A DNA stretch of 41,755 bases, from positions 1 through 41,755 of IMG/VR virus record IMGVR_UViG_3300022745_000071. The stretch is one strand, 5' to 3'. The notes beneath the pieces were generated by a model, which ran no database searches, had not been told where the DNA came from, and worked only from the letters and a program-made list of their open reading frames with translations. Shown here in pieces: positions 1-41,755 of this stretch. The stretch's first letter is position 1; each line of letters begins with the position of its first letter. A program made the position numbers and the translations under genes. The DNA comes from a virus.

Positions 1-420
1 ACGTTTCTGGTAGTTATAGATCAGACAAGGAAGTTGACGGAAGTCTTTATCAATAGATACCACAATAACATTCTCAAAGCCTAGTTTTGTGGCTTCAATA
101 GCGATAGCGTCGTCTGCTTCTTGACCTTCTGTAGTGATAGCATTGTACTCTTCAGTCAAGTAGTTCCTAGCGAACTTCAAGAGAAGAGGCTTATCCTTAG
201 GACGTTGTGCTTTATAAATATCAGAGATTTCATGGCGGAAGTTTCCTTTACCAGTCAGATACCCCTGATATTCGCAAAGGACTTCTGTGGCCGAAAGGAT
301 ACTATCCATGATTTCATCAATCTTACTGACTACACCAGAGACAGTATCACCTTCACGGGAAAAGACTGCATGGTATGCTATAATATCGAAGTCTACTAGA
401 ATCTTCATATTACCGTTCAT
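1..420 (-). CDS. FEN/PIN-type 5'-3' exonuclease, 3' end cut by window
   Basis: The first 140 residues of a 5' nuclease that in T7- and T5-like phages removes primers and degrades DNA. The protein opens with MKILVDFDIIAYHAVF, where the aspartates would bind metal. Further on it has EADDAIA and SIDKDFRQLP, the two acidic clusters typical of the PIN/FEN fold. The frame is still open at position 1, so the C-terminal part lies outside the window. The ATG at 420 has a GAAGAAG Shine-Dalgarno 7 nt upstream and overlaps the end of the preceding gene by 11 nt; an ATG at 408 is the alternative start. The family assignment rests on motifs and on the replication-gene neighbours. Confidence 0.8.
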   Translation of the reverse strand, partial: MNGNMKILVDFDIIAYHAVFSREGDTVSGVVSKIDEIMDSILSATEVLCEYQGYLTGKGNFRHEISDIYKAQRPKDKPLLLKFARNYLTEEYNAITTEGQEADDAIAIEATKLGFENVIVVSIDKDFRQLPCLIYNYQKR

Positions 421-709
421 AGTAAGGCTTCTTCTCTAGGGCTTCTGCACCATAGGTACTATGAATGAAGGCTTCCCACTCATCTTTGGTGCAGTAATAC
501 TTCAGTACACGTTCAAAGGCTTTGATGAGTTTTTTCTTGTTCTTTTTGGTTTCAAGAATATCCCAATCAGGTTGAAGTTCCTGAAGGATAATGTCCTTTG
601 CTTCTTGCTTTACAACCTGATCAACTAGATCAAGGTATTCGTTTTGATAGCCACTACTATTGAACATCAAAGTCTTAAGGGCCTCTAGTTTACTCACTAC
701 TATCTCCAA
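410..709 (-). CDS. Hypothetical protein, 99 aa
   Basis: Unrecognised small protein, rich in Lys, Glu and aromatic residues, predicted mostly helical, with no membrane segment or cysteine motif. It overlaps the 3' end of thyX by 20 nt and the start of the exonuclease gene by 11 nt, so it is translationally coupled within the leftward replication operon. A role in DNA or nucleotide metabolism is only guilt by association. Confidence 0.75.
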   Translation of the reverse strand: MEIVVSKLEALKTLMFNSSGYQNEYLDLVDQVVKQEAKDIILQELQPDWDILETKKNKKKLIKAFERVLKYYCTKDEWEAFIHSTYGAEALEKKPYYER

Positions 710-1367
710 TCATACTAAAGATTTCAGGGAATGCAGGGGCAATAGCCTTACGGATTTCACGAGCAAGAAGGATATGTTCCCATTGAGTCCCATTGCCATC
801 ACGAGCCTCAAGGTAGGTTATCCAACTACGAAGTGTACCATTCATGTAGAGGCGAGACATAGTAAGCCCTTCAGGAAGGATTACACGGGCACACTCTTTA
901 GCTACATCATCAGACCTCAAATCTTGATACAGACTCTTTGCCCGCCAAATGCTATCTTTCACCACAAGGGCTGCATAATCTTTAAGTTGATTATCAAGAT
1001 CATCAATAGAGTTTTGACGGTTCTTAGTATCCTGACGACGAAACTCTCGCTCAGTAAACTCAATTTCATCCGAGTATCGTTGACTAAACTCTTGGAAACT
1101 GAAGGAACGGTGGCGAAGAAGTTGACGTGTAATATCTCGTGGTGCTTCTACTTCAACAATAGCGTTAGCCATTTCAAAGAAAGACCAATGACCATTGTCG
1201 TAGCAGGTCTTGAATAATCTACTGAACTCAGGATTTTCTTGGTTGGGCTTATTAGACACCCTCCCACAGTAGGCAACTACCCCCTCCGGGGTAGCCATCG
1301 GGATTTCAATGGTCGGTTGGGTGACTGCAATAAGACGGGCACTGATTTTAGTCAAAGAGTGCTCCAT
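690..1367 (-). CDS. thyX: Flavin-dependent thymidylate synthase ThyX
   Basis: Makes dTMP from dUMP using methylene-tetrahydrofolate and FAD/NADPH, supplying thymidine for phage DNA synthesis. The ThyX signature is intact at residues 85-98: RHRSFSFQEFSQRY, with the RHR triad, the conserved Ser95 and the RY pair. Upstream, HWSFFEMA (about 60-67) matches the conserved HxSxxE segment. The length of 225 residues is normal for the family. It overlaps its upstream neighbour by 16 nt and its downstream neighbour by 20 nt. Together with the ribonucleotide reductase at the other end of the window it forms a nucleotide-supply set. Confidence 0.96.
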   Translation of the reverse strand: MEHSLTKISARLIAVTQPTIEIPMATPEGVVAYCGRVSNKPNQENPEFSRLFKTCYDNGHWSFFEMANAIVEVEAPRDITRQLLRHRSFSFQEFSQRYSDEIEFTEREFRRQDTKNRQNSIDDLDNQLKDYAALVVKDSIWRAKSLYQDLRSDDVAKECARVILPEGLTMSRLYMNGTLRSWITYLEARDGNGTQWEHILLAREIRKAIAPAFPEIFSMIGDSSE

Positions 1368-1540
1368 TTCATACGACCATCATCAAATTCAGCACCAACA
1401 AACTTCACGTAGTCGTAAGAGGCACCCTTAAGGAAATCAAGGAAGCGTTGAAGTACATCATCAATACTTTCAACACCCTCTTGAGAGATAAGGCAAGAAC
1501 GTCCATCCTCAGGGTCGTGCATATGAAAAGTGATATTCAT
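1352..1540 (-). CDS. Hypothetical protein, 62 aa
   Basis: Small unrecognised protein beginning MNITFHMHDPEDG. It starts inside the stop region of the preceding gene (ATGA-type overlap at 1537-1540) and ends inside thyX, so it is tightly coupled to both. No domain is recognised. Confidence 0.7.
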   Translation of the reverse strand: MNITFHMHDPEDGRSCLISQEGVESIDDVLQRFLDFLKGASYDYVKFVGAEFDDGRMKWSTL

Positions 1541-2046
1541 TCTGCATCCTCTTTACGTTCATAAGCAACATGCTCTACAACCTTAATCTTTTGGATTGCA
1601 GTACGAGAAGCAATGCTATCCTTACCCGTCTTTTGGTCCTTGACAGGGAAGGTCTGGATCAAGTGGGTAATCTCTGCAACAGTACCATTACCAATCAAAC
1701 CATCAGTGTCAGGTTCCCAGAGACTTCCATCAGCCTTAGTGACCTTAGGAGGTCCACCAGCCTTTTCTACAACGTCACCAGCCTTAGTCTTTACCAGATG
1801 CTTACGTTCAAACTTGATAGCAATAACACCATCCGTCATACGGGACAGGATAGGCTTCTTCATAGAACCCGCTTTCTTAAGCTTTTCATACTGCTCTTTA
1901 GCCAAGATTTGAGTTACAGTATATGCGCCTTCACAGTCGGCATAGGCACCTTCGTAACCTTCCATATCCCGATTATGTTCAAAGATACGAGCCCATTCGA
2001 TAGGGCCGATGGTAGTAACTTCTTTATATTTAGTGTTATTAGCCAT
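1537..2046 (-). CDS. Putative single-stranded DNA-binding protein
   Basis: A 169-residue soluble protein directly upstream of thyX and downstream (in genome order) of the DNA polymerase. The C-terminus is acidic (ends YERKEDAE), as in phage and bacterial SSB proteins where that tail recruits polymerase and helicase. The central part is rich in beta-forming and basic residues. Position, size and tail suggest an SSB of the T7 gp2.5 functional class, but no diagnostic OB-fold motif can be proven by eye, so it could be another replication accessory protein. It is the first gene after a strong leftward promoter candidate at 2134-2161. Confidence 0.5.
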   Translation of the reverse strand: MANNTKYKEVTTIGPIEWARIFEHNRDMEGYEGAYADCEGAYTVTQILAKEQYEKLKKAGSMKKPILSRMTDGVIAIKFERKHLVKTKAGDVVEKAGGPPKVTKADGSLWEPDTDGLIGNGTVAEITHLIQTFPVKDQKTGKDSIASRTAIQKIKVVEHVAYERKEDAE

Positions 2047-2133
2047 GTTTATGTATTCCTATTGTGTTTTCAGTATGAAACTGGTTGTCGGGATTTGGTT
2101 TCCCTAGCAGAGGTTGTTTCCGCTAGAAGAAAG

Positions 2134-2161
2134 AATATAGGTGTTGTGGTTGGAAAGTCAA
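2134..2161 (-). promoter_or_regulatory. Leftward sigma-70-like promoter before the SSB-thyX genes
   Basis: Minus strand TTGACT, 16-nt spacer, TATATT. It lies in the 135-nt gap between the DNA polymerase gene and the putative SSB gene and points at the latter. The spacer contains ACCACAA, shared with two other leftward promoter candidates. Confidence 0.6.
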
Positions 2162-2181
2162 GAGTTTCTGTTAAGTATATT

Positions 2182-4038
2182 TTAGTGTACTTTACCGTAG
2201 TTCTCCCCAAATTGTACATCAACATCAAGCAAGACATTGAGTTTTAGTTTCTTGTTTACATAGCCAATAGCATCCTTCAAGATACCTTCAGCATGATCCT
2301 CATAGCCAATCTTCACTGGTACACCTTGCTCGTCATGGAACTGGAAGGCCACAGGAAGCCCTAGGAGCCTTGTGTAGTACAACCAAGTGTCAAAGCACCA
2401 GACACCCGTACTTTGATTAAGTGTAGAGAAAATGTCCTTGTCTGACCTCAGACTGTGCCACAAACCAGATACAGGGTTTAGCAACCACATCTGAGAACCT
2501 AGAAGCCTGATCTTCTGAGATTCAGACACCTTCTTGATGGACCAGTTACGTTTCCAGTAAGCCTCAATCAAGTCACCAGCTTCCTTGACAGGTATCTCAA
2601 CTTCCCTAGACAACTTGGCTTTACCGACTCCGTATACACAACTATAATTTGCTGCTTTGTATTTCTTTCTAATGCCCTTGAGACTGATTTCTCCTTTATT
2701 GTGCCTGTCAATCTGTTCTTGAGTTACTGCCCCTGCAAACAAAGCTAGGTTAAGGTGTGGGTCAAAGCCTTCCTTGCTCATTTCCTCTACATAGTCAGGA
2801 TCAAGGGGCTTCATGTAATGGCGCTTTGTGGTATCCTCAAGACTAACCATGTCTGAACCAGCCCACACATGACCTTCTGGTGGTAATAGGCAACCTCTAA
2901 TCTCTTTACCCCAAGGCTTATCTACACCGGGCAAGTTAACCAAAGGCTTAGAGTGTTTGAAACGAAGGGTATTCGTAAGCCCAGAGATTTCGGCTTTCAA
3001 CCAACCTTCTTTGTGGCACTCTAGGAAAGACTTAAAGATACCTAGCCTATGAGTGATAACTGTAAGCCCCTCCAAAATTTCCACCGCAGGGTCTTTTTCG
3101 ATAAGGTCAGTTACACTTTCACATAGTTCAGAGTCATCCCTGACTTGTTCAATCATCCTTTCCTTACCAGTCTTTTTGTCCTTCACGTACTTATAGGTCT
3201 TAGGCTTCCAACCAAGCCCGTGTAGCCACTCTTTAACTTGCTCTGAACTGTTAGGGTTCCCATCCTCATACCCCTCTAGGACATTGATAGGACCGACTGT
3301 GTTGGAAGGAAGTTTCTGTTCAATAAGAAGGTCAAGCCACTTCTTGCCTGCGATAGAAAGTGAACCATCTTTCTTGTACAGTTCTTTTGGCTTATTCACT
3401 GTACGGTAAATAGGCTTCTTAGGCATAGCCTTGGCAAGTTCAACTGTCTTTTCTTCCTTCTGTTGAAGGAGGGTATCATAGGACTTCTGACACAAATCTA
3501 GGTCAAGACGTACTTTGGTCAGTTCTTGCTCTCTGGCACAATCTAGTTTGAAGCCAAGGTAATCAATCAACTTGTTTGCACTTGCTTCATCACCATAGAG
3601 TTTCTTTAGTTTAGCCTCTAGGTCTTTCCAGAGAAGCCAGTTGATTTTGACATCCTCCTCACAGCGGTGCCGATATTGATCATAAGTAAGACCCTCCCAA
3701 TCATCTACTTTGGGCTTAGGTACACCAAAATCAACACCATAACTCTCAATACCATGCTTCAGCCTATCAAAGTTCAAGTACCAAGATAGGGGAAGAGTGT
3801 CAATGAAATTTTTGTAGGTCAGGTTAGTTCCAAGTATCTTGTTGAATAAACATAGGTCATGTCTGACAGAATTGTGTGCAACAAACTTAGTATCTGATGC
3901 ACACAAAACCTCTCTCATCTTGTCGTAGTCATTGGTGGAAGTAAAGTTAATCCCATCCTCTGTCCAAGATAGGACCCAAATCTTTGTGGCTTCTTCCCAA
4001 AGCCCATCACTTTCAGAGTCTAGGACAATTACTTTCAT
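2182..4038 (-). CDS. Family A DNA polymerase (T7 gp5-like) with 3'-5' exonuclease
   Basis: Replicative polymerase. The N-terminal proofreading domain shows Exo I (LDSESDGLW, D7 and E9), Exo II (VAHNSVRHDL) and Exo III (YRHRCEEDV). The polymerase domain shows motif A around D396 (SDMVSLEDTT, a divergent version of the usual DxSxxELR), motif B at about 457-470 (RKKYKAANYSCVYG, with the conserved Arg, Lys and the Tyr of the O-helix) and motif C HDE at 568-570. At 618 residues it is somewhat shorter than T7 gp5 (704). The start abuts the preceding small gene with no gap. No separate processivity factor is recognised; host thioredoxin or the phage glutaredoxin are untested candidates. Confidence 0.95.
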   Translation of the reverse strand: MKVIVLDSESDGLWEEATKIWVLSWTEDGINFTSTNDYDKMREVLCASDTKFVAHNSVRHDLCLFNKILGTNLTYKNFIDTLPLSWYLNFDRLKHGIESYGVDFGVPKPKVDDWEGLTYDQYRHRCEEDVKINWLLWKDLEAKLKKLYGDEASANKLIDYLGFKLDCAREQELTKVRLDLDLCQKSYDTLLQQKEEKTVELAKAMPKKPIYRTVNKPKELYKKDGSLSIAGKKWLDLLIEQKLPSNTVGPINVLEGYEDGNPNSSEQVKEWLHGLGWKPKTYKYVKDKKTGKERMIEQVRDDSELCESVTDLIEKDPAVEILEGLTVITHRLGIFKSFLECHKEGWLKAEISGLTNTLRFKHSKPLVNLPGVDKPWGKEIRGCLLPPEGHVWAGSDMVSLEDTTKRHYMKPLDPDYVEEMSKEGFDPHLNLALFAGAVTQEQIDRHNKGEISLKGIRKKYKAANYSCVYGVGKAKLSREVEIPVKEAGDLIEAYWKRNWSIKKVSESQKIRLLGSQMWLLNPVSGLWHSLRSDKDIFSTLNQSTGVWCFDTWLYYTRLLGLPVAFQFHDEQGVPVKIGYEDHAEGILKDAIGYVNKKLKLNVLLDVDVQFGENYGKVH

Positions 4039-4248
4039 TCAATTCCCCTCAGGTATATTAGGGTTTTCTACCCAATCAAGCAATATCTCAAAAATTTTAT
4101 AGTGAGCCAAGCTTGACCAATAAGTGTAAAAGTATTCCTCCTTATTCTTGGCTATATATGCATTTCCGTAGTACTGCTTAGCCCAATCATAAGAACAATA
4201 GATAATCCACCACTCTTTGTACTCTTTATACGCTTGAAGCATTTCCAT
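4039..4248 (-). CDS. Hypothetical protein, 69 aa, Tyr/Trp-rich
   Basis: Very aromatic small protein (many Tyr and Trp), helical in appearance, ending immediately before the polymerase ATG. No family is recognised. The abutting arrangement suggests coupled translation with the polymerase. Confidence 0.6.
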   Translation of the reverse strand: MEMLQAYKEYKEWWIIYCSYDWAKQYYGNAYIAKNKEEYFYTYWSSLAHYKIFEILLDWVENPNIPEGN

Positions 4249-4252
4249 TCAG

Positions 4253-4540
4253 TTACCCCGCGTTAAAGCTACTTACAATAACCCCACAAATATCCCGGTC
4301 AGTCTCACCGAGGTATTCTACAATGACACCCTCTGGATAAACCCAAGTAGAATCACTGGCAGGCCAAGTCTTATCCCAATGTTCATAATACCAACCCATC
4401 CGTACTGGTCCCATCATCCAGATGCTACCTCCATTCGGATGGGTCTTACGAGCTTCTTCCTCAGTCTCAGCAGCCACAACAGCACTATCGTAGGTGTCAT
4501 AGCCAAGATGTTGCTTAGACCGGATTACCCAAAGTTTCAT
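4253..4540 (-). CDS. Conserved phage hypothetical protein, 95 aa
   Basis: Begins MKLWVIRSKQHLGYDTYDS and has an AAETEEEARKTHP segment followed by W/P-rich strands. This pattern is familiar from small proteins of unknown function in many phages that appear to respond to or display an environment-facing beta-sheet. It overlaps its upstream gene by 4 nt (ATGA) and lies 4 nt from its downstream gene. Function unknown. Confidence 0.75.
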   Translation of the reverse strand: MKLWVIRSKQHLGYDTYDSAVVAAETEEEARKTHPNGGSIWMMGPVRMGWYYEHWDKTWPASDSTWVYPEGVIVEYLGETDRDICGVIVSSFNAG

Positions 4541-4728
4541 TCTTGCTTATCCAACTCCTTTAGGAAAATATCATTGATATAGTGTTTGACAATGTAACTG
4601 TATAGTTCACCCACTTGGTCAAAGTCAAGTTTAACTTGGGAATATCCCCCAAAATTAATATCACCTTGCTCAACATAGAGTTTTCCATCTAGGATATAGA
4701 AGTCAAGGGGGCTTTTATCCATCACCAA
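4537..4728 (-). CDS. Hypothetical protein, 63 aa
   Basis: Short acidic protein starting MVMDKSPLDFYILDGKLY; no domain is recognised. It overlaps the end of the primase-helicase gene by 7 nt and the next gene by 4 nt, so it is part of the same translationally coupled string. Confidence 0.65.
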   Translation of the reverse strand: MVMDKSPLDFYILDGKLYVEQGDINFGGYSQVKLDFDQVGELYSYIVKHYINDIFLKELDKQE

Positions 4729-6308
4729 CCACTTCCTTTCTCACTAAGGGTGAACGTATCACCATCAAACAACAGTTCCCCTGCTTCACCTTCAAGTCCG
4801 CAGGGGCGGTTCTTCTTAACTACCAGCTTTGTAGTGTTTCTGTCAATCATATTATCTGCTTCCTTATCCCGTTCAAGGTCAATAACCACAGAAGCACGTT
4901 GGGCGATCATCTTGCAGTACTTAGGGTCACCACTCTCGTTAGTGTGTGCAATAGTGACAATACCTACATTCAAGTCAGCAGAAAGCTTAGAGAGTTTCAC
5001 TGACAAGTCAGCAAGGATTGTCTCTTTGTTTACCTCATTACTAACAGTAACAATATCTTGCAAGGGTTCCACAAAAACATACTGACAACCATAGACCTGT
5101 GTCAATACCCTGATTTGCTCAATAAGCCCCTCTGCGTCAGCGTCATCAAGATGAAACTGCATATATCCCGTATTATGAGTGATATGCTTGATAGCACCTT
5201 CTACATCAACCATGCGTCCCTTGTCTTTAATCAAATCCTTCCGGGTAAGATTGTCTTTAAGATAGTAGGATACCACACCAAGCAAGGAACGAAGTTTAGT
5301 CTCCTCAAGGTGCCATGTAGCAAAACGTACAGTAGGATAATTCTTAATGAAATTGTATTCAAGATAACGCATGAATTCACTCTTACCGACCGATGTGGGG
5401 GCCTTAATAACAGTAAAATGACCACGCATTAGACCAAGAATTTTCTCATCAAGAGATTCAATCCCAGTAGGGATATAGGAACTCTCCTGAGTGTCATGCA
5501 GTAGTTCTAGGAAACGTTCTTCTGTGGCATAGATGTTGTCTGGGGTATATAGACCACTAGACCACCAAGCATTACGATACTGTTCCCCTGCACCAGCCTG
5601 TAGGAACTCGTTAGCATCCTTGAACTTGTCATGAGGAACCTTATAGACACGTCCGGGGAACAAGTGCATTAGGCTAAGAGCAAACTTATCTGCTTTATTA
5701 TCAGAGTCAAGAGAGAGGTAAATCTTCTCGAAAGACTCTAGCCAATCCTTGCAGTTCTCAAGGAGTTTCTTTGACGGTGTAGCAGAAGGAAGAGAGACAA
5801 CAGGGTACTTAGAGCCTAGCATTTGAAAGGCTGACATGGCATCAAGACAGCCTTCCGTAATAGTAACTGCCTTAGCAGAACCAGCCGGGAACAAATTCAT
5901 ACCAAACAACTGATTTGGACTAAAACCCTTATTAGTCACAAACTCTTTGGGGAATACCCGTGTCTTGGTCCCACCATCAGGATAGATGTAGGTATGCTTG
6001 ATGGGATTACCTTCACTATCCGAATAAGTAAGACACTTATAGAACTCCATAGCCCTAGGAAGAATACCCCGATGTTCTAGGTACTTTCCTTCACTGACAA
6101 CCTCAGGTTTCACTTGACCTTCTTTCTTTACATTAATTTCCTTCAGTGGGTATGCTTCCTTTGCCCAATCATGTACCACCATACCTTTGTGTGGATAGGC
6201 TTCACCACAAGAACGGCAAAACCCTACTTTTTTAATATCTTCATAGTCAAAGGCATCAGATGAACCACAAGAAGTGAAGGGGCATGGTTTATGAATGTGT
6301 TCTGTCAA
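4722..6308 (-). CDS. Primase-helicase (T7 gp4-like)
   Basis: Bifunctional enzyme that unwinds DNA at the fork and lays RNA primers. Zinc-binding domain: Cys9, Cys14, Cys31, Cys34 (CPFTSC and CRSC). TOPRIM primase domain: TEGCLDA with E152 and SLDSD with D201/D203. RecA-type DnaB helicase domain: Walker A APTSVGKS at 303-310, a Walker B-like hydrophobic strand VFVEPLQD, and the IAHTNESGDPKY segment near the DNA-binding loop. Length (528) is close to T7 gp4 (566). The start is TTG, preceded by AGGATAAAC. A near-identical copy of its first 34 codons, beginning with ATG, lies about 490 nt upstream (6695-6795), so the present start looks rebuilt after a recombination event. Confidence 0.94.
   Translation of the reverse strand: MTEHIHKPCPFTSCGSSDAFDYEDIKKVGFCRSCGEAYPHKGMVVHDWAKEAYPLKEINVKKEGQVKPEVVSEGKYLEHRGILPRAMEFYKCLTYSDSEGNPIKHTYIYPDGGTKTRVFPKEFVTNKGFSPNQLFGMNLFPAGSAKAVTITEGCLDAMSAFQMLGSKYPVVSLPSATPSKKLLENCKDWLESFEKIYLSLDSDNKADKFALSLMHLFPGRVYKVPHDKFKDANEFLQAGAGEQYRNAWWSSGLYTPDNIYATEERFLELLHDTQESSYIPTGIESLDEKILGLMRGHFTVIKAPTSVGKSEFMRYLEYNFIKNYPTVRFATWHLEETKLRSLLGVVSYYLKDNLTRKDLIKDKGRMVDVEGAIKHITHNTGYMQFHLDDADAEGLIEQIRVLTQVYGCQYVFVEPLQDIVTVSNEVNKETILADLSVKLSKLSADLNVGIVTIAHTNESGDPKYCKMIAQRASVVIDLERDKEADNMIDRNTTKLVVKKNRPCGLEGEAGELLFDGDTFTLSEKGSGW
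6208..6305. repeat. Direct repeat, primase zinc-finger copy A
   Basis: About 98 bp nearly identical (a handful of substitutions) to 6695-6792 in the same orientation. It encodes the zinc-binding N-terminus of the primase. The homology stops just after the second CxxC on one side and at the start codon (TTG here, ATG in the other copy) on the other. Confidence 0.9.
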
Positions 6309-6350
6309 AGTTTATCCTTTATGATTATGAAATATCCAAAGCAGATAGGA
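6306..6350. repeat. Direct repeat, cassette gene end plus TTG start, copy A
   Basis: Encodes, on the minus strand, the shared protein ending ILSALDIS, the stop, the leader AGGATAAAC and the TTGACA start. The partner is at about 6990-7034 with a few mismatches. Together with the zinc-finger repeat it records how the cassette was spliced into the primase operon. Confidence 0.8.
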
Positions 6351-6795
6351 TGCGTGCCTCGTAATCGGCTTGAGCGGCTGCTTTGGCGGCTTCGATGGTG
6401 GGGTAAACTCCACTGTCTACGCCGTCGCGTGATAGCATATCGCCCATAGGGTCAGGGTAAACCTCATAGAAGCCGAACGCATGGTCAGTTTCATACCCAT
6501 TGGTTCCATCGTCTCTCCACACCAGCGGCTTCACCCGCACGGCGGTCAGCGGGGCGATCTGGTCGTACAGGTCGATGGATTGATCCTCCCATTGCTTCCA
6601 ATGATCACCATCTTCCGCATGTGCTTCACATAGCGCCCACGCCAGTAGTTCGATCTGCTCATCACGGGTCATTTCGGCTCTCCATCCAGCGCGGCAAGAA
6701 CGGCAAAACCCTACTTTTTTAGTATCTTCATAGTCAAAGGCATCTGATGAACCACAAGAAGTAAATGGGCATGGTTTATGAATGTGTTCTGTCAT
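6325..6795 (-). CDS. Chimeric protein: primase zinc finger fused to a cassette C-terminal module
   Basis: Residues 1-34 duplicate the primase zinc-binding domain with all four cysteines (CPFTSC, CRSC). From about residue 35 the protein switches to foreign, GC-richer sequence: a helical stretch (RDEQIELLAWALCEAH) and a VRVKPLVW domain ending AAAQADYEARILSALDIS. That ending recurs in the gene at 7009-7500. The C-terminal module is common in alphaproteobacterial phages but has no assigned function. The chimera could compete for or supply zinc-finger contacts in trans, or be neutral debris; the frame is intact over 156 codons, and the ATG overlaps the preceding gene. Confidence 0.75.
   Translation of the reverse strand: MTEHIHKPCPFTSCGSSDAFDYEDTKKVGFCRSCRAGWRAEMTRDEQIELLAWALCEAHAEDGDHWKQWEDQSIDLYDQIAPLTAVRVKPLVWRDDGTNGYETDHAFGFYEVYPDPMGDMLSRDGVDSGVYPTIEAAKAAAQADYEARILSALDIS
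6695..6792. repeat. Direct repeat, primase zinc-finger copy B
   Basis: Partner of 6208-6305, same orientation. This copy carries the ATG start and is probably the ancestral primase 5' end, now joined to a different downstream sequence. Confidence 0.9.
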
Positions 6796-6992
6796 ACCTT
6801 CCTTACCACAATAGATGTTTTTGTCCTATAGACTGCAAATGAATACCCATAGATTACTAGATTGTTAAACCCCACCCTATCTGGGTAATCCTTTTCAAAG
6901 GATTTTGCAATCTGTACGCCTTTAAACCAATCCTCCTCTGTCATATCTCTAAGGATAAGTTTAGAGGTTTTATTTGCTGTAGTGCTTGTCAA
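6792..6992 (-). CDS. Hypothetical protein, 66 aa
   Basis: Starts at TTG 6992 behind AGGATAAACC, the same Shine-Dalgarno and TTGACA start context as the primase. Sequence MTSTTANKTSKLILRD..., with no recognised domain. Its base composition is like the phage backbone, unlike the GC-richer genes on both sides, and its last codons overlap the ATG of the chimeric gene. It was probably the original upstream neighbour of the primase. Confidence 0.6.
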   Translation of the reverse strand: MTSTTANKTSKLILRDMTEEDWFKGVQIAKSFEKDYPDRVGFNNLVIYGYSFAVYRTKTSIVVRKV

Positions 6993-7034
6993 GGTTTATC
7001 CTCTATAGTTATGAAATATCCAAAGCAGATAGGA
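6990..7034. repeat. Direct repeat, cassette gene end plus TTG start, copy B
   Basis: Partner of 6306-6350. The same ILSALDIS ending, leader and TTGACA start are seen, here leading into the 66-aa gene instead of the primase. Confidence 0.8.
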
Positions 7035-7500
7035 TTCTGGCCTCGTAATCGGCTTGGGCAGCGGCTTTGGCGGAGTCAGCAGTCGGAAAGCGCCATATGG
7101 AACGACCTTCCCCATCGAAGCTGAGAAGGAACAGACCCTCTACCTTCTGGACGGTATAGCCTTCGGCGTTCCACTTCCCGTAGCCATTGTTTCCGCGCTC
7201 AACCTCAAACCAACCAAGCGGCTTCACCTTCACCGCCCCAATAGCTGATTTATCAGCAAGCGCCATCTTAAGCGCGTCCTCTGCCGCGTCTGCGCGTTCA
7301 ACTGCCTTGTCGCGTTGCGACTCTAGTGATTTCATCACAGCAGTCAGGGCGTTGACGGCTTGCAGTTCTTTCTGCATACTGTCGAGGGTGGCTTGGTGCA
7401 GGTCAGCAATTGTAGCATCAGTACCCCTTACCTTGCAGAAACCTGTGCATCGACCTGTGCTGTTTTGTTGGCACCTTGGGTATTCGCAGAACTCCATCAC
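7009..7500 (-). CDS. Cassette protein with coiled coil and shared C-terminal module, 163 aa
   Basis: N-terminus CEYPRCQQNSTGRCTGFC is cysteine-rich and could bind zinc. Then come IADLHQATLDSMQKELQAV and a helical, coiled-coil-like middle, then the VKVKPLGW domain ending AAAQADYEARILSALDIS. The last part is shared with the chimeric gene at 6325-6795 and the ADLHQATL segment with the gene at 7745-8074, so modules have been shuffled among neighbours. The DNA is visibly more GC-rich than the phage backbone, which points to transfer. Function unknown. Confidence 0.75.
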   Translation of the reverse strand: MMEFCEYPRCQQNSTGRCTGFCKVRGTDATIADLHQATLDSMQKELQAVNALTAVMKSLESQRDKAVERADAAEDALKMALADKSAIGAVKVKPLGWFEVERGNNGYGKWNAEGYTVQKVEGLFLLSFDGEGRSIWRFPTADSAKAAAQADYEARILSALDIS

Positions 7501-7748
7501 GCACCCCCTTTCTCTGAATTAGGTAGGGTGGCGAGCGGTTCCGCCCAAATAAAGCGTTGCTGTCCGTAACGGCTAGGCTTGGCGGTCATGTAGTTGAACC
7601 CCATAGCATTACCAATACGTTTCCATACAGCGTTTACGCGCTCTTGCGGCGACGACATTGGACCGCAATGAGCCGCTATGTAGGCAACTGGATTGCTGGC
7701 TTCGAGTAAATCACCAAGGTCAGCATCAGACAATTCGTATTCGGTCAT
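7497..7748 (-). CDS. Cassette hypothetical protein, 83 aa
   Basis: Start chosen at ATG 7748 because it forms an exact ATGA overlap with the stop of the upstream gene; a longer frame to 7787 reads through that gene. The protein begins MTEYELSDADLGDLLEASN and has a WKRIGNAMGFNYMTAKPSRYG segment resembling small phage proteins of unknown role. It overlaps the next gene by 4 nt. Confidence 0.7.
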   Translation of the reverse strand: MTEYELSDADLGDLLEASNPVAYIAAHCGPMSSPQERVNAVWKRIGNAMGFNYMTAKPSRYGQQRFIWAEPLATLPNSEKGGA

Positions 7749-8074
7749 TTGCCAAACTCCGCTATGGCTGCACGCAAATCGCGACATTCAGGCTCATGAA
7801 TTTTGCTATCGCTCCCGATGCGGTTTGACGAGCAGAAGCAATAGCCTTCTGGCATCGCCCCAAGGGCTTGCACCGACTCTACCAGCCGCCTAATCTCCGG
7901 CAACCGCATCGCATCGGCCAGCAGATCGGCGGGAGTGGGGTTGGGGATGGCGAGGGTGGCTTGGTGCAGGTCAGCGCGGATGTATTCTGCACAGTGGTCG
8001 TAGCGTAACTCGCTGGCGTCGTGCGGCATCCAACCACCTTCAGTATCCGCCCAAATCCGTTCCGGCGCGTCCAT
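7745..8074 (-). CDS. Cassette hypothetical protein, 109 aa
   Basis: Start chosen at ATG 8074 (MDAPERIWADTEGG), which shares one base with the upstream stop. The open frame continues upstream to 8245 but that part is low-complexity shadow sequence. The PERIWA...YIRADLHQA pattern is common in small genes of alphaproteobacterial phages and prophages. Four cysteines are present, including a CFCSS segment. Function unknown. GC-rich codon use contrasts with the backbone. Confidence 0.75.
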   Translation of the reverse strand: MDAPERIWADTEGGWMPHDASELRYDHCAEYIRADLHQATLAIPNPTPADLLADAMRLPEIRRLVESVQALGAMPEGYCFCSSNRIGSDSKIHEPECRDLRAAIAEFGK

Positions 8075-8376
8075 CACGCACCCCCTTTCAGCTTGGCTAG
8101 GGCGGTACGGGCGATCATGTTTCCGTCGCTGTTTCCGTATAGGTCGCCATTGCCAAGCCGTGCCAACTTCTCCAGCGCCTCTACCAGCGCCCGCACCTCC
8201 TCCAGCGCCAGCGCATCGGCCAGCAACTGCTCGTGCGCGGCACAAGTCGCAACAAGTTGCTCAATGCGGTCGGCGGCTTCATGGATATCGGTAGCACGGA
8301 TGACTGCCGTATCCCGCAGACGTGCAATCAGTACAGCATCCGTAGAAGGTGTATTGCTAAGTTCATTAATGCTCAT
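8074..8376 (-). CDS. Cassette hypothetical protein, 100 aa, coiled-coil
   Basis: First gene of the GC-richer cassette. It is predicted almost entirely helical, with heptad-like HEAADRIEQLVATCAAHEQL and a Leu/Glu-rich middle, and ends LKGGA. No family with a known function. It lies 30 nt behind the promoter candidate at 8408-8436. Confidence 0.7.
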   Translation of the reverse strand: MSINELSNTPSTDAVLIARLRDTAVIRATDIHEAADRIEQLVATCAAHEQLLADALALEEVRALVEALEKLARLGNGDLYGNSDGNMIARTALAKLKGGA

Positions 8377-8406
8377 TCAATGGCACTCCTTGTTGCTCTA
8401 TTTCTC

Positions 8407-8613
8407 TTACATAGGCTCTTTGTGGTTATTTGTCAATGATTCTGTAGGAATAAATTCCTTACACCTACTTGAGAAGTCAGACACAGCAATAGGTGCATCA
8501 TCACTACCCCACCACTTCTCTGCATCCTTACGTACTTTCTCTGTAAGCTGTCTGTAGCAATCATCATTAGAACAATCTGCTTTACAGAAGGTCATGTCCT
8601 TGTAGCAAACCAT
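8407..8613 (-). CDS. Cys-rich small phage protein, 68 aa
   Basis: Start taken at ATG 8613, preceded by an AGGTGGGG purine tract; the frame extends to a TTG at 8655 but that would include the promoter region. The sequence starts MVCYKDMTFCKADCSNDDCYRQ, with five cysteines in 23 residues, and later has FSSRCKEF. This pattern is familiar from small phage proteins with a possible zinc site. Function unknown. Confidence 0.7.
   Translation of the reverse strand: MVCYKDMTFCKADCSNDDCYRQLTEKVRKDAEKWWGSDDAPIAVSDFSSRCKEFIPTESLTNNHKEPM
8408..8436 (-). promoter_or_regulatory. Leftward sigma-70-like promoter before the cassette
   Basis: Minus strand TTGACA, 17-nt spacer, TATGTA, located just upstream of the ATG at 8376 and overlapping the end of the preceding gene. 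The spacer contains ACCACAA as in the promoters at 2134 and 11955. Confidence 0.6.
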
Positions 8614-8641
8614 CTTTAGCCCCACCTTTCTTACTGTGTCA

Positions 8642-8650
8642 TTTATACCA
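8642..8650 (-). promoter_or_regulatory. Possible extended -10 promoter
   Basis: Minus strand TGGTATAAA, an extended -10 element about 30 nt before the ATG at 8613, with no good -35 hexamer. Weak support. Confidence 0.35.
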
Positions 8651-8677
8651 CACAAAGATTTACTTGTGTTGTACCCC

Positions 8678-8754
8678 TTGAATAGTCAGGAGTGAAGTCC
8701 ATTTATCTTTAGGGTTTGCCCCACCCTGAATATCCCCACTAAGGATGATCATTA
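8678..8754 (+). repeat. Copy 1 of a 56-bp intergenic element with promoter-like front
   Basis: Positions 8699-8754 are identical to 32096-32151 over 56 bp in the same orientation. In front of both copies sits a TTGA-type hexamer 17 nt from ATTTAT (here TTGAAT at 8678-8683). The element contains a small hairpin (AGGGT, 7-nt loop, ACCCT) and ATGATCAT. Here it points against the surrounding leftward genes. It may be a promoter plus leader, an operator, or a small RNA. Confidence 0.75.
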
Positions 8755-8761
8755 CCTCTGT

Positions 8762-8923
8762 CTAAATAAGATACTCATTACTGTTACAGGAATAGATACC
8801 TTCATAGTAGTAGGAGAAGTAGGGCTCCTTAAGACAGTCAAGATACTCTATAAGGTCAAAGTAGTCATACAGAGTATCTTGTTCATTTACTTCATCAAAT
8901 GAAGTCTTCTGTGTCATCTTCAT
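8762..8923 (-). CDS. Hypothetical small acidic protein, about 53 aa
   Basis: Starts at ATG 8923 (MKMTQKTSF) or at ATG 8917, inside the end of the zinc-ribbon gene, and runs in another frame. It is Tyr/Asp/Glu-rich (YDYFDLIEYLDCLKEPYFSYYY). A longer reading from 9004 would sit entirely over the zinc-ribbon gene and is not favoured. Coding status is uncertain. Confidence 0.45.
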   Translation of the reverse strand: MKMTQKTSFDEVNEQDTLYDYFDLIEYLDCLKEPYFSYYYEGIYSCNSNEYLI

Positions 8924-9074
8924 AATAGTATTCATAAAGATGGGACTCATCATCATATTCCGATTCTTTATTGCATTCACTACACAGGACTTGTCCTTGA
9001 TCAAGGATAATCAAAGAGTTTGGTACTTCCTTACCACAATAATCACATTTTGTTGTGGCTTCATTAGGAAACAT
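8895..9074 (-). CDS. Zinc-ribbon small protein, 59 aa
   Basis: Easily missed because it is below 60 residues. It begins MFPNEATTKCDYCGKEVP and continues to VLCSECNKES, giving two CxxC knuckles about 18 residues apart, a classical zinc ribbon. The tail is strongly acidic. The ATG lies inside the last codons of the preceding gene, a coupling pattern used throughout this operon. A DNA- or protein-binding regulator is plausible; no specific function can be given. Confidence 0.75.
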   Translation of the reverse strand: MFPNEATTKCDYCGKEVPNSLIILDQGQVLCSECNKESEYDDESHLYEYYYEDDTEDFI

Positions 9075-9246
9075 GTTTCAGTTCCTTTTCTTCCATAGAC
9101 CACCCCCAAGGAGTTTCCTCACCATAAAAATCTACAGTGTAGGAGCGCATACCACCTATTTCTACTACTTCCAGAACTATGCCATTTCTACCTTCAGTAA
9201 CACAATATTTAGCTACGGAAACTACCTCGTCACCAACTTTAAACAT
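9064..9246 (-). CDS. Small SH3/KOW-like protein, 60 aa
   Basis: Begins MFKVGDEVVSVAKYC and has a GRNGIVLEVV strand-turn-strand, typical of small SH3/KOW-like barrels. It is paralogous in pattern to the next gene (9239-9457) and to the N-terminus of the DUF3310 protein at 39830-40267. It ends KELKHVS, as the neighbour ends EELKHV. It overlaps its neighbours by 8-11 nt. Function unknown. Confidence 0.7.
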   Translation of the reverse strand: MFKVGDEVVSVAKYCVTEGRNGIVLEVVEIGGMRSYTVDFYGEETPWGWSMEEKELKHVS

Positions 9247-9457
9247 GTTTCAGTTCCTCCTCCTTACAGGGATAAACATTATCATTCTTGTCACCCCCTT
9301 CAGGGACTTCATCAAACTCTACATGAATAAAGACATTACCGAATGTAACCACCTTCCCTTCAAAACCAACCAAAGTTGGATAGCCTTGGTCCACTTCACT
9401 ACATATTTCATAACGTACTTTGTCACCTACCTTGAATTTAGTTGTTTCTTTGATCAT
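9239..9457 (-). CDS. Small SH3/KOW-like protein, 72 aa
   Basis: Contains KFKVGDKVRYEI followed by a GFEGKVVTFG turn and ends EEELKHV. The shared opening and ending with the gene at 9064-9246 suggest a tandem duplication followed by divergence. The start overlaps the upstream stop by 4 nt. Function unknown. Confidence 0.7.
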   Translation of the reverse strand: MIKETTKFKVGDKVRYEICSEVDQGYPTLVGFEGKVVTFGNVFIHVEFDEVPEGGDKNDNVYPCKEEELKHV

Positions 9458-9648
9458 TCTTCAGGCTCCATATAGATAGGGTAGTAAGCACTCAATGTCC
9501 TAGCATTGTAGTCTACTACCGATTGCAATTCATGCTGAAAGACTTCAGCTTCTTGTGGTACTAAGTTCCTGAACTTGATTTCTATCATCTGTTCAAGTTG
9601 TCTTACGTAGTTCTGTGCTGGTACGAATAGGGTCATATAGGAGGTCAA
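9454..9648 (-). CDS. Hypothetical protein, 64 aa
   Basis: Helical small protein starting MTSYMTLFVPAQNYVRQLEQ. No domain is recognised. It is linked to both neighbours by 4-nt ATGA overlaps. Confidence 0.65.
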   Translation of the reverse strand: MTSYMTLFVPAQNYVRQLEQMIEIKFRNLVPQEAEVFQHELQSVVDYNARTLSAYYPIYMEPEE

Positions 9649-9872
9649 TGTAGATAACCCCTATTTCTTCCTTGGTAACTGATTCGCAGTTTAACATGTT
9701 TATACAGCATGTCAATGGCTTCCTCATCAGACAGTTCATATACATCAATCAACCAGTCATAGAAGGTAGTCAGGTCAATCTCATCAGCTTGTTCGGGGAG
9801 GCTATCTAGGATGCTCTCGGAGAAGGAAGCCCATTCTTCTCCTACTTCGTCTAGTTCGTATTCTTCCTCCAT
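9645..9872 (-). CDS. Hypothetical acidic protein, 75 aa
   Basis: The N-terminal half is extremely acidic (MEEEYELDEVGEEW...), predicted helical. The acidity is compatible with DNA mimicry or with binding a basic host protein, but nothing in the sequence decides. It overlaps the next gene by 4 nt. Confidence 0.7.
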   Translation of the reverse strand: MEEEYELDEVGEEWASFSESILDSLPEQADEIDLTTFYDWLIDVYELSDEEAIDMLYKHVKLRISYQGRNRGYLH

Positions 9873-9873
9873 C

Positions 9874-10173
9874 TTAGCCCCTCACTTTATCCCAAAAGAG
9901 TTCTGTTGCTTTTTCCTCAAGGTCTCTCAGTTGACTTTCATTGAAAATCAAGAGTACCCCTTCATCATCGTAACCCTCAAAGATGAAGTCTGGGTCAGTG
10001 GTGTTAGTCCACCATCGCGCGCCTGTATTCCACTCTTCATACCATTCACCTGTGGCGGGGGTTGTTATACAGGCTTCTACTTCATATTCAGTTCCTTGAA
10101 TATCAAGGCTGACCACAACAAAGATAGGGCCTTCAATGTCCTGTCTGTAAGGACTCTTTGTCCACATAGCCAT
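9874..10173 (-). CDS. Hypothetical protein, 99 aa
   Basis: Trp- and acid-rich protein (EWYEEWNTGARWWTN), beta-rich in the first half and helical at the end. No family is recognised. It follows a 46-nt gap without a convincing promoter. Confidence 0.65.
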   Translation of the reverse strand: MAMWTKSPYRQDIEGPIFVVVSLDIQGTEYEVEACITTPATGEWYEEWNTGARWWTNTTDPDFIFEGYDDEGVLLIFNESQLRDLEEKATELFWDKVRG

Positions 10174-10219
10174 GTTACTTATCCTCTATTTAACTTCCAA
10201 GACTTTACTGGAATTTGCT

Positions 10220-10492
10220 TTAGTGAATATCAGTCACTTTAGTGACGTAGAAACAAATCCATGCTTTCTTCTGAAGGTCATACATAGGGACAATCCCTTT
10301 TGACCGCATGTCTTGACCTTGCTTGTAGCCACGCTCAGAACCTACAATGTGACTGACAGGCTTGAACAATCCTGTTACTTTTCTCAATGAGCCGTCTACC
10401 TTAACAAAAGTAACAGAAGCAAATTTTGTGCCTTTATCTTCTACGAACTTATACACATCTTCAGGGTTAAGGAAATCAATCACGTCAGTCAT
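10220..10492 (-). CDS. Small phage beta-barrel-type protein, 90 aa
   Basis: Contains VTFVKVDGSLRKVTGLFKP, then VGSERGYKQGQDMRSKG, then YDLQKKAWICFYVTKV. This strand-loop-strand pattern recurs in many phages in proteins annotated as SH3-like or DUF2693-type small barrels of unknown role. The assignment is by pattern only. It is the first gene after the promoter at 10523-10551. Confidence 0.75.
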   Translation of the reverse strand: MTDVIDFLNPEDVYKFVEDKGTKFASVTFVKVDGSLRKVTGLFKPVSHIVGSERGYKQGQDMRSKGIVPMYDLQKKAWICFYVTKVTDIH

Positions 10493-10522
10493 CTTGTTTG
10501 TCCTTTGCTTTTGCCTATATTC

Positions 10523-10551
10523 TATTTACTTCAGAAAGCATGATTCGTCAA
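10523..10551 (-). promoter_or_regulatory. Leftward sigma-70-like promoter
   Basis: Minus strand TTGACG, 17-nt spacer, TAAATA, in the 67-nt gap between the pentapeptide gene and the gene at 10220-10492. Confidence 0.55.
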
Positions 10552-10559
10552 GCAGATAA

Positions 10560-11519
10560 TCAATACTCCTCTGCTTCCTCCCGAGTAAGAAAGAAATGGA
10601 TACCGTTAGTGCATTCTGCCCGAATGTCGGGGTCATACTTGTCAGGGTACACAGTTTTACCGACTTCATAGGTGGTCTTACTATCGTGTTTAGAGATGCC
10701 TTCCCCATCAACTACAACCACATACTCAGCACGACATTTGCGACCAACAGGAGTAGCTGTTCTTTCAGCTTCAGCGGGGATGAGAAGAGTTACGATTTTT
10801 TCACCTTGCAGTTTCTTGAACCCATAAAGGGGAAACCCTTTAGGAGTAATCTGAAACTTAGGAAGTTTGGCACCAGAGAGATTGGCACGAGAGATGTCGG
10901 CACCAGAGAGATTGGCACGAGAGATGTCGGCACCAGAAAGATTGGCACCAGAAAGATTGGCACGAGAGAGGTTGGCATCAGAGAGGTTGGCACGAAAGAT
11001 GTCGGCATAAGAAAGATTGGCACGAGAGATGTCGGCACGAGAGATGTCGGCACCAGAGAGGTTGGCAACAAAGAGATTGGTATTAGAGAGATTGGCACCA
11101 GAAAGATTGGCACCAGAAAGATTGGCACGAGAGATGTCGGCATAAGAAAGATTGGCACGAGAGATGTCGGCACCAGAAAGATCGGCACCAGAAAGATTGG
11201 CACGAGAGAGATTGGCACCAGAAAGATTGGCACGAGAGAGATTGGCACCAGAAAGATTGGCACCAAAGAGATTGGCACCAGAAAGATTGGCACCAGAAAG
11301 ATTGGCACCAGAAAGATTGGCACGAGAGAGATTGGCACGAGAGAGGTTGGCATCAGAGAGGTTGGCACGAAAGATGTCGGCATAAGAAAGATTGGCATGA
11401 GAGATGTCGGCACCAGAGAGATTGGCACCAGAAAGATTGGCACGAACCCCTCCTACTCCTCCCTTCAACCATTTAGCATGTAGGTTAAGGATATTCTTGA
11501 TTTCTTCTTTCGTAATCAT
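10560..11519 (-). CDS. Pentapeptide-repeat protein with C-terminal domain, 319 aa
   Basis: Residues about 27-216 are roughly 38 consecutive pentapeptides of the [10 protein letters not shown] type, which fold as a right-handed quadrilateral beta-helix. An N-terminal helical segment ([18 protein letters not shown]) precedes the repeats. The C-terminal about 100 residues ([20 protein letters not shown]...[11 protein letters not shown]) resemble the DUF5758-type domain often attached to phage pentapeptide proteins. In other systems such proteins mimic DNA and protect or inhibit gyrase; here that is only a possibility. Large blocks of repeats are near-identical at DNA level, so the repeat number probably varies. 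Confidence 0.92.
10872..11441. repeat. 15-bp tandem repeat array encoding the pentapeptides
   Basis: About 38 units of a 15-bp sequence, variants of GATTGGCACCAGAAA on the plus strand. Higher-order duplication is visible: a block of about 57 bp around 10961-11020 recurs around 11341-11397. Because the unit length is a multiple of three, all frames on both strands stay open. Confidence 0.95.
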
Positions 11520-11546
11520 TCTATGTCACTCCGTTTGTTGTAAACC

Positions 11547-11927
11547 TTAAAAACCACGACGGATGAGGTCAAGGGCGGTTGGGATGCTCTTCTTGATACC
11601 CTCAATAGCGTCAAGAATAGTCTTAATTTCAGTCAAGTTAGTCTTTGGTTTATTGTAAGAATCACCCACCACGAGACGCTGTACTTTGCGTAGCCATTCA
11701 TTGTGACTATTTGCAGACCAATTATTTCCCTCATAGTCAAAAGAACAACCATCTGTATGATTATATGGGCAAAGAAGGTCATGCATACGTTGTGCAGTTG
11801 CCTTAAGTGGTTCAAGTTTCTCAGCTTCTTCCTTCCGCTTAAGAGCCTCTACCTTATCACGGGTGGACTGCATAAGTTTTTGCTGGTCAGCTAGTTGTGC
11901 TTCTAGAAGTTTCAACTCTTCGTTCAT
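11547..11927 (-). CDS. Hypothetical coiled-coil protein, 126 aa
   Basis: Residues 1-45 form a likely coiled coil (MNEELKLLEAQLADQQKLM...KRKEEAEKL). The middle has a CPYNHTDGCSFDYEGN segment with two cysteines and a histidine, and the C-terminal 40 residues are helical. It is the first leftward gene after the divergent control region and sits directly behind the strongest leftward promoter candidate, so it is probably an early gene. Function unknown. Confidence 0.75.
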   Translation of the reverse strand: MNEELKLLEAQLADQQKLMQSTRDKVEALKRKEEAEKLEPLKATAQRMHDLLCPYNHTDGCSFDYEGNNWSANSHNEWLRKVQRLVVGDSYNKPKTNLTEIKTILDAIEGIKKSIPTALDLIRRGF

Positions 11928-11954
11928 TTCAGTTCCTTTATCTTCGTTGCACTC

Positions 11955-11983
11955 TGTTTAGACTGATTCGTTGTGGTTGTCAA
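11955..11983 (-). promoter_or_regulatory. Leftward sigma-70-like promoter at the divergent junction
   Basis: Minus strand TTGACA, 17-nt spacer, TAAACA, about 30 nt before the ATG at 11927. The spacer begins ACCACAA. It is positioned to drive the whole leftward gene block. Confidence 0.65.
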
Positions 11984-12645
11984 CAGGAAAATTAAGGTTA
12001 TCCTTGTGCCACTGAAAACCCTGAACAATTCGCCTATAGGGGTGAGCATTTCCCCTAGTACCCCCTGAGCATTTCCCTCGGTGGGGTAGTTGAGCTCAAA
12101 CACGACTCGTTCAATCGTGTTGTGACCTTGGTCACTAGGGCAGCAAAGCTGCTAGCGGTATCACGACTCGTTCAATCGTGTTAGCGGAAAGCTTGAGTAA
12201 GCATACTTCCCCAAGCCAGCTTGCTGGCGACAGATGTCTTTTAGATATACCTTCCCGTTTTTTGCGAACGCTGTATGCGCCCCCGCCCGATCAAGTCGGG
12301 TTCATACCTGCATAAATAGACCGATTCGCTATCAGGGTCAAGCCTGTTTCATCATGATCACGTTTTTGTGAAGTATGTTACAGGGGCTTGCCAAGCTTGG
12401 CGAATCACGTCATAAAGGGTCTATCGGAAAGGTTGACGTGGCACTAGCCCCTGACCCTGACCCCGATAGACCTGACCCGTTCCCCTTGGGAAAGCAGTTG
12501 TTAGGCATAGGCGCGCAACATGTGAGTGTTGAAGGAACGCGACCTAGCAGACTAAGGCAAGTTAAGGCAAGCTTTAGTCAAGACAGGCAGCCCCTGTTTT
12601 CATGCCGATTCAATCCCGAGTCGGTATCAATTAAGGGGAACAAAA
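11984..12645. other. Divergent control region packed with inverted repeats, possible origin
   Basis: About 660 nt without a supportable gene between the leftward and rightward operons. Short perfect inverted repeats: TAGGGG/CCCCTA (12037-12058), AACACGA/TCGTGTT (12099-12121), GTGACC-TT-GGTCAC (12122-12135), GCAGC-AAA-GCTGC (12140-12152), CACGA/TCGTG (12162-12180), GCCAGC-TT-GCTGGC (12215-12228), CCCGA/TCGGG (12286-12300), the 12-bp palindrome GCCAAGCTTGGC (12390-12401), GGTCTATCGG/CCGATAGACC (12418-12472) and CCGA/TCGG near the first rightward gene. Several have 2-3 nt loops, more like DNA cruciforms or protein sites than RNA terminators. A replication origin, early control region or structured leader is possible. 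Confidence 0.65.
12099..12180. repeat. Two copies of a 19-bp hairpin
   Basis: CACGACTCGTTCAATCGTG occurs at 12101-12119 and 12162-12180, same orientation, each a 5-7 bp stem with a 9-nt loop. The perfect palindromic elements GTGACC/GGTCAC and GCAGC/GCTGC lie between them. Confidence 0.9.
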
Positions 12646-12834
12646 ATGAAAACCTATACTGTTACGTATCATGACTCTTCTGATGCCCTCTGCACTGAAG
12701 AGAAAATCAGGGCAAAATCTGCCAAGGACGCGATTAATGTTTTGGCGAAAGAGATTGATTTTTTCAACTGCTACAAATTCAGTGTTTACCACAACGGAAA
12801 GGCGATTATTGAATCTGAATTTGATAAAAGTTAA
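12646..12834 (+). CDS. Hypothetical early protein, 62 aa
   Basis: First rightward gene. Clear AAGGGG Shine-Dalgarno before ATG. The sequence MKTYTVTYHDSSDALC...IRAKSAKDAINVLAKE has a strand-strand-helix pattern seen in many small phage proteins. No function is known. A hairpin with a TCAA-containing loop (12605-12625) precedes it. Confidence 0.75.
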   Translation: MKTYTVTYHDSSDALCTEEKIRAKSAKDAINVLAKEIDFFNCYKFSVYHNGKAIIESEFDKS

Positions 12835-12842
12835 TCAAGACA

Positions 12843-12867
12843 GATAGCAGGTCAAAAGCTTGCTATT
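12843..12867 (+). other. Leader hairpin before the gene at 12894
   Basis: GATAGCA ... TGCTATT with an 11-nt loop containing GTCAAAA. It is one of a set of hairpins that each precede an early rightward gene. Confidence 0.5.
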
Positions 12868-12893
12868 CTCTGGATTAACCTAAGGAGTCTACA

Positions 12894-13094
12894 ATGGACG
12901 TTAAACACTTTTTGGCAATCATGGAAGTTGCCAATGATCCTAAAAGCTATGCCGACTCGCTCATCTTGGTTCACACTGATACTCACACTGTTTTTGGGCC
13001 CTATTTTGGGGAGACCTCACAGTGTGCCGCCTATGATAAGGCAATCAAAACTGGCCGCCCGTTCATTTTCCAGACTTGGGCGCATAAAGGTTAA
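12894..13094 (+). CDS. Hypothetical early protein, 66 aa
   Basis: Starts MDVKHFLAIMEVANDPKSY with AAGGAG before the ATG. No recognised domain. The 59-nt leader holds the hairpin ATAGCA/TGCTAT (12844-12866). Confidence 0.7.
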   Translation: MDVKHFLAIMEVANDPKSYADSLILVHTDTHTVFGPYFGETSQCAAYDKAIKTGRPFIFQTWAHKG

Positions 13095-13103
13095 TATATC
13101 AAG

Positions 13104-13127
13104 AGTCCATCCTATCAAGGATGGATT
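13104..13127 (+). other. Leader hairpin before the gene at 13156
   Basis: TCCATCC-TATCAA-GGATGGA, a perfect 7-bp stem extended by a G-T and an A-T pair, 29 nt before the ATG. No T-run follows, so it is not a standard terminator. It may be a processing or protein-binding site, or protect the message. Confidence 0.6.
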
Positions 13128-13155
13128 CCTATGTATCAATCAAAGGAGTCCTAAA

Positions 13156-13752
13156 ATGGACAATCGCACCAACCTTCAGGACTTGTTTGACCATGCCCGA
13201 GTCCACTTCCTCACTGACAATTGGAAAAGGACCACAAACAAGGCCGTTGAGTACATCCTCGATTATCTGGAGCCTGACGGCTTTGCCAGTGCAAGGGAGC
13301 TTGTACAGCACCTTGAATCGGCATCCTGTGCCAATGGTTCATGGGGCCAAGATACTATCTACACCGACAAGATTCTTGCCTTGCTGGCTGATAGGGGTTG
13401 GCAAGACGCTATCAATTTGGTTTTGGAAGAATACCAAGACGCAACAGGCGAACAACCAAGCTTTGAGACACTGAACCTTGAATCCTTGGTTTTGTTTGCC
13501 GTTGACTGGTATACAGGTGAAATTGCATCTTATATTAGGTCACATGACAAGGTGTACACTGTCGCCCTGTACAAGGATGAGCCTTGGCAAGAGAAGCATT
13601 CTTTCTTGTTTGAAAGTGATGCTGAAGCTTTCTTGGAAAAGCAAAAGGCAGCTTGGCTTAAGATTGAATTGGGCCACAATCCAGCCCCTATTAGGAAGGG
13701 TGAAAAAATAGACCTGGAGGATTACTTCTCAATGTCAATCGAGTCCCTCTAA
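13156..13752 (+). CDS. Hypothetical early protein, 198 aa
   Basis: Start chosen at ATG 13156 behind AAAGGAGTCC; the open frame runs further upstream but only through the previous gene and leader. The protein is acidic and mainly helical in the first half (MDNRTNLQDLFDHARVHF...), then has a YTVALYKDEPWQEKHSFLFESDAEAFLEKQKA segment. It is the largest protein of the early rightward operon. No family with a known function is recognised. Confidence 0.8.
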   Translation: MDNRTNLQDLFDHARVHFLTDNWKRTTNKAVEYILDYLEPDGFASARELVQHLESASCANGSWGQDTIYTDKILALLADRGWQDAINLVLEEYQDATGEQPSFETLNLESLVLFAVDWYTGEIASYIRSHDKVYTVALYKDEPWQEKHSFLFESDAEAFLEKQKAAWLKIELGHNPAPIRKGEKIDLEDYFSMSIESL

Positions 13753-13761
13753 TCAACCCCA

Positions 13762-13778
13762 TGATCTTGAAAGGATCA
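13762..13778 (+). other. Leader hairpin before the gene at 13784
   Basis: TGATC-TTGAAAG-GATCA immediately upstream of the ATG at 13784. The 3' arm overlaps the Shine-Dalgarno AAAGGA, so folding could occlude ribosome binding. Confidence 0.55.
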
Positions 13779-13783
13779 AAACT

Positions 13784-13975
13784 ATGAATACCCAAGAAAA
13801 CCACGGTAACAATGGTTCCATCTATCGCTTGGCGCTGCATGGTAAACAGACCGTCAATAAATTCTTCGGGCCTATCATGACCCTACAGGATGCACGAAAG
13901 GCTCAAGCTATGCTTAGGATCAAGGGGCATGACGTGCTAGTCTGTAACCTAAACACTCTGGCGGAAAGGGTCTAA
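13784..13975 (+). CDS. Hypothetical early protein, 63 aa
   Basis: MNTQENHGNNGSIYRLALHG..., with a TLQDARKAQAMLRIKGHDVLV strand-helix pattern. Its Shine-Dalgarno (AAAGGA) is partly inside a hairpin. No domain is recognised; it is followed after 4 nt by the next gene. Confidence 0.65.
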   Translation: MNTQENHGNNGSIYRLALHGKQTVNKFFGPIMTLQDARKAQAMLRIKGHDVLVCNLNTLAERV

Positions 13976-13979
13976 GGAT

Positions 13980-14171
13980 ATGTTCCCCATTAAATCTGAT
14001 AAGCGTTACACAATAACCTTGGAGTATTGCGGCTATGAAAAGCCTAAATATGTTCTGCGATTCTGTGATGACTGGGTTGATTGTTTCACCTTCAAATCGG
14101 CAGCTATTGTTAGGGCTGTAGGTGAGAAGGCAAGACGTGACGGAGCTTTAACTTTTGTGGAAAAGGTCTAA
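13980..14171 (+). CDS. Hypothetical early protein, 63 aa
   Basis: MFPIKSDKRYTITLEYCGYEK..., beta-rich then helical. The 3' end of the preceding gene supplies AAGGGTCTAAGGAT as ribosome-binding sequence. The same GGTCTAAGGAT string recurs before the next gene, pointing to duplication of the gene boundary. Confidence 0.65.
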   Translation: MFPIKSDKRYTITLEYCGYEKPKYVLRFCDDWVDCFTFKSAAIVRAVGEKARRDGALTFVEKV

Positions 14172-14175
14172 GGAT

Positions 14176-14391
14176 ATGCAACTCGTATATGGCGTAGTAT
14201 ACTTGCCGAATGACGCGGAAGGCACGCAATGGCAAGAGTTGACTGAATTGCAATTCCTTGACCTTCTCAAGAGCCACAAGAAAAGGGGCTTTACTGTGAA
14301 CATGGACTATGAATCCTTCACCGTCTCACAAAATGGGAGCTCCGCTAAAAGACTGACAATTTATGATGATTGGGGCATTTATTATGGATAA
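14176..14391 (+). CDS. Hypothetical early protein, 71 aa
   Basis: Start chosen at ATG 14176, directly after GTCTAAGGAT, rather than the upstream ATG at 14155 inside the previous gene. Sequence MQLVYGVVYLPNDAEGTQWQ, with no recognised domain. Confidence 0.65.
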   Translation: MQLVYGVVYLPNDAEGTQWQELTELQFLDLLKSHKKRGFTVNMDYESFTVSQNGSSAKRLTIYDDWGIYYG

Positions 14392-14407
14392 AAAAGGGGT
14401 ATCAAAA

Positions 14408-14563
14408 ATGTGGGAAGTTATTGTCTCCCTTGAATCCGGCAAAGGTTACTCACGGCTTGAATACAGAGGCCGGATGCAATGGGGTAAAAGGACAGCCACA
14501 AAACACGCAAGAGAGTTTAAAGCCAATCACATGTGGGATGCATGGATTCAGGAGGTAGAATGA
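14408..14563 (+). CDS. Hypothetical early protein, 51 aa
   Basis: Start at ATG 14408 behind AAAAGGGG, preferred to the ATG at 14384 or 14363 because of that site. Small basic protein (MWEVIVSLESGKGYSRLEYRG) with an ATKHAREFKANHMWDAW helix. Function unknown. Confidence 0.6.
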   Translation: MWEVIVSLESGKGYSRLEYRGRMQWGKRTATKHAREFKANHMWDAWIQEVE

Positions 14564-14652
14564 AACTCTGGCTCTCAGACTTTTCCGCAACTGTCCTTTT
14601 TGTTGTGGCTTGCTATCTGTTGTCAATCTTGGCCTATGGCCTTACTTATTGA
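14560..14652 (+). CDS. Single-span membrane peptide, 30 aa
   Basis: Very short gene with an excellent GGAGG ribosome-binding site and an ATGA overlap with the preceding stop. It encodes MKLWLSDFSATVLFVVACYL then more hydrophobic residues, one transmembrane helix. The strong site and coupling argue that it is translated. Host membrane targeting early in infection is possible but not shown. Confidence 0.6.
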   Translation: MKLWLSDFSATVLFVVACYLLSILAYGLTY

Positions 14653-14665
14653 GGGGAATAATCCA

Positions 14666-14914
14666 ATGCTCACTGAAGAACAATTCAAAGCCGCAATGAT
14701 CCGTATAAGGGATGAATACAAGCATCATCAGGGAGACATGAATAAGAACATTCGGTACCAAGAAAATCTCGGTTGGGCTGTTGGCCTCAATGATTCCTTG
14801 GCCTTGCTGACTGGCAAGCCTTATATTGCCTGTGACGCTTGGCTTAATGGTAAAGGCAACCCTGACCTATTACTTAACTATCAAGAGGGAACGTCTTTGG
14901 TCCAGTTGTACTGA
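14666..14914 (+). CDS. Hypothetical early protein, 82 aa
   Basis: Start at ATG 14666 behind GAGGGGAATAATCCA; the frame upstream overlaps the membrane peptide and is not used. MLTEEQFKAAMIRIRDEYKHH... is helical. It is the last gene of the early rightward operon; a weak stem with a T-rich tail near 15030-15056 may end transcription. Confidence 0.65.
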   Translation: MLTEEQFKAAMIRIRDEYKHHQGDMNKNIRYQENLGWAVGLNDSLALLTGKPYIACDAWLNGKGNPDLLLNYQEGTSLVQLY

Positions 14915-15272
14915 CACTCAATGGCAGGCCCTACAGGATGTCACTTGTGGAGCCTGCTACCCTTACCTAGTCAAGTATCAATGTACCTATCTAGCAGCCT
15001 TCCTATGGCCTGTACGTGGCTAGTATTCCCCAAGCTAGACAGGCTTTGTTTTATGGCTGTACCATGATAGATAATAAGTATATTTACTAACATGTTAAGT
15101 ATATTTACATGAGGTATAAGTGTGATGATGGGCAGTGTTGATAGGGTAAGGGGGTTTACTAAGAGGGTTGCCGAATCACCCCCCTAGCTCAAAATTTATT
15201 AATCTGTACTTGTCAAGATGTATTTATATTCAAGTACTTATTCAATTATCTTAATGTGTCCTAACTGGACTT

Positions 15273-15356
15273 ATCATGATGCATGATCTGGACTTATAAG
15301 GGTTGGGCTAGGCCATGATGGAAAGTAGTTTAATGTTAAACTATCATGATGGATAG
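15273..15356. repeat. Cluster of palindromes beside the iterons
   Basis: ATCATG-ATG-CATGAT (15273-15287), TAGTTTAA-TG-TTAAACTA (15326-15343, perfect 8-bp arms) and CTATC-ATGATG-GATAG (15341-15356). The last encloses an iteron. The repeat CTGGACTTAT flanks the first palindrome on both sides. Confidence 0.8.
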
Positions 15357-15364
15357 ACCGGGGC

Positions 15365-15420
15365 GGGATAGTTTAGCATTGAACGACTTTGTCGTGAGAG
15401 CCGCTTGCGGCAACTATCTT
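15365..15420. other. Branched inverted-repeat structure
   Basis: Outer arms GATAGTT (15367-15373) and AACTATC (15412-15418), extendable by two G-T pairs, enclose two perfect small hairpins: ACGAC-TTT-GTCGT (15383-15395) and GCCGC-TT-GCGGC (15400-15411). The result is a three-way-junction fold as DNA or RNA. Confidence 0.7.
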
Positions 15421-15452
15421 GGGACCCTAGAATTTATACGGGAGGGTTTTCA

Positions 15453-15500
15453 ATGGACCTGCTAACCATGATGGAATCCAAAAGAAAAATTTACAAGTAA
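15453..15500 (+). CDS. Possible leader peptide, 15 aa
   Basis: A GGAGGG site 7 nt before ATG, then MDLLTMMESKRKIYK and TAA. The strong Shine-Dalgarno is the only support; no promoter is evident just upstream. Confidence 0.25.
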   Translation: MDLLTMMESKRKIYK

Positions 15501-15730
15501 TAACAAGGCCACACTAGAATCCAAAAGAAAAATTCCTGACCCTGCTTTCCTAATAACTCATTGATTGCCTTGCCAAATTTTATAAAAAAGAAAATTTCCA
15601 CATTCATACCAGTTCCCATGATGGAACACCCCCTACCTTATTGGAAGCTTACATGATGGACCATCTATGATGATAATACCACAAAAAGAAGAATAATGCA
15701 AAATAGTGAAAATAATTTCAACTTAGCCCC

Positions 15731-15759
15731 TTGACATTTCTCATCACCAACATTATATA
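15731..15759 (+). promoter_or_regulatory. Rightward promoter P1
   Basis: TTGACA, 17-nt spacer, TATATA. The sequence from about 15727 to 15760 is almost the same as promoter P2 at 16749, including the spacer TCATCACCAACAT. It should drive the gene at 16091 through a leader of about 320 nt. Confidence 0.75.
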
Positions 15760-16090
15760 CTTATAAAGTTGGTTCCCCCAATAATATCCCCATATAAGAT
15801 AGTAGATAAAGAGAGTACCTGTACAGATTGTACTACCAGAATGTACATCAAGAATGGTACTGATACAGATTGTACTAAGAAGTTCCCCATAGAAGGATAG
15901 TGCCTTTAAGGGTATCTGTACTTAAAGGACTATAAACTACTATAGAGATATACTCTAATCCTTAAATGTACAGAATACCTAAAAGCACAGAATACCTAAA
16001 AGTATAGTACCGATACGGATACCCCTTGAAAGTAAGACTGCAGACTATTACCTATGATGGATACTGATAATCCATACAAGGAACAAGTCT

Positions 16091-16621
16091 ATGGTAGTTG
16101 AGAAGTACAGAGGATTTTCTTATAGAGAGTTGGATAAGAAATTCTCTTATGATCCTGTCAAGGGTATTTTTCATAGTAAGAAAACAGGAAAGCTTCTAGA
16201 CTCTACTAAGGGTGGGAAGATGTATCTAGGGATCAGGATAGGGGATGAAGTATTTGCCCTACAACCTGCTAGAGTAGCCTATATCCTTAGTAAGAAGTAT
16301 TTCCTTAAGCCTGATGAAGTAATCAAGTTCAAGGATGGGGATTGTCTTAATCATGTTCTGAGTAATCTTCTTGTGGTCAAGAAAGTAGAGAAGGCTCTTT
16401 CCGCTAGGGATATTGAAAGACCCAAAGCTATTCCTACTGATACAGATGGTATTTCTAGGATCATGCCTATGGGCTACTATGCTGTACGTAGAGGGCCTAA
16501 GCAATCTGTCTATAGGACTGATAGCTATGAAGAGGCTGTAGCTATTCGTAAAGAGTGGGAACAGGATAAGACCATTCATAGATGGGATAAGACTATGCCT
16601 ATTATGTTCAGAGGTGAATAG
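16091..16621 (+). CDS. HNH-like/AP2-like DNA-binding protein, probably nuclease-defective
   Basis: 176 residues. The first part (FSYDPVKGIFHSKKTGK... ARVAYILSKKYFLKPDEVIKFKDGDCLNHVLSNL) follows the layout of phage HNH homing-type endonucleases, but the usual catalytic His/Asp positions are replaced (ARVAY instead of HRLVA, KFKDGDCLNH instead of DHINGDxxDN). The C-terminal part (GYYAVRRGPKQSVYRTDSYEEAVAIRKEW) resembles an AP2-type DNA-binding strand-helix unit. A DNA-binding protein that has lost cleavage is the simplest reading. It lies next to the iteron region and between two copies of the same promoter, so it may be a regulator acting there. Confidence 0.55.
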   Translation: MVVEKYRGFSYRELDKKFSYDPVKGIFHSKKTGKLLDSTKGGKMYLGIRIGDEVFALQPARVAYILSKKYFLKPDEVIKFKDGDCLNHVLSNLLVVKKVEKALSARDIERPKAIPTDTDGISRIMPMGYYAVRRGPKQSVYRTDSYEEAVAIRKEWEQDKTIHRWDKTMPIMFRGE

Positions 16622-16748
16622 CAATAGTATAGGTTTGCTAAAGAAGTTGATTTGTAATACTATAGATTGGTTTTTGTGGTTATTTGGAGTATTTCAGGGG
16701 TAAATGAAAATAATTTGGCTATTTGTGGTATTTTTATCACTTTACCCC

Positions 16749-16777
16749 TTGACATTTCACATCACCAACATTATATC
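16749..16777 (+). promoter_or_regulatory. Rightward promoter P2
   Basis: TTGACA, 17-nt spacer, TATATC, nearly a copy of P1 at 15731. It points toward the tRNA genes and the late operon; no other comparable promoter is seen before TerL, so it may drive late genes. Confidence 0.7.
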
Positions 16778-16869
16778 CAATAAACAAAGGCAAAAGATCG
16801 TATTTCCCCACAAATTCATGTATCATGGAAGTGTTACGGATTGAGCCTTTGTACTTTTATCTAATCAGG

Positions 16870-16940
16870 GATTATCTCGCATGTTAGATGCGCAATAATC
16901 AATGAACGTATAGATTACTAAAGAAAATAGGGTAATCTAT
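16870..16940 (+). other. Two tandem strong hairpins downstream of P2
   Basis: GATTAT-CT-CGCAT-GTTAG-ATGCG-CA-ATAATC (16870-16900) is an 11-bp stem interrupted by a 2x2 internal loop. ATAGATTAC and GTAATCTAT (16910-16918, 16932-16940) form a 9-bp stem. No T-run follows, so they look like leader structure rather than terminators. Confidence 0.65.
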
Positions 16941-16989
16941 CAAAAATATCAACATTCGTTGTGTTGACTAATTCTTTTTGTGGCTGACT

Positions 16990-17144
16990 TAAATGCCTTT
17001 GCCACTAACGAAAGCCGCTGATCGGTTATAAGACATGCGACCACGGGCGTGTGAAACTGCGGCACTTGGGACAATTCAGGTTGACCCCAGTTATTCTGGT
17101 GGTCCGGTGGTTGGTGGTTATCCCGCAGACTATGACGATAGTCT
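16990..17144 (+). ncRNA. Possible structured RNA upstream of the tRNA genes
   Basis: GCCGC (about 17010) can pair with GCGGC (about 17060), enclosing ACATGC/GCGTGT. Downstream are CCAG-TTATT-CTGG and the perfect hairpin AGACTAT-GACG-ATAGTCT (17127-17144). The stretch is GC-richer than its surroundings. It is not a recognisable tRNA or tmRNA. It could be a small RNA or a processed tRNA leader; existence as a transcript is unproven. Confidence 0.35.
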
Positions 17145-17163
17145 AAAACCATACTCTTTACAT

Positions 17164-17247
17164 GAGTTGAACGCCTGAGAGGACGGGCACCTGACTGTAA
17201 ATCAGACGCGGAAACGCAGATAGGTTCGAACCCTATTCAACTCACCA
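17164..17247 (+). tRNA. tRNA-Tyr (anticodon GTA)
   Basis: Acceptor arms GAGTTGA/TCAACTC with discriminator A and encoded CCA. Anticodon loop CTGTAAA gives GTA. T arm ATAGG-TTCGAAC-CCTAT. The long variable arm (GCG-GAAA-CGC hairpin) is as expected for bacterial class II tRNA-Tyr. The outermost anticodon-stem pair is C-A. 84 nt in total. Confidence 0.92.
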
Positions 17248-17261
17248 AATATACCTGATTA

Positions 17262-17337
17262 GCCCTTGAAGCATTTAACGGATGATGTTTGGTTTTGTAG
17301 TCCAAGGAAATCGGTTCGATTCCGGACAAGGGCACCA
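17262..17337 (+). tRNA. tRNA-Thr (anticodon TGT)
   Basis: Acceptor GCCCTTG/CAAGGGC, discriminator A and encoded CCA. Anticodon stem TTGG/CCAA with loop TTTGTAG gives TGT, reading Thr ACA. T loop TTCGATT. Slightly irregular: a T-T mismatch closes the anticodon loop, the T stem has an A-A outer pair, and the D stem (GCAT/ATGT) leaves no base before the anticodon stem. Probably functional, but a borderline score is expected. Confidence 0.8.
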
Positions 17338-17417
17338 AGTTATGTTTACCACTTTAAATTAGTACAAAATACAGTACTAAATCTACTCAAAAATACTAAA
17401 ATGTAAAGGTATTTAAC

Positions 17418-17597
17418 ATGTTCAAGTCTTTTGCTATGTCCCTTGCACGCCATGCCCTTACCGCTGGTGGTGCTATTCTTGTGGCTAAGGGTTTCACCGA
17501 TGCTTCTGGTGCCAATGAACTTGTTGGTGCTGGTACTGTTGCTGTAGGTCTTGTGTGGTCCTACCTTGAAAAGCACTATGCTTTCCTTAAAGCCTAA
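17418..17597 (+). CDS. Putative holin (Pam3 gp28-like), 59 aa
   Basis: Below 60 residues and easily missed. It starts MFKSFAMSLARHALTAGGAI and continues with a Gly/Ala-rich hydrophobic helix, a short turn DASGANE and a second hydrophobic helix ending VGLVWSYLEKHY. Two membrane spans, Gly-rich, with a Trp near the end of the second span match the small Pam3_gp28-type putative holin family. It precedes TerS, far from the endolysin (38545-39072), and has a second candidate partner at 39083-39325. Membrane topology is clear, the holin role is inferred. Confidence 0.7.
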   Translation: MFKSFAMSLARHALTAGGAILVAKGFTDASGANELVGAGTVAVGLVWSYLEKHYAFLKA

Positions 17598-17622
17598 TCT
17601 TTATTAATAAGAGATACCCATA

Positions 17623-18003
17623 ATGCCTGAAGCCCTTAAACACCGACTTGAAATTGCTACCGCTATCCGTAGGCAAATCGGTTCTGGGGTGGCTATGAAG
17701 GTTATCCTAGACTATATCCAGCAATTCAAAGATGCCCCTACTTCCATGAATGGTCTGTACCGAACCTATCGGGCTGACATTGCGGATGCTAGGGCTAATC
17801 TCCAAGAAGAGATGGGTTCTGTGGTTATCAATGCCGCCAAGGGTGGTGACTGGAAAGCCGCTGAATTGGTCCTCCGCTCTAAAGCAGGTTGGTCCCCTAC
17901 TCAGACTATCGTTGAAGCCGAACCAGAAGATGAATCCTCTGATACTGGTGCTATTGATGATTTGATTGCACTTCTTGGGATTAAGAAATCTAATGAAAAG
18001 TAA
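17623..18003 (+). CDS. terS: Putative terminase small subunit
   Basis: 126 residues: an N-terminal helix-turn-helix-like part (LKHRLEIATAIRRQIGSGVAMKVILDYIQQF), a helical middle for oligomerisation (LQEEMGSVVINAAKGGDWKAAELVLRSKAGW) and an acidic tail. The KAAELVLRSKAGW segment and the position two genes before TerL support a small terminase that recognises the packaging site. The overlap with the HNH gene (11 nt) couples their translation. Sequence similarity to known TerS is weak by eye. Confidence 0.65.
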   Translation: MPEALKHRLEIATAIRRQIGSGVAMKVILDYIQQFKDAPTSMNGLYRTYRADIADARANLQEEMGSVVINAAKGGDWKAAELVLRSKAGWSPTQTIVEAEPEDESSDTGAIDDLIALLGIKKSNEK

Positions 18004-18538
18004 ATCTTGTCGGGTCTGTGAAGAAACAAAACCTATTGAGGAGTTTGTTAAAAGACCTGATAGGGAGAATGCTTACAGGAATGTCTGCAAAGATTGCCAC
18101 AGACAGTATGTGCGAGACTATTACCACAACAATAAAGAGTCTAGGTCCGCCTACAATAAGTCTTGGCGGGAAAACAACCAAGACAAGGTAAAAAGCAAAA
18201 GTAAGACTTACTACCAAGATAACAAAGATAGTATTCTATCCTACGCTAGAGACTGGCGTTATGGTAATAAGGATAAGATGACTAGTTATGGAGCAACCCG
18301 CAGGTCTTCAAAATTGCAAGCTTGTCCTAGTTGGCTTTCCGACTTTCAAAAAGCAGAAATTGAGTCTATTTATAACCTCGCAAAAGATTGCTCAATTGTT
18401 TCAGGGCAAATCTATCACGTAGACCATATTGTTCCTCTTCGTGGAAAGAGTGTTTGTGGCTTGCATGTTCCGTGGAATTTGCAGGTTCTGCCTTCTGACA
18501 TTAACCTAAGTAAGAATAATAGTTACAATGGCTGGTAA
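17993..18538 (+). CDS. HNH endonuclease next to terminase
   Basis: Start at ATG 17993, overlapping the end of TerS; the frame continues upstream without a better site. N-terminal zinc knuckles CRVCEETK and CKDCHRQY, a long basic Tyr/Asn/Lys-rich linker (NKDS and NNQDK repeats) and the C-terminal HNH motif YHVDHIVPLRG ... LHVPWNLQVLP ... N. HNH proteins beside terminases assist cos cleavage or packaging in phages such as HK97; a homing role is the alternative. It overlaps terL by 11 nt, favouring function in packaging. Confidence 0.88.
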   Translation: MKSKSCRVCEETKPIEEFVKRPDRENAYRNVCKDCHRQYVRDYYHNNKESRSAYNKSWRENNQDKVKSKSKTYYQDNKDSILSYARDWRYGNKDKMTSYGATRRSSKLQACPSWLSDFQKAEIESIYNLAKDCSIVSGQIYHVDHIVPLRGKSVCGLHVPWNLQVLPSDINLSKNNSYNGW

Positions 18539-19910
18539 AAACGGACTTCCACTACATGCAGATGACTTAAGGTCCATGAGTAGGGACGTGGCTGAAGTTC
18601 TTGGCCAGCTTGACCCCAAGAAAGCAGAAGAACTCCGTTACACTTGGCCCTTTTGGGCTAGAGAGAACCAAATGCCCCCTAAAGGTGACTGGAATGTTCA
18701 CTTTATTAACGCGGGCAGGGGTTACGGAAAAACGCGCTGCGGAGTTGAGCAGTGTCGGGAGTGGGTCAAACAGGGTGTAAAGCGTCTTGCTATCATCGCT
18801 GCCACGAACAGCGATATTGAAAGAACGATGATCCGTGGTGAAAGTGGATTTCTTAATTGCTGTTGGTCTGGGGATAAGACTCACCGTGGAGTGCATCTTG
18901 GGCTTCCAGAGTGGTCCCCCACTAAACGCACTCTGACTTGGGCTAATGGGGCGCAGGCACAAGCCTTTAGTGCTGAAGAACCAGAACGTCTTCGCGGACC
19001 ACAGTTTGAAAAGGCTTGGTGTGACGAACTAGCTGCATGGAACCGGGATAGAGATACTTGGGATATGCTTAGTTTCACCCTCCGCTTAGGTAAGAAACCA
19101 CAGGTTATAGTGACCACCACACCACGTCCAACCAAGTTGGTTAGGGACATTATTAAAAACCCTAAGACCATTGTTACAAGTGGCTCTACTTTCGACAACG
19201 CTGCTAACCTAGCCGCTACTTATATTGAAACTGTCAGAAACCAGTATGAAGGCACTCGCCTAGGTCGTCAAGAACTCTATGCTGAAATCCTCGATGAAGC
19301 CTCTGGGGCTTTGTGGAATAGGGTTATCCTTGAACAATGCTCTATAGATGTTAAAGACGTTGTAGAGTACGCCAATACCCTTTCTAGGGTTGTTGTGGCT
19401 GTAGACCCTGCTGTTACTGCCAATGCCGAGTCAGACATGACGGGTATTATTGTAGCAGGTATTGATATTAATGGTACTTGTACTATCCTAGAGGATGCTA
19501 CAGACCGTTATACCCCTGAAGGCTGGGCTACTAAAGCCGTTGAACTCTATGACAAGTATTCTGCTGACCGTATTGTGGCAGAACGAAATCAGGGTGGTGA
19601 AATGGTTAGACATACCCTCCAAACTGTCAATGATACTATCCCTATCCGTCTTGTACATGCTTCCCGTGGTAAATATGCTCGTGCTGAACCTGTTTCAGCC
19701 CTTTATGAACGAAATAAAGTAAAGCATGTTAAAGGTCTTGACCAACTAGAGGATCAAATGGTCCAATGGGAGCCGCTAGGTTCTATTGGTTCTCCTGATA
19801 GACTTGACGCGATGGTCTGGGCAGTGACGGACCTAGCATTGAAGGGTGTAGCTAAACCCACTCTTAACCTTGCATATTCAGATGCAAAAGGACTCCTTAA
19901 TAGAGATTGA
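18528..19910 (+). CDS. terL: Terminase large subunit
   Basis: Packaging motor and nuclease that fills the prohead. Walker A GRGYGKT at residues 63-69, Walker B CDE (D165, E166) in KAWCDELAAW, the coupling segment TTTPRPT, and an RNase H-type nuclease domain with VVAVDPAV (D292) and the C-terminal DRLDAMVWA aspartates. The length of 460 residues is normal for this type. Adjacent HNH and TerS genes complete the packaging module. Confidence 0.96.
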   Translation: MAGKNGLPLHADDLRSMSRDVAEVLGQLDPKKAEELRYTWPFWARENQMPPKGDWNVHFINAGRGYGKTRCGVEQCREWVKQGVKRLAIIAATNSDIERTMIRGESGFLNCCWSGDKTHRGVHLGLPEWSPTKRTLTWANGAQAQAFSAEEPERLRGPQFEKAWCDELAAWNRDRDTWDMLSFTLRLGKKPQVIVTTTPRPTKLVRDIIKNPKTIVTSGSTFDNAANLAATYIETVRNQYEGTRLGRQELYAEILDEASGALWNRVILEQCSIDVKDVVEYANTLSRVVVAVDPAVTANAESDMTGIIVAGIDINGTCTILEDATDRYTPEGWATKAVELYDKYSADRIVAERNQGGEMVRHTLQTVNDTIPIRLVHASRGKYARAEPVSALYERNKVKHVKGLDQLEDQMVQWEPLGSIGSPDRLDAMVWAVTDLALKGVAKPTLNLAYSDAKGLLNRD

Positions 19911-19948
19911 GGATAAATCAGACAAAATCCAAGACAAAGGTTTAAGGT

Positions 19949-20284
19949 ATGCTCAGTATTACTCATAAATTAGGGGATACCTTGTCCATCTCTTGTACTT
20001 GGACTGATTCCACTGGACTTCCTATGGACCTTGCAGGCTATACTATTGCTTGTCAGGTTAGGGATAGTACGTATACGGACTTTGTAGATAACCTCACTAC
20101 TTCTGTTGTATCTGCACCCGCTGGTACTTTCGTTATTTCTGCTAGTGCTAGTGCAACTGCTTTGTGGCCTTTGACCTCTGGTCAATACAATAGAACCTAT
20201 TGCGATGTACAATTTTCTAAGAACGGGGTAGTTACTTCCTCTGATACCTTTGAAGTTATTGTTGTCAAGGATATTACTCAATGA
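19949..20284 (+). CDS. Structural protein, Ig-like beta-sandwich, 111 aa
   Basis: MLSITHKLGDTLSISCTWTDSTGLPMDLAG followed by alternating Thr/Ser/Val strands, the pattern of small virion proteins with an Ig-like or BppU N-terminal-like domain. It overlaps the start of the spike gene by 4 nt, so it is probably a spike accessory or adaptor. Confidence 0.7.
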   Translation: MLSITHKLGDTLSISCTWTDSTGLPMDLAGYTIACQVRDSTYTDFVDNLTTSVVSAPAGTFVISASASATALWPLTSGQYNRTYCDVQFSKNGVVTSSDTFEVIVVKDITQ

Positions 20285-23200
20285 CCCTAAGTATTACTAA
20301 TGAAACGAATAGCATTTCTTTGAATACGAATGCTACTGGTTGGGTTATTGATGACCTTGCTTTTCCTAATCGTGCTGCCTTTGTTACTTGGAATGCTACT
20401 GCCACAAAAGCCGTAGGTCTTAATGTTACTGTAGAGGGCTGCACTTCTCGTTATATTGGTACTGGTACTGCAATCAGTGACCTTCCGGGTTGGGTTACGA
20501 ATACCCCTTACTATAAGTCCCGTACCGAACTGACTGCGGCTACTGTACAAGGTGACGTAAACTACATCCAGATCAAAGACCGCTTCTATATCCGTGATAC
20601 TTCTGGTACTGCCATTACCTCTAATGCTGGCGCTGTTAAATGGTCCCCTGTAGTCAATGCTAGCCCTGTAGATTGGGGTGGTGTGGCTAATGCCACAGAC
20701 AATACGACTGCCCTTGTAGCATGGGCCTCATGGCTTGCTACGGCCACTGTTGCCCTTGAGGGTTTCCTGCCTTCTGGTGAGTGGAAATACACGACTCCCC
20801 TCTCCTTCTCTGGTGTGCGTTCTAGGGTTATTCGTGGTGTTGGTGGTAACATCATTGGTAATGGTTCTAGGCTTTCCTATACAGGGACTAACTCTGACCC
20901 CTCTATTGTAGGTTCTTTCTCTGTTACTTCCTGCCTGCACTATGAATTTCAGAATATCTGCTTTATCCAAAGAGGTACGGGGACCAGTTATCACGTTGCA
21001 GTTAATGCTAGTGTCTCCCCTGCACTCTCTTCCCACTTCATCAAGTTCCGTCAGTGTACCTTTATGGACGCTACTGGCGCTACTATGGGTTATGGTGGGG
21101 TTCTCGCTTCTTCCTCCAAGTTCGTAGAATTTGATAGCTGCCAATTCAACTACATCACACAAGATTATGGTCTTATTTGTGGTGAAGATAATAATAACAC
21201 CATCATTTCCGGTCAACTTGCTCTTTCCACTGTAAAGAATTGCTTGTTCCTCAATGATATTGGTCTTTATCGCGTGGTTGACCTTGTTATTGAGAATTGT
21301 GGTTTTGAGACTAAGGCCAAAGATGGTGGTTCGGGTTGTATTGTTCCTTTGGGGGAACTCCGTTCTAGTAACATCACTATCCGTAATAACTCGTTTATTG
21401 ATGATGGTGCCAAGACTGAAACTAGGGCTGCTATTACTACCTCGTCTTATGCAGGTACAGTAACTCTTGCCGCTGGTGCTGGTTGGATCATTGATGGGAA
21501 CCAATTCCGCAATAGGAAAACTGGTATCCATGTCAAGGGTGGTTGCCGTATCTCTTCTAATGCTTTCATGCAGCGTACTACCCCTACACCCTCAGTTGGT
21601 ATCCGTCTTGATTCTGCTCTTACTGCTGTAGATATTGTCCAGATTGATGCTTCCAATGACTTCTCTATGGCTATTCTTAATGGGAAAACTCCTATTGAGG
21701 ATAACCGTAGTGTAAAGTTTGCTACCTATAGAGCCTTTGCTACTCGTGCTATGGCTGTGGCCTATATTGCTGCTAATACTCCTACTATTGGTACTGTAGT
21801 GTCCTTTGCTGGGGTATCTGTACGTTATATCGGGTCTGGTACTGTCATTAGTGATATGCCGGGTTATGTCCCTGAAGGTGGTGTGGCTTATCCTGACCAC
21901 TATGCAGACAATACTACCCCCGGCACTACCGATATGACGACTGCCCTGCAATCGGCTGTCACTAATAATCGAGTTGTAAGGGGCCTTCCGGGTTCTACTT
22001 ACTTGGTTAAGGGTGTTTGCACTATTGCTACTGATGGTGCAGATATTGATTTTCGTGGTTGTACTGTTACTGCTACGGGTTGGGATGTTGGGGATGCTAT
22101 TCAATCCTTCCCTACTGGCCTATTCAATGTGCAAGGTACTCTTGGTCGTGCTGGGTTGATGACGGGTTCCGCTGCGGCTGGTGCCACTACCATTACTCTC
22201 GCCACTCCTGTAACTGCCGTTGCCCCCGGTGATGGTCTTTACATGATTGGGGCCAATACTCAGTGGTACACTGAAGGCTCAACTGTTGTTCCTTATTCTT
22301 TTGTGACTTCGGTTGTTTCTATTAGTGGCACTACGGTTACTCTTGCAGAACCGCTTCCCTTTGCTTTTAACTCTGCTACGGGTAACGTCACTGTTACTAC
22401 ATGGAAGGGTCTTAAGGGTGTTTCTGTAAGGCTTGGTACTGTTATTGGGCCGGGTTATGTACGTGCTAGGGCCAATGGTGCTGGTGAACACGCCCTTACT
22501 GCAATCTATTGCCGTGATGTTACCCTTACTGCTGAACATATTGAGGGCTTCCAAGGTCACTCAATCTACTCTCAAAGATGCTTGGGTGTAATTCAGGGTG
22601 GTCATGTTCAAGGTTGGCCTGATACTTACAGTGCTACTTCTGTTGAAGGTGATAACTCTTTCTTTGCTGGTTTCTGGGCTATTGAATGTGCCCATGTACA
22701 AATTGCAGGGTCGGCTCATCGTACTAGGCATGGTATAGACGGAACACGCTCACGCGATGTATCCGTTACCACAAAAGTATGGGATACTCATCAGAGTGCT
22801 TATACTACTCACTGGGGTTGTACGGACTGGACCTTCTCTGGAATTCAATATAGAGGACTTCCTTCTACCCAAGGTGTTCTTTTGTGGCGTGGCTTTGATC
22901 TGCGGCTGCAAGATTCCGTGTTGGAAAGCACTGATACTTCCCCCGCCTTCTATGATGGTACTGGTGCTACAAGTGACTTGGGTCGCAATTACACTATCAG
23001 CAATACTACCCTTATTAGTGCTGGACCTGCCATGCAGATTAACGCATGGGTGGATAGTCTAAAAGCAAGTAACCTTAAAGTTAGTGGTGGTGGTTCGGCT
23101 GGAACTCCACCTGTCCAAATCAATACTCCTTACTTGAAAGATTTGGATTTCCAAGCTAGTACGGTTGATGCTGTATCCTCTAACTATGCCATTGACACTA

Positions 23201-23826
23201 ATGCAAGTCCTGTGACTATTCGGGATTGGCGCATTAAGAACAATAACATTAACGGGTATGCTGTTCGTGCTGTAAGGGCTTATGCAGAAACTTCTCAAAC
23301 TATGCTAGATTTTTCTGCTAACATGTTGCGTCCAACCGGGACTCCGGGGGACCACCTTACTGCAACTGGTACGTTCCTACATCTTGTCAATGGACCTAAC
23401 CTCTGCGCAGATGGTAAAATCCATGCACCTGTAACGGAATGGTTCCCGGTATTGTCGGATGGTACTAATGACGCTACAATGGCTGCTGCCACAAAGGGTT
23501 GGTGGAGGCGTGAAGGACCACTTGTGTACTTCTCTGCTAGGGTGTCTATCTCTGCTATTGGGTCGGTATCTGGTGCTGTCCGTATCAAGGGTTTGCCGTT
23601 TACAGAATTGGTTACTCTCGGTAATGCTTCTGGCACTTTTGCTGTGGCTAACGCATCTGGCCTTGCAATTACGGCTGGTAACACTGTTACTGCCTTTATG
23701 GTTTCTAATACAAACTATATTCAACTTCAAGTTTTTTCTGCTACGACTGGGACTTCTAGTATGACCGCAACCCAATGGGGTAGTGCAGGGAGTCTAATGA
23801 TCAGTGGATCATTCTTGGTAGCCTAA
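20281..23826 (+). CDS. Tail spike / receptor-binding protein with two beta-helix regions
   Basis: 1181 residues, Thr/Gly/Asn/Val-rich. N-terminal adaptor (about 1-130), then a pectate-lyase-like beta-helix beginning with the typical SPVDWGGVANATDNTTAL segment. A second helix follows from about 535 (DNTTPGTTDMTTALQSAV...VVRGLPGSTYLVKG). The C-terminal 120 residues look like a fibre tip or trimerisation part. A module ending RYIGTGTAISDLPG at 57-70 recurs as RYIGSGTVISDMPG at 515-528, so the protein contains two spike units in tandem. Probably binds or degrades a surface polysaccharide; catalytic residues cannot be fixed by eye. Confidence 0.85.
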   Translation: MTLSITNETNSISLNTNATGWVIDDLAFPNRAAFVTWNATATKAVGLNVTVEGCTSRYIGTGTAISDLPGWVTNTPYYKSRTELTAATVQGDVNYIQIKDRFYIRDTSGTAITSNAGAVKWSPVVNASPVDWGGVANATDNTTALVAWASWLATATVALEGFLPSGEWKYTTPLSFSGVRSRVIRGVGGNIIGNGSRLSYTGTNSDPSIVGSFSVTSCLHYEFQNICFIQRGTGTSYHVAVNASVSPALSSHFIKFRQCTFMDATGATMGYGGVLASSSKFVEFDSCQFNYITQDYGLICGEDNNNTIISGQLALSTVKNCLFLNDIGLYRVVDLVIENCGFETKAKDGGSGCIVPLGELRSSNITIRNNSFIDDGAKTETRAAITTSSYAGTVTLAAGAGWIIDGNQFRNRKTGIHVKGGCRISSNAFMQRTTPTPSVGIRLDSALTAVDIVQIDASNDFSMAILNGKTPIEDNRSVKFATYRAFATRAMAVAYIAANTPTIGTVVSFAGVSVRYIGSGTVISDMPGYVPEGGVAYPDHYADNTTPGTTDMTTALQSAVTNNRVVRGLPGSTYLVKGVCTIATDGADIDFRGCTVTATGWDVGDAIQSFPTGLFNVQGTLGRAGLMTGSAAAGATTITLATPVTAVAPGDGLYMIGANTQWYTEGSTVVPYSFVTSVVSISGTTVTLAEPLPFAFNSATGNVTVTTWKGLKGVSVRLGTVIGPGYVRARANGAGEHALTAIYCRDVTLTAEHIEGFQGHSIYSQRCLGVIQGGHVQGWPDTYSATSVEGDNSFFAGFWAIECAHVQIAGSAHRTRHGIDGTRSRDVSVTTKVWDTHQSAYTTHWGCTDWTFSGIQYRGLPSTQGVLLWRGFDLRLQDSVLESTDTSPAFYDGTGATSDLGRNYTISNTTLISAGPAMQINAWVDSLKASNLKVSGGGSAGTPPVQINTPYLKDLDFQASTVDAVSSNYAIDTNASPVTIRDWRIKNNNINGYAVRAVRAYAETSQTMLDFSANMLRPTGTPGDHLTATGTFLHLVNGPNLCADGKIHAPVTEWFPVLSDGTNDATMAAATKGWWRREGPLVYFSARVSISAIGSVSGAVRIKGLPFTELVTLGNASGTFAVANASGLAITAGNTVTAFMVSNTNYIQLQVFSATTGTSSMTATQWGSAGSLMISGSFLVA

Positions 23827-23851
23827 CATAAACTAAAACAGGAATCTAAAA

Positions 23852-24121
23852 ATGGTAGCTAATGCCGTAGACTTGTCTGCTGGTCTTGTTCGGGATTGGA
23901 TTCCTGTTACACCCAGCGATTCTACTGACAATATGGGTCTTTCCTCTGAGAACCAACTTGTCGGTTTCTATGTTACAGTTGGTGGGGCGGTAGTCTTTAC
24001 TGTAGATGGTACTGATCGTACAGTAACCTTCCCCTCCAACTTCTATGTGCCTTGTACCAATGTTACCCGTATTAAATCTACGGGTACTACTGCTACAGGT
24101 ATTCACTCTCTGGTTATCTAA
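23852..24121 (+). CDS. Spike base protein (RCAP_Rcc01079-like)
   Basis: 89 residues: VTPSDSTDNMG, then GFYVTVGGAVVFTVDGTDRTVTF, then VTRIKSTGTTATGI. This layout matches the small spike-base family known from the Rhodobacter gene transfer agent and alphaproteobacterial phages, which anchors head or tail spikes. Its place between two receptor-binding genes fits. Confidence 0.75.
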   Translation: MVANAVDLSAGLVRDWIPVTPSDSTDNMGLSSENQLVGFYVTVGGAVVFTVDGTDRTVTFPSNFYVPCTNVTRIKSTGTTATGIHSLVI

Positions 24122-24132
24122 GGATTAAGTAT

Positions 24133-24936
24133 ATGCCCTCTCTTTCTCTAGGATTGTCCCTTAGAGGGCAGATGCTTACGGGGAAAAGTTTTAGTCCTAC
24201 TTCTCTCTTTCTTGGTGGTGAGAAGGGTTTTATCTATGATGTTTCTAACAGAGACACCCTTTTCACTGATACCTCAGGGACCACAAAAGTAAGTGCCGCT
24301 GGGCAGGCTGTTGCTAGGGTCAATGATTTTTCCCCTAACTCTGCTAACCTCACTCAGGCTACAGGGGCTAGTATGCCTCTCTATCAAGTAGATGGTTCTG
24401 GTAGACCTTACCTATCTTTTGATGGTTCAAATGATTGGTTGCAATCTGGTACACTTGACTACTCTGCTGTATCTACGTTCTCGCTGATTATTGGACTTTA
24501 TAAAGCAAGTGATGCTGCTGTTGCCTTCCCAGTGGAATTCGGAACGTCAACCACTACCGTTCCCGGCTTTGCTATTCGTGTACCACACGGGGCTGCTACA
24601 ACGGTGTCTGCGGTCCACCGTGGGGCGACGTTTACTGTATTTTCTACTGTGGTAGATGTTGGTGCTGCTCCTAAGTCACTGGTGCTATCCATGACTTCCA
24701 ACATGACTACGCCAAAACTTACATTCCGAACTAATGGTACTTCTGCGGCAGACGCCAACTCAAATCCTGGTGGAGGGGCGTATGGTTCGGCTGCACTGTA
24801 TGTTGGTCGGCGAAATGGTGCCTCCAACCCCTTCTCTGGACGCATTTTTGGTATTATTGGTGTTGCTCGTATCCTGACTGCACAAGAGATTTTGATGTGT
24901 GAAACGTGGATGAACTCGCGTACAGGGGCCTTCTAA
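24133..24936 (+). CDS. LamG/concanavalin-like virion protein, 267 aa
   Basis: After a short N-terminus (PSLSLGLSLRG) comes FLGGEKGFIYDVSNRDTLF, then YLSFDGSNDWL and a series of strands ending RIFGIIGVARILTAQEI. This is the signature of laminin-G/concanavalin-like jelly-roll domains in phage virion proteins, probably carbohydrate-binding. It belongs to the spike cluster. Confidence 0.8.
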   Translation: MPSLSLGLSLRGQMLTGKSFSPTSLFLGGEKGFIYDVSNRDTLFTDTSGTTKVSAAGQAVARVNDFSPNSANLTQATGASMPLYQVDGSGRPYLSFDGSNDWLQSGTLDYSAVSTFSLIIGLYKASDAAVAFPVEFGTSTTTVPGFAIRVPHGAATTVSAVHRGATFTVFSTVVDVGAAPKSLVLSMTSNMTTPKLTFRTNGTSAADANSNPGGGAYGSAALYVGRRNGASNPFSGRIFGIIGVARILTAQEILMCETWMNSRTGAF

Positions 24937-24957
24937 TTAGCCTTAAAGGAACTTCTT

Positions 24958-26355
24958 ATGAATAGACTGTCTGAAACGGCTAGTAAGATTGAATTGGGCG
25001 TTTCGGGCCAAAACACTTACTCTGGCTTGCCCTATGCAGATGAATTTCTTGTTGACCTTCGTGGTAATAAGGCAATTCAAAAATATCGTGAAATGCGTGA
25101 CAATAATGCCACTATTGGGGCTGTCATGTATGCAGTTGAACAAACTCTCCGTGATGTAGAAATCAAAGTTGTTCCTGCTGATGATACCCAAGAAGCCAAA
25201 GACGCTGCTGACTTTATGAAGTCTGTCCTTGAGGATATGGACCATAGTCTTGATGACCATATTGCTGAAGCTCTTTCTTCTTTGACTTATGGGTTTTCGT
25301 GGTTTGAAACTGTCTATAAGGTTCGTGGTGGCGATGCTCGTTCTAGCAAAAAGAACAGCAAATACAATGATGGCAAGATTGGTATCAAGAAACTTGCTAT
25401 TCGTGCCCCTTGGACTGTTTATCGTTTTGAAGTAGACCACAACAACGGCGAAATCCTTGGTATGCACCAAATGGTGTCTTGGGGTAAGTCTGCTATTTAT
25501 ATCCCTCTTGAAAAGAGTGTGTACTACCGAACCACAAGCCTGAACAATGACCCTTCTGGGCGTTCTGTTCTTCGTAATGCTTATGTGGCCTATACCTATT
25601 TAAATCGTATCCAGAGTTATGAAGCCATTGCCATTGAGCGTGAACTTCATGGTGTACCTATTGGACGTATGCCTGCTGAGTATCTTAGTGCAGATGCTAC
25701 GGCGGATCAAGTTACTTTGCGTCAACAGTTTGAACGTATCCTTCGTGACTTGAAGAACAACGAACAAGGTTACGCACTTCTTCCTTCAGACCTTTATACT
25801 GATACAGATGGTAAGCCTACTAATCAACGTTTGATGGACGTAGAACTTATTACTGCCAATGGTACTCGTGCTATTGATACCAACCCTGTCATTCAACGTT
25901 ATCAGCACGACATTGCCCGCAGTGTGATGGCTGAGTTTATGATGCTTGGTGGTGGTGCTACAGGCTCCTATGCCCTCTCCAAAACCAAGACTGACTTGTT
26001 CCTGCGTTCTATGGAAAGTTACATCAATAGCATCGTTGATACCCTTAATAAGCAGCTGGTTGAATCACTTTGGAAACTAAATGGTTTCTCTTGGGATACC
26101 CTTCCTAAGTTGGTTGCTGGTGATGTTGCGCCACATGACCTTAAAGAATTGGCTTCCTTCCTTCGTAATCTTAATGGTGCTGATATTAACGTTGCTGATC
26201 AGATTGACGCTGTTGAAGAACTTATGCACATCGCTGAATTGCCCTTCAATAAGGAAGAATACATTAAGGACCGTGAAAAACAAAAGGCTGATGAAGAAAA
26301 AGCCCTTACGCAACTTAAGACACCTAAGAAGATTTTTCCGGGAGCCGCAGGCTAA
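24958..26355 (+). CDS. Portal protein (DUF935/Mu gp29-like)
   Basis: 465 residues forming the dodecameric DNA entry ring. The segment YREMRDNNATIGAVMYAVEQ, an ALSSLTYGFSWFETVYKV segment and a later RYQHDIARSVMAEFMMLGG region follow the DUF935-type portal layout. An AAAGGAA site precedes the ATG at 24958. The stop overlaps the ATG of the protease gene. Confidence 0.9.
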   Translation: MNRLSETASKIELGVSGQNTYSGLPYADEFLVDLRGNKAIQKYREMRDNNATIGAVMYAVEQTLRDVEIKVVPADDTQEAKDAADFMKSVLEDMDHSLDDHIAEALSSLTYGFSWFETVYKVRGGDARSSKKNSKYNDGKIGIKKLAIRAPWTVYRFEVDHNNGEILGMHQMVSWGKSAIYIPLEKSVYYRTTSLNNDPSGRSVLRNAYVAYTYLNRIQSYEAIAIERELHGVPIGRMPAEYLSADATADQVTLRQQFERILRDLKNNEQGYALLPSDLYTDTDGKPTNQRLMDVELITANGTRAIDTNPVIQRYQHDIARSVMAEFMMLGGGATGSYALSKTKTDLFLRSMESYINSIVDTLNKQLVESLWKLNGFSWDTLPKLVAGDVAPHDLKELASFLRNLNGADINVADQIDAVEELMHIAELPFNKEEYIKDREKQKADEEKALTQLKTPKKIFPGAAG

Positions 26356-26750
26356 TGAGTAAGTATGAAATTCAAGGTAAAATCCTCAAAGCCGATGATG
26401 CACAGCGACTAGTTTTTGGTTGGGCAAGTGTAATTACTGAGAACGGTATTCCTGTAGTAGATACTCAGGGTGATGTTATCAAAGCAGATACCCTTATGAA
26501 AGCAGCAACAGAGTTTATGTTGTCAGCTAGGGTAACTAAAGAAATGCATAATGGTGGAAAGATTGGAGAGTTTGTACACTCTTTCCCTATTACTAAAGAA
26601 CTTTGTACTGCATTGGGTATTCAGTGCGACAAGGAAGGCTGGATTGTGGCGTGTAAGGTCTATGATGATAGTGTTTGGGCCAAAGTCAAGTCTGGTGAAC
26701 TGAAAGCCTTCTCCATTGGTGGACGGGCTAAGAGGGAGAAAATCCAATGA
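26355..26750 (+). CDS. Prohead protease, XkdF-like serine protease domain
   Basis: 131 residues with VFGWASVITENGIPVVDTQGDVI, a KEMHNGGKIGEFVHSFP segment (candidate catalytic His) and a C-terminal KAFSIGGRAKRE in which the Ser is conserved in XkdF-like proteases. It is truncated compared with XkdF proteins: the usual EVSLVD-PAN tail is encoded by the next gene in the -1 frame. Overlaps: 1 nt with portal, 4 nt with the scaffold gene. Confidence 0.82.
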   Translation: MSKYEIQGKILKADDAQRLVFGWASVITENGIPVVDTQGDVIKADTLMKAATEFMLSARVTKEMHNGGKIGEFVHSFPITKELCTALGIQCDKEGWIVACKVYDDSVWAKVKSGELKAFSIGGRAKREKIQ

Positions 26751-27499
26751 ATGAACTCCTAGACCTGCAACTGGACGAAGTGTCGCTCGTGGATTCTCCC
26801 GCGAACAAATCGGCTACTGTCGCCCTCTTCAAACGAGATGATACAATGACTGATGAAACTAAGCAAGAAGAGTTGGAGAAGGCCAAAAGCCATGACCCTG
26901 CTACTGAAGTGGAAACCCCTGAAGAGGATGCCACGGATACCATGACTGAGGCTGAAGAAGCCAAACCCAAAAAGAAAAAGCCTGTCGCTAAGAGTGGTCG
27001 TGAGATTGAACTTGAAGCAGAGGTTGAACGTCTTACGAAAGCACTTGAAGAAAAGGCTCAAGAAGAAGTCACCAAGGCTGATGAGATGATTGATTTTGGT
27101 GGTGAGATGATTGCTAAAAGTGCAATCCCTGCCCCTGTCCTTAAAAAACTAGAAGAGGTTCAAAAGGCTCAAGAAGCCCAAGACCTTCGTAAGCGCGCCG
27201 AAGAAGAACTCCCTAATTTCGCGGGGACTGCTGATCAGCGCGGTAAACTGCTGAAGTCCATTGGTAATGACGCTGACCTTCTGTCCCTTCTGAAGTCTGC
27301 TGATGCCGCTTTTGCTGGGCTTTTTAAAGAAGTTGGCAAAACGGATGCCGATACAGGTCTTTTGTCTGCTGATCAGAAACTTGATGCTCTCGTCAAGAAT
27401 CGTCAGGAAGAAAAGAAAGAGGACTTCTATAAAGCATACGCTGCTGTGATCAAAACTGCCGAAGGTAAAGACCTTCTGCTTCAAACCTACAAGAAATAA
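26747..27499 (+). CDS. Scaffold-like protein carrying the protease C-terminal motif
   Basis: 250 residues. It starts MNELLDLQLDEVSLVDSPAN, the hallmark tail of XkdF-type proteases, and then becomes a highly charged Glu/Lys coiled-coil protein (residues about 35-150) typical of capsid scaffolds, ending in a helical C-terminus. The ATGA overlap suggests translation by re-initiation after the protease gene. Expected to guide capsid assembly and be cleaved or expelled. Confidence 0.75.
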   Translation: MNELLDLQLDEVSLVDSPANKSATVALFKRDDTMTDETKQEELEKAKSHDPATEVETPEEDATDTMTEAEEAKPKKKKPVAKSGREIELEAEVERLTKALEEKAQEEVTKADEMIDFGGEMIAKSAIPAPVLKKLEEVQKAQEAQDLRKRAEEELPNFAGTADQRGKLLKSIGNDADLLSLLKSADAAFAGLFKEVGKTDADTGLLSADQKLDALVKNRQEEKKEDFYKAYAAVIKTAEGKDLLLQTYKK

Positions 27500-27510
27500 G
27501 GAATAAAAAA

Positions 27511-27870
27511 TTGGCATTTTCCGAAAACATGATGACTCGCAGCTATGTCACTAGCGCGGCTGTTTCTCAATTTCGTTTTATCGTTCTGACCTCCGGTCTG
27601 GCTGCTCATGTTGGTACGGCTGGTGTCCGTGCTGACGCTGTGTCCATTACCGATGCCGCTTCGGGTAAAGCCGTTGCTGGTGCCTATTCGGGCCGTGTGA
27701 CCGTTACCGCTGGTGGCACTATCGCCAAGGGCGCTTCGGTTTCGTCTAACGCCTCTGGTCAGGCAATTACTGCTACCACGGGTCATATTATCCTTGGTAC
27801 TGCCCTTGAGGATGCTGTTAGTGGTCAGGTCATGACTATTGACATCCGTCAAGATGGCACCGCTGCCTAA
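27511..27870 (+). CDS. Capsid decoration protein, 119 aa
   Basis: Starts at TTG 27511 (no ATG before codon 7). Ala/Gly/Thr/Val-rich with GRVTVTAGGTIAKGASVSSN and a GTALEDAVSGQVMTI strand, matching small DUF2190-like head decoration proteins. It lies directly before the major capsid gene. The initiation sequence is shared exactly with the tail tube gene. Codon use is GC-richer, as in the capsid gene, consistent with high expression. Confidence 0.8.
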   Translation: MAFSENMMTRSYVTSAAVSQFRFIVLTSGLAAHVGTAGVRADAVSITDAASGKAVAGAYSGRVTVTAGGTIAKGASVSSNASGQAITATTGHIILGTALEDAVSGQVMTIDIRQDGTAA

Positions 27871-27902
27871 GACCCTCTAGTTTAGAACAAGGAATATAAA
27901 AT

Positions 27903-28910
27903 ATGGCTATGTTGACTCCGAGTGCAGTTCACGTTGATACCCCGCTTACTAACCTGACTATTGCTTACCTGCAAGATCAGAATGGTTTTATTGCGGATAA
28001 GGTTTTCCCTCGTGTGCCTGTTAGCAATAAGACTAACAAATACTACATCTATAACCGTGCTGACTTCAACCGTGTTGGTCAGGTTCAGCTTCGTGCCCCG
28101 CGTACTAAAGCCCCTGTGGTCGGTATGTCGCTGTCGTCGGATACCTACAGTGCTGACGTGTATTCGCTTGCCACCAATTTTGACTTTGAAACTCTGGCAA
28201 ACGAAGATCAAGCACTGAATATCCGTGCCGCTGGCGCACAGATGCTTACCTACCAACTCCTGATTGACCGTGAAGTTCGTTGGGCCACCAAGTACTTCGC
28301 TGGTTCGATTTGGGGTACGGATTGGGCTGGTGTGTCGGGTTCCCCGTCTACGAACCAAGTCCGTCAATGGTCTGACTATACGAACTCTACTCCGATTCGT
28401 GACGTTACGTCCCTCATGCAGGCTATCCAACTGAAGTCGGGTGGTTTCAAGCCCAACGTCATGGTTGTCGGTAAGCAGGTTCGTGATATTCTGGTTAACC
28501 ACCCGGATATTCTGGCACGTCTGAATGGTGGTGCTACCGTTACCAATACCGCTCTGATCACCGAAGCCAAGATTGCCGAAATCTTTGGTGTTGAAGAGTT
28601 CTTGGTTATGGAAACGGTCAAGAACACCGCTGCTGAAGGTGTCACGGAAGCTACTTCGTTTATTGGTGGTAAGTCGGTTGGCCTGTACTACCGTCCTCGT
28701 GCGGCTGGTCTGATGGTTCCCTCGGCTGGTTACACCTTCACTTGGAATGATGTTGCCAATAACTCCGGTTATGGTATCGACATTCGTTCGTATGTGGGTG
28801 ACTTCCTGCGCGTTGAAGGCATTGCAGAACTGTTGGAAGCCAATCTGGCCTATGACCAAAAGGTCGTTTCGACTGATCTGGGTGGCTTTATTGCTACCGT
28901 TATTGCCTGA
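27903..28910 (+). CDS. Major capsid protein
   Basis: 335 residues. An N-terminal segment (YLQDQNGFIADKVFPRVPV) typical of this capsid group, a long alpha/beta core (NVMVVGKQVRDILVNHPDILARL) and a C-terminal strand region fit an HK97 fold without an obvious cleaved delta domain. Its codons are noticeably more GC-biased and uniform than those of its neighbours, a mark of very high expression. It is preceded by the decoration gene and followed by connector genes. Confidence 0.9.
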   Translation: MAMLTPSAVHVDTPLTNLTIAYLQDQNGFIADKVFPRVPVSNKTNKYYIYNRADFNRVGQVQLRAPRTKAPVVGMSLSSDTYSADVYSLATNFDFETLANEDQALNIRAAGAQMLTYQLLIDREVRWATKYFAGSIWGTDWAGVSGSPSTNQVRQWSDYTNSTPIRDVTSLMQAIQLKSGGFKPNVMVVGKQVRDILVNHPDILARLNGGATVTNTALITEAKIAEIFGVEEFLVMETVKNTAAEGVTEATSFIGGKSVGLYYRPRAAGLMVPSAGYTFTWNDVANNSGYGIDIRSYVGDFLRVEGIAELLEANLAYDQKVVSTDLGGFIATVIA

Positions 28911-28927
28911 TTAATAGGAGAAGGCAA

Positions 28928-29329
28928 ATGTCCCGACACAATGTTGCCTTCTTCCAACAAAATCGCCCGCTGTTTGCTAAGGTTCCTTTCCAATCAGCGG
29001 GTACTTTTTGGAAGGCTGGAGAACGATATAATTGGGAATTTCTTCAAATCCCACTTGAAAAAGTTCATGCAGTCTTTCTTGGTGGCTTTGTTCACCATAA
29101 TGCAGAGTTGGAAGAAGAAGTCGTTAAGAAAATCACTATTGGGGATGGCCTAGAAGAACTTTCTGTTGATCAGTTGAACGTTCTTGTGGCTAATATCAAT
29201 GCTAAAGTGAAAGACAAGACTAAGGATAGTTCAGAGTTTATTGCTAAGAAATGTCCCTCAAGTAAAGTTAAAGATAAGCAGATTGGTCTTATTCGTCGTT
29301 GGCGTATGACCTATGGTGACATGGAATAA
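28928..29329 (+). CDS. Hypothetical virion-module protein, 133 aa
   Basis: MSRHNVAFFQQNRPLFAKVPFQ..., with a beta-rich front half and a C-terminal lysine-rich helix (INAKVKDKTKDSSEFIAKKC...QIGLIRRWRMTYG). Its position between capsid and head-tail adaptor suggests a head or connector role, but no family is recognised. Confidence 0.7.
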   Translation: MSRHNVAFFQQNRPLFAKVPFQSAGTFWKAGERYNWEFLQIPLEKVHAVFLGGFVHHNAELEEEVVKKITIGDGLEELSVDQLNVLVANINAKVKDKTKDSSEFIAKKCPSSKVKDKQIGLIRRWRMTYGDME

Positions 29330-29343
29330 GAGAGGATACGGCT

Positions 29344-29814
29344 TTGAGTTGGACATACAATCCCAATGATTTGAATACCACAACAACTTCAGGCCGTATC
29401 AATACTGTTCGTCTATTGATTGGTGATAATGATAGTGTAGACCAAATCCTTCAAGATGAAGAAATTGTGTTTGCACTATCACAAACAAATGATAATGTCT
29501 ACTATGCAGGCTCTTGGGCTTGTCATATGATTGCCTCTAAGTATTCTCGTTTGGTAGATACTAAACTAGAGGGTGCTGGTACTACAAATTATAGTGAACT
29601 TGCTAAACAGTTTATTACTATGAGTGAGCATTTGCTTGACTTGGGTAAGAGGACTAATGGTCGTTCTTTGGGTGCTTTTGCTGGTGGTATCAGTATTACG
29701 GATATGAATACTGTATCTCAAGATACCGATAGGGTTGATCCTTCCTTCCGAGTACAGCAATTCGATAATCAGAGGGCAGGAATCTATACCCCTGATTACT
29801 ATGATGGCATCTAA
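29344..29814 (+). CDS. Head-tail connector / adaptor (gp6-like)
   Basis: 156 residues, TTG start at 29344. SWTYNPNDL ... INTVRLLIGDNDSVDQILQDEEI followed by helices and a YSELAKQFITMSEHLLDLGK segment is the usual layout of small head-completion adaptors that bind under the portal. It overlaps the next gene by 14 nt. Confidence 0.8.
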   Translation: MSWTYNPNDLNTTTTSGRINTVRLLIGDNDSVDQILQDEEIVFALSQTNDNVYYAGSWACHMIASKYSRLVDTKLEGAGTTNYSELAKQFITMSEHLLDLGKRTNGRSLGAFAGGISITDMNTVSQDTDRVDPSFRVQQFDNQRAGIYTPDYYDGI

Positions 29815-30166
29815 TACTTTCTCTACTGATTTCTTTATCAAGCAACATGGTAGACCCCTTACCCTTCGTAAGAGAACTACTGGAACCTATGATGTTTCTA
29901 CAGGGACTGTAACCCAAGCCTATACAGACTATCAGGCTTACGGTTATTCATCTAAGACAGTGCCTTACGAATTGAGTGATAACTCAACTGTCCTGAATAG
30001 TAGAAACATCATCCTTACCAGTCATCAAATTGATGGTAGTAATCTTCCTATACCTAAAGTAACTGATCAAGTTATTGTAGACGGATATACTGTAGACGTT
30101 ACTGATGTTAATGTGGTAAAGTCTAATGAAACCGTGATTTATTACACCCTAAAGACTAAGGGGTGA
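29801..30166 (+). CDS. Head closure / stopper protein
   Basis: Start at ATG 29801 or 29804, within the end of the adaptor gene; the longer frame from 29735 is shadow. About 121 residues, beta-rich (GRPLTLRKRTTGTYDVSTG ... DVTDVNVVKSNETVIYYTL), as in SPP1 gp16-type stoppers. Assigned by position and secondary structure pattern. Confidence 0.7.
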   Translation: MMASNTFSTDFFIKQHGRPLTLRKRTTGTYDVSTGTVTQAYTDYQAYGYSSKTVPYELSDNSTVLNSRNIILTSHQIDGSNLPIPKVTDQVIVDGYTVDVTDVNVVKSNETVIYYTLKTKG

Positions 30167-30170
30167 TATT

Positions 30171-30626
30171 GTGGCTAAGTATACAAACATTGAGAAACTT
30201 CTTCAGAAAGTCAATAAAGACTTGGAAGATGTTAGAACAGAATTTTATAAGGGTCTAGCTACGAAACTCGTGGAAGCCTCTTATCATGCCACAGACACAG
30301 GGGCCTATATGGCTTCTCATAATATCGGTACAGATACCAAGAGGGCTGGGTATAAATCCAAAGAAGGTGATTTCAAGGCTAGGTTTGTAGACAAGGCTTC
30401 TGTGGCTGACCAAGCCCTGTCTAGGCTTCATGCGGAAGCAGAGGCAGTACCAGAGGGCGCAGAGAAGGTCTATATCTCTAACCGTTCTCCTCACGCCAAG
30501 GCTGTTGAAGAAGGGGGTCATAACTGGAAATACACTCAACCATTTTTCCCCTTCAAGATTATGCGTAGGGAAGCTGGCAGGATCATGGCTGATGTGGTGA
30601 AAGAAATCAAAGGTAGGTCACAATGA
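30171..30626 (+). CDS. HK97 gp10-like neck/tail-completion protein
   Basis: GTG start at 30171. 151 residues with an N-terminal helix (YTNIEKLLQKVNKDLEDVR), a TDTGAYMASHNIG segment and YISNRSPHAKAVEEGGHNW, the typical gp10 N-x-x-PYA-like patch. It overlaps the tail terminator gene by 4 nt. Confidence 0.8.
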   Translation: MAKYTNIEKLLQKVNKDLEDVRTEFYKGLATKLVEASYHATDTGAYMASHNIGTDTKRAGYKSKEGDFKARFVDKASVADQALSRLHAEAEAVPEGAEKVYISNRSPHAKAVEEGGHNWKYTQPFFPFKIMRREAGRIMADVVKEIKGRSQ

Positions 30627-31030
30627 CAATCATTAATGACATTCGTGCTTGCCTTGATAACCGTCTTGCTACCACCACGGGACTACCTGATATTGCCTTC
30701 CAGAATGTGCCCTACAACCAAGTAGCAGGAACGTCCTTCATACGGGCTGTATTAGCCCCTACAAGCACTAGGTTAGCTACTATGGGGGATACCCCCCAGC
30801 AACGCTATCAGGGCCTCTACAACCTGCTTATATGCACTCCTGAGGCTAAGGGGGCTGGGGTGGGGTATGACATTGCTGACACCCTTCTAGCTAGGTTCCC
30901 TGCCTCACAGGATTTGTCCTATAATGGACAGTATGTGACCATTGACTATTCTGAGGTTGGGGCAAGTTTCCTTGACTCTCCTTTCTACTGTACCCCAATC
31001 ACAATCGGCTGGTATACCTACCATAGCTAA
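30623..31030 (+). CDS. Tail terminator protein (DUF4128-like)
   Basis: 135 residues: MTIINDIRACLDNRLATTTG, RAVLAPTSTRLATMGDTPQQ, then YQGLYNLLICTPEAKGAG, and a C-terminal strand pair. This is the standard alpha/beta layout of siphovirus tail terminators that cap the tail tube. It sits between gp10-like and tail tube genes, as usual. Confidence 0.82.
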   Translation: MTIINDIRACLDNRLATTTGLPDIAFQNVPYNQVAGTSFIRAVLAPTSTRLATMGDTPQQRYQGLYNLLICTPEAKGAGVGYDIADTLLARFPASQDLSYNGQYVTIDYSEVGASFLDSPFYCTPITIGWYTYHS

Positions 31031-31045
31031 TAAAGGAATAAAAAA

Positions 31046-31969
31046 TTGGCATTTTCTCAAGGAAGTCGTGCTGGGCTGTCCCTTCAAGCGGAAACTACTT
31101 TTGGTACTGCACCTGCTACCCCTACTCTTTTGCAACTCCCCTATACCACTCACTCTCTTAACCTGACTAAAGACCGGGTTCAAGGTAACGACATTCTCCC
31201 TGACCGTATGCCCCGTGTAGACCGTCATGGTAACCGTAAGGTAGCAGGGGATATTGTGGTTGACCTTCGTAAGGCTGACTATGACGCACTTCTTGAAAGT
31301 GCCTTTATGTCTACCTTCTCTGCGAATGTCCTTAAGATTGGTACTACCCTTAAGTCTTTCCACATTGAAGATGCTGCTACGGACATTACTCAGTTCCGCC
31401 TCTTCAAGGGTATGTCGGTTGGTAGCCTTGCTGTCTCTATCAAACCTAATCAGATGGTCACTGGCACCTTCTCTATGGTAGGTAAGGACATGACTATCAG
31501 TGGCACTTCGTTTGATGCCACAAAGACTGTAGCCTCTGGGAATGCCCCTTTTGATGCTTACTCTGGCACCATGAAGATTGCTGATGCTGGTGGTTCTCTG
31601 GCTGCTGTAGCGACTATCACAGGCATTGACTTCTCTATTAACAACACCTTCAATCCCACTTTTGTGGTTGGGTCGTCTACGACTGCACAACTTGAGTATG
31701 GCACTGCTACTGTTGAAGGGACCATTACGGCATACTTTGAGGATGCCACCCTTATCAACCGTTTCATTAACGAGACTGAGACTGCCTTTGAAGTGTCTGT
31801 AGATGATCCTACGGGTGTTTCTGACTATACTTGGCTATTCCCCCGTGTCAAGGTCAATGGTGCAGATGTTCCGGTTGGTGGCCCTACCTCTCGTGTTATC
31901 ACGCTTCCTTTTGTGGCGCTCTATGACACTACTGAAGCCACGAACGTGAAATTAACCCGTTCCGTCTAA
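31046..31969 (+). CDS. Major tail tube protein
   Basis: 307 residues, TTG start at 31046 behind AAAGGAATAAAAAA. SRAGLSLQAETTFGTAPATP and the repeated beta pattern with GDIVVDLRKADYDALLESAF match tail tube proteins of the type with an added C-terminal domain (VTLPFVALYD end). It is followed by strong inverted repeats that could terminate or attenuate transcription, consistent with a need for many more copies than the downstream proteins. Confidence 0.88.
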   Translation: MAFSQGSRAGLSLQAETTFGTAPATPTLLQLPYTTHSLNLTKDRVQGNDILPDRMPRVDRHGNRKVAGDIVVDLRKADYDALLESAFMSTFSANVLKIGTTLKSFHIEDAATDITQFRLFKGMSVGSLAVSIKPNQMVTGTFSMVGKDMTISGTSFDATKTVASGNAPFDAYSGTMKIADAGGSLAAVATITGIDFSINNTFNPTFVVGSSTTAQLEYGTATVEGTITAYFEDATLINRFINETETAFEVSVDDPTGVSDYTWLFPRVKVNGADVPVGGPTSRVITLPFVALYDTTEATNVKLTRSV

Positions 31970-31975
31970 AGTAAT

Positions 31976-32062
31976 CCCCCTAACGGGGGTAGGGACGGGA
32001 ATGATTGTGTCGGGCAGGATTTCCCGTCCCGGACTTACTCTCCCGACACTTTGAATTTTATT
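31976..32062 (+). terminator. Compound terminator / pseudoknot-competent structure
   Basis: First, CCCCC-TAAC-GGGGG (31976-31989). Then two interleaved perfect inverted repeats: A GGGACGGGAA (31992-32001) with A' TTCCCGTCCC (32021-32030), and B GTGTCGGG (32007-32014) with B' CCCGACAC (32042-32049). B' is followed by a T-rich tract (TTTGAATTTTATTTTC). Arm order A-B-A'-B' allows a pseudoknot. Likely a late-operon terminator or attenuator after the tail tube gene. Confidence 0.7.
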
Positions 32063-32074
32063 TTCTTCAAACCC

Positions 32075-32103
32075 TTGACATATGGAAAAACAACACCATT
32101 TAT
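32075..32103 (+). promoter_or_regulatory. Rightward promoter P3
   Basis: TTGACA, 17-nt spacer, ATTTAT. The -10-like part is the first bases of the 56-bp repeated element. It would restart transcription after the terminator for the tail chaperone and downstream genes. Confidence 0.55.
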
Positions 32104-32151
32104 CTTTAGGGTTTGCCCCACCCTGAATATCCCCACTAAGGATGATCATTA
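32096..32151 (+). repeat. Copy 2 of the 56-bp intergenic element
   Basis: Identical to 8699-8754, same orientation. Here it lies in the leader of the tail chaperone gene, about 90 nt before the ATG. Confidence 0.9.
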
Positions 32152-32240
32152 TCCTACTAGATATTCATATCCCCTACAGACTATAAACCTAGATTATTGT
32201 TTATAGACTATATATCTTAACTCTTAAGGACATACCCGAC

Positions 32241-32642
32241 ATGGCCGATCTTTCTCAGCTTGTACCTACTTCTGACATTATCACTGTACTTCTCAAGCAT
32301 CCTGTAACGGATGAAATCCTTAAGAAGGATGATGGTACTGAAATGTCTATTACTGTTTATGCTACTCATACTAAAGAGTACAAAGCAGTTATCCATGAAC
32401 AGACTAATAAACGTATCCAGAAAGCACAGAAGAATAAAAAGATTGTTTTCTCTGCTGAAGATATTGAAATTGCATCTGTTGAAGTTCTTGCTAAGACCAC
32501 AAAAGAGTGGGATTTGCAATTCAACAAGAAGCCTATTAAGTTTTCTGTAGTAGAGGCTATTGACCTCTATCAGAAGTTTCCTTGGATTAAAGACCAAGTG
32601 ACAGAAGCCCAAGAGGATTATACCTCTTTTTTGAAAGCCTAA
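32241..32642 (+). CDS. Tail assembly chaperone, short form (gpG-like)
   Basis: 133 residues, acidic and lysine-rich (MADLSQLVPTSDIITVLLKHP ... TEMSITVYATHTKEYKAVI ... ), a typical first tail chaperone placed between tail tube and tape measure. It ends TSFLKA just after the slippery heptamer. It binds the tape measure protein before tube polymerisation in lambda-type assembly. Confidence 0.85.
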   Translation: MADLSQLVPTSDIITVLLKHPVTDEILKKDDGTEMSITVYATHTKEYKAVIHEQTNKRIQKAQKNKKIVFSAEDIEIASVEVLAKTTKEWDLQFNKKPIKFSVVEAIDLYQKFPWIKDQVTEAQEDYTSFLKA

Positions 32643-32989
32643 TCCTTGAACTAGAAGAATATGCAGAGTGGGATTTCAAACTAAGTTTACCAGATAAAGA
32701 TGGTATCTCAGAAAGAACTCACTTAGAGGAAGTAGAAAAGCAGACCGGACATACACCAATACCTCTTCAAGGTCCAACCTTTCCTGAGTTGTTGGGATAT
32801 GTCTGGTCTTTCTTTTTGGAACTGCATAGTTCTCGTGGTCAAGGGTATAGTGGACCTCTTCCACTAACATATCAAGAGATTGCCTCGTGGCAGTTCCTTA
32901 CAGGGAATAATCTCTCCCCTTGGGAGATAGATGTGCTTAAAAGACTAGACAAGATATATGTGAGGGTTATCAATAATGGACCTAATTGA
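32241..32989 (+). CDS. Tail assembly chaperone, -1 frameshift product (gpG-T-like)
   Basis: A -1 shift at TTTTTTG (32627-32633) continues the chaperone for 118 codons to the stop at 32987-32989, giving about 249 residues. The second frame has no good start of its own; it encodes FESLILELEEYAEWDFK ... LGYVWSFFLELHSSRGQGY ... ISPWEI-type sequence (here LSPWEIDVLKRLDKIY), typical of gpT-like C-terminal domains. It overlaps the tape measure start by 14 nt. This is the well-known siphovirus arrangement. Confidence 0.85.
32627..32633 (+). promoter_or_regulatory. -1 programmed frameshift site TTTTTTG
   Basis: Frame-0 codons TCT TTT TTG; slipping back one base re-pairs both tRNAs and enters the open -1 frame, which lacks stops until 32987. 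The heptamer fits the X XXY YYZ rule. Confidence 0.82.
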
Positions 32990-35393
32990 AATTGGATTGG
33001 GGATTGATTCCACACCTATCACGTCTGCAACTAAGAACTTGGATGGTCTTGGTGACGCTTGGGCTAGGGCAGTTTCAAAGATTGTTTCTGAAAATAAGCG
33101 TATGGAATCTGCCATAAAGGCGAGTGCTGAGGTTCAGGCTAAGGCAGAGGAAGCCGTCTCCCAGAGTGTAGAGACTAAAACACTTATAGCCATTGGTAAG
33201 AAGATTAAGTTAATGGAGGCTAGTAAAGACGCGGCCACCAGACAGGCTGCTGCTGAAATTAAAGCTATCCAAGATAAACAGAAAGCCGAGGATGCAGAAC
33301 TAGCAGATTGGTTTGCACAGCAAAGACGTAAGTTGTCTATGATGGCTGAGAGCGAGAAGATGGCTCAACGTCAAGCGGCAGAAGAAGCTAGGCTTGCAGG
33401 TTCAGTCAACACTTATAACCAAGTCCTTCAACAATCTCAGGATAGGTCCAGACGTTTTAGTCTAGTTACTCAACAAGCTGGCTACCAGATGGGTGACTTC
33501 ATTGTCCAAGTCCAATCCGGTACTAATGCTTTTGTGGCTTTTGGTCAACAGGCAACACAAATGGTTGGTTTCCTGCCTAACATGGCGGAAGAACTTGGGC
33601 TAGCATCTAGTGCCGCAGCAAAATGGATGCTTGGCCTATCTATTGCTATACCACTTATTACTGCTGTAGCTGCTGGTATAATGAGGACAAATAGCAGTTT
33701 TAATCTTGGAAAAGAAGTTACTGTCTCTTACTCTGATGTTATCAAAGGTCTTACCGAAGATATTAAGAAAAACCAAGAGGAATTTCTTAAGGCAAAATAT
33801 GGGACGGATAACCAGAATGTAGCAGATGCCCGCAAAAATATCCAAGACTTCGCTAAAGAACTTGATGATATTAACAAGAAGTTGGCTGGTGGTCAAGTAC
33901 AAAACTTTGGTACTGCTGTTGGAACTGGTCTAGCACAAGATACCTTGGCTCGTAGGAAAGTTGAACTAGAATCTATCTTGCAGCCGCTTCGTGACCAAGA
34001 AGAAGCCCAAAGGATGCTCAATGGTGGCTTGTCTGTTGCTGGTGGTCTGCAAAAGGCATGGTTGCTTAATCAACAAGAGAGTAAACGTACTCAAGAAGAA
34101 CTTAATGGTCTTATTGATAATGCTTCTAAAAAGGCTGTTTTTGATGCTCAAGTAGACTTAAATAACAAAGCACAAGAAATTGTCCTGCAACAAAATATAC
34201 TTCAATATGGTAAAGATTCTGTTCAAGTGGCAAATCAAAAAGCCAAGATGGCTGCTGACGCGGTTAGCCTTGCGCTTAGGGAGCAATTTGCTAAGGATGG
34301 TATTTCTAAAGCAGAACAGTCTATTATTGACCTTGCAAAACAACAAGCCTATCAATATGAAGTAAATGCCGGACTTATTGATAGGCAAACTCAAGGTGCG
34401 CAAAACCTCGCTTCTGCCATGAGGGACGTTTCCTCTGCTATGAAGGGCCTGCTTTCCTTTTCTGATGGGCTTGATAAGGCCCTTAATGAGGCAAATATTA
34501 AGGTTGACCTTCTTAAGAAGGGGGTCAAATCTTCTGTGGCAGGTACTGTCGCTAGTATGCAAGCCCAACTTGATCAGAAGATGGAGGCTGCTAATAAAGC
34601 AGGTATTAACCCCTCAATCTTGTCTGGAATGTTTGGTGGTGAACAAGCCAAGATAGATGCTTTGACTAAGAGCCTTTCTGAAGCAGAGAAACTTGCTGCT
34701 GCCCAAAGTAAGAGCGGTGGTGGCATGTCTGCTAGTACTGTCGAGAATAAACTTAAAGACCTGTACAAGTACCTTGACGCCACAAAACAAATAAACCAAT
34801 ACCTGATTGATGAAGAAGACATTGCTTTCAAGCAAAGGGAAGACCTCCTTAAATCCGCTCTTGATAAGAAGTTGATTACCCTTCAAGAGTATCAGACAAT
34901 GGAAGTTGACCTTACTCGCCGTCACCAAGAAGAGTTGGCTAAGATTGAGGCCACAAGACAAAACACTCAGCTTCAAGATACCGCTACTTTCTTTGGTGGT
35001 CTTGCTGCTGTGGCACAAGCGGGCGGTGACAAAATGACCCGTGTTGCTAGGGTCTTTAGTGCCGCGCAAGCCTTGACAAACTCCTACCTTGCTTTCACTC
35101 AGGTTCTTGCTGACCCTTCTTTGGTTGGTAGACCCTTTGCTAGGTTCGGTATGGCCGCTTCTGCCCTTGCATCTGGCCTTCAGGCTGTTGCTGCTATCCG
35201 TGGTGGGGGTGGTTCTATCGGTAGTGTTGGTTCCGCTGGGGCGGCTGGATTGGCTTCTGCTGCACCACAACAAGTAATGATCCAAGGACTTAAACCCACG
35301 GACATTTTCACTGGTGAACAACTATCTACTCTCTTTGACAACCTTTATAAAGAGAATAGAAATCGTGGTATGGTATTTATGGTGCAAAGATGA
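32976..35393 (+). CDS. Tape measure protein
   Basis: 805 residues. Long Ala/Lys/Glu/Gln-rich coiled coil in the first 190 residues, hydrophobic spans around 213-236 (KWMLGLSIAIPLITAVAAGIM), further coiled coils, and a Gly/Ser-rich C-terminus. It contains NAFVAFGQQATQMVGFLPNM, common in this family. Length predicts a tail of roughly 120 nm by the usual 0.15 nm per residue rule. It overlaps the chaperone -1 frame and the distal tail gene. Confidence 0.93.
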   Translation: MDLIEIGLGIDSTPITSATKNLDGLGDAWARAVSKIVSENKRMESAIKASAEVQAKAEEAVSQSVETKTLIAIGKKIKLMEASKDAATRQAAAEIKAIQDKQKAEDAELADWFAQQRRKLSMMAESEKMAQRQAAEEARLAGSVNTYNQVLQQSQDRSRRFSLVTQQAGYQMGDFIVQVQSGTNAFVAFGQQATQMVGFLPNMAEELGLASSAAAKWMLGLSIAIPLITAVAAGIMRTNSSFNLGKEVTVSYSDVIKGLTEDIKKNQEEFLKAKYGTDNQNVADARKNIQDFAKELDDINKKLAGGQVQNFGTAVGTGLAQDTLARRKVELESILQPLRDQEEAQRMLNGGLSVAGGLQKAWLLNQQESKRTQEELNGLIDNASKKAVFDAQVDLNNKAQEIVLQQNILQYGKDSVQVANQKAKMAADAVSLALREQFAKDGISKAEQSIIDLAKQQAYQYEVNAGLIDRQTQGAQNLASAMRDVSSAMKGLLSFSDGLDKALNEANIKVDLLKKGVKSSVAGTVASMQAQLDQKMEAANKAGINPSILSGMFGGEQAKIDALTKSLSEAEKLAAAQSKSGGGMSASTVENKLKDLYKYLDATKQINQYLIDEEDIAFKQREDLLKSALDKKLITLQEYQTMEVDLTRRHQEELAKIEATRQNTQLQDTATFFGGLAAVAQAGGDKMTRVARVFSAAQALTNSYLAFTQVLADPSLVGRPFARFGMAASALASGLQAVAAIRGGGGSIGSVGSAGAAGLASAAPQQVMIQGLKPTDIFTGEQLSTLFDNLYKENRNRGMVFMVQR

Positions 35394-36181
35394 TTTATAT
35401 CAATAATACCCCTACCTCTGATGATAGTCTGCCTATGGTCCTCTATAGCAATCTTTATGCTTCAGGGACCGTAACAGCCTCTACTTCTACTACTGACACT
35501 GTTGCTTCTAATGTTGCCACAGAAACAACTTATGACTATTGGCAAGCCACTACATTACCTGCTTGGGTAAAGGTTGATTGTGGTTCTGCACAGACTGTCA
35601 ACAGCGTAGCTATCGTAGCCCATAACATCGGTTCTAGTGGTGCCACAGCCCTCATACAGTGGTCTACAGACGACATATCTTGGACTACGGTAATGACGGT
35701 AGTACCCACTGATGATACCCCTATCCTGTGCCTCTTTACGGGCCTCTCCAAGAGGTATTGGAGGATCAGGATTACGGGTTCTACTGTTCCTTATATTGGT
35801 GTGGTGAGTGCAGGCCAGAGGCTTGTTCTTCCCGGTGGTGTCATGCCCCCTTACACACCTATCTGGCAAGCACAGACTGTAGACCTTCTTACTGCTAAAT
35901 CTCTTGGTGGTCAATTCTTGGGTAACAGGGTTCTTAGGCAAGGCGCAGAGACTTCTATTAGTCTGGTGTCCTTCTCAAGAACTTTTGCTGAATCAGACCT
36001 GCAAGCCTTCAAGTCTTGGTACAATGGTGGTCATGCCTTTATCTGGGCTGCTGGACCTTATGTCTTTGAAGATGATGTGGGTTATGTGTGGCGTAAATCT
36101 AGTTCTGAAATGCGACCAACTTTCACTGAAAATGGTAGTTGGGTTAAAGTGAATATGGAGGTTGAAGGATATGTCCAGTAA
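35390..36181 (+). CDS. Distal tail protein with discoidin-like domain
   Basis: 263 residues. N-terminal half YDYWQATTLPAWVKVDCGSAQTVNSVAIVAHN ... KRYWRIRITG is a clear F5/8-type-C (discoidin) jelly roll, usually sugar-binding. The C-terminal half (QTVDLLTAKSLGGQFLGNRVLRQG ... FKSWYNGGHAFIWAAGPY) fits a distal tail hub component. It lies directly after the tape measure, as expected. Confidence 0.8.
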   Translation: MIYINNTPTSDDSLPMVLYSNLYASGTVTASTSTTDTVASNVATETTYDYWQATTLPAWVKVDCGSAQTVNSVAIVAHNIGSSGATALIQWSTDDISWTTVMTVVPTDDTPILCLFTGLSKRYWRIRITGSTVPYIGVVSAGQRLVLPGGVMPPYTPIWQAQTVDLLTAKSLGGQFLGNRVLRQGAETSISLVSFSRTFAESDLQAFKSWYNGGHAFIWAAGPYVFEDDVGYVWRKSSSEMRPTFTENGSWVKVNMEVEGYVQ

Positions 36182-37979
36182 TAGAGAGCCTGTCCAGATC
36201 GTAGAAATTGATGTGGACTATTGTTCTCGTACTTACGGGACTGCCCCTTGTACTGCTATTCTTGGTACTACAGGTGTAAGGAAGTGTTTTAATACTTTCT
36301 TCACCTGCCAAGACAAGGCTAACTATAATGGGAACCTTCTTGATACTTCTACTGCCCTAAACTACAAGACGCTTCGTTTCTCTGGACCACGAGTAAACTT
36401 CCCTCTTGGGATTGGTACTTACTTTCCTGTCCTGACTGATGTGTCAGCTATTTCCTCTACAGTCAACATTGCTGGTTCTGATGAAAGCCTTAGTGCTTTT
36501 GGACGTAGGGCAACTGTATCTGTCACTATGGTGGACTTCATTACCAATGACAAATACTTTGATAAATACCAGACAGGTCGTGTAGACGGTACTGCACAGA
36601 CTGATGAAGGTGGTTATAACCCTAATGATAGGGGAACCTTCTTTACTAAATTCAAATCCCGTATCCCTTACTACGTAGGCCGTCCCCTTAGGGTTATTGA
36701 TGGTTATATTGAAGGTGGTTCACTAGTCAATACCCGTACTAGGAACTACATCATTACCAATATGACTGGACCTGACAGTAATGGTAAAGTTACCTTTGAG
36801 GCTAAAGATATTCTTAGTCTTGCAGACAACAATAAGTCTGTAGCACCTGCTGCTGCAAGGGGAAATCTTGTGGCAAATATCTCTGGTTCAGATACTTCCT
36901 TGACCCTTCAACCCTCTGGTATTGGTGACTTGGAATATGCTGCTAGTGGCTATGCAGTTATTGGTTCAGAGATTGTAACCTTCACTAGGTCTGCTGATGT
37001 AGTCACTCTTACTGCAAGGGGACTTAAAGGCACTGTAGCCACAAACCATTCTGCCCTAGATACATTCCAACAAGCCTTCAATGTTGAGGCTATGAGGATT
37101 GATGACCTTCTCTATGAGTTGCTAGTTACTTATGCCAAGATACCTGCAAGCTATATTGATACCGCTGCATGGGAAGATGAAATCACGACTTGGATGAGTA
37201 GTTTACTTCTTGATACTATTATTACCAAACCCATTGGTATTAATACCCTGATTGGTGAACTCGCTGTCCTTGGTATTTCTGTGTGGTGGGATGATGTAAA
37301 TCAGAAGATTGGCCTTAAGGCTAACAGGCCACTTTTCAATGATACTGCTTATTCCCTTACAGATAGGAATAACATCAAAGCTATTGAGCAACAAGACTTG
37401 GATCAGTATCGACTTACACAGATTCACTTCTACAGTGTGCAACAAGACCCCACAAAAGATGTATCCTCTAAAGACAACTATAACCGTCTTGTGGTGACAG
37501 TTGATACTCCCTCTGAGAGTAAACAAGCCTATGGTGATACTAAGGTAAGGGAAGTCTTTTGTAGGTGGGTTAATAATGGTGCTGATAGTGTAATTGGCAT
37601 CCTGTCCCGTAGACTACTTAACAGGTTCAACACTTCCCCCAAGACTTACAGTATTGTTCTAGATGCTAAGGATAGGTCTATTGCTCTTGCTGATGTGGTT
37701 AATGTCAATAGCAGGATCATTGCAGATGATACGGGCAACCCTATTTCTACTGACCTACAAGTCATCAAACTGGTAGAATCAAAGTTCGGCCACGAAGTAG
37801 AAGTTACCGCACAGATATACAACTATCTTGGTCGGTATGCAAGGGTCATGTCTAACTCTGCACATGATTATGGTTCTGCCACAGACCTAGAGAAATCTAA
37901 AGGTGGCTACATCACTGGGGGTACTTACACTTCACCCTCTGACTTCGCAGATGGTACTAGCCCCTATCAAATGATCTAA
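36171..37979 (+). CDS. Tail hub / tip protein with Cys-rich N-terminus, 602 aa
   Basis: Start at ATG 36171 behind GAAGGAT, overlapping the previous stop. The N-terminus has four cysteines (DYCSRTYGTAPCTAIL, then RKCFNTFFTCQDK), which could bind a metal or Fe-S cluster as reported for lambda gpL-type tail tip proteins. The rest is beta-rich, with YYVGRPLRVIDGYIEGG and a long middle domain, like siphovirus hub proteins. No lysozyme or peptidase motif is evident. Confidence 0.75.
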   Translation: MSSNREPVQIVEIDVDYCSRTYGTAPCTAILGTTGVRKCFNTFFTCQDKANYNGNLLDTSTALNYKTLRFSGPRVNFPLGIGTYFPVLTDVSAISSTVNIAGSDESLSAFGRRATVSVTMVDFITNDKYFDKYQTGRVDGTAQTDEGGYNPNDRGTFFTKFKSRIPYYVGRPLRVIDGYIEGGSLVNTRTRNYIITNMTGPDSNGKVTFEAKDILSLADNNKSVAPAAARGNLVANISGSDTSLTLQPSGIGDLEYAASGYAVIGSEIVTFTRSADVVTLTARGLKGTVATNHSALDTFQQAFNVEAMRIDDLLYELLVTYAKIPASYIDTAAWEDEITTWMSSLLLDTIITKPIGINTLIGELAVLGISVWWDDVNQKIGLKANRPLFNDTAYSLTDRNNIKAIEQQDLDQYRLTQIHFYSVQQDPTKDVSSKDNYNRLVVTVDTPSESKQAYGDTKVREVFCRWVNNGADSVIGILSRRLLNRFNTSPKTYSIVLDAKDRSIALADVVNVNSRIIADDTGNPISTDLQVIKLVESKFGHEVEVTAQIYNYLGRYARVMSNSAHDYGSATDLEKSKGGYITGGTYTSPSDFADGTSPYQMI

Positions 37980-37994
37980 AAGGAACCCGACACA

Positions 37995-38348
37995 ATGACT
38001 ACTTACACTGCTATCTCTGCCGGGGAAATAGACGCTGATAGCCCTATCACGGCTGACCTTATGTCTAAACTAAGGGATAACCCTATCGCTATCACAGAGG
38101 GTGCTTCTGGTGCCCCTAAGATTAGTGCTGCTGCCCTGAACCTCACTGCGAATACACTTACCGGAAGTGTTTCTGTAGGCTCACCTGTTACTTTGAGTTT
38201 GTCACGGTATTCTCTTTTTCCATCTTTCAGTGGTTCAAACCTAACTGCAACATGGGCAAATACGGGGACTTCAACAGTACCTAAACTTAGTATTACTAGT
38301 TCTTCGGGGACAAACACGTATACTATCTGGTGGAACTCAATCACATGA
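37995..38348 (+). CDS. Tail tip/fibre-type protein, 117 aa
   Basis: Starts MTTYTAISAGEIDADSPITA followed by LMSKLRDNPIAITEGASGAP, an N-terminal pattern common in small tail fibre-like proteins of phages; the remainder is a Thr/Ser-rich beta region. It overlaps the next gene by 4 nt. Confidence 0.75.
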   Translation: MTTYTAISAGEIDADSPITADLMSKLRDNPIAITEGASGAPKISAAALNLTANTLTGSVSVGSPVTLSLSRYSLFPSFSGSNLTATWANTGTSTVPKLSITSSSGTNTYTIWWNSIT

Positions 38349-38548
38349 TATACGGAAGAGCATATATTGTAAGCAACAGTGTTGTAGCACTACATACCTC
38401 TGATGAACCAATTAACATTGTTATCATTGAGCATTGTGATCTTTATGATTTGACCCTCTCGAATCAAACCTCTTACGATCAGATATCTTTGGTTAATGGT
38501 GTTGTGGTGGGGGAGACTGTGTTGACCTGTACTTCGGTGCCACAATGA
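38345..38548 (+). CDS. Hypothetical small tail-module protein, 67 aa
   Basis: Start at ATG 38345 (ATGA overlap), MIYGRAYIVSNSVVALHTS. Beta-rich, no recognised domain. It overlaps the endolysin gene by 4 nt. Confidence 0.65.
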   Translation: MIYGRAYIVSNSVVALHTSDEPINIVIIEHCDLYDLTLSNQTSYDQISLVNGVVVGETVLTCTSVPQ

Positions 38549-39072
38549 AAGACAACTATCAAAACTGTATTGAGTTTGTCTTGAAGTCTGAGGGTGGCTA
38601 TGTCAATGATCCTCATGATCCGGGTGGAGAGACTAACTTCGGTATCTCGAAGAGGGCTTACCCTAATGTAGACATTAAGCACCTTACCAAAGAGGGTGCT
38701 ATTGCTATCTACAAGAGGGACTATTGGGATAAGGTCAAAGGGGATGACCTTCCTTATGGCCTAGATTTGACAGTCCTAGACGCTGCTGTTAACTCAGGGG
38801 TAGGGCAGTCAGCCAAATGGCTACAGAGAGCCTGTGGGGTTGTCGAAGATGGCTCCGTTGGACCTAAGACCCTTATTGCTGTTGCACAGCATGACACCAC
38901 GAGGTCAGCAGACCGACAACACTCAGGTGTTGCAAAGATGATCGAGGATTGTCTACATGAACGCCTTCTCTTCCTAAAAGGATTGAAGAACTGGCCCCGA
39001 TACGGAAAGGGTTGGGTTAATCGTCTACAAGACTTACATACCCTTGCTCTTAGTCAAGTAAAGAAGAAGTAA
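38545..39072 (+). CDS. Endolysin, glycoside hydrolase family 108 with PG-binding domain
   Basis: 175 residues. The catalytic motif SEGGYVNDPHDPGGETNFGI contains E15, the general acid of GH108 N-acetylmuramidases. The C-terminal half (VLDAAVNSGVGQSAKWLQRA ... LFLKGLKNWPRYGKGWVNR) is the usual PG_binding_3-type helical domain. No signal peptide, so release needs a holin. Confidence 0.94.
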   Translation: MKDNYQNCIEFVLKSEGGYVNDPHDPGGETNFGISKRAYPNVDIKHLTKEGAIAIYKRDYWDKVKGDDLPYGLDLTVLDAAVNSGVGQSAKWLQRACGVVEDGSVGPKTLIAVAQHDTTRSADRQHSGVAKMIEDCLHERLLFLKGLKNWPRYGKGWVNRLQDLHTLALSQVKKK

Positions 39073-39082
39073 GGAATGAAAG

Positions 39083-39325
39083 ATGAATTGGTTCAATGAT
39101 TGGCTGCACGAGATTATTGCGGGGACTGTTGTGTCAATATTTGGTGGTTTTAGTTGGCTTGTAAGAAAGGTCTTTACTAATAATGCCCAGATTGCAATCT
39201 TGGTTGAAGAACTGAAACGGCAATCCGATGGTATGGTTGTTAATCGAGAGATTATGCAAGAAGTCAAGGAAGATCTTAAAGAAGTCAAACGAGACATCCT
39301 AAGAATTTATCAAGACAAGAGTTAG
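39083..39325 (+). CDS. Membrane-anchored coiled-coil protein, possible holin or spanin part
   Basis: 80 residues: one hydrophobic segment at about 11-27 (IIAGTVVSIFGGFSWLV) followed by a charged coiled coil (EELKRQSD ... KEDLKEVKRDILRIYQDK). Directly after the endolysin, so a lysis role (holin-like or inner-membrane spanin) is likely. No separate lipoprotein spanin is recognised. Last gene of the late operon. Confidence 0.7.
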   Translation: MNWFNDWLHEIIAGTVVSIFGGFSWLVRKVFTNNAQIAILVEELKRQSDGMVVNREIMQEVKEDLKEVKRDILRIYQDKS

Positions 39326-39339
39326 AAATGAATAAACCC

Positions 39340-39354
39340 ACTTGCGTAGCAAGT
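39340..39354 (+). other. Small hairpin before the terminator
   Basis: ACTTGC-GTA-GCAAGT, a perfect 6-bp stem with a 3-nt loop, similar in style to the small hairpins at 12.1 and 15.4 kb. Confidence 0.5.
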
Positions 39355-39370
39355 CCTAGTTTAAATGATT

Positions 39371-39419
39371 AAACCCCGGTCAGAATCCTTGTGAAGGGAC
39401 TCTACCGGGGTTTCTTTTT
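39371..39419 (+). terminator. Rho-independent terminator of the late operon
   Basis: AAACCCCGGT and ACCGGGGTTT form a perfect 10-bp stem (39371-39380 with 39404-39413), followed by TTTCTTTTTG on the plus strand. The minus strand lacks a comparable T-run, so it chiefly stops rightward transcription at the convergent junction. Confidence 0.9.
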
Positions 39420-39422
39420 GTC

Positions 39423-39554
39423 TTACTCTGACTTAAGGTTTTTCTTTACCTGAATAGCATCTGCAATCTTAGAGAGACAGACTTTTAGTTTCTGTAGGGT
39501 GTCCGGTTCATTACTCTCAGACAATCGTTTAATGTAAGCAATATGCTCAATCAT
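39423..39554 (-). CDS. Hypothetical small protein, 43 aa
   Basis: Short gene with AAAAAGGAT before the ATG at 39554: MIEHIAYIKRLSESNEPDTL then a basic helix ending KKNLKSE. Helical; function unknown. Last leftward gene before the terminator. Confidence 0.55.
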   Translation of the reverse strand: MIEHIAYIKRLSESNEPDTLQKLKVCLSKIADAIQVKKNLKSE

Positions 39555-39572
39555 AGCTAATCCTTTTTGTGG

Positions 39573-39764
39573 TTAGGTGTTACTTTGTCCGGGATTCTCC
39601 ACACAACGAGGAAACCCGTAGGTAGTACCTTCAGGTACACCCTGAATAGCACCGGGCATAGCAGCAAGGCACTGTTCCTCTGTAATGAAGGGTTCAGGCC
39701 AAATCATAGGAATACAACTATCCAAGGCAGTACCAAAACAGATTGCAGCAATCATAATCCACAT
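39573..39764 (-). CDS. Exported Cys-containing small protein, 63 aa
   Basis: Start at ATG 39764; the frame extends to a TTG at 39779. MWIMIAAICFGTALDSCIPM is a likely signal peptide or membrane anchor; then ITEEQCLAAMPGAIQGVPEG and PRCVENPG with further cysteines. The pattern recurs in small exported phage proteins of unknown role. Periplasmic location is likely. Confidence 0.65.
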   Translation of the reverse strand: MWIMIAAICFGTALDSCIPMIWPEPFITEEQCLAAMPGAIQGVPEGTTYGFPRCVENPGQSNT

Positions 39765-39765
39765 C

Positions 39766-39840
39766 TTACATACTCCCAAGGTAAAAGAAGAAGAACAGAA
39801 TCCCGATACAATTGATTAGAAGAAACACGTCATTTTCCAT
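39766..39840 (-). CDS. Possible membrane peptide, 24 aa
   Basis: ATG at 39840 inside the end of the DUF3310 gene; MENDVFLLINCIGILFFFFY and stop, one base before the next ATG. A single hydrophobic helix; coding status rests on coupling alone. Confidence 0.35.
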   Translation of the reverse strand: MENDVFLLINCIGILFFFFYLGSM

Positions 39841-40267
39841 CAGGTATATCTCCCATAAACTCAATAAGGTATTTCAAGTACCACTCAGCCTTTTTCAAAT
39901 CCTCAATACCATTCTTGTAGCGCCATCGGTGAAGGTACTTAGCGATATTACCACGAAGATAACCGACGAACTCTTCCTTGTTCAAAAAGTCTTTGATGTA
40001 CTCAATACACTCAATCTTTCCTGTACCATAATGGGCAGGGTTATTGACTGCTTCAGCTTTAGTTGATTGAGAATCTTCTTCCGCCAACTCAAGGTCACTA
40101 TTTTGACAAAACCAATAATCGCTACCATCCAAATAATAGCATTGATAGAGATTATCGATTTCTGAATCAACATACCGTACTTGAACAACATTGTTCACAG
40201 GAAACCCATGACCAATCGTATTACCAATAACCCGTACTTTATCACCAACCTTGAACTTAGTAGTCAA
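39830..40267 (-). CDS. KOW-like + DUF3310 protein, 145 aa
   Basis: Start taken at TTG 40267 behind GGGGTGGT, giving MTTKFKVGDKVRVIGN; the longer frame to 40324 overlaps phoH heavily. The N-terminal part resembles the small SH3/KOW-like proteins at 9064-9457. The C-terminal part NNPAHYGTGKIECIEYIKDF ... IAKYLHRWRYKNGIEDLKKA is DUF3310, a domain found in phage nucleotide-metabolism loci and sometimes annotated as nucleotide kinase. It overlaps phoH by 11 nt. Confidence 0.85.
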   Translation of the reverse strand: MTTKFKVGDKVRVIGNTIGHGFPVNNVVQVRYVDSEIDNLYQCYYLDGSDYWFCQNSDLELAEEDSQSTKAEAVNNPAHYGTGKIECIEYIKDFLNKEEFVGYLRGNIAKYLHRWRYKNGIEDLKKAEWYLKYLIEFMGDIPDGK

Positions 40268-40970
40268 GTTTACCACCCCTTTCAAAAGCAATAATCCATT
40301 GCTTACAAATATCAGAACGAACAATATCCTCTATACCAAACTCAATTACAGGTACAGACATATTATTCTGCTTAACCAAACGAAGGGTAGTAGCCAACCC
40401 TGATTCACTTAGAATGTCAGATTGTTTAATATCCCCGTTAATGACCACCTTACAGTTGTAACCGATTCGTGTCAAGAACATCTTTACTTCAGGTGTGGTA
40501 GTATTTTGTGCTTCATCAAGGATAATGAAAGCATTCTTGAAGGAACGTCCCCTCATAGTAGACAAGGGGGCCATCTCAATGTTACCAGCCTTGATACCCG
40601 TCTCTACTACACCCTTACCTAGTTGCTCTACAAGAACATCAAGGATAGGCAAGGCCCAAGGTTGGAACTTCTCTTCTAGTGTGCCGGGAAAGTACCCAAG
40701 GTCTTTGCCCACTGACACGTTAGGGCGGGTAAGGATAATCTTGTCAATTTGTTTTTGGGCATACATGTTAGCTGCATAAGTAGCTGCAATGTAGGTCTTA
40801 CCTGTGCCAGAACAGCCGCAGACAATCACTTGGTTAGAATCATTAAGGGCCTTGATGTAAGTCTTTTGATTATCATTGAGGGCCTTAAGAGAAACTGTTT
40901 TTGTGGCAGCCTCTACATCAGCACCCTTGTATTTAGACACTCGTTTAGACTTAGGTGATTCAATCATCAC
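40257..40970 (-). CDS. phoH: PhoH-like ATPase
   Basis: 237 residues. Walker A GCSGTGKT at 52-59, Walker B ILDEAQ at about 150-155, and the TRPNVSVGKDLGYFPGTLEEKFQPW segment specific to PhoH. Common auxiliary gene in phages, role in RNA or nucleotide metabolism unsettled. It overlaps the glutaredoxin gene by 4 nt. Confidence 0.95.
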   Translation of the reverse strand: MMIESPKSKRVSKYKGADVEAATKTVSLKALNDNQKTYIKALNDSNQVIVCGCSGTGKTYIAATYAANMYAQKQIDKIILTRPNVSVGKDLGYFPGTLEEKFQPWALPILDVLVEQLGKGVVETGIKAGNIEMAPLSTMRGRSFKNAFIILDEAQNTTTPEVKMFLTRIGYNCKVVINGDIKQSDILSESGLATTLRLVKQNNMSVPVIEFGIEDIVRSDICKQWIIAFERGGKLDY

Positions 40971-41227
40971 TCAATCCAATCTTCATCATGGTTATCTTGG
41001 GATTCAAAGAACTCAACCAGATCAGTGTAACCCCCAATAAACTCTTTACCAGCCGGGGTATCAAACCAGATTTGAGGGACAGTACGTAGATTACCATGCT
41101 TCATAAGGGTAAGAAGCATAGGGTGTTCTTTGTAGTTATGGGCCAGATAGGTTGCCCCCCTTTCATCAAGGAGGGCTTTAGCCTTGTCACACCAACTACA
41201 ATCATCACGGGTCAGGATATAGAACAT
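40967..41227 (-). CDS. Glutaredoxin
   Basis: 86 residues with the active site CSWC at 10-13, the TVPQIW cis-Pro strand and a GGYTDLVEF end, the complete glutaredoxin fold. Its place 12 nt after the ribonucleotide reductase gene suggests that it re-reduces that enzyme's C-terminal cysteine pair. Confidence 0.93.
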   Translation of the reverse strand: MFYILTRDDCSWCDKAKALLDERGATYLAHNYKEHPMLLTLMKHGNLRTVPQIWFDTPAGKEFIGGYTDLVEFFESQDNHDEDWIE

Positions 41228-41239
41228 TCTCTTTCCTTG

Positions 41240-41755
41240 TTAAACTAGGTCTACGATTTCACAGGCTCCGCCGACACATGACATTGTACTTGTGCCCTTA
41301 GAGGTATCCTCAAATTCATATTCCGAAAGTTTGGTCCAGTCAATCTTTTTCGGCATAAGTTCCAAAGATTCTTCATACTCACGTTTAGAACATTCTTGGT
41401 AAGGTGCTTGCTGATAAGAGTGGTCAGAGTGTGGCAAAAATGATACACCACTCACTTCATCAAAGTGTTTGTAGACCCAAGCACCAACCTCAAGCCACTC
41501 ATGGTCACGAACCGTGATAGTGACAGAAGGATTGTGTTCACACCAGTACCGTTGGTAAATAAGCCAGATTTCCAACTGTTCAAGGGCAGTCATGTCATTT
41601 CGAGTAATAGCACCCTCGGGTGATTTCTGGGGGAAGCTAAAGACTGTAGTAGTCTCTGGACGCATCACATCAGGTTCATTGGGGATGCCTTGGGCCTTCA
41701 TAAACTGTGTCAGAGGGTCCTTGTTGTCGCCACGCACGGTACGGATGTAATAGGG
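41240..41755 (-). CDS. nrdJ: Class II (B12-dependent) ribonucleotide reductase, C-terminal part
   Basis: The frame is open at the right edge, so only the last 171 residues are present. EHNPSVTITVRDHEWLEVG, the VSFLPHSDHSYQQAPYQE segment and the C-terminal redox pair CVGGAC match monomeric adenosylcobalamin-dependent reductases, which make deoxynucleotides without oxygen or a second subunit. The apparent Met at 41737 is an internal GTG. The upstream two thirds lie outside the window. Confidence 0.88.
   Translation of the reverse strand, partial: PYYIRTVRGDNKDPLTQFMKAQGIPNEPDVMRPETTTVFSFPQKSPEGAITRNDMTALEQLEIWLIYQRYWCEHNPSVTITVRDHEWLEVGAWVYKHFDEVSGVSFLPHSDHSYQQAPYQECSKREYEESLELMPKKIDWTKLSEYEFEDTSKGTSTMSCVGGACEIVDLV

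Follow-up and report, generated by a model that had tools for sequence, protein, structure and literature searches.

What is the role of the 718 nt, from 11927 to 12646, that separate the leftward from the rightward genes of this viral genome? The window, that is the whole stretch of DNA analysed, is a 41,755-bp IMG/VR virus record, and no convincing gene is found in this interval. A sequence-only reading had described it as a palindrome-dense divergent junction, and proposed either an origin or a master control region.

Genome setting and layout of the junction

The TerL of the window is 66% identical to that of Roseobacter phage CRP-6, an RCA-lineage phage (PMC6918029). The CRP-6 host belongs to the Rhodobacteraceae, and by this kinship to CRP-6 alone (TerL, 66%) the host of the window phage is probably alphaproteobacterial. 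The left arm, oriented leftward, encodes ThyX, DNA polymerase A and a primase-helicase, and PhoH, also leftward, lies at the opposite end of the record from these three. The right arm, oriented rightward, contains small ORFs, tRNAs and structural genes. Minus-strand genes end at 11927 and plus-strand genes begin at 12646, which bears out the earlier description of a noncoding point of divergence.

Some features of the two arms were noted in passing. A pentapeptide-repeat protein with a C-terminal DUF5758 (10560-11519, minus strand) is encoded near the start of the left operon. Two adjacent minus-strand ORFs (4722-6308 and 6325-6795) have near-identical zinc-ribbon-like starts (TEHIHKPCPFTSCGSSDAFDYED), so that part of the N-terminus of the primase-helicase is duplicated. 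On the plus strand, two tRNA-like genes are neighbours (17164-17244 and 17262-17337), one found by Rfam only (long variable arm), the other, a tRNA-Thr, by ARAGORN only.

Near and distant DNA searches did not find a homologous junction in known phages. A common plan was apparent in five relatives read side by side, with a left promoter, a TTTCC..GTGGGG repeat array, operator-like sites, the conserved core and a right promoter. In the window, the array is as follows:

12037..12087, no strand assigned: WTTTCC(C/A)YBGKGGGG-type repeats, on the upstream side of the left promoter P_L1

Relatives have 2-5 copies of these repeats, almost all within the junction. The junctions of L090 and L088 (L and G numbers are our handles for the other records) are enlarged by tandem short repeats (CTATTGTGGCCTCTTTC; CATCCCTAGTGG).

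Three predicted promoters share a spacer length and a GANTC offset

Three promoter-like sites face both ways:

11955..11983, minus strand: P_L1, predicted leftward sigma70-type promoter, TTGACA-17-TAAACA
12313..12341, minus strand: P_core, predicted leftward promoter, TTGACC-17-TATTTA
12388..12416, plus strand: P_R, predicted rightward promoter, TTGCCA-17-CATAAA; its basis includes direct reading of the sequence

P_L1 is predicted to serve the first left gene (start 11927), and an equivalent is found at the same place in L005, L010, L020, L092, G005 and G006. P_core has a predicted start at 12305/12306, and the RNA element described below begins 4-6 nt past the promoter. All three sites have a 17-nt spacer and a GAATC placed exactly 8 nt past the -35 hexamer (an offset of 8), an agreement to which no formal p-value can be attached, since they were picked by eye with GANTC in view. 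In Alphaproteobacteria, GANTC is methylated by CcrM, and the copies at 11965 (P_L1), 12323 (P_core) and 12401 (P_R) all match the extended form YGAKTCK.

This arrangement recurs in other genomes. Upstream of 22 elements, the best sigma70 match averaged 9.8 bits, against 4.0 in shuffles, and most of the 22 had a 17-nt spacer and a -10 ending 4-6 nt before the element. A GANTC was present in the spacer of the P_core homologues at offset 7-9 in 14 cases out of 22. Over all genomes examined, a GANTC followed TTGAC about twice as often at 7-10 nt as at any other spacing.

In Caulobacter, activation by GcrA is linked to TGATTCG or YGAKTCK, whereas GcrA of Brevundimonas has no such extended motif (PMC7987155). 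One of the cell-cycle timing classes of Caulobacter is characterised by a GANTC placed between -10 and -35 (PMC4287350), and mutations of promoter GANTC sites lowered activity there by 60-80% (PMC3667746). The predicted promoters described here resemble these GcrA/CcrM promoters by the GANTC between the -35 and -10 of a sigma70-type promoter and by the extended YGAKTCK (here CGAATC/GATTCG). They differ in that they belong to a phage and its two early arms, have a fixed offset, and lie in a dense island within a genome depleted of GANTC.

A conserved, folded RNA at the predicted leftward start

Comparison by blastn with primase-helicase relatives gave short matches in the junction, the best at 12247-12304, where the following feature lies:

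12247..12306, minus strand: conserved structured RNA element of 60 nt, predicted 5' end of the leftward transcript

The element starts with UAUGAA, continues with a first hairpin (CCCGA-CUUGA-UCGGG), CGGGG and a second hairpin (GCGC-AUACA-GCGU), and ends with UCGCAAAAAAC. Both hairpins fit all 12 aligned element cores. In these 12 sequences 108 of 108 minus-strand cells pair, with 16 double compensatory cells and double changes in 5 pairs, counts that are somewhat inflated by the relatedness of the sequences. Retrieval by motif favours elements that resemble the model. The covariation score was 0.512, versus 0.216 +/- 0.040 in shuffles, and when partners were moved by 1-3 columns, 28-43% of the cells were paired. 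RNAalifold independently gave the same structure, plus two more invariant pairs. Taken singly, the two hairpins have no energetic excess (z about 0), so that covariation is what carries the case for RNA.

The sequence-only reading had favoured DNA cruciforms or dimeric protein sites over RNA, and for the conserved core we reject this. Pairing drops from 100% to 92.6% when these cells are taken from the plus strand, where each of the eight G-U wobbles of the minus-strand reading becomes an A-C mismatch. A cruciform would need both strands to pair; the molecule under selection is thus the minus-strand RNA. The protein-site proposal does fit at least one palindrome of the junction, TGCTAGCGGTATCA.

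The covariance model scored 79.6 bits in the window, with one match per record and leftward only, and at least 16 phage records carry the element, each in a single copy. Among records outside the model-building set, matches were strong in L138 (E 3e-13), L012 (2e-8), L128 (1e-6) and L143 (6e-6), and weak, at the right place, in L022, L026, L036, L017, L123, L131 and L145. The model had no match in CRP-6, nor in the three Cobavirinae ICBM2, CRP-4 and CRP-5. A scan of the whole window against Rfam 15, GOLLD and ROOL included, returned the tRNA at 17164 and nothing else above gathering score. The element motif had no match across 84,980 bacterial species, so in this exact form it is carried neither by prophages nor by hosts of this set.

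A group of matches containing TTTTTTGCGA...GCCCG (L102-L119) was mostly judged by eye to be due to chance, being devoid of the promoter and of the flanking conserved bases. A leaderless ORF (AUGAAC...) was also discarded on direct reading: in the window it runs for four codons before a stop, and L010 and L040 have lost its start codon. By these comparisons, the element is a conserved, folded RNA of a previously undescribed class at the predicted leftward +1.

Palindromes and the rightward leader

All palindromes named in the sequence-only reading were found in place, and it was correct on the 10-bp arm pair 35 nt apart and on the hairpin present twice:

12101 and 12162: CACGACTCGTTCAATCGTG, repeated 19-mer hairpin with GACTC in the loop
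12122: GTGACCTTGGTCAC, named palindrome
12140: GCAGCAAAGCTGC, named palindrome
12215: GCCAGCTTGCTGGC, named palindrome
12390: GCCAAGCTTGGC, 12-bp palindrome, overlapped by P_R
12418 and 12463: GGTCTATCGG and CCGATAGACC, 10-bp arms 35 nt apart
12101..12180, no strand assigned: palindrome cluster, comprising CACGACTCGTTCAATCGTG twice, GTGACC-TT-GGTCAC, GCAGC-AAA-GCTGC and the operator-like TGCTAGCGGTATCA (12150-12163)

The junction is indeed rich in palindromes: we counted 11 inverted repeats with arms of at least 5 and loops of at most 9, for 4.6 +/- 1.9 expected, a number reached in none of 300 dinucleotide shuffles (maximum 9). With arms of at least 6, there were 5 for 1.2 expected (p 0.003). 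Such a density is not unique to the junction, as 8 of 374 sliding windows hold 5 arms of at least 6, and five of these eight are away from it, at 19.6 kb and 38.6-39.2 kb.

The search for the same hairpins in related phages, suggested as a check by the same reading, was largely negative: the named palindromes are mostly not conserved and mostly private to the window genome, and exact search of IMG/VR for the repeated 19-mer hairpin found none. TGCTAGCGGTATCA, at 12150, is part of TGNTANCGNTANCA, which is also present in the junctions of five other phages (G002, G007, L010, L020 and L090). The private palindromes would mostly be operator sites and hairpins of regulatory DNA.

The plus strand of the whole region folds with a z of -5.2, which could have indicated one large ornate RNA, but the fold splits into unrelated hairpins and a rightward leader:

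12423..12645, plus strand: structured leader of the first rightward ORF (12646-12834), fold z -4.2

Its helix GTTCCCCTT/AAGGGGAAC (12480-12488/12635-12643) covers the Shine-Dalgarno of this ORF. The leader is partly common to G003; a hairpin flanked by TTTTCATGC and GTATCAAYTARGG (L099:1795) is also common to G003, with entirely different hairpin letters.

A GANTC island over the junction

The window contains 94 GANTC sites for 151 expected. They are concentrated over the junction and depleted in the rest of the genome:

11965..13484, no strand assigned: GANTC island core, 18 sites for 5.6 expected

The best 3 kb, over the junction, hold 24 sites, which was never equalled in 2000 uniform-placement trials. 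All 12 phages holding the junction (the window, CRP-6 and ten further ones) have an island (p < 0.0005 each), spanning 1.5-4.8 kb around it. GANTC is 2.2-5.1 times as frequent as expected inside the islands, and 0.14-0.56 times outside; in CRP-6, 38 of 69 sites are in the island. A model match was obtained in 11 of the island genomes, and in ten of these the element is within the island; in the remaining one, G012, the best-scoring GANTC segment is found 2.7 kb rightward of it. No island is seen in G001, the nearest relative as judged by primase-helicase, since its contig ends in the junction.

The Cobavirinae ICBM2, CRP-4 and CRP-5 have hosts of the same family, encode homologous primase-helicases and are likewise poor in GANTC; no comparable cluster was found in them, and none at the junction. 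ICBM2 thus shares with the window its genome plan, its primase-helicase and a divergent noncoding junction, and differs in having neither island nor element.

The island extends over the first rightward genes, through coding sequence, so promoters alone do not explain it. Islands show only a moderate excess of the extended GcrA motif (33% versus 22% of sites). Searches of 22 records revealed no phage-encoded GcrA, and an N6/N4 methyltransferase in three of them, the window not being one of these. CCNGG is also strongly depleted, with 33 sites in the window for about 122 expected; CRP-6 has 12 in total, 9 of them within its GANTC island. Depletion of GANTC is known in pelagiphages of marine Alphaproteobacteria (PMC9516812); the likeness stops at the genome-wide depletion, as the part of that source considered here describes no compensating island. 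In Rhodobacterales and other alphaproteobacterial chromosomes, GANTC rises around ori (PMC9836097).

A proposed two-way early control region

What emerges from the genomes compared is a promoter class (17-nt spacer, CGAATC at a fixed offset), a two-hairpin RNA at the predicted +1, and a GANTC island. The proposal of a master control region finds support in these three same-class promoter-like sites facing both ways, the conserved RNA element and the methylation-site island. Our preferred reading, which we regard as quite possible though short of probable, is that the junction is the two-way early control region of a relative of CRP-6-type roseophages, tuned by GcrA/CcrM and provided with a put-like leader RNA. 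Host GcrA, reading CcrM methylation of GANTC, would tune the phage early promoters, so that the early programme would follow either the cell cycle of the host or the methylation of the phage DNA itself. The leader RNA would fold on leaving RNA polymerase and act in cis on the polymerase or on the transcript.

The put RNA of phage HK022, of about 70 nt, forms two stem-loops just downstream of PL, and suppresses pausing and termination via the zinc-binding domain of the RNA polymerase beta' subunit (PMC9378689). Like putL, the element consists of two stem-loops with which a leftward early transcript begins, directly past a promoter (the start and the promoter being predicted here), and a long operon follows. 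It differs by its size (about 45-60 nt), by the absence of visible sequence kinship, and by its single, leftward copy per genome, compared to putL and putR. Such an action could carry transcription leftward across the long replication operon. We prefer it to other actions of the leader since HK022 putL has the same place and shape, and since no intrinsic terminator of the kind scanned for is found within 1 kb past the element in 20 of 22 cases; in itself it remains a doubtful proposition. Antitermination from P_core would moreover miss some left transcripts, because P_L1, nearer to the left operon, is without the element. Three further points count against the preferred reading as a whole: the GANTC enrichment continues through coding sequence, CRP-6 has the island but no detectable element, and the extended GcrA motif is only moderate in islands and has no counterpart for Brevundimonas GcrA.

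Other explanations

An unlikely but serious alternative is that the junction is a replication origin, in which the P_core transcript would form an R-loop, be cut by RNase H near rA6 and prime leftward DNA synthesis as in T4 oriF and ColE1, the island being an origin methylation mark. The GANTC gain around chromosomal ori cited above agrees with this. In T4 oriF and oriG, a promoter is followed by an unwinding element (PMC3016281), and the likeness to T4 oriF and ColE1 extends to the sigma70-type promoter, the structured RNA, replication genes alongside, and a transcript with a G-run (CRGGG) followed by a conserved AAAAAAC. DNA just past the element is AT-rich in L160, L090, L010 and L136, but not in the window (47-51% AT), L022, L026, L036 or L017, so an unwinding element is not conserved. 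CRP-6, again, is without the element. The skew analysis suggested by the sequence-only reading did place a turn of the cumulative GC skew at 11-12 kb, as an origin would have it; gene direction flips at the same point, which fully confounds the skew and prevents it from deciding.

Just as unlikely in our view, the element could be another kind of leader or small RNA: it might stabilise the 5' end, serve the left operon as an attenuator or as a protein-binding leader, or act in trans, with the conserved single-stranded UCGCAAAAAAC as pairing seed. Such roles would suit an RNA that lies exactly at the predicted +1 and has a pair of stable hairpins and an invariant unpaired 3' segment, and a third helix (UCG/CGA, with the A-run in the loop), left uncounted, can form in several of the aligned rows. 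However, no terminator of the kind scanned for would end a short RNA, the seed complement GTTTTTTGCGA occurs at most once in each genome tested, and no short ORF is kept (the window has a stop after four codons).

Less probable still, the island could be passive: restriction sites would be avoided elsewhere, this avoidance being relaxed over recently acquired early genes, and the promoter offset a coincidence. CCNGG, depleted genome-wide, is indeed near expectation in the islands of CRP-6, G005, G007 and G013. Yet it is absent from the window island (0 of 5.5), relaxation predicts GANTC at about 1x rather than the 2.2- to 5.1-fold enrichment observed, and the offset of 8 in three promoters, or 7-9 in 14 of 22 P_core homologues, speaks against a coincidence.

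The equivalent divergent junction of Lentibacter phage ICBM2 (L164), whose primase-helicase is homologous, carries a 159-bp terminal repeat (1-159 and 40749-40907). Methylation-marked packaging sites exist, for example phage P1 pac, the contigs G001 and G002 end in or beside the junction, and CRP-6-type phages may carry packaging ends there as Cobavirinae do; but as an explanation of the junction, a packaging terminus (direct terminal repeat or pac site) is very improbable, given that the window runs through the junction and its ends share no 15-mer, that the ICBM2 repeat has neither element nor GANTC, and that the conserved element pairs as RNA.

Significance

The present analysis adds an undescribed conserved RNA class, supported by covariation, in a group of phages that is abundant in the sea. 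The island could be studied in CRP-6, whose host is isolated, but not the RNA element, which is absent from this phage. In its broadest form, our proposal would be that a widespread marine roseophage group takes host cell-cycle methylation as an input, with GcrA/CcrM-switched early divergent promoters, possibly with an origin, set in a dense island of an otherwise purged genome, and a leader RNA of a new class, starting at +1, through which the polymerase would be programmed or replication primed; taken as a whole, this is rather unlikely. The sharp signature of a purged genome, a dense island and a fixed promoter offset suggests that this phage group reads the host cell cycle through the epigenetic CcrM/GcrA system.
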